Assembly (NCBI GenBank): GCA_019638615.1
Contig: JAHBTL010000009.1
Span: 1 to 64,000 of the forward strand
Origin: Chitinophagaceae bacterium
GTDB taxonomy: Bacteria; Bacteroidota; Bacteroidia; Chitinophagales; Chitinophagaceae
DNA length: 64,000 nt
Reading direction: 5' to 3'
Of the stretch, positions 1 to 64,000 are shown in pieces. Under the pieces are notes generated by a model, which was given only the letters and a program-made list of their open reading frames with translations, was not told the origin of the DNA and ran no database searches. How positions within the stretch are numbered: position 1 is the first letter of the stretch; each line of letters opens with the position of its first letter. The translations under genes and the position numbers were made by a program.

Positions 1-262
1 TCAGCGGTTGTTATATGATTTTATATTTTCAATTTTTCAGCCTCACCCTCCTTCTCCCTCTCCTTACAACGGAGAGGGAGCGGTGCTGCAGAATAAAGCC
101 AAACATTTAATTCTTCCACATCGTCAACAAAACATTTCCCAACAAAGCACTTTAATACTGGCTCACAGTTCACATTCTCAACCTCCCCACCTCGCATTTC
201 ATTATCATGTTCTGAATTTAGGCACCTCTCTCCCCAAAGGGAGAGGGGACGGGGGGGAGGGT
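1..262. repeat. Permease-cluster spacer element, copy S0 (cut by window edge)
   Basis: The hairpin-bounded part runs 41-261. The left hairpin is CCCTCTCC-ttacaac-GGAGAGGG and the right one is CTCTCC-ccaaag-GGAGAG followed by a G-rich tail. The right end stops 1 nt before the stop codon of the permease at 263. About 180 bp are virtually identical to the spacers at 5431 and 8147, although the permeases around them are only distant paralogs. In the complete spacers the sequence seen at position 1 lies about 34 nt from a permease start codon, so another minus-strand permease probably begins just outside the window. Confidence 0.8.
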
Positions 263-2698
263 TTACTCCGTCCTCAAACTCTTCACCGGGTTTGCCAACG
301 CTGCTTTCACCGCCTGGAAGCTCACCGTAACTAAGGCGATCATTAATGCCGTCACTCCTGCTACCGCAAATACCCACCAGCTGATCTCTATCCTGTATGC
401 AAAATCCTGCAGCCACCGGTGCATACAATACCAGCCGAGGGGAACCGCAATAATGAATGCAATGGCAACCAGTTTTACAAAATCCTTCGACAGCAACTGT
501 ACAATACCACCTACACTTGCACCCAATATTTTTCTTACCCCGATTTCTTTTGTTCTTTGCTCGGCAATAAATATAGCCAGGCCGAATAAGCCCAGGCATG
601 CAATGGCAATAGCAAGCGCTGAGAAAATGAATGCAATTTTTCCCACACGCTGCTCGGTATCATACATTTGGGCGAATGATTCATCTAAAAAGCGATAGTT
701 GAAAGGCATAGAAGGTGCAAGGGATTTCCATTCTTTTCCTGCAGCATTTACAATATCGCCGATATTTGCCGCTTTCACCTTGAACGCAATAAAATCGCCG
801 CCGTATTTGCGCAGCCGGAAACACAGGGGAGCCACATTTTGATGAAGTGACTCGAAGTTGAAATTTTTCACAACGCCGATGATATTGTATGCAACAAGCT
901 TTTGGTCATCCTCAACCCTGTATAGTTTGGTATTGAGCGGAGCTTTCCTGTTCAGTATCTTTTCTGCGGCTTCATTTATTATTATTGCTGAAGAATCACC
1001 GGAAAAGTTTTTGGAAAAATTCCGCCCTTCCAGGAGCTGCATTCCCATTACCGGCATATAATCTTCATCAACTCCCCAGTCCTGCATAACAAAGCCACTC
1101 TTTACATCGGCTGTGGGTGCCGAGAAAAAAGTATTACCGCTGCGGGCGGAACTGCTTACAGGTAAAAAAGAACTTATTGTTGCTGATTGCACACCGTTAA
1201 GCTTTACAATAGCTTCTCTAAATACATTCGTGCTGTTACCTAAGCTAAATGCATCATTAATGATCAACACCTGGTCTTTATTAAAGCCGATATCTTTTGT
1301 TTGAATAAAATGCAATTGCTTGTAAATAACAATGGTGCCGATGATCAGGAAGATAGAAGTTGCAAACTGGAACACTACGAGTACACTTCTTAAACCACCG
1401 CTTTTGCTACCCATCTTTAACTTTCCTTTCAACACTTCAACAGGCCTGAATGAGGAAAGGAAGAATGCAGGATAGCTTCCCGCAATCAACCCGACAATGA
1501 AAGGCAATGCAACGAGCGATAATACAATAGCCGGTGAAAAAAGGTTGCTGACAAAAAGGGTCTTATTGGCAATGCTGTTAAAAAGAGGCAGCACCAGGCA
1601 TACTACGGCAATGGCGATGATCAACGACAGGAAGACCATCAATACCGATTCGCTGAGAAATTGCAGGACAAGCCTTTTCTTTTCTGTACCAAGCACTTTG
1701 CGTATGCCTACTTCTTTTGCCCGGTTGGCGGAGCGGGCAGTGGTAAGATTCATAAAATTCACACAGGCGATCAACAAAATAAAGAGCGCCACTGCTGCAA
1801 AAATATACACGTACCGGATATTACCGCCGGGCATTAATTCAAACTGGTAATCCGAATACAAATGGATCTTAGTAAGTGGAAGGAGAGAATGCTCGAGCCT
1901 GTTCCCTCCTTTTTTAAGCTCTTCCATGCTACCTATTTTGATAAATTGCTGCAAATAAGGAAGCACATAACGGATATTATAATCCGTAAAGTTTTTTTCA
2001 AAGGCTTTATAATCGGTTCCTTTCGCCAGCAATAAATAAGTCTTAAAATTATAGCTGCCGTATTGCCCCCACTCGTAACCGGTATTTTGCATAGGGAAAA
2101 GAAAATCGAAGTTGAAGTGGCTGTTCCCGGGCATATCTTTTATTACTGCAGTTATTTTATATGCATCAGGTGTATTGCCGTTTGACACTTCAATAGCTTT
2201 GCCTAACACATCTGTGGTACCGAAATATTTTTTTGCAGTTGATGCTGTAACAACAACCGTATTCGGCTCATTCAATGCAGTGTGCGTATTGCCCTCAATA
2301 GCAGGAAAAGTGAACACATCAAAAAAAGTGGAGTCAACATATACCGCTCTTTCTTCTTTAATGAAAACATTGTCTTTTTTGATCAGCCTGAGCCCGGCAT
2401 TATTATAAATACGCGTAAATTGTTCCACCTGCGGGTAATCCTTTTTCAATACCTGCCCCATCATGTCCGAAGTTTCTGCCGAATGCATATCACTGCCGCC
2501 AAAACGTATGTCGGTATTGATGCGGTAAATACGGTCTGCATTTTTATTAAAGCGGTCGTAGCTTAATTCATCCAGTACGTATAAGGCTATCACCAAAAAA
2601 CAGGCAAGCCCTATCGCAAGGCCGACAATATTAATAATTGAAAATGTCTTGTTGCGTAACAGGTTACGCCAGGCAATTTTGAAATAGTTTTTAAGCAT
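263..2698 (-). CDS. MacB/FtsX-type ABC transporter permease, paralog 1
   Basis: This is an 811-residue inner-membrane permease with the duplicated FtsX plan of Bacteroidota ABC permeases. Membrane helix 1 is at about 20-42, followed by a large periplasmic MacB-like domain to about 290. A helix block follows at about 297-316, 350-372, 390-412 and 438-460, then a second periplasmic domain and three C-terminal helices. Two coupling-helix motifs are visible, EVGIRKVLG (329-337) and EIGVRKILG (718-726), where FtsX permeases contact their ATPase. The protein ends ANPVKSLRTE. It carries no ATPase of its own; the only one in the locus is at 19692. The start follows the leader AAAGCTTACAACT that precedes most permeases here. 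The cargo cannot be read from sequence. Family assignment is secure. Confidence 0.9.
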   Translation of the reverse strand: MLKNYFKIAWRNLLRNKTFSIINIVGLAIGLACFLVIALYVLDELSYDRFNKNADRIYRINTDIRFGGSDMHSAETSDMMGQVLKKDYPQVEQFTRIYNNAGLRLIKKDNVFIKEERAVYVDSTFFDVFTFPAIEGNTHTALNEPNTVVVTASTAKKYFGTTDVLGKAIEVSNGNTPDAYKITAVIKDMPGNSHFNFDFLFPMQNTGYEWGQYGSYNFKTYLLLAKGTDYKAFEKNFTDYNIRYVLPYLQQFIKIGSMEELKKGGNRLEHSLLPLTKIHLYSDYQFELMPGGNIRYVYIFAAVALFILLIACVNFMNLTTARSANRAKEVGIRKVLGTEKKRLVLQFLSESVLMVFLSLIIAIAVVCLVLPLFNSIANKTLFVSNLFSPAIVLSLVALPFIVGLIAGSYPAFFLSSFRPVEVLKGKLKMGSKSGGLRSVLVVFQFATSIFLIIGTIVIYKQLHFIQTKDIGFNKDQVLIINDAFSLGNSTNVFREAIVKLNGVQSATISSFLPVSSSARSGNTFFSAPTADVKSGFVMQDWGVDEDYMPVMGMQLLEGRNFSKNFSGDSSAIIINEAAEKILNRKAPLNTKLYRVEDDQKLVAYNIIGVVKNFNFESLHQNVAPLCFRLRKYGGDFIAFKVKAANIGDIVNAAGKEWKSLAPSMPFNYRFLDESFAQMYDTEQRVGKIAFIFSALAIAIACLGLFGLAIFIAEQRTKEIGVRKILGASVGGIVQLLSKDFVKLVAIAFIIAVPLGWYCMHRWLQDFAYRIEISWWVFAVAGVTALMIALVTVSFQAVKAALANPVKSLRTE

Positions 2699-3027
2699 AG
2701 TTGTAAGCTTTGGGCTGTCGGCTATCAGCTTTCAGCGGTTGTTTATATTTACGCACTTTCAAATTTTACATTTTTAGCCTCACCCTCTTTCCCTCTCCTC
2801 GCGGAGAGGGACGGTGCTACAGGATCAGGCCAAACATTTAATTCTTCCACATCATCAACAAAATATATCCCAACAAAGCGTTTCACAATTTGCACATTTC
2901 CTCATTTTCATATTCTCACATTTCCACATTCCCCAAATATTCTCAACCTCCCCACCTTGCATTTCATCAATCGGGTTTGAACTTAGGCACCCCTCTCCAC
3001 TTCGTGGAGAGGGGCCGGGGGTGAGGG
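2699..3027. repeat. Permease-cluster spacer element, copy S1
   Basis: The hairpin-bounded part is 2778-3027. The left hairpin is CCCTCTCC-tcgc-GGAGAGGG and the right one is CCCCTCTCC-acttcgt-GGAGAGGGG followed by a GGGTGAGGG tail that touches the stop codon at 3028 directly. The A/T-rich core keeps the motif CCAAACATTTAATTCTTCCA but is longer and more diverged than copies S0, S2 and S3. The segment next to the permease 1 start contains the AGC-rich word GGCTATCAGCTTTCAGCGG. Confidence 0.8.
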
Positions 3028-5397
3028 CTACTCCGTCCTTAATGATTTTACCGGATTCGCCATCGCCGCTTTAATTGCCTGGAAGCTCACCGTTATAATT
3101 GTTATCAGCAATGCTATTAATCCGCCTGATATAAAAACACCTGCCCCTATGCTGATACGGTAATCATAATTCATTAACCAGTTATGCAAAAAATAAAATG
3201 ATACAGGCGCGGCGATTAAACAGCTTATTAAAACCAACACAATAAAATCTTTTGATAATAATAACCATACCTGTTGTACAGATGCGCCTAACACTTTCCG
3301 GATACCAATCTCTTTTGTACGTTGTTCAGCAATGTATGCAGCCAGGCCAAACAAGCCCAGACAGGAAATGAAAACAGCGAGCACAGCAAACAGACCTGCC
3401 AGTTTGCCTATCAGCATTTCAAGATTGAATTTTAGCGCATATTGTTCATCTGAAAAAGAATAGTTATAAGGATATGCCGGGTTATGCTTATTGAAAATAG
3501 CAGTGAGCTGGGTAATGGCATCCTGCGTTTTTATACCGGGGGATAGCCGGTATATTAAATTATTCTTCGGTTCTGCAGTGCAATAGAACATTGTAGGATC
3601 TGCTGCTTTAAATGGCGATACCATCAACGCATCCTGTACAATACCAACAATTGTAGCCTGGCGTCCCTGCCACATAATTTTTTGGCCAACCGGGTTTTTT
3701 AAGCGCATTCTTTTAATAGCTGCTTCATTAAATATCACACTTGTAGAATCATACGCATTGGAGAAATCCCTTCCTTCACTCATATTCATGCCCACAGTTT
3801 TAAAATAATCTTCAGACACGATGATCGTGCCCATCTCAATCGTCTCGCCCGGATTTTTTCCGGGCCACTGGTCAACATCCGAATGCCACCAGACATCTAT
3901 TGCCGGGCTTGTTGCCGTTGTTACTGCCGACACAATACCTTTCTGCAATATTTCATTTTTTAAAGCAATGAAATTTTTATTCAGGTCATCATTCATGCTT
4001 GTCATTATCAGCCGGTTTAAGCTAAACCCTGTTGGCCGGCTTTTAGCATATTGTATTTGCTGGTAAACGATCACCGTGCTTATGATCAAAGCAATTGAAC
4101 AACTGAATTGTATAACCACCAATACTTTTCTTGATAAGGATGATTTGCCTGCCTGCATTGTTCCTTTTAATACTGTTACGGGATTAAATGAAGAAAGATA
4201 AAAAGCAGGCCGGCTGCCTGCAAGCAACGCTGTTAATAATAAGCAACCGGTCATTATTGCCCAGAAATACATATTACCAACAGGCATAGTAATCTTACTC
4301 GCTGTTAATGTATTGAAAGCAGGTAATGATATCCATGCAATGATCACGGCAAACACAAAAGCAATCGCCGTAAGCAGGAATGCTTCCATTAAAAATTGTA
4401 TAACAAGATCTTTTTTTTGTGAGCCGATTGCTTTTCTAACGGCAACTTCCTTTGCCCTTTTTTCTGAACGTGCTGTTGTGAGGTTAATAAAATTGATGCA
4501 GGCAATGATCAACACCAGCAAACCGATAATGGAAAACATTTTTACATAAACAAAAAACCCTGCCGTGTCTTTGCCATTTATATAATTTGAATACAAATGC
4601 CAGCGCTCCATAGGCTGCAGGGTAATATAAGAATTCATGGCATTGATATTGCCCTTTTCAACGTGCTCTATATTCCTGATCTTCGGTGCAAGCTGCGCAT
4701 AATGTACGCCCTGCTTCAGCTTTACAAATATTTGCCGGTTATTATTGCCGAAGCTGCTTAAGCCGTCTGTTTTCATTTGCGGGTTAATGGCATAAGCATA
4801 GGTGCTCGGCACTATATACTTAAAGCTGAAACTTGCATTAGCCGGCACATCGTTAATTATACCGGTTACTTTAAGATCATTTGCATTATCAAAACGAACG
4901 GTTTTATTCATCGCGTTCACATTCCCAAAAAGTGATATTGCCAGCGATCGTGTAAGCACTATTGAATATGGTTCTTTAAACGCAGTATTTGCGTTTCCCT
5001 CAACAAAAGGATATTGCAAAATTTTGAAGATATCCGGTCCGCATATTGCTCCATTCACATATAATTTTTTATCGCCCACAATCAGCCCGTGATTACCTGT
5101 CCAGTCGCTTTCTGCCACATACTCTATTTCAGGAATTTGTGTACGCAATGCTTCTGCGAGCTTTAATGAGGTTGTTTGAAAGGTGAGGGTATCGCCATTG
5201 CTGTTGTAATTGCGTTGTACCCGGTAAACTGATTCGTATTCCGGCAAAAATTTATCAAACGAATATTGATTATACACCCAGAGCCCGATCATTAACGCAA
5301 CGGCCATCCCAATAGCAAGACCTGCTACATTTAATATGCTGTAACCAATTGTGCCGGTTATATTGCGCCAGGCAGTTTTAAAATAGTTTTTAAACAT
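3028..5397 (-). CDS. MacB/FtsX-type ABC transporter permease, paralog 2
   Basis: This 789-residue permease has the same eight-helix plan as its neighbours: helix 1 at about 20-42, a periplasmic MacB-like domain, an FtsX block opening with the helix ending IIACINFINLTTAR, a second periplasmic domain and a C-terminal FtsX block with EIGIRKVLG at about 696-704. The first coupling helix reads EVAVRKAIG, a variant of the usual EVGIRK. It contains the motif MERWHLYSNY before the first helix block. Paralogs 6 and 7 share this WHLY motif, while 1, 3, 4 and 5 have IHL instead, so two subfamilies alternate in the array. The start follows the conserved leader AAAGCTTACAACT. It probably relies on the ATPase at 19692. 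Confidence 0.9.
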   Translation of the reverse strand: MFKNYFKTAWRNITGTIGYSILNVAGLAIGMAVALMIGLWVYNQYSFDKFLPEYESVYRVQRNYNSNGDTLTFQTTSLKLAEALRTQIPEIEYVAESDWTGNHGLIVGDKKLYVNGAICGPDIFKILQYPFVEGNANTAFKEPYSIVLTRSLAISLFGNVNAMNKTVRFDNANDLKVTGIINDVPANASFSFKYIVPSTYAYAINPQMKTDGLSSFGNNNRQIFVKLKQGVHYAQLAPKIRNIEHVEKGNINAMNSYITLQPMERWHLYSNYINGKDTAGFFVYVKMFSIIGLLVLIIACINFINLTTARSEKRAKEVAVRKAIGSQKKDLVIQFLMEAFLLTAIAFVFAVIIAWISLPAFNTLTASKITMPVGNMYFWAIMTGCLLLTALLAGSRPAFYLSSFNPVTVLKGTMQAGKSSLSRKVLVVIQFSCSIALIISTVIVYQQIQYAKSRPTGFSLNRLIMTSMNDDLNKNFIALKNEILQKGIVSAVTTATSPAIDVWWHSDVDQWPGKNPGETIEMGTIIVSEDYFKTVGMNMSEGRDFSNAYDSTSVIFNEAAIKRMRLKNPVGQKIMWQGRQATIVGIVQDALMVSPFKAADPTMFYCTAEPKNNLIYRLSPGIKTQDAITQLTAIFNKHNPAYPYNYSFSDEQYALKFNLEMLIGKLAGLFAVLAVFISCLGLFGLAAYIAEQRTKEIGIRKVLGASVQQVWLLLSKDFIVLVLISCLIAAPVSFYFLHNWLMNYDYRISIGAGVFISGGLIALLITIITVSFQAIKAAMANPVKSLRTE

Positions 5398-5694
5398 AGT
5401 TGTAAGCTTTAGGCTGTCAGCTATCAGCTATCAGCGGTTGTTATATGATTTTATATTTTCAATTTTTCAGCCTCACCCTCCTTCTCCCTCTCCTTACAAC
5501 GGAGAGGGAGCGGTGCTGCAGAATAAAGCCAAACATTTAATTCTTCCACATCGTCAACAAAACATTTCCCAACAAAGCACTTTAATACTGGCTCACAGTT
5601 CACATTCTCAGCCTCCCCACCTCGCATTTCATCAGCATGTTCTGAATTTAGGCACCCCTCTCCGCGCAGCGGAGAGGGGCCGGGGGGTGAGGGT
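5398..5694. repeat. Permease-cluster spacer element, copy S2
   Basis: The hairpin-bounded part is 5471-5693. The left hairpin has loop ttacaac and the right hairpin is CCCCTCTCC-gcgcagc-GGAGAGGGG, ending 1 nt before the stop codon at 5695. From 5431 to about 5645 the copy is almost letter-for-letter the same as 1-215 and 8147-8365. The differences cluster in the right-hand loop and a few bases beside it. Confidence 0.85.
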
Positions 5695-8106
5695 TTACTC
5701 CGTTCTCAAACTCTTCACCGGATTTGCCACCGCTGCCTTTATTGCCTGGAAACTTACCGTTATCAATGCAATCAATACGGCTATCATTCCGGCAAGCCCG
5801 AACATCCACCAGCGTATATCTATCCTGTATGCGAAATGCTCTATCCATTTATTCATCGCAAGCCAGCATACAGGTGATGCAACCAGGAAAGCGATCAATA
5901 CAAGCTTCACAAATTCTTTTGCCAGCAAACCAGCAATGCCCGTAACAGTTGCTCCAAGCACTTTTCGAATACCAATCTCACGGGTTCGTCTGTGCGCGGC
6001 CAGCCATGAAAGACCAAACAATCCAAGTGAACAGATAAATATGGAAACCCCCGCCGCATAATTGATAACTTTTTGCCAGTACCTTTCCCCGCTATATTGA
6101 TTTTTGATGTTATCTGCAAGAAAACCAAATTGGAATGGGCTGTCGGCAATATGCTTTTTATACAGCTTTTCCAGTGTTGCCAGCACTGCCAGCGATTTCC
6201 CTTTTTTTGTTTTTACCATAAGCGTTTCATAATGTTTCATTACCAGCAGCATCGGGCTTATTTTATCTTTAAGGGAATTATGATGAAAGTCTTTTGCCAC
6301 ACCGATGATCGTGGTAGTAAGATCACCCTCCCATTCACCGGGGAGTTTTACCCGTGTACCGATTGGATTTGTAAGCCCGGCCGCCCTGACGAAAGTTTCA
6401 TTTACAATAATGGAGTTCATTGAGTCCGTTCCAAAATCTTTCGAAAAATTCCGCCCTTCTCTTAAAGGGATTTCCAGCACAGGCAGATAATATTCATCCG
6501 CACGGATTTTATGAGATGGTATTTCTTTGCCATTTACCGGGATGGGATCGCCTCCACCCCATGAACCTTCTCCCGGCATTGAATGACCACCACCTACCAT
6601 AACAACTGAAGGTTCCGCCGCAAGTTCATTCCTGAATAATTTTACCAGTTGATCAGGATTTCTCTGAGGTGGAAGTTTGACCAGTATAACGTCTGAAGCG
6701 TTATAGCCCAGGTCTTTCTTCAGTATAAAATCCATCTGCAGGTAATAAATGATCGTTGCTGTAATAAACGCGATAGCTAATGTGAACTGGAAAACAACCA
6801 GGCTTTTACCAAGCCAGTTTCTGCCCAACAGCTTTTGCTTGTTATATAAAACTTCTGCTGCATTAAACCGCGAAAGTACAAACGCCGGGTATAACCCTGC
6901 CATAATAATGCTGATGGCAAGAATAGCCACCAGGGCTGCCAGGGTTTCTTTTTCACGAAAAAAAGTAAGCTCGAGTTGCCGCCCTACCAATGCATTGAAC
7001 AGAGGCAGCAACAGGTTGCTTAAAACTATAGCCAACACAAATGCACCTGTGCATAAAAGTCCGGCTTCTACCAGGAATTGCCCGATAATATGTCTTTTCC
7101 TGCTCCCGTTTATTTTCCGGATGCCGATCTCCTTAGCGCGTTTCTGCGAATGGGCAATAGTAAAATTGACGAAGTTAATGCATGCCATTACCAGTATAAA
7201 AACAGCTATTCCCGATAGAAACAGCAGCGTAGAATAACTGCTACCGTCAAATGTTCCGCTTGCATTTTCTATGGTTGAAGCATTGAGATGTATATCCCTG
7301 ATGGGTTGAAGTCCGAAGCTGGGCCGGGTTGAAAACCCGTCTGCTTTTACCGGGTCTGTCAATTGATCCCCGGCTTTGATACGAAAAACCGGCGCAAACT
7401 TTTCTTCTACTTTTTTCGGATCAGCCAGCGGATGCAGCAGTACAAATGTGGTCAGGTATTGATTCAGCCACAACTCATCTTTGAAAAATGACTGAAGGAA
7501 CCGAAACGTCAACACTACATCAAACCGGATGGATGAATTGGCAGGCGGTTGCTTTGCCACACCGGTTATGGTCAATGGCCGGAAACCCTGTTCTTCTACT
7601 TTCAGTATCTTTCCTACTACATCTGTTTTTCCGAAATATTTTATCGCTGTATTTTCAGTTATTACGATGGAAAACGGATCTGCCAAAGCTGTTTCAGGAT
7701 CGCCATGCAGCAACGGAAAAGTAAACATCCTGAAAAAGCTGCTGTCGGCAAATAATCCCTGCTGTATGAGCGATTTTCCTTCGCCAATGATATTGAACCC
7801 TCCTACATCCCAGAAGCGGGTATAGTCAAGTATTTCGGGTACCGCTTCCTTAAAGGCAGGACCCTGCACCTGGCCCGAAGCGCCAATTGTTTTTTTGCCG
7901 CCGGCTTTATCGGGTATCGTTGTGGTAAGCCTGTATAGCTGCGGTCCTTTTTGGTGGAATGTGTCATAGCTGAGCTCATTCTTTACAAAAAGCACCATTA
8001 ATACCATACAGGCCATTCCTACAGCAAGACCAATAATATTGATGGAAGAATAAGTTTTACTCTTCCACAAGTTCCGCCATGCGATTTTGAAGTAGTTCTT
8101 CAACAT
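5695..8106 (-). CDS. MacB/FtsX-type ABC transporter permease, paralog 3
   Basis: This is an 803-residue permease of the IHL subfamily (it has IRDIHLNAS before the first helix block). The first coupling helix is EIGIRKING, preceded by AHSQKRAK where most paralogs have ARSxxRAK. The second is EIGIRKVLG at about 710-718, preceded by AAHRRTR instead of AEQRTK. The periplasmic regions are strongly diverged from the other paralogs, while the last 12 residues are nearly invariant. No frameshift or internal stop is seen. The start follows the leader AAAGCTTATAACT. It probably forms a transporter with the shared ATPase and adaptor at the head of the locus; whether it pairs with another paralog is unknown. 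Confidence 0.9.
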   Translation of the reverse strand: MLKNYFKIAWRNLWKSKTYSSINIIGLAVGMACMVLMVLFVKNELSYDTFHQKGPQLYRLTTTIPDKAGGKKTIGASGQVQGPAFKEAVPEILDYTRFWDVGGFNIIGEGKSLIQQGLFADSSFFRMFTFPLLHGDPETALADPFSIVITENTAIKYFGKTDVVGKILKVEEQGFRPLTITGVAKQPPANSSIRFDVVLTFRFLQSFFKDELWLNQYLTTFVLLHPLADPKKVEEKFAPVFRIKAGDQLTDPVKADGFSTRPSFGLQPIRDIHLNASTIENASGTFDGSSYSTLLFLSGIAVFILVMACINFVNFTIAHSQKRAKEIGIRKINGSRKRHIIGQFLVEAGLLCTGAFVLAIVLSNLLLPLFNALVGRQLELTFFREKETLAALVAILAISIIMAGLYPAFVLSRFNAAEVLYNKQKLLGRNWLGKSLVVFQFTLAIAFITATIIYYLQMDFILKKDLGYNASDVILVKLPPQRNPDQLVKLFRNELAAEPSVVMVGGGHSMPGEGSWGGGDPIPVNGKEIPSHKIRADEYYLPVLEIPLREGRNFSKDFGTDSMNSIIVNETFVRAAGLTNPIGTRVKLPGEWEGDLTTTIIGVAKDFHHNSLKDKISPMLLVMKHYETLMVKTKKGKSLAVLATLEKLYKKHIADSPFQFGFLADNIKNQYSGERYWQKVINYAAGVSIFICSLGLFGLSWLAAHRRTREIGIRKVLGATVTGIAGLLAKEFVKLVLIAFLVASPVCWLAMNKWIEHFAYRIDIRWWMFGLAGMIAVLIALITVSFQAIKAAVANPVKSLRTE

Positions 8107-8409
8107 AGTTATAAGCTTTGGGCTATGAGCTGTCGGCTATCGGCTTTCAGCGGTTGTTATATGATTTTATATTTTCAATTTTTCAGCCTCACCCTCCTTC
8201 TCCCTCTCCTTACAACGGAGAGGGAGCGGTGCTGCAGAATAAAGCCAAACATTTAATTCTTCCACATCGTCAACAAAACATTTCCCAACAAAGCACTTTA
8301 ATACTGGCTCACAGTTCACATTCTCAACCTCCCCACCTCGCATTTCATCATCAGGTTCTGAATTTAGGCACCCCTCTCCAATGTGTGGAGAGGGGCTGGG
8401 GGTGAGGGT
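8107..8409. repeat. Permease-cluster spacer element, copy S3
   Basis: The hairpin-bounded part is 8187-8408. The left hairpin has loop ttacaac. The right hairpin is CCCCTCTCC-aatgtgt-GGAGAGGGG with a GGGTGAGGG tail ending 1 nt before the stop codon at 8410. The core is near-identical to S0 and S2. The two ends are clear inverted copies of one unit, CCTCACCC..CCTCTCC-loop-GGAGAGGG..TGC. Confidence 0.85.
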
Positions 8410-10917
8410 CTATTCCGTTCGCAAACTCTTCACCGGATTTGCCATCGCCGCTTTCAGACTCTGTAAACAAACCGTCAGCAAAACAATCAGCAACAATAAC
8501 AGCGGTGGCAATATAAACATGAGCCAGTTCAATTTGATATGAAATGCATAATTATGCAGCCATTCACTTGCCGCCCAGTAAATAACCGGAACTGCAACCA
8601 CGGCTGAAAGCAAAACCAGTTTGATAAAATCTTTTGAAACCAGGATCAATATGCCCGATAGCGAAGCGCCTAATATTTTTCGAATACCAATTTCTTTGGT
8701 ACGCATTTTTATTACAAACGCTGAAAGCCCGAGCAGCCCAAGACACGCCACAATAATTGCCAGCAACGCGAATACCCCGAACACATTGCCCAAACGCTGA
8801 TCAGATAGGTACTGGCTGTTAAAAAAATCGTCAAGAAAAAAGAATTGGAAGGGCTTTCCGGGGAATGTTTTTTTGAACAAAGATTCTATACCGGAAAGGT
8901 TTTTATTAAGGTCACCTGCACCTGTATTTATATCTAACGATACATTATCCCACCCCCAGTTATTATAAGAAGGATAAGCAAATAAAATTGGTTCATACGT
9001 TTCTTTCAGGGAGCGTTGATGAAAATTTTTCACAACACCTTTAATAACAGCATGGTATTCTGCATTTCCGGAAGTAATAATTCTCTGGTTTACGGCTTCA
9101 TTTGCAGATTTAAAGCCAAGCCTTTTTACCAATTCTTCGTTAACCAGCACTTTCAAATTCTTATCCAGTCCAAACACCCCCGTCCCGCCACGGCTCAAAA
9201 CTTCCGAGCTATCCATGGGTGAAAGGTTGCTGCCAGCTACAAGCGGCACCTGGTAAGTATTTATAAAATCGTGGTCAACCATGCAATAAAACGTTGTGAG
9301 ACTGTGCTGTTTATTCTGTTCGGCCCTTCTTATATCCCAGCCATCTCTTATAAGGCTGCCGGGCACAACTCCGGTATAGGACATATTTTTTACAGAAGGG
9401 TATTGCCGCAATATTTCCTGTTTAAAATAAGTCAGTTTGGCGGCATAAGTTGAATCGGTAAATGCCGATGATATCCTGATAACCAATAGCTGATCTTTTT
9501 TATAGCCCAGGTCGCCCTTGCGCATAAAGTTCAATTGTGCGAATACAATCAGGGTAGCGGCAATCAGCATAATAGAAAGAAAGAATTGAAAAGAAAGCAA
9601 TGCCCGCCGGAGCGACAGGTTTGTATTTGATTTTATGATCAGTCCTTTCAATACCCTTACCGGGTTAAAAGCAGATAAAACAAATGCAGGATAGGCGCCT
9701 ACCAATAAAGAACCTGAAAGAAAAATCACCGCCACCCAAAGCCAGAAAGACGGGTGACTTCCTATTCCCCGGGTAAAGAATCCTGCACTGATATCTTTCC
9801 CCACAAGCTGGTTAAACAACGGCATAGCTTGGGTAATAATGATAATAGTGATCACCAATGCCAGTACATTAATCATTAACGATTCTGTCAGGAACTGGAT
9901 GACCAGTTGCTTTTTTGCGGCGCCCGACACTTTGCGTATGCCCACTTCCTTAGCTCTTTCCAATGATTTGGCGGTTGAAAGGTTGATATAGTTCGTCCAG
10001 GCAATCAGCAAAATAAATATCCCAATAACAGCCAGGAAAAAAACCTCTTTTTCATCGCCGTTTACTTCGGCTTCATCTATATAATGCGACTTAAGATGGA
10101 TATCTGTAAGCGGCTGCAAATGGAAATAAGACCGGAAATTCATTTCCTTCATTACCTTGCCGAGATATTTATCAATTAGAGCCGGGAATTTCGCTTCCAC
10201 CTTTTTAGGATCCGTTCCGGGTTTCAGCAGTACGTAGGTATAAAAAACCGGCCAGGTCCAGAGATCCCCCGACCCCCATTCCTTCAACGCCGGCGCCAAT
10301 GGCGTCAGCGCATTGAATTTCAGGTGTGAATTTTCGGGAAGATCCGCAAAAACGCCTGTAACCTTCAGAGGGGATGCATCTGAATTGAAAATTTTACCCA
10401 TAGGGTCCTGGTTCCCGAAATATTTTTTTGCCATGGATTCAGAGATCACAATTCCTCCCTGCTCCGAAAGACAATGCTCCTTATCACCGCGGATCAGTGG
10501 ATAAGAGAACACCTTGAAAAAAGAAGCATCTGCGAAATAAGCATCATTTTCAAAAAACGCTTTCTTTTGACCACCTTCCTCGTAAGAAAAATAACCTGAT
10601 CTGGTAAAAGTTTTTATGCTTAACAGTCTTACAGCATCAACCACTTCGGGGATGTCCCTCTTCAAAGCAGGCCCCAAAGCGGGATGGTTCTTTGCCTGGG
10701 ATTGTACACTCGACAAACTGCCCGAGTAAGAAACAGGAACCCGATAAATGTTTGCGGCGTTGGTATTAAACCGGTCGTAGCTTTTTTCGAAGTTTACATA
10801 CTGGAATATAAAAAAACATGCCGTCATGCCCAAGGCCAAACCCAGGATATTGATTACGGAATATATCTTATTCCTTAACAAATTTCTCCACGCGGTTTTA
10901 AAATAGCTTTTAAGCAT
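8410..10917 (-). CDS. MacB/FtsX-type ABC transporter permease, paralog 4
   Basis: At 835 residues this is the longest permease of the array. Helix 1 is rich in aromatic residues (ACFFIFQYVNF). It is followed by a MacB-like periplasmic domain and IHLKSHYIDE before the first FtsX block. The first coupling helix is EVGIRKVSG; the second, EIGIRKILG, lies about 100 residues from the end and is preceded by VIKMRTK. The extra length lies mainly in the second periplasmic domain, in an insert with SRGGTGVFG near residue 570. The C-terminus is ANPVKSLRTE. The start follows AAATCTTACAATT, a slightly diverged form of the common leader. Family secure, cargo unknown. Confidence 0.9.
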   Translation of the reverse strand: MLKSYFKTAWRNLLRNKIYSVINILGLALGMTACFFIFQYVNFEKSYDRFNTNAANIYRVPVSYSGSLSSVQSQAKNHPALGPALKRDIPEVVDAVRLLSIKTFTRSGYFSYEEGGQKKAFFENDAYFADASFFKVFSYPLIRGDKEHCLSEQGGIVISESMAKKYFGNQDPMGKIFNSDASPLKVTGVFADLPENSHLKFNALTPLAPALKEWGSGDLWTWPVFYTYVLLKPGTDPKKVEAKFPALIDKYLGKVMKEMNFRSYFHLQPLTDIHLKSHYIDEAEVNGDEKEVFFLAVIGIFILLIAWTNYINLSTAKSLERAKEVGIRKVSGAAKKQLVIQFLTESLMINVLALVITIIIITQAMPLFNQLVGKDISAGFFTRGIGSHPSFWLWVAVIFLSGSLLVGAYPAFVLSAFNPVRVLKGLIIKSNTNLSLRRALLSFQFFLSIMLIAATLIVFAQLNFMRKGDLGYKKDQLLVIRISSAFTDSTYAAKLTYFKQEILRQYPSVKNMSYTGVVPGSLIRDGWDIRRAEQNKQHSLTTFYCMVDHDFINTYQVPLVAGSNLSPMDSSEVLSRGGTGVFGLDKNLKVLVNEELVKRLGFKSANEAVNQRIITSGNAEYHAVIKGVVKNFHQRSLKETYEPILFAYPSYNNWGWDNVSLDINTGAGDLNKNLSGIESLFKKTFPGKPFQFFFLDDFFNSQYLSDQRLGNVFGVFALLAIIVACLGLLGLSAFVIKMRTKEIGIRKILGASLSGILILVSKDFIKLVLLSAVVAVPVIYWAASEWLHNYAFHIKLNWLMFILPPLLLLLIVLLTVCLQSLKAAMANPVKSLRTE

Positions 10918-11334
10918 AATTGTAAGATTTGAGCTGTCGGCTTTGAGCTATCAGCAACTTGTCCGCCGTGGCGGATCAGCTTTCAGCCGTCAGCAGTGAT
11001 TAATATTCTTGACCAAACCCATCCCCCCCCGCCTGAATGATCTTCAGATCGGGCAGGCTCCTTCTCCCTTTCCAAAGGAAAAGGGAGCGGTACTACAGAA
11101 TAATTCCAGGCTGTATCGCTACCACTTCATCTACTGAATAGATCCGAGCCTGACGTTTACTATCCGCTAACATTTTTGCATTCACAACCTCCCGCTCACT
11201 GCATTTCATCAACCCGATTTTAACTTAGGCTCCCCTCTTCCCTTTGGGAAGAGGGGACGGGGGAGATGGGCTTTACTCCGCTCGCAATGCCTTCACCCCG
11301 ATATCGCTTCGCTTCATCGGGATCTCCGCATTAC
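10918..11334. repeat. Permease-cluster spacer element, copy S4, with vestigial permease 3' end
   Basis: This is the longest spacer (417 bp). The hairpin-bounded part is about 11019-11270. Its outer ends differ from the other copies but still match each other: CCCATC on the left and GATGGG on the right. The left hairpin is TTCTCCCTTTCC-aaa-GGAAAAGGGAG; the right is CCCTCTTCCC-tttg-GGAAGAGGGG. It also carries the palindromes TCCGCCGTGGCGGA (10963) and CCCGAT..ATCGGG (from about 11296). At 11273-11296 the minus strand reads VKALRAE-stop, a second permease C-terminus just downstream of the real one at 11335. Confidence 0.75.
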
Positions 11335-13713
11335 TCACTCTGTTCGTAATGCTCTGACCGGGTTCGCCATCGCCGCTTTTATTGATTCATAGCTGATCGT
11401 TATCCATGCTATTGCCAGTGCGCCCAGCGATGCAGCAAGGAATACCCATCCGCTCAATTCTACATGGTATGCAAATCCCTGCAACCACTGGTTGATGGCG
11501 ATCCACGCAAGCGGTACTGCTATCAGCACAGCGATCAATATTAATTTTGTAAAGCCGGTGGAAAGCATATACACAATGCCGAAAACTGATGAGCCCAATA
11601 CTTTCCGCACACCGATCTCCTTGGTGCGCTGCTCAGACATGAATGCTGACAAACCGTATAAACCCATGCAGGAAATAAAAATGGCCAATATGGCGAATAC
11701 ATTGAACAGGCTGCCCATCTGCTGCTCTCCCTTATACGAGTTGGCGAGATCCTGATCAACAAACCCATACGAAAAAGGATAGGCAGGATTAAGATCCTTA
11801 CTTATTTTTTCCAGGGCGTTGATCGTTGCTTCGGTAGCGCCGGGTTGGGTGCGTATGGTAACGATCCCACCCCACCGGTTGAGGCGGATAATTAATGGCT
11901 CAACAGCTTGTTGTATGGGCTTGAAATTAAAATCCTTTGCAACGCCTACAATTGTACCCCTGCTGCCCCACAATGCAAGAGGCTTCCCGATAGCATCAGA
12001 AGGTTTTTTTATACCCATCACCTGCAGCGCTTTTTCATTGACGACATAATTTCTTGAATCACCTTTAAAGTCTCTTGAAAATGCCCTGCCGGCGGCTAAT
12101 TTCAACTGGTATACATCAAAGAAATCTTCATTCACATCCAGGTTAGGAAAAATGACCTGGTTGTTCGGGTCTTTGCCTTCCCAGTCCACATCAACAGTTC
12201 CGGAATTAAGATTTACCGGCAAATCTCCTGAAACAGCAAAATCGCTGGTAAGCGGGTTCTGTTTTAATGCGGCTCTTAATGCATCCTGTTTGCTCCACAT
12301 ATCGCCTGCCATCGGCATATACAATAGGTTAGATTTATCAAACCCTATATTCATGCTCTTAATAAAATGCAACTGGTTATATACAACTGCCGTACCGGCC
12401 AATAATACGATAGACACCACAAACTGGAGCACCACAAGCCCGTTGCGGAAAATGCGGTTGCCGCCCATTGTTTTCACATTTCCTTTCAGCACTTTTACCG
12501 GCTTAAAACCGGAGAGAAATAAAGCAGGATAGCTGCCGGAAAAAAGACCTGTTAACAAAGCAATGCTAATAAGACCCGTTACAACTTTTCCATCCAGTAT
12601 ATTAATGGAAAGTGTTTTACCGGCAAGGTGATTGAATGCCGGCAACAGCAGCCACACCAAGCCTACAGCTATTACCAGTGCAAGGAAAGATATCAGCATT
12701 GACTCGCCTAAAAACTGGCCGATAAGCTGGCTGCGGCCCGCGCCTACCACTTTTCTTAATCCTACTTCCTTAGCACGGCGTGCAGATCTTGCCGTAGCCA
12801 GGTTCATAAAATTAATACAGGCCACCACCAGTATAAAAACAGCCACCACGAAAAAAATATTTACATACTGTATATTGCCTTGCCCTTCCATATCTGCCTG
12901 CAGCTTCGAATGCAGGTGAATATCTGTCAGGGGTTGTAAGTGAAAACTAACATTCTTCAACACTTTTTCATCCACATGCTCCTTATATATTTTATCTAAT
13001 TGCCCTTCTACATTTGCCAGTCCGGTGCCGGCAACATTAAGCCCTTTATCCAGCCTGATATAATTGTAAAAATTGAAATTATCCCAGCGATTATTTTTAA
13101 GGTCTCCGTTTGTTTGTGCAATGGCAGACATCGGCATCAGGAAATCAAACTGCAGGTGCGAGTTGGCGGGAATATTTTCCAGTACACCTGTTACGGTAAC
13201 ATTATCCTTATTATCCATACGCAATATCTTACCCAGCGGGTCTTCATTACCAAAATATTTTTTTGCCATATCTTCTGTCAGCAAAACAGCGTCCGGGCGG
13301 TTTAACGCGGTGGCTGCATTTCCTTTCAGCAGCCGGAACGAAAAAAAGTTCAGCACGTTGGAATCTACATTGAAGGTTCGTTTTTCCTCAAATTTTTTAA
13401 GCCCCATTTCAAAAACATGAGTAGTGGTATAACTGAAACGGACAAAATCCTTGACCGCGGGTATTTTCATTTTCAGCTCCGGGGGCATCGCAGCGGGATT
13501 CACCGCTGCTTTAAAGCCATTAAAATCTACAGTGATACGGTAAATATCATTGGCGTTTTTGTGAAACCGGTCGTAGCTCAGCTCATGCTGCACCCACAAT
13601 AAAATAAATATGCTGCACGCCATACCGATGGATAGTCCTGCAATATTTATGAAGGCAAAAGCCTTGTGGCGGGCAATATTCCGGAATGCGATTTTTAAAT
13701 AGTTTTTAAACAT
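11335..13713 (-). CDS. MacB/FtsX-type ABC transporter permease, paralog 5
   Basis: This 792-residue permease of the IHL subfamily (DIHLHSKLQ) has helix 1 at about 20-42, then the periplasmic MacB-like domain, the first FtsX block with ARSARRAKEVGLRKVVG, the second periplasmic domain and a final FtsX block with EIGVRKVLG. The C-terminus is ANPVRALRTE, where most paralogs have ANPVKSLRTE. The start follows AAAACTCATAGCT, the leader type shared with paralog 6. Its 3' flank holds a second, vestigial C-terminal coding end, so the gene terminus has been rebuilt at least once. ATP hydrolysis is probably supplied by the protein at 19692. Confidence 0.9.
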   Translation of the reverse strand: MFKNYLKIAFRNIARHKAFAFINIAGLSIGMACSIFILLWVQHELSYDRFHKNANDIYRITVDFNGFKAAVNPAAMPPELKMKIPAVKDFVRFSYTTTHVFEMGLKKFEEKRTFNVDSNVLNFFSFRLLKGNAATALNRPDAVLLTEDMAKKYFGNEDPLGKILRMDNKDNVTVTGVLENIPANSHLQFDFLMPMSAIAQTNGDLKNNRWDNFNFYNYIRLDKGLNVAGTGLANVEGQLDKIYKEHVDEKVLKNVSFHLQPLTDIHLHSKLQADMEGQGNIQYVNIFFVVAVFILVVACINFMNLATARSARRAKEVGLRKVVGAGRSQLIGQFLGESMLISFLALVIAVGLVWLLLPAFNHLAGKTLSINILDGKVVTGLISIALLTGLFSGSYPALFLSGFKPVKVLKGNVKTMGGNRIFRNGLVVLQFVVSIVLLAGTAVVYNQLHFIKSMNIGFDKSNLLYMPMAGDMWSKQDALRAALKQNPLTSDFAVSGDLPVNLNSGTVDVDWEGKDPNNQVIFPNLDVNEDFFDVYQLKLAAGRAFSRDFKGDSRNYVVNEKALQVMGIKKPSDAIGKPLALWGSRGTIVGVAKDFNFKPIQQAVEPLIIRLNRWGGIVTIRTQPGATEATINALEKISKDLNPAYPFSYGFVDQDLANSYKGEQQMGSLFNVFAILAIFISCMGLYGLSAFMSEQRTKEIGVRKVLGSSVFGIVYMLSTGFTKLILIAVLIAVPLAWIAINQWLQGFAYHVELSGWVFLAASLGALAIAWITISYESIKAAMANPVRALRTE

Positions 13714-14005
13714 AGCTATGAGTTTTGTGCTGTGGGCTTTGAGCTATCAGCAGTCAGCTTTCAGCCGTCAGCAGTTATTAGTATTTTAAGCCTGAGATGA
13801 TGGCTTTTTATGCCTACTAAGCTGTTTCAGTTTCAAGCCTCACCCTTTTATCCCTCTCTCTGCGGAGAGGGACGATACAACAGAATAATTCCAAACTTTA
13901 TAACTACTACATCAACGATATAACATATCCAAACAAGCAGTCCTCACTCCCACACCTGCCGGCCGGCAGGCAGGCAGGAAATCATCACATTTTCAAATCA
14001 ACTCC
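13714..14005. repeat. Permease-cluster spacer element, copy S5, right hairpin replaced
   Basis: The left hairpin begins at 13838 (CCTCACCC, then CCCTCTCTCTGCGGAGAGGG). The A/T-rich core is shortened. The right-hand CCCCTCTCC hairpin is absent; in its place is a palindromic CCTGCC/GGCAGG block at 13955-13978. The spacer then runs 27 nt to the stop codon at 14006 instead of the usual 0-2 nt. The AGC-rich leader is expanded here (TATCAGCAGTCAGC, TTTCAGCCGTCAGC). Confidence 0.7.
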
Positions 14006-16420
14006 TTATTCCGTTCTCAAGCTCTTCACAGGATTAGCTAATGCTGCTTTGATGGATTTAAAGCTTACTGTTAATAACGTTATCATCAATGCACCTATAC
14101 CTGATACAGCAAAAATCCACCACGATAAATTTGTTCTGTATTCATAATTCTGCAACCAGTTATGCATATAATAATATGCAATCGGTATAGCGATGATTAA
14201 TGAAATAACAACAAGCACGACAAATTCTTTTGATAATAATTGCCATAAATCGAATACAGATGCACCAAGTACTTTGCGCACGCCGATTTCTTTGGTACGT
14301 TGTTCTGCAACAAACGATGCAAGCCCAAATAAACCAAGACAGGAAATAAAAATCGCAAGTATGGTGAAAAACGTTGCGAGTTTGCCGACACGCTGCTCGT
14401 CCGCAAATTTCTTTGCATAATCTTCATCATTAAACGTATAATTGAAAGGCAGGTTGGGATTATATTTTTTAAATGCCTTTTCTATTTTAGCCAATGCATC
14501 CTTTACCGGCACGCCTGTTTTCATAGCAACGGTCACATTATCTATCCAAACATGGCTGGTTACATAAACCATCGGCGTTACCGGGTTGTATGGCGATTGC
14601 TGAACTATATCTTTCACCACACCAATTACATGGTAATTTTTACCATCGTACTGTATATTTTGCCCAACAATATCTTTCTTCATGCCTATTTGTTTCACCG
14701 CTGTTTCGTTCAATATCATTGCTAAACTATCCGTAGCAAAATCTCTGGAGAAATCCCTGCCTTCTTTCAGTTGCCATCCGATTGTTTTGCCAAAATCTTC
14801 TGTCATCAACATAAAACCAAATGTTGGCAATGTGTTCGGGTTTTTACCTTCCCAGTTAAAGCCATTGCGCCATGCACCAAGATTTGTAGTGGCGTCTGAT
14901 GCACCAGCCATATCATCTACTACACCGGTTGCCAACAAATCATTCCTTACAGCATCATAGAACCTGGGCAAATCCTGTGTTATTCCACTAACAGTTATCA
15001 ATCCTTCTTTCCTGTAATTAATGGGCCTGTTTTTGGCAAACTGAATTTGTTTAAAAACAATAATGGTTCCTATAATTAATGCAATAGAAAAACTGAATTG
15101 CAGCACTACTAAAACTTTGCGTGGCAGCGATGCATATTTGCCCACACGAAAAGTTCCTTTCAAAACTTTGATAGGGTCAAACTTTGATAAATACAATGCA
15201 GGATAGCTGCCGGCAAGCAAGCCGGTGATGAATGTAAATGCCAATGCACTGATCCAGAATGCAGGACTAAGCAAGGGCATTTGTATATGTTTTGCTGCAA
15301 GTGAATTGAAGAATGGCAGCAACAGTATAACCAGTAAAATAGATAATATAAATGACACGAAAGCTACCAGCACACTCTCACTTAAAAACTGCTTTATAAG
15401 CTGTGCGCGCAATGAACCAACCGTTTTACGGATGCCCACTTCTTTTGCACGCTTCTCGCTGCGTGCTGTGCTCAGGTTCATAAAATTGATGCATGCGAGC
15501 AGCAGCGCAAATACTCCGATGATCGCAAACAGCCACACAAATTGCAGGCGTGTACCTATAGGTTTGCCATCTTTAAAATCGCTGTACAAATGCCATTTAT
15601 CCATTGGATAGAGATAAGCACTTTCAACGCCATCTGTCTTTGCATTTTTATGCGCCATCACCACGTTCCTGATTTTCTCTCTTACTTTATTCATATCGAC
15701 ATTATCAGCCAACTGCACATAGCATTGCCAGGAACGATTATTCCAATCCATAGCAGCATCTTTTACCCATTGCTCGATGGTGATATACTTTTTCCAGGGC
15801 AGAAGATATTTTGCATCGTGCAAGGTTGGAAAAGAAGCAGAGCCTATTGAAAAGGGATTACTATTCGGAAAATCCCGGAACACACCGCCCACTTTATAAT
15901 TGTCTTTGTTATCGAGCTTGATTATTTTGCCAATGGCGTCAGCATCCCCGAACAATGTTTTCGCTAACGACGCATTAATAATAATGGATGAGGGGTCAGC
16001 CAATGCATCGATGTCCCCCTCCAGCATGTCTAATGAAAGCATCACAGGCAATTTATCTTCTGCCCACAAGCCAATATCTGAAATGGTTTTGTCGCCCACT
16101 GTCATTGCACTCATGTTCCACCTGGACATGGAGACGTTTTTAAAATCGCTTCCATACTTGCTGCGCAGTTCATCAGCAATGGGCCGGCAAACCATCGGGT
16201 CGGTATTCAGCTTTCCGCTGTCGCCAACACTGGTGGTCATTATCTGCGCAAGCTGCTTGTGGTTGGCAAACGACTTATAGAACGTAAGCTCATCCCAAAT
16301 CCATAAACCTATAAGCATAGCCACAGCCATGCCCACGGCAAGTCCCAGCACATTGATAACAGAATACACTTTACTTTTAGTAAGATTTCTCCAGGCAGTT
16401 TTGAAATAATTTTTAAACAT
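14006..16420 (-). CDS. MacB/FtsX-type ABC transporter permease, paralog 6
   Basis: This 804-residue permease belongs to the WHLY subfamily (MDKWHLYSDF), like paralogs 2 and 7. The first coupling helix is EVGIRKTVG after ARSEKRAK; the second is EIGVRKVLG after AEQRTK. The helix pattern matches the other paralogs, with one N-terminal helix, two four- or three-helix FtsX blocks and two periplasmic domains. The C-terminus is ANPVKSLRTE. The start follows AAAGCTCATAGCT. As for the others, no solute specificity can be inferred, and the ATP-binding subunit is probably the single one at 19692. Confidence 0.9.
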   Translation of the reverse strand: MFKNYFKTAWRNLTKSKVYSVINVLGLAVGMAVAMLIGLWIWDELTFYKSFANHKQLAQIMTTSVGDSGKLNTDPMVCRPIADELRSKYGSDFKNVSMSRWNMSAMTVGDKTISDIGLWAEDKLPVMLSLDMLEGDIDALADPSSIIINASLAKTLFGDADAIGKIIKLDNKDNYKVGGVFRDFPNSNPFSIGSASFPTLHDAKYLLPWKKYITIEQWVKDAAMDWNNRSWQCYVQLADNVDMNKVREKIRNVVMAHKNAKTDGVESAYLYPMDKWHLYSDFKDGKPIGTRLQFVWLFAIIGVFALLLACINFMNLSTARSEKRAKEVGIRKTVGSLRAQLIKQFLSESVLVAFVSFILSILLVILLLPFFNSLAAKHIQMPLLSPAFWISALAFTFITGLLAGSYPALYLSKFDPIKVLKGTFRVGKYASLPRKVLVVLQFSFSIALIIGTIIVFKQIQFAKNRPINYRKEGLITVSGITQDLPRFYDAVRNDLLATGVVDDMAGASDATTNLGAWRNGFNWEGKNPNTLPTFGFMLMTEDFGKTIGWQLKEGRDFSRDFATDSLAMILNETAVKQIGMKKDIVGQNIQYDGKNYHVIGVVKDIVQQSPYNPVTPMVYVTSHVWIDNVTVAMKTGVPVKDALAKIEKAFKKYNPNLPFNYTFNDEDYAKKFADEQRVGKLATFFTILAIFISCLGLFGLASFVAEQRTKEIGVRKVLGASVFDLWQLLSKEFVVLVVISLIIAIPIAYYYMHNWLQNYEYRTNLSWWIFAVSGIGALMITLLTVSFKSIKAALANPVKSLRTE

Positions 16421-16729
16421 AGCTATGAGCTTTGAGCTGTCGGCTTTGGGCTATCAGCAATCAGCTTTCAGCCGTCAGCAGTAATATAGCATTCCACATC
16501 AAAGCCTCACCCTCTTTCCCTCTCCGCGCGGAGAGGGACGGTACGACAGAATAAAGCCAAACATTCAATTCTTCCACATCATCAACAAAACATATCCAAA
16601 CAAAACGTTTGAGTATTCATTTATACTTTTTCATTCTCAGCCTCTCCACTTACATTTTATCAACATGCTATGAGCCAGGGCACTCCTCTCTCCCGCCCTG
16701 CGGGATGGAGAGGGGCCGGGGGGTGAGGG
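16421..16729. repeat. Permease-cluster spacer element, copy S6
   Basis: The hairpin-bounded part is 16505-16729. The left hairpin is CCCTCTCC-gc-GCGGAGAGGG. The right hairpin keeps its CTCTC/GAGAG stem, but its loop is itself a palindrome, TCCCGCCCTGCGGGA. The GGGTGAGGG tail touches the stop codon at 16730. The AGC-rich leader beside the permease 6 start is long (GGGCTATCAGCAATCAGC, CTTTCAGCCGTCAGC). Confidence 0.8.
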
Positions 16730-19108
16730 CTACTCCGTTCGGAGTGACTTCACCGGATTCGCCACTGCAGCTTTTATAGCCTGGAAACTCACCGTTGCCA
16801 GGGCTATCATTAATGCCAGCATTGCGGATAAAGCAAATACATGCCAGCCTATGCTGATGCGATAATCATAATTCTCAAGCCAGCTATGCATTATCCAGTA
16901 CGATACAGGAGATGCTATCAGGCAGGCAATTAATACCAGCATTGTAAATTCATTGGATAGCAATATCCACAGGTTCATAACAGAAGCGCCTAATACCTTT
17001 CTGATGCCAATTTCCCGGGCTCGCCTTTCTGCCATACATGTTGCCAACCCAAATAATCCCAGGCAGGAAATAAAAATGGCTAATACCGAAAAAATCCCGG
17101 AGAGTTTGGCCACCTGGTTCTCAGTTGTAAACTTCTTTGCAAATTCTTCATCTGTAAAGCTGTACTCGAATGGCATCGAAGAATTATACTTTTCAAAAAT
17201 CGGCTTTACGGCTGTCAATGTCTCTTTTAAGTCAGCGGTAGGTTTTAACCTCAGGAAAATTGTATTAACATTATTAGTGCTGCTTCCGTTAAAAATAATA
17301 GCAAGGGGAGAGATCGCTTTGAATGGATCCAGCAATACTATATTTTCCACAATGCCAACAATAGTCAATGTACGATCTCCCAATTTTATAGTTCTGCCAA
17401 CCGGTTTCTCGTAGCCTATCGTTTTCAATGCTGCCTCATTCAATATCACTGCATTTGAATCTGTTTTATATGCCCTGGAGAAAGGTCTTCCCTCTATAAA
17501 ATTTAGTTTTACGGTCTTTTCAAAATCCCATTCAGTCATGATAGCATCTATTGCTATATCTTCACCAGGATCTTTACCATCCCAGGAAAAATCGCTCCAG
17601 CTATTGTAACGGCTGGTCATTGGTTGCGATGCTTTGGCAACAGATGCTATATAGCCGCTGGCGAGCAGGTCATTTTTCAACGGTTCGTAGTTGATCGCAA
17701 GATCATTGTTTGCAGCAATATTAACCAGGTTATCAGGCTCATAACCGACAGGGCGGTCTTTAGCATGGTTGATCTGCTGTACCACAATAATGGTGCTGAC
17801 GACCAGACCTATGGAAATGGAAAACTGTGTTACTACTAATATTTTGCGAAAACCTATTGCCCGGTTGCCCTGCTTAAATATTCCTTTCAATACCCTGACT
17901 GGTACAAATGAAGAAAGGTAAAGCGCAGGATAAACTCCTGAAAGAAGGCCCACGGCAATGGCAACAAGCAAAACGGCGCCAGGCAACGCAAGATTACTAA
18001 GATCAAAATGAATATTTTCAAAACCTGTATTCTTCAACCAGGGCAACAGCAGTTGTATCAGTCCAAGAGCAAATAAAAATGCAAAAACAGAAGTCAATAC
18101 GGATTCTGAAAAGAATTGTACAATGAGCTGACGGCGTGACGAGCCTAATGCTTTTCTAATGCCTACTTCTTTTGCCCGCTTTTCGTACCTCGCCGTAGCA
18201 AGGTTCATAAAATTGATACAGGCGATCAATAGAATAAATATTCCAACAAGCCCGAATAAACGCACATATTCAATTTTCCCTCCTGTGTTTACCCAGTCTT
18301 TATAGTCATTGTACAAATGCCATTTGGACATGGGATGCAAAAACAATGTTTGGTTTTTCATTCTCGGATCCCGCAGCGTGTTCAGTTGTCCGATCTTTTT
18401 TGAAAAATCTTCCATGGAAGCGCCATCTCTCAGCTCTACCATATTCATCATGAAATTATTGCCCCAATTTTTACTGTTATTTTTAATGAACTCGGAAGTT
18501 TGCACAGCAAAAGCATAAGGAACAATATAATCGAAACGGATAGTAGAATTTGCAGGAACATCTTTCAACACACCTGTAACTTTCAGGTCATATTCATTAT
18601 CGAATCGGATGATCTTATTCATAGGATCGGCATCGCCAAACAACGCTTTTGCAAGCGAAGCCGTCAGTACGATAGAAGATGGATCATTCAGGGCTGTATT
18701 AAGGTTTCCCTTTATCATTGGAAACGTAAACATCTGCAGGAAATCAGGGTCGGCAAAACGGCCATTTTTACTGAACCTGTTATTTTCAACAGCAAGGCTG
18801 TGTACTCCGCCCCAGTCTATCCTTGTAGCATGCTCAACTTCAGGATAATTGCTTTTGAGCTCGTCATGAAGGGGCATAGGAGTGGATTCTTGCGTATTTT
18901 TCTTGCCATTAAATAAAGTATGTTTCAGCACGAGCGCTATACGGTCTCCATGCTTGTGAAAGCTGTCGAAGGAAGTTTCATAGTAGATCCATAAGCCAAT
19001 GAGTGAGGCAAAGGTCATACCCGTGGCTAAACCAATAATATTGATGAACGAAATGCCTTTATTATTTGATAAATGCATCCATGCTATTTTGAGATAGTTT
19101 TTAAACAT
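16730..19108 (-). CDS. MacB/FtsX-type ABC transporter permease, paralog 7
   Basis: This permease of 792 residues is counted from ATG at 19108. The frame stays open to an ATG at 19135, but the conserved permease leader (AAAGCTTACAATT) and the family N-terminus MFKNYLKIAW place the start at 19108. It belongs to the WHLY subfamily (MSKWHLYNDY). The first coupling helix is EVGIRKALG after ARYEKRAK. The second is EIGIRKVLG preceded by AERRAR where most paralogs have AEQRTK. It is the first permease downstream of the ATPase and the 75-residue membrane protein. The 107 bp upstream hold AGC-rich words but no hairpin element. Confidence 0.9.
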   Translation of the reverse strand: MFKNYLKIAWMHLSNNKGISFINIIGLATGMTFASLIGLWIYYETSFDSFHKHGDRIALVLKHTLFNGKKNTQESTPMPLHDELKSNYPEVEHATRIDWGGVHSLAVENNRFSKNGRFADPDFLQMFTFPMIKGNLNTALNDPSSIVLTASLAKALFGDADPMNKIIRFDNEYDLKVTGVLKDVPANSTIRFDYIVPYAFAVQTSEFIKNNSKNWGNNFMMNMVELRDGASMEDFSKKIGQLNTLRDPRMKNQTLFLHPMSKWHLYNDYKDWVNTGGKIEYVRLFGLVGIFILLIACINFMNLATARYEKRAKEVGIRKALGSSRRQLIVQFFSESVLTSVFAFLFALGLIQLLLPWLKNTGFENIHFDLSNLALPGAVLLVAIAVGLLSGVYPALYLSSFVPVRVLKGIFKQGNRAIGFRKILVVTQFSISIGLVVSTIIVVQQINHAKDRPVGYEPDNLVNIAANNDLAINYEPLKNDLLASGYIASVAKASQPMTSRYNSWSDFSWDGKDPGEDIAIDAIMTEWDFEKTVKLNFIEGRPFSRAYKTDSNAVILNEAALKTIGYEKPVGRTIKLGDRTLTIVGIVENIVLLDPFKAISPLAIIFNGSSTNNVNTIFLRLKPTADLKETLTAVKPIFEKYNSSMPFEYSFTDEEFAKKFTTENQVAKLSGIFSVLAIFISCLGLFGLATCMAERRAREIGIRKVLGASVMNLWILLSNEFTMLVLIACLIASPVSYWIMHSWLENYDYRISIGWHVFALSAMLALMIALATVSFQAIKAAVANPVKSLRTE

Positions 19109-19215
19109 AATTGTAAGCTTTGAGCTGTCAGCCATCGGCTTTCAGCACCTATATATTTCCGCATTCTCAAATTTCCACATTTTCAAATTTCTATATCGAT
19201 AAGAGAGTGCATCGG

Positions 19216-19443
19216 TCATCTAACAATAAAAAAGGAAATAACAGGACTCCAGGGAAAATCTTTTAATTCTGAAGCCAGGCTTCTGCCTTCTGAATCCGTT
19301 TCTTTATCCTGCCGTATTGATACTTCATCCTGCTTTGCGGTGGTTGTATCCGTTTGTATGCTCGTAGCAATTGCAATTACCAATGCGAGCAAAGCTATTA
19401 ACATGGTAACCTGTTGCGACCTGGTTCGAAATTGCTTTATCAT
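19216..19443 (-). CDS. Small single-pass membrane protein of unknown function
   Basis: The 75-residue frame starts MIKQFRTRSQQ and has one strong membrane helix at about 13-29 (VTMLIALLALVIAIATSI). A hydrophilic Asp/Glu/Lys/Thr-rich stretch of about 30 residues and a short hydrophobic C-terminus ending SFFIVR follow. No family is recognised. It lies co-directionally between the ATPase and the first permease. The hairpin spacer that normally precedes a permease lies on its other side, between it and the ATPase. It could be an accessory subunit, or the relic of a longer gene. Coding status is plausible but not proven. Confidence 0.45.
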   Translation of the reverse strand: MIKQFRTRSQQVTMLIALLALVIAIATSIQTDTTTAKQDEVSIRQDKETDSEGRSLASELKDFPWSPVISFFIVR

Positions 19444-19691
19444 AATATGTTTAATTTAGCCTCACCCGCCTTCTCCCTCTCCTTGCAAAGGCGAGGAGCG
19501 GTGCTACAGAATATTTCCAAACAATATATCTACCACATCATCTACAACATATATCCGGGCAAAGCGTTTCAGTATTTGCTCACTTCTGCATCCATAACCT
19601 CCCCCGCTATACATTTTGTCCGTCTGATCTGAGTTTGGGCACCCCTCTCCACTCCGTGGAGAGGAGTGCCCGCCGTGGCGGGGGGTGAGGA
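19444..19691. repeat. Permease-cluster spacer element, copy S8, after the ATPase gene
   Basis: The hairpin-bounded part is 19460-19690. The left hairpin is altered (CTCTCCTTGCAAAGGCGAG). The right one is CCCCTCTCC-actccgt-GGAGAGG, followed by an inserted palindrome CCCGCCGTGGCGGG before the GGGTGAGG tail. It ends 1 nt before the stop codon of the ATPase at 19692. That coding end is unrelated to the permease ends, so the position right behind a stop codon belongs to the element itself. Confidence 0.75.
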
Positions 19692-20369
19692 TTATACCAA
19701 TATATTCTCCGTAACCGTTTGCCCGTCCAGCATACGAATGATGCGGTGACTATACTTTGAATCGTGTTCGGAGTGCGTAACCATAATGATGGTTGTTCCC
19801 TGCTCGTTCAGATCAGTAAGCATCTGCATTACTTCATTGCCATTGCTGCTGTCGAGGTTACCTGTAGGCTCATCCGCTAAAATTAATTTGGGGTTATTAA
19901 CCACCGCACGCGCCACCGCCACACGCTGCTGCTGACCACCGGATAGCTGCTGCGGATAGTGATTGCGCCTGTGCATGATCTGCACTTTGTCCAGTACTTC
20001 TTCCACTCTCTTTTTACGCTCTGCAGATTTTACGCCGGTGTATATCAACGGCAATTCCACGTTTTCAAACACTGTTAATTCATCAATTAAGTTAAAGCTC
20101 TGGAATACGAAGCCGATATTGTGCTTGCGCAGGTCGGCACGTTTGCGCTCATTGAAATGGGCTACTTCAATGCCATTGAATAGAAAGCTGCCCGCATCAG
20201 GATCATCAAGCAGACCAAGTATATTAAGCAATGTTGACTTGCCGCAGCCCGAAGGCCCCATTACCGCTACAAATTCACCGTCTTTTACTTCAAAGGAAAG
20301 CTTATTGAGCGCTACCGTTTCTACTTCTTCCGTGCGGTATATTTTTTCAAGGTCTGTGATCTTGATCAT
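19692..20369 (-). CDS. ABC transporter ATP-binding protein (MacB/LolD type)
   Basis: This is a 225-residue cytoplasmic ATPase of the family that powers MacB, LolCDE and FtsX permeases. Walker A is GPSGCGKS (38-45), the Q-loop is FVFQSFNLI, the signature LSGGQ is at 142-146, Walker B is LILADE (162-167), the D-loop is GNLDSSNG and the switch is a His in VTHSE. The length is normal for a free-standing subunit. It is the only ATP-binding protein in a locus with at least seven permeases, so it probably serves all of them. It is read in the same direction as the adaptor gene but separated from it by a plus-strand gene at 20521-20880. It would be transcribed just ahead of the permease series. Confidence 0.95.
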   Translation of the reverse strand: MIKITDLEKIYRTEEVETVALNKLSFEVKDGEFVAVMGPSGCGKSTLLNILGLLDDPDAGSFLFNGIEVAHFNERKRADLRKHNIGFVFQSFNLIDELTVFENVELPLIYTGVKSAERKKRVEEVLDKVQIMHRRNHYPQQLSGGQQQRVAVARAVVNNPKLILADEPTGNLDSSNGNEVMQMLTDLNEQGTTIIMVTHSEHDSKYSHRIIRMLDGQTVTENILV

Positions 20370-20426
20370 TGATGATGTATTTTATTATATACGAAATGGT
20401 TTTTAAAAAGTTACAAAGGGCTATCA

Positions 20427-20460
20427 GCTTTCAGCGGTCAGCAATCAGCAATCAGCTTTT
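20427..20460. repeat. AGC-rich interspersed word repeat, left of the four-helix bundle gene
   Basis: The stretch is built from close variants of one 7-8 nt word, CAATCAGC / TATCAGC / TTTCAGC. The same words recur beside every permease start (for example 5421-5440, 8130-8155, 13745-13775, 16440-16480) and at 22430-22480. Confidence 0.6.
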
Positions 20461-20520
20461 GCCCACTTAATATTTTATGTTAACTTGAATATTCGTTGTT
20501 AACCTAAAATATATTGCAGG

Positions 20521-20880
20521 ATGAGAAACTTTCGAAATCTTTCTGTTTGGTATAAAGGGCATTCGCTTACCTTGAAAATCTACTCGCTTACCAAGTCTTA
20601 TCCCAAAGATGAAATTTTCGGACTTGCCTCTCAAATGCGGCGTTGCGCTTATTCCATACCTTCAAATATAGCTGAAGGATGCGGACGCAACAGTACTCCT
20701 GATTTCAAACGATTTCTGGTCATTGCTGCCGGTTCATCTTCGGAGTTGGAATACCAGCTTTTCTTATCAAAAGATCTGGGTTACATCTCCGAATTTGTAT
20801 TTAAAGAACTGGAACTGGAAACAATCGAAATAAAAAAAATGATCTATTCGCTTATAAAAAAACTTGACACTGACAGCTGA
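20521..20880 (+). CDS. Four-helix bundle protein (23S rRNA intervening-sequence family)
   Basis: This 119-residue protein has the family hallmarks: an N-terminal NLSVWYKGH region, the central SQMRRCAYSIPSNIAEG segment, GRNSTPDFKRFL, and a C-terminal helix. Members fold as four-helix bundles; some lie in intervening sequences of 23S rRNA genes, and relatives act as accessory proteins of diversity-generating retroelements. Molecular function is not established for most. The gene is on the plus strand inside an otherwise minus-strand transporter locus. It is bracketed by AGC-rich words (20427-20460 and 20873-20900), and its final codons run into the second of them. No rRNA, reverse transcriptase or variable repeat is seen nearby. 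Confidence 0.85.
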   Translation: MRNFRNLSVWYKGHSLTLKIYSLTKSYPKDEIFGLASQMRRCAYSIPSNIAEGCGRNSTPDFKRFLVIAAGSSSELEYQLFLSKDLGYISEFVFKELELETIEIKKMIYSLIKKLDTDS

Positions 20881-20900
20881 TCGCTGACAGCAATCAGCTA
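20873..20900. repeat. AGC-rich interspersed word repeat, right of the four-helix bundle gene
   Basis: The stretch contains GACAGCTGATCGCTGACAGC and AATCAGCTAC, overlapping the last codons and the stop of the four-helix bundle gene and reaching the stop codon of the adaptor at 20898. With the copy at 20427 it brackets the gene. Confidence 0.6.
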
Positions 20901-22148
20901 CTTCAGAACCAACTCCTGCATATTTCCGTAATTCTCATAACTGCTGGTTACCACTTTATCCCCGGCATTAAGTCCTTCCGTCACTTCATAATAATCCTGG
21001 TTTTGATTGCCCAGCACAATGTTCACCCTGTATGCTCTCTTGCCGTCTTCAGAAACCTTGAATATCCAGTTGCCGCCGGTTTGTTGCCAAAATCCGCCAC
21101 GGGGTAACAGCAGCGCTTTTCTTTCATCACTTAATGCAAGCAATGTTTGCAGCGTTTGCCCACGGCGGATGCCCTTGGGCACTTTACCTGTAAATTCCAT
21201 ATCTACCTGGAAGCGGCCATTGGTAACCTGCGTAAATACTTTTTTAATCTCCAGCTCATAAGATGAATCCGCAAAAGTAAAACGTCCTTTCTGACCCGGG
21301 TAAATGCGAGATATATAATGCTCATCCACATCCACCCTTACTTTAAACCCGCTCAATACATCTATCTGTCCCAGCCTTTGCCCCTTGTTTTTGTTTTCGC
21401 CTATTTCCGCGTCAAGCGAAGTAAGCTGACCATCAACCGGGGCACGCACAATCAGGTCTCCCACTTTCTTTTGCATGATGCTTAAAGCCTGCTGTGAGCC
21501 TGCATAAGATTGTTTGTCCTGTTTGGATTGTTGCAACCTCGATAACGAATCCTGTTCAAGTATGCGCTCTGTCAATTTCTTTTTATCCCGTAGGTAATTA
21601 TAATTGATTTCTGACTGCCTGAACTCCTGCGAACCGATCACTTTCTGATCATACAATTCTTTATTCAGCTTGTACAGGCGCTCGGCTTCTTTCAACTGGC
21701 TTTCCACGTCAGCCATCTGGTTAAGCTTTGATACAGTATTCTGCAAAGCATTGTTGTTATTGATCTGCATTTGTGTAAGCGTATTGTACACTGTATTCTG
21801 CTGGCTCATTAATGTCATCAATAAATCAGTATTGGAGAGCCGGAGAATAGGCTGCCCTTTTTTCATGATCGTTCCGTCTTCTACATATTTTTCCTCCACT
21901 CTGCCACCCTCCTGGGCATCAAGATAAATACTGGTGAGCGGAAGCACAACACCATTTACAGGAATGGTTTCCTGGAACACGCCCTGCTTAACTTCGCTGA
22001 TGGTGATCCGTTCGGTATCAACATTCAGCTTGGGCTTGCCGGAAGTGAAATAATAACTGGCTCCTATTAACCCGATGATGGCTGCGATACCCGCTATGGT
22101 AAGTATCCGCTTTGTGCTCCATTTTTTCTTTTGTATTACCCTATCCAT
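20898..22148 (-). CDS. HlyD/MacA-like periplasmic adaptor of the ABC export locus
   Basis: This 416-residue membrane-anchored adaptor has an N-terminal helix at about 15-33 and no lipobox. A biotinyl/lipoyl-like half-motif (EKYVEDGTIMKKGQPILRL) follows, then a long coiled-coil hairpin at about 110-235, the second lipoyl half (VGDLIVRAPVDGQL), a beta-barrel domain and a C-terminal membrane-proximal domain. Such adaptors bridge an inner-membrane MacB-type permease and an outer-membrane channel. No TolC gene lies in this locus; the nearest is at 26787 in the RND operon. The gene heads the minus-strand transporter series and is cut off from the ATPase by the inserted plus-strand gene. A GC-rich hairpin sits in its leader. 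Confidence 0.9.
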   Translation of the reverse strand: MDRVIQKKKWSTKRILTIAGIAAIIGLIGASYYFTSGKPKLNVDTERITISEVKQGVFQETIPVNGVVLPLTSIYLDAQEGGRVEEKYVEDGTIMKKGQPILRLSNTDLLMTLMSQQNTVYNTLTQMQINNNNALQNTVSKLNQMADVESQLKEAERLYKLNKELYDQKVIGSQEFRQSEINYNYLRDKKKLTERILEQDSLSRLQQSKQDKQSYAGSQQALSIMQKKVGDLIVRAPVDGQLTSLDAEIGENKNKGQRLGQIDVLSGFKVRVDVDEHYISRIYPGQKGRFTFADSSYELEIKKVFTQVTNGRFQVDMEFTGKVPKGIRRGQTLQTLLALSDERKALLLPRGGFWQQTGGNWIFKVSEDGKRAYRVNIVLGNQNQDYYEVTEGLNAGDKVVTSSYENYGNMQELVLK

Positions 22149-22189
22149 TTTTTCTCAACTATTATTAATTTACTGCTTTCCCTGTAAAA

Positions 22190-22218
22190 CCTCCCGGCAT
22201 ATTTATATATCCGGGAGG
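22190..22218 (-). promoter_or_regulatory. Leader hairpin upstream of the export adaptor gene
   Basis: A perfect 8-bp stem CCTCCCGG/CCGGGAGG encloses a 13-nt A/T-only loop. It lies 42 nt upstream of the adaptor start, with a run of T/A bases on one side. It could act as an attenuator or mRNA 5' stabiliser, or be another short palindrome of the kind scattered in this window. No clear TAnnTTTG promoter was found next to it. Confidence 0.45.
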
Positions 22219-22649
22219 CAAAAAATCAACATATGCGAACATCTTTTATAAGTGAAACCTGTGCCAGAATGTAAATTTATTGATTATCAGCAATTTAAGT
22301 ACTAATATGGCTTTGTTTCGTACGCTCGTGATACACTATGTGTACGGTTTTGATACAATTGGATTGCTCATTTGAGATTTGATATTTGAGATGTGTAAAC
22401 TACGAACCACATTGGCTATGGGCTAGGAGCGATCAGCTATTAGCCGTCAGCAATCAGCACACTTTGAGATATCAGCCGTGAGCCGTGGGCGCAAGCAATC
22501 ACCCGAAACTATACACCAGAAACCATAAACCCCAAACCTGCAACCTGCTTCCCGGCTAACAACTGATAGTCACTCATTTAACATTAATTAACCTGCCAAA
22601 TGAACACGCTCAATCCCTGCCATTTTAAATTGTGTTAGCTTCGCTGTAA
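22219..22649. other. Divergent intergenic region with word-like repeats
   Basis: About 430 bp between two divergent adaptor genes. From 22370 to 22560 the DNA is made of recurrent words: GAGATTTGATATTTGAGAT, TCAGCTATTAGCCGTCAGC, and CCATAAACCCCAAACC followed by TGCAACCTG. No gene is seen. A TAAATTGTG box near 22627 resembles, imperfectly, a Bacteroidota -7 element for the RND operon. Confidence 0.55.
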
Positions 22650-23690
22650 ATGAGAAAGTTATTAGTATCCACGCTTGTCCTGGGCTTACTTTTTTCATGT
22701 AAGTCCGAAAAAAAAGAAGAAGCGCCGAGTGCGCTGCCCTCCCGTAATAAACCCGTCAGTGCCGACGCTTTTATAGCTAAAACACAACCGCTGAGCGAAA
22801 ATATCCAGGTACCCGGCTCCATATTGCCCGCTGAGGGAACCGATATACGCCCTGAAATTTCAGGGCGCCTCGTGAGCATCCATTTTACCGAAGGCGCTTT
22901 TGTAAAAAAAGGAGCATTGCTCGCTAAACTTTTTGATGAAGACCTGAAAGCGCAGTTAAGGAAGCTGGAAGTACAACTGGAGATCAACGAAAAAACGGTA
23001 GAGCGGTATAAGGAACTGCTGAAAATACAGGGCATCAGCCAGCAGGATGTTGACCTGAGCGAATTGCAGGTAAACAATAACAAGGCAGATATTGAACTGG
23101 TAAGAGTAAGCATCACCAAAACAGAAATAAGGGCGCCTTTCGATGGTCGCATCGGGTTAAGAAATGTGAGCCTGGGCGCTTATGTATCGCCCGCGGATAT
23201 CATAGCTACCATACGACAGGTAGATCAGCTGAAGCTTGAGTTTACCGTGCCTGAAAAGTACAGCACTGTTTTTAAACCCGGTAAAAAAGTAAGCTTTGCC
23301 ATAGATGGTACCGGTAAAGCATTCAGCGCCACTGTAATGGCTACGGAATACTTTATTGACGCCAATACGCGCAGCCTGAATGTAAAAGGACTGGTAAAAA
23401 ACAACGACCCTGCTTTGGTTCCGGGTGCTTATGCTAAAGTAGACCTTGACCTGGACAGGGATAATAATGCCATCATAGTACCAACACAGGCAATCATTCC
23501 TTTGTCCAGGGGAAAGCAAGTGATCGTATACCGCAATGGCAAACCGGATTTCAAAGAAGTAACCACCGGCATCCGCGATTCGGCATACATACAGGTTTCC
23601 AGCGGTATTAACATAGGCGATACGGTATTGATATCAGGGCTGATGGCGATCAAACCCAATTCTCAAATTCAATTGAGCAACGTACAGTAA
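22650..23690 (+). CDS. RND efflux periplasmic adaptor lipoprotein
   Basis: This 346-residue adaptor is exported as a lipoprotein: MRKLLVSTLVLGLLFSC has a lipobox with Cys17. A first lipoyl half follows at about 70-95 (ISGRLVSIHFTEGAFVKKG), then a short coiled-coil hairpin at about 100-150, the second lipoyl half (ITKTEIRAPFDGRIGL), a beta-barrel and a membrane-proximal domain. It links the RND pump to the TolC-like channel encoded downstream. The stop and the start of the next gene overlap by one base (TAATG), so the two are translationally coupled. Substrate range is not readable from sequence. Confidence 0.93.
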   Translation: MRKLLVSTLVLGLLFSCKSEKKEEAPSALPSRNKPVSADAFIAKTQPLSENIQVPGSILPAEGTDIRPEISGRLVSIHFTEGAFVKKGALLAKLFDEDLKAQLRKLEVQLEINEKTVERYKELLKIQGISQQDVDLSELQVNNNKADIELVRVSITKTEIRAPFDGRIGLRNVSLGAYVSPADIIATIRQVDQLKLEFTVPEKYSTVFKPGKKVSFAIDGTGKAFSATVMATEYFIDANTRSLNVKGLVKNNDPALVPGAYAKVDLDLDRDNNAIIVPTQAIIPLSRGKQVIVYRNGKPDFKEVTTGIRDSAYIQVSSGINIGDTVLISGLMAIKPNSQIQLSNVQ

Positions 23691-26600
23691 TGAATATTTC
23701 AGAACTAAGTTTGAGACGGCCGGTGCTGGCAACTGTTGCCAGCATACTGATCGTTATTTTTGGCATCATTGGTTTTTCGTTTTTAGGGGTGAGGGATTAT
23801 CCCGCCATTGATCCGCCGGTAATTAATGTAAGGACCAACTATGCCGGCGCCAATGCCGATATTATTGAATCGCAGATAACGGAACCCATTGAAAAATCTA
23901 TCAATGGCATTGCAGGCATTAAAAATATTACCTCCAGCAGCAGCCAGGGCAACAGCAACATTACGGTAGAATTTGATCTTGGAATAGACCTTGAAGCCGC
24001 GGCCAATGATGTGCGGGATAAAGTGTCTCAATCCCTCCGGAACCTTCCGCAGGACCTGGATGCTCCACCGGTAGTTACCAAAGCAGACGCGAGCTCTGAT
24101 GCCATTATTTCAATGACCGTACAAAGCAATACCCGCAACCAATTGCAGGTAACGGAATATGCTACGAATGTACTGCAGGAAAGGCTCCAAACCATACCGG
24201 GCGTAAGCAGCCTCCAGATATGGGGTGAGAAGAAATATGCCATGCGTATATGGTTTGATCCGGCAAAGCTCAACTCTTACGGGCTTACATTCCAGGATGT
24301 ACAGGCCGCCCTGCTGAGGGAAAATATAGAATTGCCCTCCGGTAAAATTGCAGGATCTGCTACTGAGCTTGCTGTAAGAACCTTTGGAAGATTGACAACT
24401 GAAGAAGAGTTCAGTGACATCATTATCAAAAACACGGGTACAGGTACGATCCGTATAAAAGATGTTGCAGAAGTTGTGCTGGGGCCGGAAAATGAAGAAA
24501 CTGTTTTAAAGTTTAACGGGGTTCCTATGATCGCCCTGGCAATCATTCCCATGCCGGGGTCTAACTATGTGGCCATAGCAGATGAGTTCTATAAAAGGTA
24601 CGAACATTTAAAAAAAGAAATACCAGACGATATAGTGCTGGGTATTGCAAGAGATAATACGGTATTCATTAAACGTTCCATACTCGAAGTAGAAGAAACA
24701 CTGATGATTGCCGTGGTGCTGGTTGTATTGATTATTTACCTGTTCTTCCGTTCCTGGCTCATTGCACTGCGCCCGTTAATAGACATCCCCGTATCGTTGA
24801 TAGCCGCCTTTTTCATCATGTACTTATGCGGGTTCACCATCAATGTGCTTAGTTTGCTGGGTATTGTGCTGGCAACGGGGCTGGTGGTGGATGACGGCAT
24901 AGTGGTAACGGAGAACATCTACAAAAAAATGGAGCAGGGCATGAACAAATGGCAGGCAGCGCTGGAAGGCTCCAAGGAGATCTATTTTGCCGTAATAGCC
25001 ACATCGCTCACGCTCGCAGTAATATTTCTCCCCATTATCTTCCTGCAGGGATTTGTGGGTAGCCTTTTCCGTGAGTTCGGTATAGTGGTTGCCGGCGCCG
25101 TATTGGTATCGGCTTTTGTATCGCTTACATTAACGCCGGTTTTAAATATAAAGCTTACCAAAAGTGTTCATAAGCATGGCTGGTTTTACAGGGTAACAGA
25201 ACCTTTTTTCAAAGGCATGGAAAACGGGTATCATAAATGGCTGTCGGCCTTTATGAAAGTGAAGTGGATAGCGATCCTCATTTTTCTGGCTTGTGTGGGC
25301 CTGATTTATTTTATCGGCATCAACCTGAAATCTGAAGTAGCGCCCATGGAAGACCGCAACCAGTTCAGGTTACAGGTTACCATGCCCGAGGGCTCATCGT
25401 TCGATTATACCGATAAGTATATAGACAGGCTTACCAGCTTCGTAATGGATTCTATACCCGGCATTGAGTCTGTACTTACTGTAACTGCTCCCGGTTTTTC
25501 CGGCACAGGTTCTGTAAATACAGGTTTTTTACGAACTACTTTAGTGGATCCTCCATACAGGGAATATTCACAGCAGGAACTGGTGGATATGATGAACAGG
25601 AGTCTTTACCGGTTCCCCGAAGGAAGGGCTTTTGCTACGCAGGAACAAACCATTTCAGTAGGAAGGAGGGGTGGCGGATTACCCGTACAGTTTGTAATAC
25701 AAAATAACAATTTTGAAAAACTTACCGAAGCGCTTCCCCGGTTTTTGGAAGAGGCACAGAAAGATCATGCTTTCCAGGGGGTGGATATTGATCTTAAGTT
25801 TAACAAACCGGAGCTTTCCGTTAAGGTAGACAGGCTGAAGGCCAGTTCGCTGGGTGTAAGCATTGACGTAGTATCTGAAGCGCTGCAACTGGCATACAGC
25901 AACCGCCGCCTCGGCTATTTTACAAAAGACGGAAAGCAATACCAGGTAATAGGCCAGGTGCCTCGCGATGACAGGAATAAGCCTACCGACCTGAAAAATA
26001 TTTATGTGCGCAATCAGCGCAATGAGAATATTTCGCTGGATAACCTGGTAACTGTGGAAGAAAGCACTACTCCTCCTACTATTTACCATTTCAACCGCTA
26101 TAAATCCGCCACCATTTCTGCCGGGCTGGCTCCCGGTTATGCTTTGGGTGACGGCATTAAAGCCATGCAAAAGATCGCCGACAGGTTGCTGGATGACACT
26201 TTTGCTACTTCGCTGGCCGGCACATCGCGCGATTTTGCGGAAAGTTCGGGCAATACCATGTTTGCTTTTGTGATGGCGCTGGTATTGATATTCCTGCTGC
26301 TGGCAGCGCAGTTCGAAAGCTTTATTGACCCCCTTATCATTATTGTCACCGTTCCGCTGGCGATAGCGGGTGCCTTCCTGTGCCTCTGGATATTTAATCA
26401 GACACTGAACATTTTTTCGCAAATAGGCATGATCATGCTGATAGGGCTGGTTACCAAGAACGGTATACTGATAGTTGAATTCGCTAATCAGAAGCAAATG
26501 GCGGGGCATAATAAGTCAACGGCAGTAATTGAAGCGGCCGTGGCCCGTTTGCGACCCATTTTAATGACCAGCCTCGCAATGGCGCTGGGTGCACTGCCTA

Positions 26601-26782
26601 TCGCTTTGTCTTTGGGAGCTGCGGCCACCAGTCGTATTCCGCTGGGCATTGTAATTGTAGGGGGTATAACATTTTCGTTGATACTTACGCTGTTTGTTAT
26701 ACCGGCCGCTTATAGCTATATGGCAGCTCAAAAACGGAAAAGTAATATTGATCAGTTTCTTACCGAAGAAAAAAGAGCGTAA
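23690..26782 (+). CDS. RND family efflux pump, HAE1 type
   Basis: This 1030-residue inner-membrane proton-driven pump has 12 helices and two large periplasmic loops. The N-terminus MNISELSLRRPVLATV is typical of hydrophobe/amphiphile efflux RND proteins. Two adjacent acidic residues of helix 4 (D401, D402 in GLVVDDGIVV) form the expected proton relay, and helix 10 carries the Lys in GLVTKNGILIVEFAN. It acts with the adaptor upstream and the outer-membrane channel downstream to expel drugs, detergents or metabolites. The length is normal and the frame intact. Four bases separate it from the channel gene. Confidence 0.96.
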   Translation: MNISELSLRRPVLATVASILIVIFGIIGFSFLGVRDYPAIDPPVINVRTNYAGANADIIESQITEPIEKSINGIAGIKNITSSSSQGNSNITVEFDLGIDLEAAANDVRDKVSQSLRNLPQDLDAPPVVTKADASSDAIISMTVQSNTRNQLQVTEYATNVLQERLQTIPGVSSLQIWGEKKYAMRIWFDPAKLNSYGLTFQDVQAALLRENIELPSGKIAGSATELAVRTFGRLTTEEEFSDIIIKNTGTGTIRIKDVAEVVLGPENEETVLKFNGVPMIALAIIPMPGSNYVAIADEFYKRYEHLKKEIPDDIVLGIARDNTVFIKRSILEVEETLMIAVVLVVLIIYLFFRSWLIALRPLIDIPVSLIAAFFIMYLCGFTINVLSLLGIVLATGLVVDDGIVVTENIYKKMEQGMNKWQAALEGSKEIYFAVIATSLTLAVIFLPIIFLQGFVGSLFREFGIVVAGAVLVSAFVSLTLTPVLNIKLTKSVHKHGWFYRVTEPFFKGMENGYHKWLSAFMKVKWIAILIFLACVGLIYFIGINLKSEVAPMEDRNQFRLQVTMPEGSSFDYTDKYIDRLTSFVMDSIPGIESVLTVTAPGFSGTGSVNTGFLRTTLVDPPYREYSQQELVDMMNRSLYRFPEGRAFATQEQTISVGRRGGGLPVQFVIQNNNFEKLTEALPRFLEEAQKDHAFQGVDIDLKFNKPELSVKVDRLKASSLGVSIDVVSEALQLAYSNRRLGYFTKDGKQYQVIGQVPRDDRNKPTDLKNIYVRNQRNENISLDNLVTVEESTTPPTIYHFNRYKSATISAGLAPGYALGDGIKAMQKIADRLLDDTFATSLAGTSRDFAESSGNTMFAFVMALVLIFLLLAAQFESFIDPLIIIVTVPLAIAGAFLCLWIFNQTLNIFSQIGMIMLIGLVTKNGILIVEFANQKQMAGHNKSTAVIEAAVARLRPILMTSLAMALGALPIALSLGAAATSRIPLGIVIVGGITFSLILTLFVIPAAYSYMAAQKRKSNIDQFLTEEKRA

Positions 26783-26786
26783 CCTT

Positions 26787-28109
26787 ATGGCAGGAAAAAG
26801 AATTCTCAGTCTGGTAATATTGTTTTGCATTGTATGTAGCAAAATGCAGGCGCAGCAAATGGTAACCCTGCAGGATGCCATTGCCGCGGCGTTGCAGCAC
26901 AACTATGATATTTTGCTGTTCGGTAACGATTCGGCAGCGGCGGCAATTGACAGGCAGTATATTTATGGCGGTTTTTTGCCTACAATAAACGGAACCGCGG
27001 GCAGAACCCGCACCACCTCCGCGCAAAAGGTGCGGGTTGAAGGAAGACCCGAAAGCTCCGGCAGCGGTATACAAACTACCAACCTTAATGCAGCTGTAAG
27101 CCTTAACTGGGTTTTGTTTGACGGGCTGAGGATGTTCACAACACGCGACAGGATCAACCAGTTGTACGATCTCGCAAGCATACAGCTTAAAGACCAGGTC
27201 ATTAATTCAACCGCTGAAGTGATCAACTCTTACTTTATCATTGTACGGCAAAAACAGCAACTGAAAGCCATAGAAGAGCAGATGTCGGTTAATGAAGAGC
27301 GGGTAAAGCTGGCAGACAGAAAACTGTCGGTAGGCTTGGGAACCAAGCCCGAGCTGTTGCAGGCGAAAGTAGATTTGAACGCGCAGAAGGCGGTACACCT
27401 GCAGCAACAAACCATTATGATGCAGGCAAAGGAGCAACTGAACCAGCTGACCGGAATGCAACTCCCGGTTTCTTTTGAGGTGGCAGACAGCATACCCATT
27501 AATGATGCGATGGATATTACCGAGATCCAGAATGATATTGAGTTGACCAACCCCGGTATATTACAGGCATTAAAAAACCTGGATATTTCAAAAACAATGT
27601 TACGCCAAACGCAGGGTGCGCGGTGGCCGTCCGTATCTTTTTTGTCGGGTTACAATTTCACCCAAAATAACAATGTAAATAATGTGAACCCGGTTTCACC
27701 CATATTCAACCGCAACCGCGGATTTAATTTTGGTTTTACGGCTACGGTGCCGTTGCTGAATAATATGAATGTAAACAGGTCGGTTAAACAGGCAAAAAAC
27801 GATATAGCCTACAACGAAATAGCGTTGGCAAAGCAAAAAACAATCGTAAATGTCAGCATACGTATAGGATATAACAATTATCGTTTTCTGTTGAACGCGT
27901 TAAAGCTGGAAGAAGAAAATATACAACTGGCTAAAGAAAATGTGTTCATTGCCATGGAACGTTTCAAACAGGGCGTATCTACTTTTCTTGAACTTCGCGA
28001 AGCCCAAAAAAGCCTGGAAGATGCCTACGACCGTTTGATAGCCGCCCGCTACAATACCAAACTTGCCGAAACGGAACTGTTGCGTTTAAAGGGTGAGTTG
28101 GTGAAGTAG
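26787..28109 (+). CDS. TolC-family outer membrane efflux channel
   Basis: This 440-residue channel is counted from ATG at 26787. The frame is open further upstream, but an earlier start would overlap the pump gene by about 90 bp, and the signal peptide (MAGKRILSLVILFCIVCS, then KMQAQQ) begins here. Two TolC repeats are visible, each with long helices: the first around residues 30-230 and the second around 250-435, with the conserved ending LEDAYDRLIAARYNTKLAETELL. It forms the outer-membrane duct for the RND pump. The ABC export locus, which lacks a channel, could borrow it; that is an inference. Confidence 0.93.
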   Translation: MAGKRILSLVILFCIVCSKMQAQQMVTLQDAIAAALQHNYDILLFGNDSAAAAIDRQYIYGGFLPTINGTAGRTRTTSAQKVRVEGRPESSGSGIQTTNLNAAVSLNWVLFDGLRMFTTRDRINQLYDLASIQLKDQVINSTAEVINSYFIIVRQKQQLKAIEEQMSVNEERVKLADRKLSVGLGTKPELLQAKVDLNAQKAVHLQQQTIMMQAKEQLNQLTGMQLPVSFEVADSIPINDAMDITEIQNDIELTNPGILQALKNLDISKTMLRQTQGARWPSVSFLSGYNFTQNNNVNNVNPVSPIFNRNRGFNFGFTATVPLLNNMNVNRSVKQAKNDIAYNEIALAKQKTIVNVSIRIGYNNYRFLLNALKLEEENIQLAKENVFIAMERFKQGVSTFLELREAQKSLEDAYDRLIAARYNTKLAETELLRLKGELVK

Positions 28110-28486
28110 GGTAGGAGTTGAAATTTGAGATTAGAGATTTGATGGCGGTTGCAGGTTTCAGGTTGCAAGTTTCAGGAGATTTCTGATTTTGAGATTTTTG
28201 ATTGCCTCAACTATAAACTATCCACACACTATCAATTCTCAATCGTCCATTGTCAACTGTTTTTTCTTGTCATTCAGAGCGAACGAATAGCTGCCATATA
28301 ATAATGATCATTTCCGTGAGCGAAGAATCTGCTTTGAGGTCTCAGGTTTCAGGATATTCAATGGATAGCTGACAATGGACAATGGAGAATGCACAATGGC
28401 TATAAACCAAAAACTTCAAACCATAAACCCCGAACCTCAAATTTCAAATCTCCAATCTCAAATTCTCTTCCGTCATTTTGGCTTTA
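28110..28486. other. Intergenic region of degenerate word repeats
   Basis: The 377 bp consist largely of near-repeated phrases: GAGATTAGAGATTTGA, GGTTGCAAGTTTCAGG, AATCGTCCATTGTC, AATGGACAATGG, AATGCACAATGG, CCATAAACCCCGAACC and CAAATCTCCAATCTCAAA. No coding frame, tRNA or convincing terminator is seen. Similar phrases occur at 22375-22560. Confidence 0.6.
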
Positions 28487-28494
28487 TATTTTTG
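28487..28494 (+). promoter_or_regulatory. Possible -7 promoter element of grpE-dnaJ
   Basis: TATTTTTG fits the Bacteroidota -7 consensus TAnnTTTG and lies 50 nt upstream of the grpE start. No TTG box is found at the usual distance upstream, so the call is tentative. No CIRCE inverted repeat is seen. Confidence 0.35.
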
Positions 28495-28544
28495 TTGGCA
28501 AACTTGTTGTAAATAAACTAGGCATTCATTAATAAAAAGCAATC

Positions 28545-29114
28545 ATGAAAGATTTTATGAATAAAAATGCTGAAAATCAGGAAGATATTAAACAAAAAGG
28601 TGCCTCCGGACAGGACGGGGATGAGAATCTGACAGATACGCCCGGTTTTCCTGAGGATTTGACAGGAGAAGTGGAAAAGTTAAATGCGGAATTGGCAGAA
28701 CAGAAAGATAAGTATGTGCGCCTGTATGCTGATTTTGATAATTTCAAACGCAGGAATGCGAAGGAGCGGGTGGAATTGATACAAACTGCCGGGAAGGAAG
28801 TAATTGTTTCATTACTGGAAGTACTGGATGATTGCGACCGCGCCGAAAAGCAGATACAGGAAACAGGGGTGAACGATGCGGTTACAGAAGGCGTGCAGCT
28901 TGTATTCAATAAACTGAGGGCTGTTTTAAACACCAGGGGGCTAAAACCTATGGATGTGAAAGGGAAAGAGTTTGATCCTGACCAGGAAGAAGCGATCGGC
29001 CAGGTACCTGCTCCATCAGAAGATTTAAAAGGTAAAGTGGTGGATGAAGTGGTGAAAGGCTACTATCTTAACGACAAGATCATTCGTTTTGCAAAAGTGG
29101 TAGTGGGTCAATAA
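28545..29114 (+). CDS. grpE: GrpE nucleotide exchange factor
   Basis: This 189-residue co-chaperone releases ADP from DnaK. It has an acidic, low-complexity N-terminus, a long coiled-coil helix at about 40-85 (ELAEQKDKYVRLYADFDNFKRR) and the C-terminal beta domain with the signature FDPDQEEAIGQVPAP and GYYLNDKIIRFAKVVVG. A second in-frame ATG at 28557 could also serve as start. It is followed after 23 bp by dnaJ, the usual pairing. dnaK is not in the window. Confidence 0.96.
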   Translation: MKDFMNKNAENQEDIKQKGASGQDGDENLTDTPGFPEDLTGEVEKLNAELAEQKDKYVRLYADFDNFKRRNAKERVELIQTAGKEVIVSLLEVLDDCDRAEKQIQETGVNDAVTEGVQLVFNKLRAVLNTRGLKPMDVKGKEFDPDQEEAIGQVPAPSEDLKGKVVDEVVKGYYLNDKIIRFAKVVVGQ

Positions 29115-29137
29115 TTTGAAAATACGAGCAAACATTT

Positions 29138-30292
29138 ATGAAAAGAGATTACTACGAGGTACTGGGCATTTCCAAAAGCGCTTCAGCAGATGAGATAAAG
29201 AAAGCATACCGGAAAGTAGCCATGCAGTATCACCCCGACCGAAACCCCGGAGATAAAGCAGCGGAGGAAAAGTTTAAGGAAGCCGCCGAAGCTTACGAGG
29301 TATTGAGCGATGAAAGCAAAAAAGCGCAATACGATCGCTTCGGGCATGCCGGACTGGGCAACCGTGGCGGATTTGGCGGCGGTATGAATATGGACGATAT
29401 TTTCAGTCATTTTGGAGATGTGTTTGGCGATGATATTTTCGGGAGCTTTTTTGGCGGAAGCTCCAGGGGCAGGAGCGGAGGACGTTCGCGCGGGGTAAGA
29501 GGCAGTAATCTCAGGGTAAAGATTAAGCTGAACTATGAAGAAATAGCCAATGGTACTACCAAAACCATCAAAGTAAAAAAATATGTAAGCTGTAACACCT
29601 GCAATGGCAGCGGGGCAAAAGATAAAAACAGTGTTCAAACCTGTCCAGCCTGCGGGGGAACAGGGCAGGTTAGGAAAGTGCAAAATACCTTTTTAGGGCA
29701 GATGCAAACTGTTACTACCTGCAGTACCTGTAATGGTGAGGGAACTGCCATCACCAATAAATGTACTAATTGTAAAGGCGAAGGCAGGATATATGGCGAG
29801 GAAACGGTGAATATAGAAATACCTGCAGGCGTAAATGACGGTATGCAGTTGAGCATGAGTGGCAGGGGGAATATGGGAGAAAGGGGTGGTCCTCCCGGAG
29901 ATTTGATCATATTGATAGAAGAAGAAGCGCACCCCGAGCTGAAACGCGAAGGATTGAATGTAGTATACGATCTTCATATTTCATTTATAGATGCAGTATT
30001 TGGCGTGCAGGTGGAAGTGCCTACAATTGAAGGCAAATCAAGATACAGGTTGAAAATACCGCCAGGCACACAGGGCGGTAAAATATTTCGCTTGAAAGGA
30101 AAAGGATTTCCCGCGGTCAATTCTTACGAAAGAGGCGATCAATTGATCCATATAAATGTATGGATCCCGCAAAATGTAAGCAGTGAGGAAAAGGCAATGC
30201 TTGAGAAAATGCAACACTCTCCTAACTTTAAACCGCAGCCCGGCAAAAGCGATAAAAGTTTTTTTGAAAGGGTAAAGGAAATGTTCGGGTAG
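29138..30292 (+). CDS. dnaJ: DnaJ chaperone
   Basis: This 384-residue Hsp40 co-chaperone stimulates DnaK ATPase and delivers unfolded clients. The J domain spans residues 1-70 with HPD at 32-34. A Gly/Phe-rich linker follows (about 75-125). Four zinc motifs come next: [24 protein letters not shown] and CTNCKGEG. Two C-terminal peptide-binding beta domains complete the protein. It is a full-length class A DnaJ. It is transcribed with grpE and converges on the histidine kinase gene, leaving 36 bp between the stop codons. Confidence 0.97.
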
Positions 30293-30328
30293 ATCTCCGG
30301 GAGAATAGATTTGTATTTCGCAACCATA

Positions 30329-31483
30329 TCATGCTATATTATTCAGTATGATCCTGAATGTAGTGCCCTTGCCCGGCTCGGATTGCTTAACGAATAATTG
30401 TCCTTTGTGATATTGTTCAATAATACGTTTTGAAAGTGTAAGTCCCAGGCCCCATCCTCTTTTTTTGGTGGTAAAGCCTGGTTTAAATACCCTGTCTATA
30501 TTAGCGGCCGATATTCCCTTGCCGCTGTCTGTAACATCTATCAGAACCTGCTGCTGCGCAGTTTTAATGTCAATTACGATATCTCCCTTTTCCCCCATGG
30601 CATCTAATGCATTTTTCAAAAGGTTTTCGATTACCCAGTCAAACAGGGACGCTGATATTTTTACGGGTATGTTGGTCGCGTTGTTGCTGTTCACTATAAA
30701 CTGTATTTTTCCCGGCGCTCTTCTTTTTATATAGTCAACCATATTGTTGATCTGTTCCAGCAGGTCTTTCTCTTCAAGTACAGGTATGCTCCCTATTTTG
30801 CTGAAGCGATCCGATACCAGTTGCAGCCTGTCTACATCTTTCGCCAGTTCTTTCGCCAGCTTTTCGTGGGCGGGATCTTCTTTCAGCATGGCTACCCACC
30901 CCTGCAGCGAAGTAACAGGAGTGCCCAACTGGTGGGCTGTTTCTTTGGCCATACCCGCCCACAGTTGGTTTTGCACCGAGCGGTTCCTGACCGATACGGT
31001 ATAGAGTGTTACCACGATAAACAAAGCTACGATCAAGAGCTGCACCAGCGGATAATACCGTATTTCCTGCAGCAGGGCGGAATTGCCGTAATAGTAAAAA
31101 TCTTTTTTCCCGTTCAGCGGGTCGGTATAGATGATAGGGTCATGCTGGCTCCTGAACTGCCTTATTTTTCGCAGTAAATAGCTGCTGTCATTTTTTGCTT
31201 TGGCAGAGTCGAGGTTGATGTATTCTATGATGCGCCCGTCTTCGGTTTGTCCTATGATAGGGATGTCGTTGTTATTGGTAATGATCGCTGAAACGAGCCG
31301 CGTATCCACATCTGCCGGAGAATTGATCAGGAACTTTTCCGCTTCCACCCAGGTTTCCACCTTCATCCTCTCTTCTGCCGCAAGTTTCTCCGCCAGGTAG
31401 CGGGAGTAAAAAATGGTGCCCGTCACTATTGCAATGGCAATGGTGGTCAACAGTGTGCGCCAGTTTATAAAACGTTGAAACAT
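30329..31483 (-). CDS. Two-pass sensor histidine kinase
   Basis: This 384-residue membrane kinase has helix 1 at about 10-28, a periplasmic sensor region of about 110 residues, helix 2 at about 145-165, a dimerisation/phosphoacceptor helix with H184 (KETAHQLGTPV) and a HATPase domain. The latter has the N-box ENLLKNALDAMG, the G1 box DVTDSGKGIS and the G2 box GWGLGLTLSKRI. No response regulator gene adjoins it, so it is an orphan kinase. The HQLGTP form of the H-box is common in Bacteroidota kinases of this type. The signal sensed is unknown. Confidence 0.92.
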   Translation of the reverse strand: MFQRFINWRTLLTTIAIAIVTGTIFYSRYLAEKLAAEERMKVETWVEAEKFLINSPADVDTRLVSAIITNNNDIPIIGQTEDGRIIEYINLDSAKAKNDSSYLLRKIRQFRSQHDPIIYTDPLNGKKDFYYYGNSALLQEIRYYPLVQLLIVALFIVVTLYTVSVRNRSVQNQLWAGMAKETAHQLGTPVTSLQGWVAMLKEDPAHEKLAKELAKDVDRLQLVSDRFSKIGSIPVLEEKDLLEQINNMVDYIKRRAPGKIQFIVNSNNATNIPVKISASLFDWVIENLLKNALDAMGEKGDIVIDIKTAQQQVLIDVTDSGKGISAANIDRVFKPGFTTKKRGWGLGLTLSKRIIEQYHKGQLFVKQSEPGKGTTFRIILNNIA

Positions 31484-31509
31484 ATTTTAAAAATAGCGAA
31501 ACAGTAACA

Positions 31510-32577
31510 ATGCATCCTTTATTTTTGAAAAATAATTGTTTTGTATTGGTCAACTTTCCAACAGTAGCGGTAGTTATTTTAAACTGGAACGGAAAAAAAT
31601 TTCTTGAACAGTTTCTTCCATCTGTCACTGCCTCAACTTATCCCGGACTGAAAATAGTGGTAGCAGATAACGGATCAACCGATGATTCGGCGGCATTTGT
31701 TGCACAACATTACCCCGGTATACTACTGCTGCAAAATAAAACGAACGAGGGCTTTGCCAAAGGATACAATACGGCGTTAAAGCAGGTAGACGCGCGGTAC
31801 TATATACTGCTAAATTCCGATGTAGAAGTGCCTCCCGGATGGATAGAGCCTGTTATTGACCTGATGGAGCGCAATAAAAGCATAGGAGCCTGCCAACCCA
31901 AAATACGATCCTGGCATGAAAAGAAAATGTTCGAGTATGCGGGTGGTTCGGGCGGCTGGACAGACCGGTTTGGTTACGCGTTTTGCCGGGGCCGTGTTTT
32001 TAATGTGCTGGAAGAAGACAGCGGACAGTATGATGACGCTGCCCCTGTTTTTTGGGCTTCGGGATGTGCCTTGTTCGTGCGGTCGTCGGTATACCACGGC
32101 CTGAATGGTTTGGATGAATATTTTTTCGCCCACCAGGAAGAAATTGATTTATGCTGGCGTATGCAGTTGAGCGGACATGCTGTGTTTGTTTGCCCCCAGT
32201 CAACCGTATACCATGTGGGGGGAGGAAGTCTGCCCCGGGGCAACCCGCGCAAAGTTTTTTTAAATTATCGTAACAGCCTGATCATGCTATCTAAAAACTA
32301 TTCCGCCGGTGAAAAATGCTGGAAAATTCCTGTTAGGCTGGTGTTGGATGGCATCAGTGTTTTGCCTCCCCTGCTCAAAGGGGACTGGAAATATGCAGTC
32401 GCTGTTTTAAAAGCTCATTTTTCTTATTATGCCTGGTTGTTTTCAAAAAAAGACAGGCGTTTTTTCCCTGCCGGAAGATCGGGCAGACCCGGTGGCATTT
32501 ATAGCGGAAGTATTATATGGCAATTTTTTATTAAAAAGAAACAGCATTTTTCAGAAATTGTTAATAATAAACCGTGA
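31510..32577 (+). CDS. Glycosyltransferase family 2
   Basis: This inverting GT-A glycosyltransferase has up to 355 residues and resembles rhamnosyl- or N-acetylhexosaminyl-transferases that build cell-surface glycans. The nucleotide-sugar fold starts at VAVVILNWNG, with VADNGSTDDS and the metal-binding LLNSDVEV. The acceptor side has SGCALFVRSSVY and EEIDLCWRMQLSG. The ATG at 31510 adds about 15 residues before the family N-terminus. A TATTTTTG box at 31520-31527 would suit a later TTG start at 31546, so the start is uncertain. It stands divergently from the histidine kinase gene (26 bp). Confidence 0.9.
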   Translation: MHPLFLKNNCFVLVNFPTVAVVILNWNGKKFLEQFLPSVTASTYPGLKIVVADNGSTDDSAAFVAQHYPGILLLQNKTNEGFAKGYNTALKQVDARYYILLNSDVEVPPGWIEPVIDLMERNKSIGACQPKIRSWHEKKMFEYAGGSGGWTDRFGYAFCRGRVFNVLEEDSGQYDDAAPVFWASGCALFVRSSVYHGLNGLDEYFFAHQEEIDLCWRMQLSGHAVFVCPQSTVYHVGGGSLPRGNPRKVFLNYRNSLIMLSKNYSAGEKCWKIPVRLVLDGISVLPPLLKGDWKYAVAVLKAHFSYYAWLFSKKDRRFFPAGRSGRPGGIYSGSIIWQFFIKKKQHFSEIVNNKP

Positions 32578-32595
32578 TTGTTAAATAGTAACTGC

Positions 32596-32604
32596 TATTT
32601 TTGC
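32596..32604 (+). promoter_or_regulatory. Possible -7 promoter element of the 67-residue membrane protein
   Basis: TATTTTTGC matches the Bacteroidota -7 consensus. A TTG lies 15 nt upstream, slightly too close for the usual spacing. The box sits 18 nt upstream of the ATG at 32622. Confidence 0.35.
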
Positions 32605-32621
32605 AGGGCAAATGAAAAAGT

Positions 32622-32825
32622 ATGGAGCACGAAATTCCAGATAACAGTAAAAAGGATTTTGCCTGGAGCTGGGTAAAATCATCCCGCTTTTTGTTTTATA
32701 TGCAGGTGGTTAGTTTGGTGGCGTTTTTAATAGGCGGGAGCTGGGGCTTATACAAGCATCGTTATAAGGGCAAGCCCAAAGTAGTGGTTCCTGAAAATAC
32801 ATTGTATACTCCCAAGTACAAATAG
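32622..32825 (+). CDS. Small single-pass membrane protein of unknown function
   Basis: This 67-residue protein has one membrane helix at about 26-43 (FYMQVVSLVAFLIGGSWGLY), a charged N-terminus and a basic C-terminal tail (KHRYKGKPKVVVP). The family is not recognised. An A/G-rich GAAAAAG stretch precedes the ATG and a promoter-like box lies just upstream, which supports expression. It may be co-transcribed with the glycosyltransferase 44 bp upstream. Function unknown. Confidence 0.6.
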   Translation: MEHEIPDNSKKDFAWSWVKSSRFLFYMQVVSLVAFLIGGSWGLYKHRYKGKPKVVVPENTLYTPKYK

Positions 32826-32846
32826 GAGTAATTCCGGCAGAAAAAT

Positions 32847-32878
32847 TTTGTTGTTTACAGGCAATCCTTAATTTTGCA
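32847..32878 (+). promoter_or_regulatory. Promoter of the tRNA cluster
   Basis: TTTTG (32847-32851), an 18-nt gap, then TAATTTTGC (32870-32878) match both boxes of the Bacteroidota housekeeping promoter (TTG ... TAnnTTTGC) at the expected spacing. Transcription would begin near 32884 and run into the tRNA-Gly-like relic and the true tRNA-Gly. Confidence 0.6.
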
Positions 32879-32935
32879 CTCCCCAAATGCATACTGGTAT
32901 CTGGCAAAAGGGGAATAGTTCTTTATTGATTATAC

Positions 32936-33010
32936 GCGGAAGTAGCTCTCCCGAATGTTCGGGAGGTAGAGTACGATCCGCCGCGGCGGATCGGGGTGGT
33001 TGGTTCGAGT
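32936..33010 (+). pseudogene. tRNA-Gly-like relic with palindromes in place of loops
   Basis: It matches the functional tRNA-Gly at 33067 along the 5' acceptor strand (GCGGAAG), the D-stem, the outer anticodon pairs (CGA..TCG), GGGTGG and the T-loop (GGTTCGAG). The D-loop carries an extra palindrome CTCCCGAATGTTCGGGAG (32948-32965). The whole anticodon arm is replaced by the perfect palindrome GATCCGCCGCGGCGGATC (32975-32992). The 3' T-stem and acceptor strand are lost and AAAAACAAAGTTCTT follows. It has no anticodon loop and cannot be a working tRNA. Confidence 0.8.
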
Positions 33011-33066
33011 AAAAACAAAGTTCTTATACTTATAATAGCAGCCGGCTTAGCGCCGACTATGTATAT

Positions 33067-33139
<73 letters not shown>

Positions 33140-33145
33140 CAGCTA

Positions 33146-33174
33146 TCCTCTCGTGGTGCGAGGGGATTTTTTTT
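33146..33174 (+). terminator. Terminator after tRNA-Gly
   Basis: The stem is TCCTCTCG/CGAGGGGA with one G-T pair and a 5-nt loop, followed by eight T residues. It is a classic intrinsic terminator 7 nt behind tRNA-Gly. Confidence 0.8.
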
Positions 33175-33186
33175 GACCTAAGCTGT

Positions 33187-33221
33187 AGTACTACTATCAA
33201 CTTCTGTTGCGTCGCACACTT
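33187..33221. repeat. Dispersed 35-bp repeat, copy A
   Basis: It begins AGTACTACTATCA and ends GTTGCGTCGCACACTT. A second copy with about 80% identity and one gap lies at 47574-47607 inside the PUL, between GH43 and the lyase gene. Neither is coding. Confidence 0.5.
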
Positions 33222-33254
33222 GTACTGTAGTAATACTATTCAGCAACAATTATT

Positions 33255-33345
33255 GCCCCGGTGGTGGAATTGGCAGACACGCTCCGATAAAAATCGGAGT
33301 GATCCGCGACACCTAACGGGTTCAGCTAAGTTCTTTTAAATTATT
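33255..33345 (+). pseudogene. tRNA-Leu-like relic, tandem copy 1
   Basis: A 91-bp unit. Its first 26 nt equal those of the functional tRNA-Leu at 33437 (acceptor GCCCCGG, D-arm) apart from one base. The anticodon arm is replaced by CTCCGAT-AAAA-ATCGGAG (33282-33299), a 7-bp hairpin with no room for an anticodon. The variable arm differs, the T-loop GGTTCA is kept, and the 3' acceptor strand is missing, giving way to AAGTTCTTTTAAA. It differs from copy 2 at five positions. Confidence 0.8.
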
Positions 33346-33436
33346 GCCCCGGTGGTGGAATTGGTAGACACGCTCCGATAAAAATCGGAGTGACCCGCAA
33401 CACCTAACGGGTTCAACTAAGTTCTTTTAAAATATT
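33346..33436 (+). pseudogene. tRNA-Leu-like relic, tandem copy 2
   Basis: A second 91-bp unit directly abutting copy 1 on one side and the functional tRNA-Leu on the other. Its first 26 nt are identical to the true gene. The same 18-nt hairpin CTCCGATAAAAATCGGAG stands at 33373-33390, and ACCCG/CGGGT can pair where the variable arm would be. The 3' acceptor strand is absent. It is not a functional isoacceptor. Confidence 0.8.
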
Positions 33437-33522
33437 GCCCCGGTGGTGGAATTGGTAGACACGCAGGACTTAAAATCCTGTTCGCAGCAATGCGAGTAAC
33501 GGTTCAACTCCGTTCCGGGGCA
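33437..33522 (+). tRNA. tRNA-Leu (anticodon TAA)
   Basis: This is a complete 86-nt class II tRNA: acceptor GCCCCGG/CCGGGGC with discriminator A, D-arm with GGTAGAC, anticodon arm CAGGA-CTTAAAA-TCCTG, a long variable arm (CGCAGCAATGCG) and T-arm AACGG-TTCAACT-CCGTT. CCA is not encoded. It lies third in a row of three units sharing the same 5' half. Confidence 0.95.
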
Positions 33523-33528
33523 CACACT

Positions 33529-33560
33529 AAGTCAATCGTAAATTGCGATTGACTTTTTTT
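33529..33560 (+). terminator. Terminator after tRNA-Leu
   Basis: A perfect 10-bp stem AAGTCAATCG/CGATTGACTT with a 7-nt loop continues into a T run. It ends 10 nt before the GIY-YIG start codon. Confidence 0.85.
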
Positions 33561-33570
33561 ATTGCTACCT

Positions 33571-33819
33571 ATGTACTATGTATATATCCTCTACTCCTTA
33601 AAATGCAATCGCTATTATGTTGGCTACTGCGCCACTATAGAAGCAAGGCTTCAACGCCATAATACAGGAATGGTGACTGCAACCCGAAATTGCAGACCTT
33701 ATACCCTCTGTGGTTATAAATCTTTTGAAACTGAAACAGAAGCGCGGAAAGAAGAAGCCCGCGTCAAAAAACAAAAAAGCAGGAAATATATTGAATGGTT
33801 GTTGGATGGAAACTGGTAG
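33571..33819 (+). CDS. GIY-YIG nuclease domain protein (UPF0213/YhbQ-like)
   Basis: This 82-residue single-domain protein, counted from ATG at 33571, carries the GIY-YIG core: YYVYILYS and YYVGYC in place of GIY and YIG, the catalytic-type Arg in EARLQRHN, and the Glu of ETEARKEEARVKK. Proteins of this size are widespread in Bacteroidota and their roles are mostly unknown; the fold cleaves DNA. It starts 10 nt behind the tRNA-Leu terminator. Its last codons and 3' flank (33803-33840) resemble the D-arm to anticodon part of tRNA-Leu, including TGGTAGAC and TTAAAAT. A TTG nine bases upstream is a less likely start. Confidence 0.85.
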   Translation: MYYVYILYSLKCNRYYVGYCATIEARLQRHNTGMVTATRNCRPYTLCGYKSFETETEARKEEARVKKQKSRKYIEWLLDGNW

Positions 33820-33862
33820 ACGCGCCACGATTTAAAATGAAAGATAAGTAAAAGCAAGGCAG

Positions 33863-33900
33863 CAGGTCTGGCCTTACACAAGGCAATACTACCAAACCTG
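33863..33900 (-). terminator. Structured 3' flank of the PUL (possible terminator)
   Basis: On the minus strand CAGGTTTG pairs with CAGACCTG and encloses a second hairpin GCCTT-gtgt-AAGGC. The structure lies about 55 nt downstream of the last PUL stop codon. The following U-run is weak, so it may terminate transcription or protect the 3' end of the long PUL transcript. Confidence 0.4.
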
Positions 33901-33955
33901 CGCCAGGACAGAGCGTTGTTATAGCCGGAGTTTTTTTGCAGGCTCTCTTGTGCAT

Positions 33956-35248
33956 TCATTTCTTTTCTATACAAATTTCAATTTTCTTTCTCCACTTAAT
34001 TGCTTGTTGTTGCAAATAGTTGTGAAAGCCATTTTCACTATCAAACATGGCATCGCTTTTCGACCAGCCGGAATAAAAGCGATATAATACCGGTGCGCCT
34101 GTCTCAATGTTTTGAGATACGAGATAGGAGTTTCTTATATCGGTCAATGTGTCTGTAGTACGTGTATGGGCTGAAAAATTATCCGATCGTACCCCGATTG
34201 CCAGTCCAAGATTATCTTTGGCTTCACCCTGGGCCCCGAATGAATAAAATATTTTTATGCCTGACGTATCTACCTGCCCCGGGCTGTTGTCATAAAAATC
34301 GGCAAAGCCCGTAACCAGCTTTGCACCTGCGGGAGCACCTGCAATCGTAAGCTTGGATTCATAAAAGTATTGTCCGCCCCATACACTTGTTTCATCAATA
34401 ATACTGACCGGGTTGCCATTGATCTGCCAGGCATAATGTATCCTGAATATTGCACGAACCGGTCCGTCTGTTATTACCTCATAGGTTTGTTGCTTCACAT
34501 CCGTGCCACCTAATCTTACAAAAGTATCTTTTCCTGCTTTATTTTTGGTAGCAATAGCTACGGAACCAGCACCCAATGATTTGCCCACATGCAAAACATC
34601 CATTCCCCAATCGGATAGCTCGTGGTAGCTATTGTTATAATTAGCGCCGATGCTATCCATCACCATCGCCGGTATTCTTTTTCCAAACACGTCTTTGCCA
34701 TTGCGGGTATCGAAATACAGGCGAAAACCCACTTTATCATTTTCCCATGCCGGGCCTTCAGTTAAATAAGGTGGTAAAGGAATTTTGCTGAAGTCTGTTG
34801 GCGGATTGCCGAATGGCATGGTATCTTTTGTAATGACAGGGCCAAAACTATTATCCGCATTTTTCTTACGGTGACGCACATGCGCACGAACAACAGCCTT
34901 CACCGGTGCGGGAGCATCAGCTACACTCATATCAAGCGTTACCGTTTCTTTGGACTTAAAAGATTGCAGAAAAGCCAGCTCATCCCATTTACCATCCGCA
35001 TCAAGATCATCATACTGCACTACAACCGGTTGTTGCTTATTGCTCAGCAATACATAACCATCTGGCGGTATTGTACCTGCAAGCGCTTCGGCTTTTGACC
35101 GTGTGAATACGATTAATTCATCAGTCCTTTCCATATCAAGCGTATTGCAAAGTTGTAATTGTTTTACACCCGGTTGATTACAGGAATAAATAACCGGCAC
35201 TATACAAGTCAGGAAAATATATTTGGGCAAATGAAAGGTAGATTTCAT
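33956..35248 (-). CDS. DUF4861 family lipoprotein, paralog 1
   Basis: This 430-residue protein is counted from ATG at 35248, where MKSTFHLPKYIFLTCIVPVI begins a lipoprotein signal with lipobox VIYSC. An earlier in-frame ATG (35269) would add seven residues. The body carries the DUF4861 hallmarks: TDELIVFTRS near the N-terminus, AHVRHRKKNAD, GPAWENDKVGFRLYFDTR, DWGMDVL, SLGAGS and WGGQYFYESK. The biochemical function is not established; the family occurs mainly in PULs for uronate-containing glycans. It is the last gene of the operon, beside kduI. A second member lies at 44619 in the same operon. Confidence 0.85.
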   Translation of the reverse strand: MKSTFHLPKYIFLTCIVPVIYSCNQPGVKQLQLCNTLDMERTDELIVFTRSKAEALAGTIPPDGYVLLSNKQQPVVVQYDDLDADGKWDELAFLQSFKSKETVTLDMSVADAPAPVKAVVRAHVRHRKKNADNSFGPVITKDTMPFGNPPTDFSKIPLPPYLTEGPAWENDKVGFRLYFDTRNGKDVFGKRIPAMVMDSIGANYNNSYHELSDWGMDVLHVGKSLGAGSVAIATKNKAGKDTFVRLGGTDVKQQTYEVITDGPVRAIFRIHYAWQINGNPVSIIDETSVWGGQYFYESKLTIAGAPAGAKLVTGFADFYDNSPGQVDTSGIKIFYSFGAQGEAKDNLGLAIGVRSDNFSAHTRTTDTLTDIRNSYLVSQNIETGAPVLYRFYSGWSKSDAMFDSENGFHNYLQQQAIKWRKKIEICIEKK

Positions 35249-35285
35249 ATAGAATGTTTGTATTGACATAAAAGTTTAGTGCGTT

Positions 35286-36116
35286 TCACCGTAGCTGCGG
35301 AACTGTTACTGCATCCATATCATTGTATGCCAGGTTTTCGCCCGCCATACCCCAAATAAATCCATAGCTGGATGTGCCGCAGCCAAAATGTGTGCTCCAG
35401 GGTGGTGATACCACCGCTTCATTATTTGCCATAACGATATGCCTGGTTTCATTGGTCTCGCCCATATAATGAAAGATTCTTTGTCCTTCAGGCACATCAA
35501 AATAAAAATACACTTCCATTCTCCGGGTATGGGTATGCGGTGGAATAGAGTTCCATACGTTACCGCCTTCCAGTATGGTTAATCCCATTACCAACTGGCA
35601 ACTTTGAATACCTTCCAGGTGAATGTATTTATAGATAGTTCTTCTATTCGAAGTTTCCAGGGCGCCTAACTGCACCGGCATCGCATTTTCTTTTGTAAGC
35701 ACCTTAGCGGGATAGGGATGATGAGCCGGCGATGAAAGCAAATAAAACAGGGCAGGTGCCTTTTCGTCTATGGATGTAAACTTCACTTCCTTTGTTCCCT
35801 TTCCAATATAGAGGCAGTCCATCTTGCGCAATGAAAAATCAACACCACCTGCATTCACAACACCATCACCCCCCACGTTGATGATGCCCAACTCTCTTCT
35901 TTCCAAAAAATAATCCGCTCTCAACTCTGCAGGATTCGGCAGGCTGACCGCATTTGACAACGGCTTTACACCTCCAACGATCATGCGATCATAATGTGTA
36001 TAGGTAAGCTGAATGGTATCATCCTGCATTAACTGATCTACCAAAAAATTTTCGCGCAGTTGTGTTGTATCAAATTGTTTTGCTTCCCGCGGGCTTACCG
36101 AAAATAGTGATTTCAT
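35286..36116 (-). CDS. kduI: 5-keto-4-deoxyuronate isomerase KduI
   Basis: This 276-residue cytoplasmic cupin isomerase converts 4-deoxy-L-threo-5-hexosulose uronate, formed spontaneously from unsaturated uronic acid, to 3-deoxy-D-glycero-2,5-hexodiulosonate. The metal-binding motif is clear: WNSIPPHTHTRRMEVYFYF gives two His and a Glu, and a further His lies in the C-terminal half (STHFGCGTS). Length is typical. It lies 29 bp behind kduD and its product is the KduD substrate. It therefore processes the sugar freed by the lyase and GH88 of this locus. Confidence 0.95.
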   Translation of the reverse strand: MKSLFSVSPREAKQFDTTQLRENFLVDQLMQDDTIQLTYTHYDRMIVGGVKPLSNAVSLPNPAELRADYFLERRELGIINVGGDGVVNAGGVDFSLRKMDCLYIGKGTKEVKFTSIDEKAPALFYLLSSPAHHPYPAKVLTKENAMPVQLGALETSNRRTIYKYIHLEGIQSCQLVMGLTILEGGNVWNSIPPHTHTRRMEVYFYFDVPEGQRIFHYMGETNETRHIVMANNEAVVSPPWSTHFGCGTSSYGFIWGMAGENLAYNDMDAVTVPQLR

Positions 36117-36145
36117 TATTGATTAATTTTAAATTGTTATAGAAA

Positions 36146-36910
36146 TCATCTGGCCATCCAGCCGCCATCTACCAGTAGTATCGTTCCGTTTACATAATCT
36201 GATGCGGGGGATGCAAGAAATACTGCCGGCCCTTTAAAATCATCCGGCACACCCCAGCGACCAGCAGGTATACGATCAAGTATGGCTTTGTTACGATCAG
36301 CATCTTCACGCAACGCTTTTGTATTATTGGTTGCAATATAGCCGGGCGCAATACCATTTACATTCACGCCTTTACTGGCCCATTCATTGCCCAATGCTTT
36401 CACCAAACCCGCAACGGCAGATTTGGTGGCTGTATAGCCCGGCACATTTATACCACCCTGAAAACTAAGCAACGAGCAGGTGAAAATAATTTTGCCACTT
36501 CCTTTTTCAAGCATGTGCTTACCAAACTCACGGGCAAGAATAAACTGCGCATTCAGGTTTACATCAATTATTTTATCCCAGTATTCATCGGGATGTTCGG
36601 CAGCAGGTTTGCGCAAAATGGTTCCGGCATTGTTCACCAGTATATCAATGCTTTTATGGGTTTCAATTATTTTACCGATGAATGCATACAATGCTTTTCG
36701 ATCTGCAATGTCTATACTGTAGTGGGTGTAGTTTCTTCCTGTTTCTTCAACGGCTTTTTGTACGTTTGATGGGTCGCCTGACCTTGATGTGCCCACAATA
36801 TCTGCACCGGCTTCGGCGAGCGCTATTGCCATGCTCATGCCCAGCCCGGTATCACAACCTGTTACCACGGCTGTTTTTCTTTCGAGTCCAAATAATTGTA
36901 ATGTCTGCAT
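36146..36910 (-). CDS. kduD: 2-keto-3-deoxy-D-gluconate dehydrogenase KduD
   Basis: This 254-residue short-chain dehydrogenase reduces 2,5-diketo-3-deoxygluconate to 2-keto-3-deoxygluconate with NAD(P)H. The Rossmann motif is TGCDTGLG (about 18-25), NNAG follows (about 91-94), the catalytic Ser is in TCSLLSFQGG, and Tyr/Lys are in YTATKSA. The C-terminal DGGWMAR is characteristic of KduD and its close relatives. Together with KduI it forms the classic unsaturated-uronate branch. The KDG kinase and aldolase genes needed to finish the pathway are not in the window. Confidence 0.93.
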   Translation of the reverse strand: MQTLQLFGLERKTAVVTGCDTGLGMSMAIALAEAGADIVGTSRSGDPSNVQKAVEETGRNYTHYSIDIADRKALYAFIGKIIETHKSIDILVNNAGTILRKPAAEHPDEYWDKIIDVNLNAQFILAREFGKHMLEKGSGKIIFTCSLLSFQGGINVPGYTATKSAVAGLVKALGNEWASKGVNVNGIAPGYIATNNTKALREDADRNKAILDRIPAGRWGVPDDFKGPAVFLASPASDYVNGTILLVDGGWMAR

Positions 36911-36920
36911 AGTTCAGTCC

Positions 36921-38528
36921 CTATTTTGTAATATAAAAAATCTGTTCAACCGGTATTGCCGATTTTATTTTTCCGGCCATACCATATTGCCAGGCTACTA
37001 CTATAACCTTTATAGGAAATTTTGCCCTCGGCGGTATTTTTGTAAAATGAATCTGATTGTCTTTGATGTAGGCAGGCCCTTCTTGTACATAGTAATAAAC
37101 CGGTAAGCCGGATGATGCAGTTGCCTGCAACGTTAGTGTTTTTTTGCCTTTGGGTTGATCGGCTATTATCGGAAAGGTGATCTCTTGTGTACTCCCCTCT
37201 TTATTGCTTAATAGAATGCGAATATTAGCTTGCTGTACCGTGCTCTTATAATCTTTATCGCCTTTATTGGATGCCAGCAGCCAGATATCTCCCGTACGCC
37301 TTGGATTATTGAATCCCATGCGATAAAACCGAACACTAAAGGTTGTATCGTTTATTTTTTTAACCGGGCCGCAAATACGAGTTACAACAATATTGCTTTT
37401 TGCATGTTTATTGGAGATTGTTTTTCGCAAGGTATCCGTATATACTGCTTTTACGTGAAAGCTTAGTCCATCACTCAATGGCTCAAATGCCGGCATTATG
37501 CGGGCATGTAGTTTAGGGTCATACTTCAAAAGTGTATCTGCCTGTAAGTAACCAATGTATTGTTCTTTTTTGCCACGCACTCTTGCATAATATTTTTCAG
37601 TAACCTTTGCCATTTCCTTATCGAAATACCAAAATGCATTACTCTTATCACCGGTGTAGTTATTGTATGGCGCAGCTTTGGTTGTTGGCTGTTCATCTTT
37701 ATGCCAGCGGTCTGCCAACCAGCCATTGTCTGCATTTACCGGAATGAGTTTTGTTGGTTTATCCAGGGGCATGTTTGCAGGCAGTCGATATTTAGCAGCT
37801 TTGGTTAGAAATAAATTTAGATAATTAACCAGCTCATCTGAATGATCAAAATGACCATGACCGGCATCAGCCAGAAACGAAACAGGTGCATTGGGATGTT
37901 CAGCACGATAAGCAAATGCCGATGTGAGCCTGTCGTCCATCCATTCATATTCACCCATTACCATTAAGCCCGGAACCCCTTCAATGGTTCTGTTTCCCCA
38001 GTCCAGATTTTTACCGCCATAGCCGGTCAATTTGGTACGGGGCGCATCGCCATGAATGGAAAGGATGGCCAATGTGCGCTCCGGATTTACAGCGCCAAAA
38101 TTCCAGGGATAGGTGGCCATAGCAGAGTGGCCAATGGGAACTATCGGCGCAAATTTCAATTCCGTATACCCTGATAGTTCACCCAGATTTGTCAACAACG
38201 TATCTAAAATCGCATTTACATTATTTTCCGGATCCCATTTAATATCAAAACTCGGCGTGACCCAAATAATGGCAAAGCCTAATCTGGACATTGCTTTTCT
38301 AAATTCCGGATGTTCGAAAATTCCTTCTTCGCTCATGTTGTGCATACCCAATACAACAGCCCTCACATGCTTACAATTGGTTGGTACCCAAAGAAAAGCC
38401 CTGGGGTGATCATTGGTTTCCTTGCTGGTGATTTGCTTCACTTCCACCGACCATTGCCATACTGCATCATTCGCTTTGGCAGATGCACACAGCAATAAAA
38501 CAAATATACTATTCAGCAAGACTTTCAT
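36921..38528 (-). CDS. Secreted alpha/beta-hydrolase (esterase-like) protein
   Basis: This 535-residue exported protein (signal MKVLLNSIFVLLLCASAKAN) has an N-terminal alpha/beta-hydrolase domain. The nucleophile elbow is GHSAM with Ser135, GMHNMS near residue 61 may shape an oxyanion hole, and His residues in DAGHGHFDHSDE (about 235-245) could complete a triad. Residues from about 260 form an extension of unknown fold, with an Ig-like piece near the end. Being in a PUL it may deacylate the glycan, for example remove acetyl groups; this is an inference. Its start overlaps the pseudogene upstream by 20 bp. Confidence 0.7.
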   Translation of the reverse strand: MKVLLNSIFVLLLCASAKANDAVWQWSVEVKQITSKETNDHPRAFLWVPTNCKHVRAVVLGMHNMSEEGIFEHPEFRKAMSRLGFAIIWVTPSFDIKWDPENNVNAILDTLLTNLGELSGYTELKFAPIVPIGHSAMATYPWNFGAVNPERTLAILSIHGDAPRTKLTGYGGKNLDWGNRTIEGVPGLMVMGEYEWMDDRLTSAFAYRAEHPNAPVSFLADAGHGHFDHSDELVNYLNLFLTKAAKYRLPANMPLDKPTKLIPVNADNGWLADRWHKDEQPTTKAAPYNNYTGDKSNAFWYFDKEMAKVTEKYYARVRGKKEQYIGYLQADTLLKYDPKLHARIMPAFEPLSDGLSFHVKAVYTDTLRKTISNKHAKSNIVVTRICGPVKKINDTTFSVRFYRMGFNNPRRTGDIWLLASNKGDKDYKSTVQQANIRILLSNKEGSTQEITFPIIADQPKGKKTLTLQATASSGLPVYYYVQEGPAYIKDNQIHFTKIPPRAKFPIKVIVVAWQYGMAGKIKSAIPVEQIFYITK

Positions 38529-38741
38529 CCTTCTCTAACTTTTTTAATTCTCTAATTAATATGTAACTCCACGGAGCAATTTGTTTACTGACCTGCAGTG
38601 TGCCGTCTTTGTCTGCTCTTACAACTTCCTTTGCTGTTTGCCAGGACTGTTGTATGAGCAATTTACATCTACCACCTGTGCCTGCGATGCAAAGGGCACA
38701 GCATATAAAAAAATCAATATTGAAAAACACAATTTCTTCAT
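38509..38741 (-). pseudogene. Collapsed secreted protein gene: signal peptide plus C-terminal tail
   Basis: From ATG at 38741 the frame gives a clean signal peptide (MKKLCFSILIFLYAVPFASQ) and about 18 more residues before a stop. In another frame the same stretch continues as QQSWQTAKEVVRADKDGTLQ, then VSKQIAPWSYILIRELKK to a stop at 38509. That tail looks like the C-terminus of a secreted carbohydrate-active enzyme. The simplest reading is a large internal deletion plus frameshift that removed nearly the whole gene and kept both ends. It lies 5 bp behind the GH106 stop. The original family cannot be named. Confidence 0.65.
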
Positions 38742-38746
38742 CACCT

Positions 38747-41700
38747 TTATTTTGGCTTTTCTACAACTAAAATTTTTACAGGACCTATTAACCCACTTTC
38801 GGTTAGCGGACCATTTCTATCATACTGTTTCCAGGCAACAAAAGTTTTTCGCTTGCCTGTCTTGGGCTGGTTATTGATATACCAATCCGGCAGTTTGCTT
38901 ATTTCACCCCATTTATCGTAGGTGTTTTCTTGTGGCAATTGTTCATCACCAATTAAACGGTTAGTCCATAAATTAGTGACGTGTACAGTAATTTCATTTT
39001 TACCATTCTGAACAAAATCTGTTACATCGGCGATGTAAGGAGCTTTCCATAGCAGCGGTAATTTCTTTCCATTGATAAATACATTAGCAAAAAATGCCAC
39101 CTCACCCAAATCAAGCAATAATTGGTTGGCACCTTTGTCTGCTAAAGCGAAAGTGGAACCGTAGGTTGCTGTTCCTGAAAAATACTTAATGTCCTTATCG
39201 CTATGCAAATGCAGGGATCTCAATTCTTTTGTATTGAATTGCTTTTTAAATCCGGCACTGTCATTTAGTCGCACCTTCCAGCTATTATTAACAGGAATGG
39301 TTTTGATAACAGACAATGGTTTATTATTGATGAAAAGTTGTTCATGCTGCGGCACTCCTTCCTGAAACATTTTGGTGATGGCTGTTTCAGCTAATGCACC
39401 GGATGCAATTTCCGGAGTATGATAATTACCCTGGAATATAGTAATCATAGGCTCTTTAGGCGCTAACTCAATATCATTGGCATGTACAATATATTTTGAT
39501 TTAGTCCCTTCTTTAACTTTCTTTCCATTGATATAGATAACTGGCACTCCTTCCTTGTAAACAACATTCACCAAACTCCATCCTTCAATTTTTACTTCAG
39601 CAAACAATACCTGTTCGGCTCTTGCTCCTGCCTGTTCAAAAAACTTTACCCCGTTTTGACCAACAGAAAGCCCAATGGTAGCGTGTCCATTGCCGTACAG
39701 TATTTCACCGCTTTGCGGATATATTACATAGCTCCTGCCATTCACAGCAACCACATCCGGGCGCAGCCATACAGATGTAGTGAATGAATTGTTCACTTCG
39801 TTATAAGTACGATGCTTGATTTTAATATTTCGTAAATCATCCTTTTCATCCCAAACGGGCTGTTGTTTTGGGTCACCGTTAAATACCACGAATACCGCTT
39901 CTGATGCATTCAAATTGATAGGCAGTAATGTTTTTCCGTTCTCCGTTTTATAATTATAAACAGGAATTTGTTTGCCTGTTTCGGGATACCACAATTCAGG
40001 TTGCTTACCCTGCACATCCGCAATTGCTAAAATTTTCTGTGGTTGCCTTTTGTTGTTTGCTACAAAATAATAATCCACATTATCCTGCTTGCGATGGATA
40101 TAATTGATGATAGGATTTTTATCTAATGTAACAAACGTAAAATCATCTTTCTTTTGCGTTGCATCGGTTGCACTGCCCACCGGAACCCAGGGCGAACTAC
40201 TGGAAACAAACTGCCCTTGCTGCAACATAAATTGGCAACGCCGCAGGTAATCCATGTAATTTTTAGATTGCTGCCACCAGGTTTGGTTGCGGTTCATATG
40301 TGTGCCAAATGGTCCAAGCGTCATCCCGGGTTTGGCTGTAGGATGGGGTTGATGCGCAAACGTGTGAAACATGAAACGATTGATGCCATTAGTGTACATC
40401 CAGTCGCCTTCCGGTTTCATAGCAGCAGGATATCCCGTAAATTTTGATAAATCGGGCATGGCAGTAAATGCTTCTGCTGCCGCAATTTTCCTGCTATTGG
40501 TACGGGCAATATATCCAGACTGATTATTGGTATGTGTACCGCCATACAAAGCATGCGCCCAAAATTCTCCAGACGGAATGTCAATAAACTTCGCTACTTC
40601 CAGGCTGTTGAAAGGCCCATCACCATACGGCTCTACTAACAACAGCAAATTATTTTCATGGCATATAGTTCTCAATGCACCATAGTAATTTTCGGCCAGC
40701 AGGGTTGCCTGCGTTTGACGAATATCTGCCAAAAACTTTTCTGTAGCAACGGTACTGCTAACTATCCGCCCGGTGAATGCAGCTAAATAGGGAATAATGT
40801 CATACTGAGTTCTTGTTTGAAATTCCTTTTCAAATCCCCTGGTCCAGTTTTGCGTACCAGCTTCCCAACTATCTACAATCAAACCCTGGAATGTATTTCC
40901 ACGAAATTCTTTAGTTTCTTCAAACAGTTTCTTCAAGAATCCATTGTAATGAGCATTTACACCACGCTTGTTTAATTTATCGCATTCCAACCCTTTGGCT
41001 CCATCAGGAGCGGCTGCATTTTCTTCACCGGTAGTAGTATGACCCATCCGCAAAATGGTCCAGTTACCTTTTGGAACAGTCCAGTTTAAAGTTCCATCCG
41101 CTTGCAAAAATTGGGTTATATCTATCACCTCCTCCGGATTGATAACAAAAGCAGCAGGAATATTTTTCTCTGTAAAATCTGCAACCCTGTTAGCATTCAC
41201 AATATAGTTCGCCTTGCTTTCCCAATTTTCCAATCTCGGTGCTGCATACAAATTCAATTCAGTAATTCTTGAATTTTTGTTCGTCAACAGCCTGAAATAT
41301 TTTGCCTTTACGGTTTGAAAATTTTGTGATGATGGTACATTCAATTCCCGCAATGCAGGCATATTGATACAGGCTAACGGTATATAGGTGATGCCATCAT
41401 TAGCATATTCCAGTTGATAAGATGGTGGATTGTCTCTTGGGCCATCATAAGGGTGATTAGGCGGGCCGGTATGTTCTCTGCGAATTACAATGGATGATGC
41501 TTCAAAAGGCTCTTTAAATTCCAATAATAATTCTCCATGTTCTTTTCCTGCGGGAATGGTCACATTTACTCCATGTTCATAATCATAATTGAACAAATTT
41601 TCTTTAGCCGTATCCGTTCCGTTTACTTTTATTTTATCCAAATACGCAGCCATAGGTTTCTCTTCTCCTTCCAACGCAGGATAAGCAATCACAGCAATGT

Positions 41701-42178
41701 CTTTATAGTAACCCAACTTAGCAAATGGCCTGAGCAGTTTGATAGCACCAGATTGATTCGTAACAAATGTTTCTGACCATACCACTTGTTGCATGGAATT
41801 TTCAGGACTAATCCAGGGTGCACCTGTAACAGAATAGCCGGGTGCATTGTGCAGCATCATTTTTAAGCCCAATCTTTGTGCTTCGGACATGGCATATTTG
41901 TTATAGGCAAACCATTCATCGCTGGCATATTGCAAATGCCCTTTAGGAATTCCAGCCGAGCCATTGAAACACACCAAACCTGCGATACCCACTTCATGCA
42001 TGGCTTCCAAATCCCTGGTGATGCCTTTTTTAGAAACATTTCCATTTATCCAATGCCACCAGGTCCATGGACCATATTCAATAGGTGGCTGTGCAAAGTT
42101 CTCCCGAAAGCTGCTATGCTGACTATTAGCACTGACGGTTATCAGAAAAAATAATATCGTTAATAACCTTCGCATCAA
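38747..42178 (-). CDS. GH106 alpha-L-rhamnosidase
   Basis: This 1143-residue secreted glycoside hydrolase starts with signal MMRRLLTILFFLITVSANSQ. The N-terminal barrel region shows the GH106 pattern PWTWWHWINGNVSKKGITRD, then AMHEVGIAGL and LGLKMMLHNAPGYSVTG. Further on come LIVDSWEAGTQNWT and EPYGDGPF, which carry conserved acidic residues, and the C-terminus has a beta-sandwich with WKAPYIADVTDFV. Characterised members release alpha-L-rhamnose from rhamnogalacturonan or from arabinogalactan caps. The start codon overlaps the GH51 stop by 4 bp (ATGA), so the two are translationally coupled. Confidence 0.92.
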   Translation of the reverse strand: MMRRLLTILFFLITVSANSQHSSFRENFAQPPIEYGPWTWWHWINGNVSKKGITRDLEAMHEVGIAGLVCFNGSAGIPKGHLQYASDEWFAYNKYAMSEAQRLGLKMMLHNAPGYSVTGAPWISPENSMQQVVWSETFVTNQSGAIKLLRPFAKLGYYKDIAVIAYPALEGEEKPMAAYLDKIKVNGTDTAKENLFNYDYEHGVNVTIPAGKEHGELLLEFKEPFEASSIVIRREHTGPPNHPYDGPRDNPPSYQLEYANDGITYIPLACINMPALRELNVPSSQNFQTVKAKYFRLLTNKNSRITELNLYAAPRLENWESKANYIVNANRVADFTEKNIPAAFVINPEEVIDITQFLQADGTLNWTVPKGNWTILRMGHTTTGEENAAAPDGAKGLECDKLNKRGVNAHYNGFLKKLFEETKEFRGNTFQGLIVDSWEAGTQNWTRGFEKEFQTRTQYDIIPYLAAFTGRIVSSTVATEKFLADIRQTQATLLAENYYGALRTICHENNLLLLVEPYGDGPFNSLEVAKFIDIPSGEFWAHALYGGTHTNNQSGYIARTNSRKIAAAEAFTAMPDLSKFTGYPAAMKPEGDWMYTNGINRFMFHTFAHQPHPTAKPGMTLGPFGTHMNRNQTWWQQSKNYMDYLRRCQFMLQQGQFVSSSSPWVPVGSATDATQKKDDFTFVTLDKNPIINYIHRKQDNVDYYFVANNKRQPQKILAIADVQGKQPELWYPETGKQIPVYNYKTENGKTLLPINLNASEAVFVVFNGDPKQQPVWDEKDDLRNIKIKHRTYNEVNNSFTTSVWLRPDVVAVNGRSYVIYPQSGEILYGNGHATIGLSVGQNGVKFFEQAGARAEQVLFAEVKIEGWSLVNVVYKEGVPVIYINGKKVKEGTKSKYIVHANDIELAPKEPMITIFQGNYHTPEIASGALAETAITKMFQEGVPQHEQLFINNKPLSVIKTIPVNNSWKVRLNDSAGFKKQFNTKELRSLHLHSDKDIKYFSGTATYGSTFALADKGANQLLLDLGEVAFFANVFINGKKLPLLWKAPYIADVTDFVQNGKNEITVHVTNLWTNRLIGDEQLPQENTYDKWGEISKLPDWYINNQPKTGKRKTFVAWKQYDRNGPLTESGLIGPVKILVVEKPK

Positions 42179-44583
42179 TTTTTATTTACGGTAATTACAC
42201 TTGCCGAATATTTCGGCAATGCCACCTGAATTTTATTTTGATTTATTTGGAGCTGCTTACTTACACTTTTTACGGCGCCCTTATTGCTCATGGTATTGGC
42301 CAAATTCAACCGGTCGGCAGCAACTAATTCCATATTCACATTACCCGATGAAATATTGCCTTCAATATTTATTTGCAAGCTTTGCTCTTTATCTGAAGCA
42401 TTCACCAATTTGATGTAAATGGTTTTGTTATCTTCAGTTGAAGTAGCTACAATATTCACTTGCTCGTTATCGTAAGTCGTAACCAACCTGTTCGGTGCAT
42501 AATGGTCACGCCACAATTTCATTACCACATAATTGGGTGCAGCAAACCAACCTTTATGATCAAAATTAATAAAGGCATTATCCCAGCCCGTTGCACTGGT
42601 ATGCCTTAACCATAAAGCCGGACAAGCCATTTGCACCATGCTGTCTTTTTCAAACTCGTTAAGTATAGCCCCTGCATACAAACCGGTTCGCATATCAGTT
42701 CCGGTAAGGTTCCATTCGCTCCAGAATATTTTCATTTGTGGATTGGCAGAGGCTTTGATCATGGTGGTAAGTCCGCCAATAAAATTCCTTAAATCCTTAA
42801 TGCCGGTTTGAAACTTATTCAATTCTTCATAGTAATGAATGCTGATCATATCCACATATTCAGCGGCTTTAGTTATAACGGCTGTATCCAGGGGCAGAGC
42901 TTGTTTACTCATTGCGCCACTGCCGCAAGCAATGATTGTAATGCCCGGATATTTTTTTCGCATGGCGGGCGCATATCTTTGAATAATCTCCACATAATCA
43001 TCGGGATTCATTTTCCAGGTTTCATTATCCAGTTCCCAATATTTAATATCATAAGGTCTTGAATGCCCATTCTTAGCTCTAACGGCTCCCCACTTTGTAG
43101 AAGCGTCTCCCAGGCAATATTCCATAAAATCCATTGCCTTATTGAACCAATAATCCCTGCTTGCTTTTGAAGTATCGTATGGCTTATGATTATGATAGCC
43201 TGCAGGTAATACCATTAATGGCTCAGCTTTTGTTGCTTCGCAATAGCGCATGTATTCATCAATACCAAAGCTCAGTGGATCATAATCATCCCAACGCAAT
43301 TTACCAATGCGTTTGTGCTGTGGTCCTATGCCGTTTACAAAATCATAATGCTCCACAAAACTGCCGCCGGGCCAGCGGATAAAACCTGGTTTCAATGCTT
43401 TGGTAGCTTCCAGCAAATCTGCACGATAACCGCCTTTGTTTATGGACGACTTAGCCATCAGGCTCACCTGGTCTAAACTAAAAGGCGTTTTGCCGGACGT
43501 TACTATTTGAAAATCTGCGTCGTCTTCGTCAACAGATGAAACAAGTTCAAAAGCATATTCTTTCCAGGTTGAGGCAGCAGGTGTAATGGTTGTTTGTGCC
43601 AATACTTTTTCATTCTTCGTAAATCGAACGGTAAGTTCACCACTATTGCCCTTTATCCAAACAGAACCTTTTACCGGATCATTTTTCTTAATGACATAGT
43701 TATGTTGCCCCAAAATATTAGTGCCGGATTTGGGTGTAAATCTCAGCGCATTTTTTTCATTCAATGCATCGTTGGTAAATTCTAACTTGGCATTTCCTTT
43801 AAAGTACCAATGCCTCGCCGGGGTCAACAATTCATTTACCAACGCAGTCCCATCTATTTTTTTTACCGTGAAATCTCTGAATTGCACTTTACCATTTTCT
43901 GCGCCAATGCCCGGTGTTCCCTGCCTGGGCATTGTAGAACTACTGTAATCAAATACCAAAGCGTTATTCACCCAAACTTTTAGCGACTGCTCCAAAGCTT
44001 CCACCTTAACGCTTACCCATGTAAGTAATGGGATGGTGCCCGGTTTAGTTGATACGGTATCAATCACTTTGCTACCATCCTGCCAACGGAACTTATGCGT
44101 CATTTCGATATAACTGTTGCTTCCCTTTGGCGACAATACTATCTTAAACTTATTGCGTTGTAAAATATCGCCACCGCTGGCATATAGAACAATAGAACCT
44201 TTGTCGGACAATATCCTCGCATCTGTTTCTATATTATAATTTCTCCAATTATCTGCCCCGTAAATTTGCCAGGCTGTTTTTCCTGCTGCTGCTTCAGCGG
44301 TCAATGTGCCGTTATCTACATACCATTTTCCTTCATTGAGCTGCTCTTCAAAACTCCTATTCCAAACCATTTCGCCCCATACGCCATTGCTTACGGAATG
44401 ATACAGATGTTCTAAAAACTGGCCATAAATATGCGGATTGATTGTATTGACAATAGAATCGGGGTATACATTTACGGAAGTTATTTGAGCTTTATTCGTC
44501 AACGGTATACAAAGACACATTGAAATGACTAAAAGCATTCCAGGCAACTTCCAGTTTTTTTTATTTCGATACTTTCCAATCAC
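42175..44583 (-). CDS. GH51 alpha-L-arabinofuranosidase with N-terminal sugar-binding-like domains
   Basis: This 802-residue secreted enzyme removes alpha-L-arabinofuranose side chains. After a membrane signal near residues 14-32 comes the GH51 start (INPHIYGQFLEHLYHSVSNG). It is split from the barrel by an inserted LamG-like beta-sandwich (about 95-245) and a CBM4-like module (about 255-375). The barrel proper resumes at RADLLEATKALKPGFIRWPG. The acid/base Glu is E521 in LDNETW and the nucleophile is E623 in FWSEWN. A beta domain closes the protein. The insertion makes it longer than single-domain GH51 enzymes, as in other Bacteroidota members. Confidence 0.93.
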   Translation of the reverse strand: MIGKYRNKKNWKLPGMLLVISMCLCIPLTNKAQITSVNVYPDSIVNTINPHIYGQFLEHLYHSVSNGVWGEMVWNRSFEEQLNEGKWYVDNGTLTAEAAAGKTAWQIYGADNWRNYNIETDARILSDKGSIVLYASGGDILQRNKFKIVLSPKGSNSYIEMTHKFRWQDGSKVIDTVSTKPGTIPLLTWVSVKVEALEQSLKVWVNNALVFDYSSSTMPRQGTPGIGAENGKVQFRDFTVKKIDGTALVNELLTPARHWYFKGNAKLEFTNDALNEKNALRFTPKSGTNILGQHNYVIKKNDPVKGSVWIKGNSGELTVRFTKNEKVLAQTTITPAASTWKEYAFELVSSVDEDDADFQIVTSGKTPFSLDQVSLMAKSSINKGGYRADLLEATKALKPGFIRWPGGSFVEHYDFVNGIGPQHKRIGKLRWDDYDPLSFGIDEYMRYCEATKAEPLMVLPAGYHNHKPYDTSKASRDYWFNKAMDFMEYCLGDASTKWGAVRAKNGHSRPYDIKYWELDNETWKMNPDDYVEIIQRYAPAMRKKYPGITIIACGSGAMSKQALPLDTAVITKAAEYVDMISIHYYEELNKFQTGIKDLRNFIGGLTTMIKASANPQMKIFWSEWNLTGTDMRTGLYAGAILNEFEKDSMVQMACPALWLRHTSATGWDNAFINFDHKGWFAAPNYVVMKLWRDHYAPNRLVTTYDNEQVNIVATSTEDNKTIYIKLVNASDKEQSLQINIEGNISSGNVNMELVAADRLNLANTMSNKGAVKSVSKQLQINQNKIQVALPKYSASVITVNKN

Positions 44584-44618
44584 GTCAACTATTTTATAGG
44601 ATTTGGATAGATTAAAGG

Positions 44619-45881
44619 TTAGTTAACAATTACAGGATTTAAATACAACGATGATTGATTTCGAATATAATTATCAAACCCCTGTTCTGTTTTAAAAATG
44701 GATTCACTTTGTTCCCATCCCGCTACAAACCGGTAATGATTAACTGCATTTCCTTTTATGGACATCGCTACATAATAGGTGTGCCGGATATCGCTATTGG
44801 TATTGGGCGCAGTACCTGCTTTATACTTTTCGCTTTTGGGCAATAAAATAGCCATTCCCATTTTATCATGGTTTTCTGATTGCTCATCGTAGGTATAAAT
44901 AAACTTTGCTCCTGGAGAATTTTGCTGATGCAGTTGTTTACTTTTTAAATTTACAATGCCAACAATCAATGAAGCATTTGCAGGGGCGCCGCTAATCGTT
45001 ACTTTACTATCATAAAAATATTGTCCACCCCAAATGCTGATTTCTTCAGTTACAGCAACAACATGAGCGCCATTCAATATTTTCCATTCAGGATAATACA
45101 GGCGAAACTTTGCCAGCACAGGCCCATCACTTATTTTTTCATAAATCACTTTGCCCATATTCACACCACCTAAACGTATAAGGCTGTCTTTACCATTCAC
45201 CTTTAATTTCAGTGCCAATGCTCCTGCTCCAAGTGAACTACCTGCTTTTAACACATCCATTCCCCAATCACTTCTTTCATGGTAATTTTTCAAAGGGTCA
45301 ACGCCCACTTCATCCAGCACCATATTAGTGGTGGTTTTGCCCCAAATGTCTTTACCATTGCGTACATCAAAATATAAACGGAAGCCAACTTTATCATTTT
45401 CCCACGCAGGGCCTTCTGTTAGAAATGGAGGCAATTTTACTTTGTTGAAATCAGCACCTACCTGTCCGGCTGGAATAGAATCAACGCTTAAATCTGCACC
45501 AAAACTATCATCTGCATTTTTTCTTTTATGCCGAACATGCGCACGGGTTTCTATTGCATCAGCAGGTTTTTCATTCACCACTTTTAAATCAAGTTCGAGT
45601 TTTTGTTGGGCTCCTAAATTTTGTAGAAAGCAAACTTCATCCCAAACGCCATCTTTATTCAAATCGTCAAATTGTGTGGCAACAGGGCTGTTGCTATTTA
45701 TTATCGCTACATATTGGTTGGCATTCAGTGTACCCAACTTTTTTTCTACCTGGCTTCTAGTTAACACAATCAACTCATCGGTACGGATTTGATTCAAAGA
45801 ATTTTTCAAACTCAATGTTGCTTTTTGCGCTGATAGTTGCAATGAGGCCATCACTCCAATAATCAATACTAATTTTTTCAT
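44619..45881 (-). CDS. DUF4861 family secreted protein, paralog 2
   Basis: This 420-residue protein is counted from ATG at 45881 (signal MKKLVLIIGVMASLQLSAQ). A longer frame to 45920 would overlap the GH43 gene. It shares with the paralog at 33956 the blocks TDELIVLTRS, AHVRHKRKNADDSFG, LPPFLTEGPAWENDKVGF, DWGMDVL, SLGAGA and WGGQYFYDSK. Unlike paralog 1 it ends its signal with a standard cleavage site and has no lipobox Cys, so the two copies probably differ in location: one lipid-anchored, one soluble. Function unknown; the company of GH43, GH51 and GH106 suggests a role on the same oligosaccharides. Confidence 0.85.
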   Translation of the reverse strand: MKKLVLIIGVMASLQLSAQKATLSLKNSLNQIRTDELIVLTRSQVEKKLGTLNANQYVAIINSNSPVATQFDDLNKDGVWDEVCFLQNLGAQQKLELDLKVVNEKPADAIETRAHVRHKRKNADDSFGADLSVDSIPAGQVGADFNKVKLPPFLTEGPAWENDKVGFRLYFDVRNGKDIWGKTTTNMVLDEVGVDPLKNYHERSDWGMDVLKAGSSLGAGALALKLKVNGKDSLIRLGGVNMGKVIYEKISDGPVLAKFRLYYPEWKILNGAHVVAVTEEISIWGGQYFYDSKVTISGAPANASLIVGIVNLKSKQLHQQNSPGAKFIYTYDEQSENHDKMGMAILLPKSEKYKAGTAPNTNSDIRHTYYVAMSIKGNAVNHYRFVAGWEQSESIFKTEQGFDNYIRNQSSLYLNPVIVN

Positions 45882-45891
45882 ACTAATACTT

Positions 45892-47547
45892 TTATTTTTC
45901 AATCCTAAACCAATCGGCATCTATCCAGGAACGAGCTGTATTGGGTTTTTCATTCAGAATAAATAAACCGGTTTTTGCACCAATCCATTTACCTTGTCTT
46001 GCGGTGAAGCTGTTTCCAGCTTTTTCAAATTTCTTTCCATCCAGGCTGTAATAAAAATCACAGATAGCGCCGTCTTTCACCACAACTCTAAAATACATTT
46101 CTGCAAACTCAAGCCTGGTTTTGTAATTATATTTTACAACAGGTTTAAAATTTTTCAGTTCAATATTTGCTGATTGCTGCTCAGGTGTTTTTTGCTCGGC
46201 ATCTTTACAATTGGTTTGCACAATAGCATATCCATTGGCCGTTTTTTTCAAAGCCAGGTAACCGTAATCCCAACCCATCATAATCAGCCCCGCCATATCA
46301 CCTACATTTTGTAAAACCGCCGTTGCTTTCATAGTTGCAGTAAATGCAGGCGCCGGTAATTTTTGTAACAACAAATTAGGGATGTCCCAAAAGTTAGTAT
46401 AGTTCTCCGGATAGTATTGTCCATACAAACGTATATATCCGTTTTGCGACGGGAAGCCCCAACTCTGTTGCGGATTGGCATGCCAGCTCCATTGTAAGCC
46501 CAGCGCATGACTGTTGAACTCATCACTCGTGGCAGGCACTTCAACCGGATAAGTATTACCCACATTGGGTTTCTTAAACGTAAGTACCGGTTCGCCACTA
46601 TAGTTTTTATCGTTGATGCCCATTACAGGCCAACCATCTTTCCAATTTACCGGTTGCAAGTGCAACACCCTTCCATAAGCTCCCTTATCCTGGAAATGCA
46701 GGAACCACCACTCACCGGTTTTTGTATCTACCAGTCCGCCCTGGTGTGGCCCATTAACATTAGTCTTTCCTTGATCTAAAACCCTTTTCACTTCATAAGG
46801 CCCATAAATATTTTTAGACCGCAATGCTATTTGCCAGCCTGTAGCCACACCACCGGCAGGCGCCAGCAAATAATACCAGTCATCCTTTTTATAAAACTTG
46901 CCGCCTTCCACTGTATGATTTACGCCGTCATTGCCATCATATATCAACGACTGATCGCTGATGACTTTTGTGCCATATTCATTCAGTTCACACATCGTCA
47001 TCACGCTATTCAGATTGGCACGGCTCCCTGCCCATGCATGCACGAGATAAACTTTTCCATCTTCATCAAAAAGCGGGCTGGGGTCAATGCGGCCTTTACC
47101 GGGCAATACCAAAACAGGTTTGTCCCATTTGCCTAAAATATTTTTCGTTTTCACTACGTAAATACCAAAATCCGGATCACCCCAGTAAATCATATATTCC
47201 CCATTGTGATAGCGGATGCAAGGCGCCCATACACCTTTGCCATGTTGTGCTTTATCAAAAAAAGTTTCCGGCACGCCGGGCAAATGCAAATCATCCAGCG
47301 CATAATTCACCAGTTTCCAATTCACCAAATCTTTTGAATGTAGTATTGGCAAACCAGGCACACAATTAAAGCTGGATGCCGTCATATAATAATCATCTCC
47401 CACACGAATCACGTCCGGGTCAGAATAGTCTGCATAGATTATCGGATTTTTATACATTCCATTATCCAGATCGGGCGCCCACACCTGCGCCTGGCTGTTT
47501 GCAAATACTGTCGCTAAAAAAAATATCAGTATGGTCTGCTTAATCAT
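45892..47547 (-). CDS. GH43 beta-xylosidase/alpha-L-arabinofuranosidase
   Basis: This 551-residue secreted enzyme has signal MIKQTILIFFLATVFANSQA. The five-bladed propeller carries the three expected acids: the base D43 (YSDPDVI), the pKa modulator D155 (RIDPSP) and the general acid E214 (HTVEGG). A C-terminal beta-sandwich (about 345-551) is typical of the two-domain GH43 enzymes that act on arabinose- or xylose-bearing side chains. Which sugar it removes cannot be told from sequence. The PUL also encodes GH51 and GH127, so arabinose release from different linkages is likely. The DUF4861 gene follows after 10 bp. Confidence 0.93.
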   Translation of the reverse strand: MIKQTILIFFLATVFANSQAQVWAPDLDNGMYKNPIIYADYSDPDVIRVGDDYYMTASSFNCVPGLPILHSKDLVNWKLVNYALDDLHLPGVPETFFDKAQHGKGVWAPCIRYHNGEYMIYWGDPDFGIYVVKTKNILGKWDKPVLVLPGKGRIDPSPLFDEDGKVYLVHAWAGSRANLNSVMTMCELNEYGTKVISDQSLIYDGNDGVNHTVEGGKFYKKDDWYYLLAPAGGVATGWQIALRSKNIYGPYEVKRVLDQGKTNVNGPHQGGLVDTKTGEWWFLHFQDKGAYGRVLHLQPVNWKDGWPVMGINDKNYSGEPVLTFKKPNVGNTYPVEVPATSDEFNSHALGLQWSWHANPQQSWGFPSQNGYIRLYGQYYPENYTNFWDIPNLLLQKLPAPAFTATMKATAVLQNVGDMAGLIMMGWDYGYLALKKTANGYAIVQTNCKDAEQKTPEQQSANIELKNFKPVVKYNYKTRLEFAEMYFRVVVKDGAICDFYYSLDGKKFEKAGNSFTARQGKWIGAKTGLFILNEKPNTARSWIDADWFRIEK

Positions 47548-47573
47548 TTCTACTTTTTTATTAAGTCACCTTG

Positions 47574-47607
47574 AGTACTATTATCATCATGGTTGCGTTG
47601 CACACTT
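47574..47607. repeat. Dispersed 35-bp repeat, copy B
   Basis: It begins AGTACTATTATCATCAT and ends GTTGCGTTGCACACTT, matching copy A at 33187-33221 at about 28 of 35 positions. It lies in the 81-bp gap between the lyase and GH43 genes, one of the longest gaps within the operon. Confidence 0.5.
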
Positions 47608-47628
47608 CAACAGAATTGCATCCATCAG

Positions 47629-50373
47629 CTATAAACGTACCTGTTTATACGCTCCGGCTGCCATATTTATTTTTCGGCCTGTTGCCGTTGTAATCGTAAC
47701 CGGTTTCTCGCTGGTGAAATAGTAAACACCATCTTTAAAATTCAACACCGCATTTGTATTTTCTTTACTGGTAATGGTTATCCCCTTTCCACTTATCAAT
47801 TTCCCATTGCCCATAAACAAAGTAAAGTCCCTGCCCAATCCGGTACTGATTACCCCATAGGTAGCATTTGCTGCCATACCATTGTAAGCTACTTTCTCAT
47901 CCTTAACAGAAGAGAAAATATAGTCAGTACGACCGGTTTTATTCTTCACCATCAAACCCACAAAATCAGCAGATGCCGCTTTTACTTCAAAGGATTGAAT
48001 AGATTGTATTGAACGGCCTTCTTTAGAAGTTGTAGGTTCAAATACCGAAACAAACGGATGCTGCCATGCCTCGCCATGCTGGCGGGCTGCAATGGTCAGA
48101 TACGGTGCTTCCTCTACTTTATACGGCAAATCATTTTCCTTTCTGAAAGCTTTACAGGGCGGCGCATTAATAGAAAATACTTCCCTGCCCTGATAGCCCT
48201 TCATCCACAAGTTCATATCAACACTACTGCCATCGGGGAAAGACATTTTCCAAACCGCTTCATAATCTTCATTCGTTTTTGCGGATCTTTTATCCCACAT
48301 ATAATCCAATGCAAAAAGGTGGCCGCCAGCGAAAGCCATTTCTTCGCTGGGTTGTAAGGATAACATTTTGCCCTTTGTATCCTGAATGGTCAATTGCTGG
48401 CCTAGATTATGATAAAAATAATCATGGTATTTCTCACCACCGCGTTGCTTTTTAGATCGGAATATATCCACATAGTAACCGGAAGTTTCACTATTTAATA
48501 CAATGCTTAGCAAGCGGTTTTGATCGCTGCGACTTTCAGGCTCCAGAAAATTCACATCCGAATAAGTGATCCCATCATAATAACCCTCATTTTGAGATGG
48601 CTTGGGATAGGCAGCTTTCAGATCAAAAGGATGATTGCTCAGCATTTCGGGGTAATTGGAAATACCATCTACCATTACGGTATTATGCGCCGGAAAGCGG
48701 GAATAATATTCCATGTACGGCTTTTCAAAATAAGTGGAACCGATACCCGATTCTGCCCCCAGAACATACCCTTTTCCATACAACTCAATAGCCACTCCAT
48801 TGGCGTGCATGTGGTTTCCATAAGATGCATACTGAGAAATCATCAACCCGTTTTGTTTACTGTCCTGCCTGCTACGCAGCACCATCCAGCTCACATTGGG
48901 AGAATAAAACGTTGGTGTAGTATAATCGCTTTTTTTACCTGCTGCAATGCTCTCTTTTAAAACCAATGGTTTGATAGTAAAAAAGGAAGCCGCTTCCGCG
49001 GGCATCCGTGCTGGACCTGCCTGAGTATTATTTGCATTGGCATCAAATGATTTCAATAAACCGGTGAAAGCTTTTTCATCTTCGGTATTGTTGTACTGCT
49101 GTGCTAAACGCACCATATCCTGCATCGCTTCCGTATAAATAGGGCCATAGTATGAGTCGCCAAAAGCCGTAATCTGATCGTTAGGAAATAAATATTGCGG
49201 TAAAGCTTTTACGGCAGTTCTTATCACCGGCATATAAGGCAACAGGTTTTGGTTAAATGTATTGCTGTAGTCTCTTATAAAATTGGTAAGGTCCTTGGTT
49301 ACGCCTGTTGCATAACCCGGGCTTTCATTCCAGATACCGGTGGTGGCATCATATCCATAGGACATAAAATGAGGAATGGACCATTGCCTTGCCGAACTTT
49401 TATTGAGCAGGTAATCTAAATAATACTGGCGGCCTTTATTATCGGTATAGGTTTCATCATCTTCTAAAACCATCGCCACTTTTAAAATAAATTTTGCCTG
49501 ATGCAGGTCCCAGTTATTGTGCGGTACCCCATTTTTAATCGTAATGTCAATCCACTTTTTTAAAGTAGTTGCATACTGCTCCATGTGCTCCGGCTTATTC
49601 TTTTGCAGCCACTGGTAAAGGAAATCGTAAGTGTAAGACAACTCATTCAGGATGCGTTCCTGAATCACCTCAAAAGTGGAAAGCCCTACCAGCGTTTGCG
49701 CATGGCCATGACTGATATCTATCGGTCCCGTACGATAATACATACCCATCAGGTAAGTATCAAAAACACCAAATGCGAAGCGGGCATATTTTTCATCTCC
49801 GGTGAGCCAGTAAAGAAAAGCGGCATCTTTCGCCATCTTCATAATTTCCTCATTCACGCTTTCAATACTTCCACCCGATACCTGGCTTTGATCCACCCAT
49901 TCCAACGGCTTGCCTTCTTTGGAATTATTGCGAAAATAAACACCTTTGCCATCGTCCATATACGGAATAATTTCGTCAATGGATGGCCTGGTGAACACGC
50001 TGGAAACACCCCTGGTACTGCCAAAGCGAACCGTGGGCACGGGTGCTTCACCATCGGCATGATCGTACACGCCGCCCTTTATGTACACCTGTGTTGCTTT
50101 GGATTTCCAATACATCATCAGCCGGGAATACATCCAGTCTGGTTGCGCTTCGGTTTTTGTTACATAGAGATCAATGCGCTTTTTGATGCCGTTCAATACA
50201 TCTGTTGCCCAGGTTTCTTCTTTTGTTTGTTTTAGCACCACTTCCTTTTGGGCATCTGTCGTCATAAGCCGGGGGTGACCTCCCGGAAGATTAGCAGGTA
50301 AAGGGATTTTTTGCGCAGCCACCGCTCCGCAAAAAACAAATCCAAGTAAAGACAAGTATATGGCCTGCTTCAT
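47629..50373 (-). CDS. Heparinase II/III-like polysaccharide lyase
   Basis: This 914-residue secreted protein has signal MKQAIYLSLLGFVFCGAVAA. It has an alpha-toroid domain (about 60-450; candidate catalytic segment NNWDLHQAKF) and then a heparinase II/III-like beta domain. The latter starts at SYGNHMHANGVAIELYGKGY and includes AHNTVMVDGISNYPEML, where His and Tyr residues typical of these lyases lie. Lyases of this fold cut next to uronic acids by beta-elimination and leave unsaturated sugars. GH88, KduI and KduD in the same operon fit that product. The exact CAZy family is not assigned here; a Rha-GlcA or other uronate linkage is a reasonable guess. Confidence 0.8.
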   Translation of the reverse strand: MKQAIYLSLLGFVFCGAVAAQKIPLPANLPGGHPRLMTTDAQKEVVLKQTKEETWATDVLNGIKKRIDLYVTKTEAQPDWMYSRLMMYWKSKATQVYIKGGVYDHADGEAPVPTVRFGSTRGVSSVFTRPSIDEIIPYMDDGKGVYFRNNSKEGKPLEWVDQSQVSGGSIESVNEEIMKMAKDAAFLYWLTGDEKYARFAFGVFDTYLMGMYYRTGPIDISHGHAQTLVGLSTFEVIQERILNELSYTYDFLYQWLQKNKPEHMEQYATTLKKWIDITIKNGVPHNNWDLHQAKFILKVAMVLEDDETYTDNKGRQYYLDYLLNKSSARQWSIPHFMSYGYDATTGIWNESPGYATGVTKDLTNFIRDYSNTFNQNLLPYMPVIRTAVKALPQYLFPNDQITAFGDSYYGPIYTEAMQDMVRLAQQYNNTEDEKAFTGLLKSFDANANNTQAGPARMPAEAASFFTIKPLVLKESIAAGKKSDYTTPTFYSPNVSWMVLRSRQDSKQNGLMISQYASYGNHMHANGVAIELYGKGYVLGAESGIGSTYFEKPYMEYYSRFPAHNTVMVDGISNYPEMLSNHPFDLKAAYPKPSQNEGYYDGITYSDVNFLEPESRSDQNRLLSIVLNSETSGYYVDIFRSKKQRGGEKYHDYFYHNLGQQLTIQDTKGKMLSLQPSEEMAFAGGHLFALDYMWDKRSAKTNEDYEAVWKMSFPDGSSVDMNLWMKGYQGREVFSINAPPCKAFRKENDLPYKVEEAPYLTIAARQHGEAWQHPFVSVFEPTTSKEGRSIQSIQSFEVKAASADFVGLMVKNKTGRTDYIFSSVKDEKVAYNGMAANATYGVISTGLGRDFTLFMGNGKLISGKGITITSKENTNAVLNFKDGVYYFTSEKPVTITTATGRKINMAAGAYKQVRL

Positions 50374-50375
50374 AA

Positions 50376-52313
50376 TTATTTATTTAACAAATCCCAGTAC
50401 ACTACATATCGCTCCCGATGTATATCATACAATGGCCTTAATGTGATGTTTTGCCGAACGATTTTAAAACTCAATGGTGAACCCGCTACAGGTTTAACAT
50501 ATTCATTGAGCTTGCCTGCATCAAGGGTAAGTTGAGATTTTATATTATCGGGTATATGGTAATCATAAGTGTAATAATCATTGTGTATACCCGGATCTGA
50601 ATCGGGCTGACGACCATTGAAACCTTCAGTTCCCATTTCGCCGGCCAATACAATGGGGCCATAAGCAATTGCGGCAACAGAAGGATTATCATTAGCCGGA
50701 ACAATATGCAGTTGCATGGGATAACTTACTTCAATACGGTCACCTTTTTTCCAGGTACGGTTTATAACGATATAACTACCGGCTGCCTGTTTTATTTTTA
50801 CTGTTTTACCATTCACGGTAATTTTTGCGCCTGCCGTTGCCCATGAGGGATAACGAATATTTATGGTGACAGGTGATGCAGGCGCTTCATCAATTGTAAA
50901 AATCATATTGTCCTCCTCAGGAAACTTTGTTTGCTGTGTGAGCTTAAAGCCTTTTTCTTTCCAGCTTACTGCAGAAGCGATGAAAAGGTTTATGAACAAT
51001 GCATCATTGCTATGATAATAAATAGCTTCTCCATACTTTGCCTGGTTTTCAAAACCCGTTCCTACGCAGCACCAGAAAGAACTATCGGGCGTACTGTATA
51101 CTTTGTGCGCCCCCGGCAACATGGGTAAAAAATAAGCGATCATTCCTGTCGAGGGATCCTGCTGCCCGAGTATATGATTGAATAAAGCCTTTTCATAATA
51201 ATCGGCATATTTTATATCGCCGCTCCGGCTGTACAAATGCCGTGTGAGCTTAAGCATATTGTATACGTTGCAGCTTTCGCCGGTATAGCCTGTAAGATGT
51301 GTTGAAATAGCATCCGGCTCAAAAAAATGTTCTTTATCGCTATTACTACCTGTTGCAAACGTATGATGATCTATTACCGTATTCCAGAAAAAGCCGGCGA
51401 TGTCCATTTCATCCCCGGCGCCATCCAGCTCATATTCTCTTGCAAGACCAATCAGTTTGGGAATAAAAGTATTGGCGTGCTTCGGATTTAATATGTCTTT
51501 CTTTTCTTTTAGCGGATCAAGCACTTCATTATGATAAAAGAAATTGGCCACCCATTTAAAATGTTCATTACCCGTAATAGCATATAGGTTAAAAAATGCA
51601 TCGTTGATGCCTCCAAATTCATTCCGCAACATCAATGAGCGCTGTGCTTCGGTCAGAGGCTTTAATTTTTTGTATGCCCATTCGCCCATTTTTGAAACCA
51701 CATCAAGGGCTTGTTTGTTATCACAATAAAGATACTGGTCAATAAGGCCCGCGTATATTTTATGCAGGGTATACCAGGGCGCCCATACACGTTGCCCGGC
51801 TATATTCCGGTTTATAAGCTCCTGCGGATACGCGGAAAGATAACCATCCTGGTTAAGCGCCTGTTGCACTTCAGCCAGGCCATTCACAATGCTGTCGGAC
51901 TTTATTTTAAATACCGCATTCTTCGTTGTTGCATACAACAGCGCCAAACCTGAAAGTATATGACCGGTTGTATGTCCTCTCAATTCACAATCAAGAGATT
52001 CCCATCCTGCCAGTTTGGGCGTTCCTTTTGTTGGAGAATAGCCGCCTTCAAGACCGCTGTAAACACCGGCATTGGTTCTGAAACTATGCAACAAACTGTT
52101 TACGGGAATAGACAATATCCATGTTTCTTCTCTTTGCATATTTTCAGTAAAACGACCGGGCAGAAGCGTCACATCCTGCAGATCAAATGCAGATACTTTT
52201 GGCGTGAGCTTATCCGCCAATGCTATTTTCCCGATATGCTGACCCGGGTAATACGATTGCGCCTTAAGGGCAGAGAAAAGAAAAACCAAACCGGCTGTTA
52301 AGCATACTTTCAT
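50376..52313 (-). CDS. GH127 beta-L-arabinofuranosidase (DUF1680)
   Basis: This 645-residue secreted enzyme is counted from ATG at 52313 (MKVCLTAGLVFLFSALKAQ). The alternative ATG at 52340 would overlap the upstream gene. The all-alpha barrel carries the family metal and cysteine-glycosidase motif: E346-x-C348 in TGESCNVYN and C415-C416 in WCCVGTGFEN, corresponding to the zinc-bound Cys/Glu set of characterised GH127 enzymes, in which one Cys is the nucleophile. C-terminal beta domains follow. It would remove beta-linked L-arabinofuranose, as found in RG-II, extensin-type or arabinogalactan side chains. The lyase gene follows after 2 bp. Confidence 0.93.
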   Translation of the reverse strand: MKVCLTAGLVFLFSALKAQSYYPGQHIGKIALADKLTPKVSAFDLQDVTLLPGRFTENMQREETWILSIPVNSLLHSFRTNAGVYSGLEGGYSPTKGTPKLAGWESLDCELRGHTTGHILSGLALLYATTKNAVFKIKSDSIVNGLAEVQQALNQDGYLSAYPQELINRNIAGQRVWAPWYTLHKIYAGLIDQYLYCDNKQALDVVSKMGEWAYKKLKPLTEAQRSLMLRNEFGGINDAFFNLYAITGNEHFKWVANFFYHNEVLDPLKEKKDILNPKHANTFIPKLIGLAREYELDGAGDEMDIAGFFWNTVIDHHTFATGSNSDKEHFFEPDAISTHLTGYTGESCNVYNMLKLTRHLYSRSGDIKYADYYEKALFNHILGQQDPSTGMIAYFLPMLPGAHKVYSTPDSSFWCCVGTGFENQAKYGEAIYYHSNDALFINLFIASAVSWKEKGFKLTQQTKFPEEDNMIFTIDEAPASPVTINIRYPSWATAGAKITVNGKTVKIKQAAGSYIVINRTWKKGDRIEVSYPMQLHIVPANDNPSVAAIAYGPIVLAGEMGTEGFNGRQPDSDPGIHNDYYTYDYHIPDNIKSQLTLDAGKLNEYVKPVAGSPLSFKIVRQNITLRPLYDIHRERYVVYWDLLNK

Positions 52314-52320
52314 CTTAAAA

Positions 52321-53397
52321 TTATTTTTTGTTAACCGCATCTCTTACCATTGTTGCCAATACCGGGCTTGATAAAAAAGAGTTAAACCCTTTACCAAACC
52401 CGGTTATATGGGTAAGAAAAAATCCATATACACCTGTTGTTTTATCAATCCACGGATAAGCGCCTGCCCATGAGGGACTGCTGATCAGTACAGCTTCTCC
52501 TTTTGCATTTACTTCTTCACGCCATTCGCCCAAACCATAAATATCCTGCCGCTTATTGTTTCTCACTTTCTCTACAAACTCACCGCTGTTTACTTTTGCA
52601 TGCAGCACATGATCCGCCTGCATATTTTTGATAGCTTGTGCAGATAAAATACGCTTCCCTTCAAACATGCCGTTGTTATATATCATGGAAAGAAAGTTAG
52701 CATAGTCGTGCAGCGTGCTTCTTGCACCGCCACCCAGCATTGGCGCATGGCCGCCGGCTGAATCAACCGGGGTAAAATGCGTTGCTTTCATATGTAAAGG
52801 AATGGCTATTTTCTCCAGGAACAGCGTTTCCCAATCTTTACCTGTCGCCAGCTCTGCCATTCGCCCTGCAACGTTCATGGCAAGCCCTCCGTATTTGAAT
52901 TTTGTGCCGGGCATTGTATCGGTTTCAAGCGACAAAATATTTTCTACAGACGCTTTTAATGTCTGCTGAATATCTACAGGTTTGTTATTGGGCTGATAAT
53001 CGGGGTATCCGGCGGTATGCGACATAAGCTGCGCCAATGTCGCTTCTCCTTTTGCATCCGTAAATTCAGGCAGCCATTTTTTTACTTTGTCAGTCCATTG
53101 CAGTTTACCTTCATCCACAACTGCCGCAATGGTTGCAGCAGCCAGCCACTTACCCGCCGAAGCGATGAACACAACAGTGCCGGTATCGTAATTGCCAAAA
53201 TATTTTTCGTAAATGGTTTGGTCATTCTTTGCAATGATAATGGAAGCACCGTTGTAATAACCACTGTCAACCCATGATTGTATTTTGTTTTGTATGGGTT
53301 GAAAATTATAGTGTAATGCAGCCTGTGCGTTAAGAACAAATGTTGACGCACAAAATGACCATACTAACAGAAAATATTTTAAGCGGGTAATGCTCAT
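52321..53397 (-). CDS. Serine hydrolase of the beta-lactamase/class C fold
   Basis: This 358-residue exported protein (signal peptide about 1-26) has the SxxK motif SAGK with Ser80 and Lys83. The second motif is Y169-G-G, where class C beta-lactamases have YxN, so an esterase or peptidase activity is more likely than a beta-lactamase. SHTAGYPDY and SWAGAYPWID are also typical of this fold. The position inside a PUL, 12 bp behind the sugar porter gene and 7 bp before GH127, suggests it removes an ester group from the target glycan; this is an inference. Confidence 0.85.
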   Translation of the reverse strand: MSITRLKYFLLVWSFCASTFVLNAQAALHYNFQPIQNKIQSWVDSGYYNGASIIIAKNDQTIYEKYFGNYDTGTVVFIASAGKWLAAATIAAVVDEGKLQWTDKVKKWLPEFTDAKGEATLAQLMSHTAGYPDYQPNNKPVDIQQTLKASVENILSLETDTMPGTKFKYGGLAMNVAGRMAELATGKDWETLFLEKIAIPLHMKATHFTPVDSAGGHAPMLGGGARSTLHDYANFLSMIYNNGMFEGKRILSAQAIKNMQADHVLHAKVNSGEFVEKVRNNKRQDIYGLGEWREEVNAKGEAVLISSPSWAGAYPWIDKTTGVYGFFLTHITGFGKGFNSFLSSPVLATMVRDAVNKK

Positions 53398-53409
53398 ATA
53401 CCATACTTT

Positions 53410-54801
53410 TCAGCCTACCAGTTTTTTTTCTATTTCTTCCAGCGACACGCCTTTTGTTTCCGGTACTTTTGTTATTACCCATACCAGTTGCAAAAACATC
53501 ATAAAGGCAAAAAAGGCGAAAATCGGCCAGGGATTTTCCTTAAAAATACCGTTACCGGCATCTAAGAAAACAGGTGTTAGTAAAGTTATTATTGCCGCAA
53601 AAACCCAGTGCACACTGGCGCCAAAAGACTGCCCTGTCGCACGTATTTTATTCGGAAATATTTCGGAGATGAATACCCATATTACAGCTCCCTGTCCTAT
53701 TGCATGAGATGCTATAAATAATAATAAAAAGGATAATAAAAACCCGGAGGATGCATGTATATAAAATGCATAAGCTACCATTGCCAGGCTTAAAATATAA
53801 CCGATGGAACCCCATATCAACAAGGTTTTACGGCCAACCCGGTCAATAAAATACAACCCGACAAAGGTGAAAATGAGGTTGGTTCCTCCAATTGCAATAG
53901 AATTTAATAAAGAGTCTTTAGCAGCAAGTCCGGCACGTTCCAGTATTTCAGGAGCATAGTAAAGAATAAAGTTAATACCTGACCACTGATTGAAAAATGC
54001 AATAAAAAACGCCAGCCATATTACCCTGCTATACTTACTACTGAAAAAGCCTGAGCGGCCTGCATGTGCTTCATGCAATACACTCTTTTTTATATCGCTT
54101 ATCTCTTCTGCTGCATTGGTAATGCCGAGTTTGTTCAAAACTTTAATGGCTGCTTCATCATCGCCTTTTCGCGCTACCAGCCACCGCGGGCTTTCGGGAA
54201 TACTGAATACAAGCAATGTGTACAGGAGTGAGGGCGCAGCCATGACACCGAGCATCCAACGCCAGTCATTAGCTCCGCCAACGCCTTTCAGGAAATAATT
54301 GGAAAGGAAAGCAATTAATATCCCGAAAACAATATTGAACTGGTACATGGCGCCCAAACGACCACGGGTATTGGGTGTTGATATTTCAGAAATATAGGTG
54401 GGTGCAGCCACGGAAGATACACCTATGCCCAGGCCGCCGATAAACCTGAAAAAAGAAAAGGTATAAGGATCCAGCGCTATTGCGGAACCTACAGATGAAA
54501 CACTGAATAAGATACCGATCCACAGCAACACTTTTTTCCTTCCGTATTTTTCTGTTGGCGCACCGCCAAATATTGCTCCTATTACTGTGCCCCATAGTGC
54601 CATAGACATAATAAAGAAACCATGGAACCAGGGCGATGTATGCCATAGCTCCCTGATCGGGAGGTTTGCACCGGATATTACTACCGTATCAAACCCGAAA
54701 ATAAAACCCGCCAATGCTGCGATAACGGAAATGCCAAACAAGTTTACACCGCCTTTTGCCGTTTTTGCGGAAACATTACTATTGAGCTGCATATTATTCA
54801 C
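53410..54801 (-). CDS. MFS sugar porter (proton symporter type)
   Basis: This 463-residue inner-membrane transporter of the sugar porter family has twelve helices and the family motifs: FGFDTVVISGA in helix 1, YGRKKVLLWIG, PESPRWLVARKGDDEAA before the central loop, QWSGINFILYYAPEI in helix 7, DRVGRKTLL and the terminal PETKGVSLEEIEKKL. It probably imports a monosaccharide released in the periplasm; arabinose, rhamnose, galactose or a uronate are all possible. An in-frame ATG nine bases downstream is an alternative start. GH97 lies 15 bp upstream. Confidence 0.93.
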   Translation of the reverse strand: MNNMQLNSNVSAKTAKGGVNLFGISVIAALAGFIFGFDTVVISGANLPIRELWHTSPWFHGFFIMSMALWGTVIGAIFGGAPTEKYGRKKVLLWIGILFSVSSVGSAIALDPYTFSFFRFIGGLGIGVSSVAAPTYISEISTPNTRGRLGAMYQFNIVFGILIAFLSNYFLKGVGGANDWRWMLGVMAAPSLLYTLLVFSIPESPRWLVARKGDDEAAIKVLNKLGITNAAEEISDIKKSVLHEAHAGRSGFFSSKYSRVIWLAFFIAFFNQWSGINFILYYAPEILERAGLAAKDSLLNSIAIGGTNLIFTFVGLYFIDRVGRKTLLIWGSIGYILSLAMVAYAFYIHASSGFLLSFLLLFIASHAIGQGAVIWVFISEIFPNKIRATGQSFGASVHWVFAAIITLLTPVFLDAGNGIFKENPWPIFAFFAFMMFLQLVWVITKVPETKGVSLEEIEKKLVG

Positions 54802-54816
54802 TTCTCTTTTACAATA

Positions 54817-56751
54817 TTATTTCACCGGACTTAACCACATTGCCTGGCCGCCAGAAGCTTTTAATTCAACATTTAATTTTGTTCCTGACGTTACCACTTT
54901 TTTGTCTACCCGAACTTTTGTTTTTGTATTTATTTTATCATCATCACTATAAATCTTCGCTTCATATTTTTTACCGGGGGGCAGGAAACTAAGATCTACA
55001 GCTACTGTCCTTGCTTCATTATTGGTAATACTTCCAACAAACCAGTCCTCGCCGCTTCTTCTTGCAACCGTTACAAATTCACCAACAGCGCCATCCAAAG
55101 CTTTGGTATCGTCCCAAACCGTTTTAACGTTATCAAAAAATTCAATCTCCGGTTCTCCGTTATACATCGTTGGATTATCGTACCAATACAAAAACTGCAA
55201 GGGACTATAATATATCGCCGCCAACGCTAACTGGTGTGCATGTGTGGTTTTAATGCGATTGTTGTAATAACAAATGGTGTAATCTCCGGCGCCGGCAATA
55301 AACCTTGTGAACGGCAGGATTGTATTGTGCGTGGCATCGGGCATTTCTTCATTGCCTCTTATACCTTCCTGCGTTAATAAATTAGGATAGGTACGACTAA
55401 AACCGGTAGGACGATATTCATCATGAATATCTACAAGCATGCCATAGTCCGCACACTTCTTTACAGCATTGTGCAGCCAGGTGCTCCATTGCTGGTTACC
55501 AATCTGCACAAAACCAAATTTGATTCCCTTAATGCCCCATTTCTTTAATACGGGTAATAAAGAATCCAACTGCTGGTACAATGCCCTTTGGTTTACATAT
55601 ACAAATATTCCAATTCCTTTTTCTGCTGCATATTTTGTGAGTGCAGGAAAGTCAATGTCCTTATCCGGCCGCACTTTAGTAGCATCTGAGCTCATGCTCA
55701 TTTCAGGGCCATACCAGCCTGCATCAAGGTGGACATACTGCAACCCACGCTGCTCTGCAAAGTCAATACAGTCCCTCGCTTCAGCCTGGCTCAGCCCCGA
55801 GCGTATCACTTTTCCGGGTTTGATCCATGAAACGTCTTTTATCTTATTCTCAGGGTTCAGGTTTAAAATGATATGGTTGTTATTGATCAGATCAACCGGT
55901 CGTTCGGCTGCCATTATCACCCGCCAGGGTGTATTGTAGGGGGTAATGACATCAGCGCTTGCATACATTGACAGTTGAAGCGCATTTATTTTTGTTTTGT
56001 TTAAAGCAAACTTACCTCTTGTATAAGTTATCATATTCGCTTCTGCCAGAGAAACTGTCAATCCGTTTTTTAACTTTAAAGTGAGGGGACGCTCCGCTTC
56101 GTCTTTCCAGTTTTTTAATGGCAGTAAATTAACGGGTCCCTGTGCCCAGCTTTCATGGTAAGCCAGGGTTCCTTCGGGTAAAATAAACTGGCTTTGCTCT
56201 CCCGTAATGTGTAAGAACAGTCCGTTCACAGCTTCGGGAAAATGATATCGAAAAGCAATCCCTTCGTTATAAGCCCGTACTTCTACATTCACATAATAAT
56301 ACCTTCGCTTGTCGTAGCCGTGGCTCATTTCTCCTGCCTCTTCGCTTCCTTTTCTAAACTTTAATACCAATTGTTTGTACTGATCTTTCATTAAAGAACG
56401 TTCTCCGTAAACAGGCATCCACGTCGTATTTGCTGATAAGGTATCAACACCTGTCAGTTCAAGGTTGTCGCCCCAGTATTTTAAAGTATCATTTGGTATA
56501 CCAAGAGCTGATTCAAACAGGCGGTTTTCTATTAATATACCTAATTCCGACTCAAGGATCACTTCCTTTCCCTTAAAAGAAACGGTATAGTACATTTGCT
56601 TTGTGCTGTCTTCCTTTTTCTTTTGGCAGAAAGAAAACCGGTAGTTGCCGTCAGGTGAGGTCAAAACGTTTTCGGTTCCGGCTACAACTCCCTGGGAAAA
56701 TAGCCGGGAGGAAACAAAAAAAAAGGAAAGTATTAGTAATATCCTGTTCAT
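54817..56751 (-). CDS. GH97 alpha-glycosidase
   Basis: This 644-residue secreted enzyme (signal MNRILLILSFFFVSSRLFSQ) has a GH97 N-terminal beta domain (about 25-290), the barrel with YVHLDAGWYGPE and MLVDIHDEYRPTGFSRTYPN followed by QEGIRGNEEMPD, and a C-terminal beta domain. Retaining GH97 enzymes use an Asp at the end of the barrel strand written GxKxDF. Here the strand reads GIKGIKFGF, with Gly413 at that place, as in inverting members such as SusB-type alpha-glucosidases. The Glu residues of the inverting set appear present. It is therefore predicted to be inverting. The substrate may be alpha-glucosyl or alpha-galactosyl side chains. Confidence 0.9.
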   Translation of the reverse strand: MNRILLILSFFFVSSRLFSQGVVAGTENVLTSPDGNYRFSFCQKKKEDSTKQMYYTVSFKGKEVILESELGILIENRLFESALGIPNDTLKYWGDNLELTGVDTLSANTTWMPVYGERSLMKDQYKQLVLKFRKGSEEAGEMSHGYDKRRYYYVNVEVRAYNEGIAFRYHFPEAVNGLFLHITGEQSQFILPEGTLAYHESWAQGPVNLLPLKNWKDEAERPLTLKLKNGLTVSLAEANMITYTRGKFALNKTKINALQLSMYASADVITPYNTPWRVIMAAERPVDLINNNHIILNLNPENKIKDVSWIKPGKVIRSGLSQAEARDCIDFAEQRGLQYVHLDAGWYGPEMSMSSDATKVRPDKDIDFPALTKYAAEKGIGIFVYVNQRALYQQLDSLLPVLKKWGIKGIKFGFVQIGNQQWSTWLHNAVKKCADYGMLVDIHDEYRPTGFSRTYPNLLTQEGIRGNEEMPDATHNTILPFTRFIAGAGDYTICYYNNRIKTTHAHQLALAAIYYSPLQFLYWYDNPTMYNGEPEIEFFDNVKTVWDDTKALDGAVGEFVTVARRSGEDWFVGSITNNEARTVAVDLSFLPPGKKYEAKIYSDDDKINTKTKVRVDKKVVTSGTKLNVELKASGGQAMWLSPVK

Positions 56752-56755
56752 ATTT

Positions 56756-57976
56756 TTAACTGCTTTGATTTGTTTCCTGTAACTTTTTCAGTCGCAGTAA
56801 AGCTTCTATATAATAATAATCCGCGTAGATGATTGAAGCATCAATTTCTCCGCCGTTGGGCTTGTGACCGGTTGAATGCAGCAGGAACGCATCGTTTGTA
56901 TCGCGGCTTTGATATTTTTCTGAAGAGAGTTCCTGCAACATCTTTTCCGCTTTATCCCTGTATGCTTTTGCTTTGGCAGTATCCCGCACTTGTGTAGACA
57001 GTTCCAGCAAAGCAGATGCTACTATAGCGGCTGCGGATGCATCGCGGGGTGCATCTGGAATAGCGGGGTCATCAAAATCCCAATAGGGGATCAAATCTCC
57101 GGGTAGCCGTTGCAGGTAGATATCGGTAACCTTTTGCGCAAAGTCGAGGAACCGTTCCTCTTTGGTTTCCCGGTATACCATTGTATAGCCGTAAATAGCC
57201 CAGGCCTGCCCCCTTGCCCACATGCTGCTGTCGTTCAAGCCCTGGTGAGTGATGGCTTTTACTCTTTTACCTGTTGCCGTATCGTACACCACTACATGGT
57301 ATGATGAATAGTCGGGGCGAAACTGGTTATGCATGGTTGTTTCCGCATGTTTTACCGCTATGTCGTACAACGATCTGCTTCCGCCATTTTTTGATGCCCA
57401 GAATAACAGTTCAAGGTTGATCATATTATCCATGATGGTGTTATGGCGCAACGGCCAGTCTACCCCGGGCACTTCACGCGGCCATGATAAGATAGTGCCG
57501 ACTTTTGGATTAAATAATTTTGAAAGTGTATCTGCCGCACGCAGTAAGATGTTTTTATACGCTGCGTTTTGTGTTAACCTGTACCCGTTTCCTATGCTGC
57601 AAAACACCTGGAAGCCGAGGTCGTGATCTATGGCTGCTGAATCAACCAACGGGTATAATGCCTGCGAAAACGAATCTGCCGCCGCTTTCAGCCCACCTGT
57701 TTTTGCATATTCGTAGGTATACCAGAGTGTGCCCGGCCAGAAGCCGCTTGTCCAGTCGCGGTAGCCCACAAAACGCCATTGCGTGCTGCCATTGGCAATA
57801 CTACGGGGCAGTTGATGGGTATTGTGCAAACCGGAAAGGGTTTTCTCTACCTGCGTAACACAGTAGTTGAGGTTGGCATCGCCGCCTTCCTCTTTTTTTG
57901 TTGCATTGCAGCCTGCTATCATCAGTATAGCACCCGCAACAATGATATAGCTCCTGATTGATTTCATTGTATACAT
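56756..57976 (-). CDS. GH88 unsaturated glucuronyl hydrolase lipoprotein
   Basis: This 406-residue lipoprotein (lipobox AGC within IAGCNATKK) has the alpha6/alpha6 barrel of GH88. The two key Asp residues are D119 in IDHDLGFQ and D183 in IMDNMINL, matching the pair used to hydrate the C4=C5 double bond of unsaturated uronyl ends. It removes the unsaturated uronic acid left by the lyase of this operon, giving the substrate for KduI. An in-frame ATG nine bases downstream is an equally good start. GH97 follows after 4 bp, while a 92-bp gap with a hairpin separates it from susD. Confidence 0.93.
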   Translation of the reverse strand: MYTMKSIRSYIIVAGAILMIAGCNATKKEEGGDANLNYCVTQVEKTLSGLHNTHQLPRSIANGSTQWRFVGYRDWTSGFWPGTLWYTYEYAKTGGLKAAADSFSQALYPLVDSAAIDHDLGFQVFCSIGNGYRLTQNAAYKNILLRAADTLSKLFNPKVGTILSWPREVPGVDWPLRHNTIMDNMINLELLFWASKNGGSRSLYDIAVKHAETTMHNQFRPDYSSYHVVVYDTATGKRVKAITHQGLNDSSMWARGQAWAIYGYTMVYRETKEERFLDFAQKVTDIYLQRLPGDLIPYWDFDDPAIPDAPRDASAAAIVASALLELSTQVRDTAKAKAYRDKAEKMLQELSSEKYQSRDTNDAFLLHSTGHKPNGGEIDASIIYADYYYIEALLRLKKLQETNQSS

Positions 57977-58028
57977 ACTTCGTTAAGCTCAAGTTCGCCA
58001 ATTCTGCGCTAAATATGATATTAAACCG

Positions 58029-58057
58029 GTACAACGCTCTTTGGCGGAGCGCTGTAC
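58029..58057 (-). promoter_or_regulatory. Hairpin between susD and GH88 (possible attenuator)
   Basis: GTACAACGCTC pairs with GAGCGCTGTAC (11 bp with one mismatch) around a 7-nt loop. It lies about 12 nt downstream of the susD stop. It lacks a strong U-run, so it may partly terminate or protect the 3' end of a susCD message, which would raise SusCD over the downstream enzymes. Confidence 0.5.
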
Positions 58058-58068
58058 AAGCTTATTTG

Positions 58069-59808
58069 CTATTGCCAGCCCGGGTTTTGTTCAAGACTGT
58101 TATTCAGCGAAATTTGTTGTGTTGGTATAGGCAACAGGTAATTTTTATCTGCCCACGTTCTGCCGGTTTGCAGTCTCAATAATCCATTTACTACCTGGCT
58201 GCTGATGCCCGGCCACCTGGTTTCCCATTGTGTGCCCGTCCATGTAATACCATTGATATCCTGGGGCATTTCTGTTTCAGCCGTTTTCCAGCGTTTAAGA
58301 TCGTCAAGTCTGAAGCCTTCAAAAAATAATTCTATATTTCTTTCGCGCCTTATTTCTGTACGCATATCAAGCCCATTGTCTTTCACCAAAGCATTGCTCA
58401 ATTTCGGCATTGTGGTGTTTACCCTGTTGCGAACAAGATTCAAAGATTTATCTAAATCAGCATCGCTGATCATCTCATTTTTTTCAAATACCGCTTCGGC
58501 ATAAGTAAGCAATACTTCTGCATAGCGTATTACCGGGTAATCGTAAGCTTCTTCATTATCATTCAGCCTTCTTTCCGTACACCATTTCTGCGGTCCGTAA
58601 CCGGAATTGGAAGCGCCATTATGCACTCCTCTTGAGTTAGCGATATCTGCTGCATCGCCAACCCATGTAACTCTTGAGCCGGGATTCTCATTGTCCCAAT
58701 AATAATTGCCATCAATCATCCATGTATACTGCATCCTGTTATCACGATTATTATATTCCGAGCGGGTAGTAGCATACCCCTGGAACAAGGGCGATACAGT
58801 AACGGGCAATCCATCCTGGCACAAATACATATCCATCATTTTTTTACTACCCCAAAAAACATTGTTAAGACAGGAGTGGGTGACGTTCATGCGTATTTGC
58901 CTTTGTGTGAAAGAATACCTGTTTGCCAGTATATATTCTTTATTAGCGGATTTGCCAATACCTGCCGGGTTTGATTTCTCGTCTTCTAAAATAAACATAT
59001 ATTTCTGTGCGGAATCGCCCAATGCGGCCGGTGCAAATAACTGGTACTGCCCGCTGCCGATCACCGCATCGCTGTTACTGATCGCTTTGTCTAATAGCGT
59101 ACTTGCACGGGAGCCATTGTTCCTGAATTTTTGCCAGGTACCTTCATACAATGCCACCCTTGCCAGGAATGACTGCGCTGCTCCTTTACTTACGCGACCT
59201 TTGTTAGCAGCAGCAATATTGCTTTCCAATGGCAGCACTTCAATAACTTCTTCCAGCTCTTTCACTATAAAATCAGCTATTTCGTCCCTGGTGTTCCGCG
59301 GCGCCTGCAATTCTTCTGAGCCTACGCTAAGTGGTATGGTAACCAATGGCACACCACCAAACTGCTGCAATAAATCAAAATAAATATATGCTCTGAAAAA
59401 TTTTGCTTCTGCTACATACAGCGCAATATCTGCAGGGTTAGGATATTCTGCCGCTTTGCTTATAAGGTAATTCATTTCACGGATCCTGCTGTAAGCGGTA
59501 TTCCAGTTATTATCTGTTAAGGGTATTGTGTTTTGCCCGCTGCTGAATAGATTATTTCCGTCTCTTGTGATTATCAGGTCTGCACGAATATCAGCATGCG
59601 GGTTATCATTCAGGATATCAGCAAAGCTTCTCTGATAATTATAAAAGGCATTGGCTGCAAGTTTAAACTGGTCTGCCGTTTTCCAGTAATCAGCATCTGA
59701 TATTTCGTTAATGGGTTTTAAATCCACCAATTTATTACAACTGCTTATTAATAGTGCTGATGCCAGTATTAACGGGGAAATATATTTATTAATAGACTTT
59801 TTCATCAT
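58069..59808 (-). CDS. SusD/RagB family outer-membrane glycan-binding lipoprotein
   Basis: This 579-residue lipoprotein (ALLISSCNKLVDLKP with lipobox Cys) is surface-exposed and binds glycan as the lid of the SusC channel. The N-terminal SusD-like domain with tetratricopeptide helices spans about 30-230 (YWKTADQFKLAANAFYNYQ). The RagB/SusD C-terminal part includes the conserved PVIRYAEVLLTYAEA and RRERNIELFFEGFRLDDLKR. It is read 14 bp behind susC and is the second gene of the operon. Glycan specificity cannot be read from sequence. Confidence 0.96.
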   Translation of the reverse strand: MMKKSINKYISPLILASALLISSCNKLVDLKPINEISDADYWKTADQFKLAANAFYNYQRSFADILNDNPHADIRADLIITRDGNNLFSSGQNTIPLTDNNWNTAYSRIREMNYLISKAAEYPNPADIALYVAEAKFFRAYIYFDLLQQFGGVPLVTIPLSVGSEELQAPRNTRDEIADFIVKELEEVIEVLPLESNIAAANKGRVSKGAAQSFLARVALYEGTWQKFRNNGSRASTLLDKAISNSDAVIGSGQYQLFAPAALGDSAQKYMFILEDEKSNPAGIGKSANKEYILANRYSFTQRQIRMNVTHSCLNNVFWGSKKMMDMYLCQDGLPVTVSPLFQGYATTRSEYNNRDNRMQYTWMIDGNYYWDNENPGSRVTWVGDAADIANSRGVHNGASNSGYGPQKWCTERRLNDNEEAYDYPVIRYAEVLLTYAEAVFEKNEMISDADLDKSLNLVRNRVNTTMPKLSNALVKDNGLDMRTEIRRERNIELFFEGFRLDDLKRWKTAETEMPQDINGITWTGTQWETRWPGISSQVVNGLLRLQTGRTWADKNYLLPIPTQQISLNNSLEQNPGWQ

Positions 59809-59822
59809 ACTTTTTTTAAAAG

Positions 59823-62800
59823 TTAAAAGGTTACGTTTACGCCAAAAGTGAGATAACGATAGAAGGGATAACGGTCACTGAAGGTGCTCTGGTTATTGTT
59901 ATTCCCATCTCCTGTATTGGCAACGTTGCGTGAAGCTTCCGGATCCCAGCCATCGCGGATTTTCGAGTGCTCCCACAAATCATTTCCTGAAAAATATATC
60001 CTGAATTTTTCAATGCCTGCACGTTTGGTAAGTGTGGCAGGCAACGTATATCCTATCACTATATTTTTTAACCTGATATAGGCGCCATTTTCCGCAACCC
60101 AGTCTGAAGGATAATAATTGTAGTTATTGATGGTTCCTGTAGAGGAAACTCTCGGCAACCACGCATCCGTACGTTCAGGCGTCCACCACTGGTTTACAAA
60201 AGCCTCGTTCTGTGCCTGGTACACAACAGCACCGGGTATGCGCCAGTTTCCATCCCGTATGATTGTTCTTTTACCTACACCCTGAAAAATAACTGAAAAA
60301 TCGAAACCATTCCAATCAATGCCGCCATTAAACGCGTAAGTGATCCGTGGGTCATTGGTACCAAGATAAACCGCATCTTCAGGGAATGTAATCTTGCCAT
60401 CACCATTTACATCCTTAAACATATTGTCTCCCAGCGCAAGCCGTCCATTAGCCTGCGCATTAGCCGCACCGGACGGCATACCAATATTGTTGCCGGTAAT
60501 AAACGTCCTGTAATCATCTAATTCTTTTTCCGTTTGAATTCTGCCGTCATACACCAGCCCGAAAAAAGCATTCAAAGGATAACCTTCCACTGCACTGTTC
60601 ATTCCACGATTATTTGAACTGATGATTTTCTGACCACCAAAATTTACCAGTTTTGTAGAATAGAATGAAAGGTTACCTCCGATCCTGTATCGCAGTTTAC
60701 CAATCACGTCAGACCAGTTAAGAGATGCCTCCCATCCTTTTGCATTTAGCTTGCCATTGTTGCCCGCAGGCGCGTTAGCACCCAATACGGCAGGGAAAGT
60801 ACGGGCAATAAGCATGTTATCATTTTGCTTCCAGAACATTTCGGCAGAGCCGGACAGCCGGTTATTCAGCACCGTAAAATCAAGACCAAGGTTGGTTGTC
60901 TGCACCCGCTCCCAGGTTCTGTCAAGAGCAACAAGACCTCCTGGCGTTACTCTTACTGCAGGCGCGGAGCCAATTATCGGATACCCGGCATTGGTGGCGC
61001 CCGGCGAAAATCCAAGATTCAGTAATTGTATATAATCATAAAGCCCTATACCGTTTTGGTTACCCACATTACCCCATGATGCACGCAATTTCAGGTCGTT
61101 GATAAAACCGACATTTTCCATAAATTGCTCCTGCGATATACGCCAACCACCGGATAACCCGTAAAAAAGTTTCCAACGATTGTCTGCATCAAACTTTGAA
61201 GAACCATCGTAACGTCCGTTAATTTCAAATAAATATTTATTCCGGAAAGTATAATTCAGACGCCCGAAATAACCGGCCAATGCATAATGATTTTGTGCTT
61301 CACCTACGGTTTTGGTAGTTGGGTCGCCATAGCTTGAATTCAATGAAGGCGGCACTCCTGGCACTACGTCCAGCGTTCTTGCCTGGAAGGCATTGTATTC
61401 GTCACGCTCATATTGAGTACCCGCCATTGCACGAAAATCATGATCACCTGCAAATACCTTGCTGTATTCAAGATATGCGTTCGCGTTATAATAAGATTCT
61501 CTTCTTGCAGCACGTTGATAGAAACTCCTGCCGCTTCCCGAGGGCGACAGGCTGGAAACAAGCGTTGTTCCGGCATAATCGTACCAGTTAATTAAATTTT
61601 CCTGGGTGCGATAATCTGTATTATGAAAATAATAGCCTGCAGAAGCTACAGCTTTAAGGTTGCTGATAATATTATAAGTAAGATTGAAATTGGTGTTGAT
61701 ACGCGCATTATATTCTTTTGCATCGCCGCCAAAATTTGCAATCGCAACGGTTGAAGCATTCCCGATACCAGACCCCCATACATATGGTAAACCGGTAGCG
61801 CCAACACCGGATGGTGGCAAGCCGGGCTGGATGCCATTGTTTAAAACAGCGCCTATATTGGAAGGTTGAATGATATCGTTCTTTTCAAGGGATATATTAC
61901 TTTCCAGCTTCAGTTTGCTGCTGATCTGGTAATCATGCGTAAGCCGCACATTGTAGCGCTTATTGGAATTATTGCCTACTTTCAAAAGGCTGCCATCATC
62001 AAGATATCCTAATGAAATGCGATACCCGGATCTTTCTCCTCTTGAAGAAACGCTAAGCTGATGCTCATTGGATGTTGCGCCGCCCCAAAGATAATCCTGC
62101 ATGGTTCCCGGGAAGAAGGCAAAGTCTTTTACATCGGTAAAAAAACCGGTATTAGATAAGCCAAGCCCGGATAACGCGTCCGCGGCTTCTGTGTTGGTTA
62201 AAACGGTTTTACCATTTTGGGTTGCATATTCCATCAGTTTTCCATAACGATACCACAGGTCAGTAGCTGCAAAGCCGTCTGTTGTTCTGACTTCTGCCAT
62301 CATCGGCCCCCAGCCATATACATCGGTAAGCTTAGGTTGCAGGCCAATTATTTTTTTAGATACTGATCCGTTGTATTCAATTACGGCGCGGCCCGATTTG
62401 GCTCTTTTGGTGGTGATTATCACCACCCCACCTGCTGCCCTTGCTCCATAGATTGAGGAAGCGGCGGCATCTTTCAAAAAAGAAATATTATCAATATCGG
62501 CAGGGTTGAATGAGTTTAGTGCAGAAGAATTTGGCAGGGTCAATCCATCTACGATCACCAATGGTTCCGCACCATTTACTGATGAATTACCGCGCACCAG
62601 GAAATTCCATGCTTCCCTTCCCGGCTGTGATGAGCTGCGCGTAATGGTAACACCCGGCACCTGTCCCTGCAGGGCAGCAACAGGACTCGCAATGGGACCG
62701 CGATTCTGGAAGGTTTTGGCATCAACAGTAGATATCGCTCCTGTGAGCGATCCTTTTTTGCGGGTTCCAAACCCAACCACTACCACATCACTCAATTGCG

Positions 62801-63119
62801 TTCCTTCATTCTCCAGTTTAATATCTATTTCATTTTGGGCGCCTGTTTTCACTTCTAATGTTTTGTAGCCGATGCTACTGATAACCAGTATTGCATTACT
62901 TCCAGCCCCAATTGAAAATTTTCCCTGGTCGTTGGCAGTTGTTGAAGTTCGTGTACCCTTAACTGAAATAGTGGCGCCCGGCAAAGGCGCAGACGTTTTG
63001 GAATCAGTAACGGCGCCCGAAACTGTTCTGGTTTGGGCAAAAATCGCATTGGCAGACAGCAGGAATATTGCAGTTGCAAGCACTGCTATTCCTCCCGGCA
63101 GTCGTTTAAACCTTCTCAT
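59823..63119 (-). CDS. SusC/RagA family TonB-dependent outer-membrane transporter
   Basis: This transporter has 1098 residues from ATG at 63119. The frame extends to 63158, but the signal peptide (RRFKRLPGGIAVLATAIFLL) begins here. After it comes a CarboxypepD_reg-like domain (about 30-110; VSGAVTDSKTSAPLPGATIS). The TonB box region and plug follow (SDVVVVGFGTRKKGSLTGAI, ALQGQVPGV, VDGLTLPNS), then the 22-strand barrel ending FGVNVTF. It takes up oligosaccharides together with SusD, energised by TonB. No anti-sigma extension is present, in keeping with the LacI-type regulator 56 bp upstream. Confidence 0.97.
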   Translation of the reverse strand: MRRFKRLPGGIAVLATAIFLLSANAIFAQTRTVSGAVTDSKTSAPLPGATISVKGTRTSTTANDQGKFSIGAGSNAILVISSIGYKTLEVKTGAQNEIDIKLENEGTQLSDVVVVGFGTRKKGSLTGAISTVDAKTFQNRGPIASPVAALQGQVPGVTITRSSSQPGREAWNFLVRGNSSVNGAEPLVIVDGLTLPNSSALNSFNPADIDNISFLKDAAASSIYGARAAGGVVIITTKRAKSGRAVIEYNGSVSKKIIGLQPKLTDVYGWGPMMAEVRTTDGFAATDLWYRYGKLMEYATQNGKTVLTNTEAADALSGLGLSNTGFFTDVKDFAFFPGTMQDYLWGGATSNEHQLSVSSRGERSGYRISLGYLDDGSLLKVGNNSNKRYNVRLTHDYQISSKLKLESNISLEKNDIIQPSNIGAVLNNGIQPGLPPSGVGATGLPYVWGSGIGNASTVAIANFGGDAKEYNARINTNFNLTYNIISNLKAVASAGYYFHNTDYRTQENLINWYDYAGTTLVSSLSPSGSGRSFYQRAARRESYYNANAYLEYSKVFAGDHDFRAMAGTQYERDEYNAFQARTLDVVPGVPPSLNSSYGDPTTKTVGEAQNHYALAGYFGRLNYTFRNKYLFEINGRYDGSSKFDADNRWKLFYGLSGGWRISQEQFMENVGFINDLKLRASWGNVGNQNGIGLYDYIQLLNLGFSPGATNAGYPIIGSAPAVRVTPGGLVALDRTWERVQTTNLGLDFTVLNNRLSGSAEMFWKQNDNMLIARTFPAVLGANAPAGNNGKLNAKGWEASLNWSDVIGKLRYRIGGNLSFYSTKLVNFGGQKIISSNNRGMNSAVEGYPLNAFFGLVYDGRIQTEKELDDYRTFITGNNIGMPSGAANAQANGRLALGDNMFKDVNGDGKITFPEDAVYLGTNDPRITYAFNGGIDWNGFDFSVIFQGVGKRTIIRDGNWRIPGAVVYQAQNEAFVNQWWTPERTDAWLPRVSSTGTINNYNYYPSDWVAENGAYIRLKNIVIGYTLPATLTKRAGIEKFRIYFSGNDLWEHSKIRDGWDPEASRNVANTGDGNNNNQSTFSDRYPFYRYLTFGVNVTF

Positions 63120-63175
63120 ACCTGTTAGTTTTAAATGATAAAAAATGTTGAATGGCATATAGAGTATTTTTGCTT

Positions 63176-64000
63176 TTATGATTTTATTGATGACTTTCTT
63201 ATGATGAGGTCTGTAGATAATATAATTGTTTGAGGTTTATTCAATTTACCATCGCCGGAAAGAAGACCAAGCAACAGCGTAGTTACATTTTCGGAGATTG
63301 CTTTAACCGGTTGCGATACTGCTGTAATAGAAGGGCTGAATAACGCAAAATTGGTGTTGTCATCAAAACCTACAACACCAATATCATGGGGAATATGCAA
63401 ACCCAACTCCTGGATTGCTTTAATTCCGCTTACAGCCAGGTAATTGGTAGCAAAAAGAATTGCATCTGTTTTATCCTCCATAATGAATTTCTTTACTAAT
63501 TCAGTTATTTCTTCCGGCGCTGTTTTATAATGTATCTTTAAACAACGCTTTACAAAACCTGCTTCTTTAATTGCTTTGTTATACCCTTTTAAGCGGTCTT
63601 TCATTTGACCCTGCTCAGAATTAAGCGTAACTAAGGCTATACTTGCAAACCCGTTTTCAACAAGATGCCTGGTGGCCTTGTATGCACCTTCTTTATTATC
63701 AACAATCACATTGGTAGTAGGAACTCCGGGAAAAAAGCGATCAAAAACAATCACAGGTTTTGATTCCTGCAATAGTTCGGATATTTCAGTTTCTGTTTCC
63801 GGGGCAGGCGCTATAATGTAGCCGTCAACTTGCCTTTCGTGAAATATTCTAAGTAATTCTTTTGCCTTTTCAGTATTGTTATCTGTGCTGGAATGAAAGA
63901 TTTTGTAGCCTTTTTTGTAAAGATTGTCCTCAACTATCCTGGCTATGCTGGAAAAAAAAGGATCTGATATATCTTCAACAAGCATTCCTATAATCATGCT
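63176..64000 (-). CDS. LacI family transcriptional regulator, N-terminus outside window
   Basis: The visible 275 residues are the periplasmic-binding-protein-like effector domain of a LacI/GalR regulator: GMLVEDISDPFFSSIARIVE, DGYIIAPAP, VIVFDRFFPGVPTTNVIVDN, FASIALVTLN, DAILFATNYLAVSGI and DIGVVGFDDNTNFALFSPSI. The frame runs off the right edge, so the DNA-binding helix-turn-helix (about the first 60 residues) lies outside. It is transcribed toward susC and is the likely regulator of this PUL, sensing a released sugar. No operator palindrome stands out in the 56-bp gap. Confidence 0.9.
   Translation of the reverse strand, partial: SMIIGMLVEDISDPFFSSIARIVEDNLYKKGYKIFHSSTDNNTEKAKELLRIFHERQVDGYIIAPAPETETEISELLQESKPVIVFDRFFPGVPTTNVIVDNKEGAYKATRHLVENGFASIALVTLNSEQGQMKDRLKGYNKAIKEAGFVKRCLKIHYKTAPEEITELVKKFIMEDKTDAILFATNYLAVSGIKAIQELGLHIPHDIGVVGFDDNTNFALFSPSITAVSQPVKAISENVTTLLLGLLSGDGKLNKPQTIILSTDLIIRKSSIKS

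Follow-up and report, generated by a model that had tools for sequence, protein, structure and literature searches.

The two tandem tRNA-Leu-like units that precede the intact tRNA-Leu(UAA) gene in the window (the whole stretch of 64,000 nucleotides analysed here, from a Chitinophagaceae bacterium) are probably relics of a native tRNA gene whose halves were split by a homing-like GIY-YIG cassette that brought a replacement tRNA with it. Such a cassette would consist of a leader, a complete tRNA, a terminator and a single-domain GIY-YIG nuclease gene, and would be flanked by a 5' relic (tRNA position 1 to the T-loop) and a 3' relic (D-loop to the 3' end) of the invaded tRNA, with the intact tRNA-Leu(UAA) of the window read as the replacement tRNA. 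The anatomy of the locus, its recurrence with many tRNAs, the undivided sites in relatives, the allele difference at Leu and the near-exact replacement of the anticodon arm can be read from the sequences themselves, and it is the mobility of the cassette that we infer. The features of the locus are collected in Table 1.

Table 1. Features of the tRNA-Gly and tRNA-Leu locus in the window
Feature	Position	Strand	Remarks
tRNA-Gly(GCC) 5' relic, ends at T-loop	32936..33009	+	palindromes 32949-32964 (D-loop) and 32974-32993 (anticodon arm)
Intact tRNA-Gly(GCC)	33067..33140	+	ARAGORN, Rfam
tRNA-Leu 5' relic, copy 1	33255..33325	+	tRNA positions 1-28, swapped arm, variable-arm type of relatives, ends in T-loop
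Hairpin CTCCGATAAAAATCGGAG replacing anticodon arm, copy 1	33282..33299	+	
tRNA-Leu 5' relic, copy 2	33346..33416	+	
Hairpin CTCCGATAAAAATCGGAG replacing anticodon arm, copy 2	33373..33390	+	
Short leader with AAGTTCTTTTA, repeated after each relic	33417..33436	+	by eye; similar leader before tRNAs in relatives
Intact tRNA-Leu(UAA), variable arm TTCGCAGCAATGCGAGTA	33437..33523	+	ARAGORN, Rfam; allele comparison by eye
Terminator-like hairpin and T-run, between tRNA-Leu and GIY-YIG gene	33529..33562	+	inverted repeat
GIY-YIG nuclease ORF	33571..33819	+	82 aa from ATG; 85 aa from TTG at 33562; TAG stop
Degenerate tRNA-Leu 3' relic	33804..33839	+	D-loop into former swapped arm, overlaps ORF end; by eye

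The Leu units occupy 33255-33345 and 33346-33436, directly before the tRNA gene, measure 91 nt each, and form the array with the best score (399) among the five rows found in the window. They differ from each other at 33274, 33303, 33308, 33325 and 33341, and their first 28 nt match the real tRNA-Leu at 28/28 positions in copy 2 and at 27/28 in copy 1. Both carry an 18-nt perfect hairpin, CTCCGAT-AAAA-ATCGGAG, in place of the 17-nt anticodon arm, with zero differences between the copies in this hairpin, and both end at the T-loop, the 3' T-stem and acceptor strand being absent (judged by eye). The first-pass annotation had described two tandem 91-bp Leu-like units with a swapped arm, no 3' acceptor strand and five differences, none of them in the hairpin, all of which was confirmed; the shared 5' part with one base off in copy 1 also stands, at 27-28 of 28 nt and so slightly longer than the 26 nt given, and recent amplification, which it had suggested, fits tandem copies with 5 differences in 91. 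Its interpretation overall is partly supported, the GIY-YIG gene and the 3' relic having been missed. Within the window, ARAGORN and Rfam (gathering threshold) made no call other than the two intact tRNAs. The variable arm of the window Leu relics is closer to the tRNA-Leu of other species of the genus than to the adjoining tRNA, so that the relics are not plain copies of their present neighbour. The AAGTTCTTTTA motif of the leader is taken by us to be a putative boxA-like element. Just 5' of the Leu relics, the sequence at 33200-33246 (GTTGCGTCGCACACTTGTACTGTAGTAATACTATTCAGC) recurs partially at the loci L002, L003 and L004, with 82-96% identity over 26-45 bases. The Gly relic to which the first-pass annotation had likened the Leu units is real and of the same build, with palindromes in its D-loop and anticodon arm, and a survey of relatives, as then proposed, found Leu relics in G004 and like-built Gly relics 5' of tRNA-Gly in G002, G007, G009 and G010.

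The GIY-YIG ORF starts 47 bp after tRNA-Leu and was matched by Pfam PF01541 (E 4.7e-11), with a domain match over residues 4-76 that fills the 82-85 aa ORF and leaves no room for a further domain. Across 115-116 relatives no variation occurs in the Y, G, R, H, E and K columns, which presumably include the catalytic Arg and Glu of the domain, and the Pfam match together with these columns places the ORF in the GIY-YIG nuclease superfamily. Among solved sequences, the closest are those of UPF0213 proteins (1zg2, 1ywl) and of the structure-specific endonuclease SLX1. Five GIY-YIG proteins of the kind found in the window gave no NCBIfam match above cut-off. The last codons and the TAG stop of the ORF fall inside the 3' tRNA-Leu relic, which is weak in the window (the search of the own genome gives just a 14-nt match to a tRNA-Leu) and clearer at the equivalent place in G004, G007 and G011. 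Between tRNA-Leu and the 3' relic, the GIY-YIG ORF alone has a Pfam match, three overlapping ORFs on the opposite strand having none.

The tRNA-associated GIY-YIG cassette is widespread, and no prior description of it was found among the matches listed in the open-licence literature; in the part of PMC1564403 that was available, 'tRNA' occurs at three places, none of them on gene linkage, and the terms Bacteroid, UPF0213 and YhbQ are absent. In the own genome, 6/7 GIY-YIG matches (4/5 places) follow a tRNA gene, namely after tRNA-Leu, tRNA-Ser(GGA) and tRNA-Asp and as an array after tRNA-Val, and a profile search gave 10 GIY-YIG matches which, among the matches listed, lie at the same five places only. 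Relics of the adjoining tRNA were observed in this genome at the Arg(UCU), Phe, Val, Asp, Pro(CGG), Arg(ACG), Gly and Leu loci, and no GIY-YIG match lies within 1.5 kb of the Arg(UCU), Phe, Pro(CGG) and Arg(ACG) relics. A survey profile made from eight such proteins (A1, cut-off E <= 1e-6) matches 102/147 genomes of the family and 190/296 genomes of the phylum, taken to be Chitinophagaceae and Bacteroidota from the labels of the closest named matches. The 90 family loci that were surveyed are the best 90 among the matches listed (the first 30 and the next 60 clusters), and as they are top-scoring the rates may fall for more distant nucleases. A same-strand tRNA lies alongside in 79 of them, upstream in 71 (mostly ~40 bp off) and downstream only in 8; no adjoining tRNA was found at 11/90, which counts against the cassette reading. 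A 3' relic of the same tRNA follows the ORF in 58 of the 71 loci with an upstream tRNA, a 5' relic is present in 33 and either in 63, and the 8 loci with a downstream tRNA only have a 3' relic in two cases and a 5' relic in all eight. The 3' relic of the adjoining tRNA was thus detected at 60/79 family loci, compared with 33/395 in a mismatched control, in which a tRNA of another amino acid served as the query of the same test. Across the family loci, relics were observed for 17 anticodon kinds and arm replacement for 12, which bears out two earlier proposals, that the units did not arise by simple decay and that the same recipe was applied to different tRNAs.

Beyond the family, 25/26 loci of other families of the phylum have an adjoining tRNA, as do 61/80 loci of named genomes and 47/65 among those labelled Bacteroidota. 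The tRNA-linked loci of named genomes include some from Pontibacter, Echinicola, Algoriphagus, Mucilaginibacter, Barnesiella and Sphingobacterium, and from MAGs of Fidelibacterota, Ignavibacteriota and Magasanikbacteria; for the 65 named Bacteroidota loci, a 3' relic was found under a stricter test in 25 and a hairpin of the class nearby in 57. Several Pro loci (L109, L145, L209) show the order 5' relic, GIY-YIG gene, tRNA, and in L145 the tRNA is followed by a 3' relic; since other Pro loci are in the usual order, the constant feature is the flanking tRNA halves. The same order as in these Pro loci was seen outside Bacteroidota, in a Magasanikbacteria MAG (L342, 1900-2323), where a tRNA-Asp fragment running into GC-rich palindromes is followed by the GIY-YIG gene and an intact tRNA-Asp. 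Tandem arrays of a tRNA part and the nuclease gene were observed at L055, L142, L165, L207 and L247, and in the arrays that were read completely the tRNA part that recurs is a relic. In Chitinophaga sp. E66 (L307, 1255-2300), six ~110-bp tandem units, none with a nuclease gene and each made of a terminator-like sequence, a hairpin and a tRNA-Ala 3' part, stand before the GIY-YIG gene, and a seventh hairpin relic comes after that gene; the nuclease-less units are possible satellites. Contigs often end at tRNA or GIY-YIG loci (C51, C56, C66, C68 and C72 of the own genome, and several family loci), so that draft assemblies may undercount arrays. Two further arrangements were seen: at L096 (1500-1990, G026) a tRNA-Leu(UAA) is apparently interrupted in its anticodon region by what we presume, by eye and from its motifs, to be a putative group I intron, with a 5' tRNA-Leu fragment upstream; and at L046 (1708-2102, contig C14 of the own genome) Pro, Gln, His, Leu and Arg tRNAs form a tight cluster unlike the normal set, perhaps of mobile origin.

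The nucleases are sorted by tRNA. On a quick tree of 116 proteins, tRNA identity requires 38 changes on 104 labelled tips (mean 76.3 and minimum 71 when shuffled), and among the family proteins 29 changes on 79 tips (60.2 and 54 when shuffled); the Val lineage spans families with moderate support. Such sorting is in keeping with each nuclease line having stayed with a single tRNA gene for a long time.

The positions at which the relics break off bear on an alternative that we regard as unlikely, in which a tRNA was duplicated in tandem and decayed neutrally, dispersed GC-rich palindromes, able to settle at any hairpin tip, collected in the unconstrained copies, and the GIY-YIG gene is an unrelated neighbour. 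For tRNAs other than Asp, 23/32 matches of 5' relics end and 26/44 matches of 3' relics start <=2 nt from the anticodon arm (2/79 rows were dropped and Asp was tallied apart), and for Asp the corresponding values are 0/4 and 0/6, because the hairpin sits further 3' in the Asp relics. In most loci, though not in all, the breakpoints thus gather around the anticodon arm and the flanks are intact, and a plain decaying pseudogene, with random loss along the gene, was rejected on this clustering. Many relics keep 100% identical flanks with the arm replaced at near-exact borders, which speaks against decay, as do the parent-like letters retained in the hairpin loops, the excess of same-tRNA relics beside GIY-YIG genes over the mismatched control, and the match of the Leu relics of the own genome and G004 to a variable-arm type other than that of the neighbouring gene. 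In favour of decay are the abundance of the palindromes in the own genome (29 forward matches for TCCCGA and 40 for TCCCGC, with 1 and 0 for the reversed patterns), which also lie inside other repeats, the extra palindromes in the D-loop or T arm of some relics, and the existence of relics without a GIY-YIG gene.

The replacement hairpin is mostly of the form YCCCGA:TCGGGR. The arm survey comprised 89 rows with 77 replacements, 72 of these with a stem of at least 5 bp, and after removal of intact arms, relic parents, inserts outside 16-21 nt and stems <5 bp a set of 53 arm replacements remained, 30 of which begin with TCCCGA and 29 end with TCGGGA. Paired stem variants include TCCCGC:GCGGGA, CCCCGA:TCGGGG, TTCCGC:GCGGAA and TGGCGC:GCGCCA. 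The hairpin loop agrees with the anticodon loop of its parent at 4.40/7 positions, compared with 3.06/7 for other tRNAs (p 2e-4, isotype permutation, n=53). Among 38 distinct hairpins, 98.5% of cells pair, an upper value because these were picked by hand with near-copies and poorly paired rows (e.g. one L176 copy) omitted, and a compensatory change was observed in 45 cells, against 10.0 when shuffled and at most 8 when slid. Hairpins occur at 1.61 per kb around GIY-YIG genes and at 0.127 per kb elsewhere in the same loci (12.7x), being present in 61/90 loci, and in some Asp and Gly loci of other families (L247, L258) the same hairpin sits in the T arm.

Palindromes of this class also occur outside the relics, which speaks against a dedicated role of the hairpin. 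Only 1 of the 29 TCCCGA palindromes in the own genome lies in a known tRNA relic, 13/29 carry TCCCGACTGTGTCGGGA or its complement, and the inspected flanks show a longer dispersed repeat. At L352, L355-L357, L360 and L363-L365, TCCCGA palindromes are embedded in further dispersed repeats, and some of them cap an outer palindrome (for example CCCCTCTC...GAGAGGGG), which would suit a general tendency of palindromes to settle at the tips of hairpins. Because TCCCGA palindromes are dispersed in this way, their capture at hairpin tips stays a rival for the origin of the hairpin. The pattern CTCCGATNNNNATCGGAG has 2 exact copies in the window and 3 matches at <=3 mismatches (shuffle mean 1.07), but 8/100 shuffles reach 3 matches, so only the exact copies are remarkable. 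Across 12 genomes of the genus the exact pattern occurs 8 times, 5 of them in tRNA-Leu relics (2 in G000, the own genome, and 3 in G004), the remaining 3 being one sequence, CTCCGATATGGATCGGAG, in three genomes. Insertion of a dispersed palindrome was rejected as the whole story, CTCCGATNNNNATCGGAG lying mostly in Leu relics within the genus (5/8), and it is kept as a rival for the origin of the hairpin since both TCCCGC and TCCCGA palindromes are dispersed.

The Leu site occupied in G004 and the Asp site occupied in G000 are undivided in relatives (by-eye comparison). In G004, the 3' tRNA-Leu relic is followed by GCTGAATCAATCAGTTAT, and a near-identical sequence follows the undivided tRNA-Leu of G002, G008 and G009, the functional tRNA-Leu of G004 having a different terminator and then the GIY-YIG gene; likewise, the terminator after the Asp 3' relic of the own genome is that found after the intact tRNA-Asp in G005 and G006. 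The undivided sites could instead represent precise deletions through direct repeats rather than states before insertion. The variable arm of the Leu relics in G000 and G004 is of the GTGACCCGCAACGGTCGTA type, as in the functional tRNAs of G002, G005 and G009, and the functional tRNA-Leu of G000, G004, G007 and G011, which have the GIY-YIG gene or a remnant of it, carries the TTCGC...GCGAGTA arm (both by eye). The latter arm was found in 1/7 genomes without the gene (G008), which has the native terminator as well; a cassette that had been removed again through recombination between repeats would be expected to leave this combination. G010 has a functional tRNA-Leu whose anticodon stem is different, preceded by a Leu fragment of the genus type. 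The Leu locus of the genus therefore gives the impression that the relics represent the earlier gene and that the intact tRNA arrived later.

Other allele comparisons count against this reading of the Leu locus. The 3' Leu relic of G007 is a mixture of both variable-arm types, the relic of G003 resembles its own tRNA, the 3' relic and functional tRNA of G014 have an identical variable arm, and many family relics are identical to the adjoining tRNA from the anticodon arm to the 3' end. The allele difference is limited to Leu in this genus, and the presumed target is kept in the functional tRNA, both of which count against the cassette reading. tRNA-Asp is identical in the own genome, G002, G005 and G008, of which G008 has a nuclease remnant only, and no GIY-YIG gene was seen in the 480 bases after tRNA-Asp of G002 and G005. 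Immunity conferred by recoding of the replacement tRNA would suit Leu (variable arm) and the Leu locus of G010, but was rejected on the Asp comparison: tRNA-Asp is identical in genomes that have the gene and in genomes that lack it.

The strong covariation of the hairpins would also be expected if the relics were functional leader RNA of the tRNA operon, acting as an attenuator, a folding insulator or a processing guide, which we consider quite improbable. In a fold test of 34 tRNA cases, the predicted pairing of the real anticodon stem is 0.69 with the swapped arm, 0.70 for the tRNA alone and 0.45 with the native arm restored, in line with this alternative, although the test is partly circular, since identical arms must compete. 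The predicted pairing of the acceptor stem is 0.08 with the relic, 0.10 with the native arm restored and 0.94 alone, which either speaks against insulation or is an artefact of the multiloop model. The 3' relics lie behind terminator-like sequence, and a 5' relic is detectable in only 33/71 loci with an upstream tRNA, which argues against a leader RNA. The picture implied earlier, of tRNA-like transcripts that matter themselves as RNase P substrates or non-decoding tRNAs, is not supported either, given the same 33/71 and the units of the window, in neither of which an acceptor stem is possible. It is very improbable that the hairpin cassettes travelled in folded single-stranded form, as attC and REP sites do, with the hairpin as nuclease substrate and relic plus hairpin as the mobile unit: the closeness in sequence to UPF0213 and the structure-specific SLX1, the six nuclease-less units of Chitinophaga sp. 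E66 and the hairpin density near GIY-YIG genes (1.61 per kb, vs 0.13 further off) agree with it, but the hairpin stem shows no obvious change by GIY-YIG lineage (by eye) and in the own genome the majority of such palindromes are not at the known GIY-YIG places.

Among known systems, the cassette appears to work most like phage SegB, for which PMC13096335 reports that tRNA and nuclease were amplified in tandem, the 5' end of the tRNA and the 3' end of the nuclease sharing microhomology. SegB is a free-standing GIY-YIG homing endonuclease in the tRNA cluster of T-even phages, and both systems combine a GIY-YIG gene beside tRNAs with tandem amplification; tandem amplification of a unit of tRNA and nuclease, as expected of a SegB-type system, was observed here. 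Unlike SegB, the cassette resides in bacterial chromosomes, is found phylum-wide with many tRNA kinds, encodes a single domain of ~80-100 aa, and leaves split tRNA halves with a swapped anticodon stem. An origin from a phage or plasmid was rejected, the window protein having no match in phage or plasmid searches, including tblastn against 50,697 phage records at E 1e-4; a distant kinship with SegB may exist. Of the features expected of homing elements, a site intact in element-free relatives was found for Leu (G004 vs G002/G008/G009) and Asp (G000 vs G005/G006), by eye and with either direction of change possible. The 82-85 aa protein, with its domain at residues 4-76, has no separate region for binding DNA at a long target site. 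The cassette is not classed as a homing endonuclease element, because this region is absent and homing is a prediction from sequence.

Integrative elements that target tRNAs insert at a tRNA gene, and the element restores tRNA function. The cassette would resemble them in its insertion at a tRNA and in the restoration of function by the element, and differs in that no recombinase gene was recognised, a whole tRNA is associated, the spacing in arrays is ~0.3-0.4 kb, and the split lies around the anticodon arm with both halves left. An integrase-type island was rejected, no tyrosine or serine recombinase having been found by Pfam between tRNA-Leu and the 3' relic. Group I introns that lie in the anticodon loop of tRNAs may carry GIY-YIG genes and, like the cassette, interrupt the tRNA at the anticodon region, but the tRNA halves of the cassette are doubled and not spliced together; a group I intron was rejected in the absence of any Rfam intron match in the window at the gathering threshold. 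Short dispersed GC-rich palindromes are shared with REP/RAYT systems, whose palindromes are served by a Y1 transposase and from which the cassette differs in that the loops follow the anticodon loop of the parent and the hairpins are placed within tRNA relics.

Under the reading of a homing-like cassette with a replacement tRNA, the nuclease would cut or nick tRNA genes, or hairpins formed by them, and the cassette would be copied in by repair or recombination, for which the relic halves would serve as homology arms. The tRNA carried in the cassette would keep the cell supplied and so pay for the damage. The swapped arm may guard the relic from recutting, or remove a folding hazard or interference with the real tRNA, and unequal recombination would give rise to tandem relics, the pair in the window being a tandem duplication of the 5' half. 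A wider claim can be put forward tentatively, as a possibility we rate well short of probable, that these cassettes form an undescribed class of minimal mobile elements (~0.3-0.4 kb, with one structure-specific GIY-YIG nuclease) which parasitise tRNA genes in Bacteroidota and neighbouring phyla and swap the host tRNA for their own copy, the hairpin that takes the place of the anticodon stem in the displaced halves being recognised by the nuclease for mobility and self-immunity, with nuclease-less satellites as in Chitinophaga sp. E66. If the cassette reading is right, essential tRNA genes across a phylum would have been repeatedly captured and replaced by a tiny selfish element, which might help explain why some draft contigs end at tRNA genes, why GIY-YIG genes follow tRNAs, and by what route tRNA alleles might pass from one species to another. 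The cassette would also provide a directly testable chromosomal counterpart to phage SegB and a further example of a hairpin evolving under strong pairing constraint.
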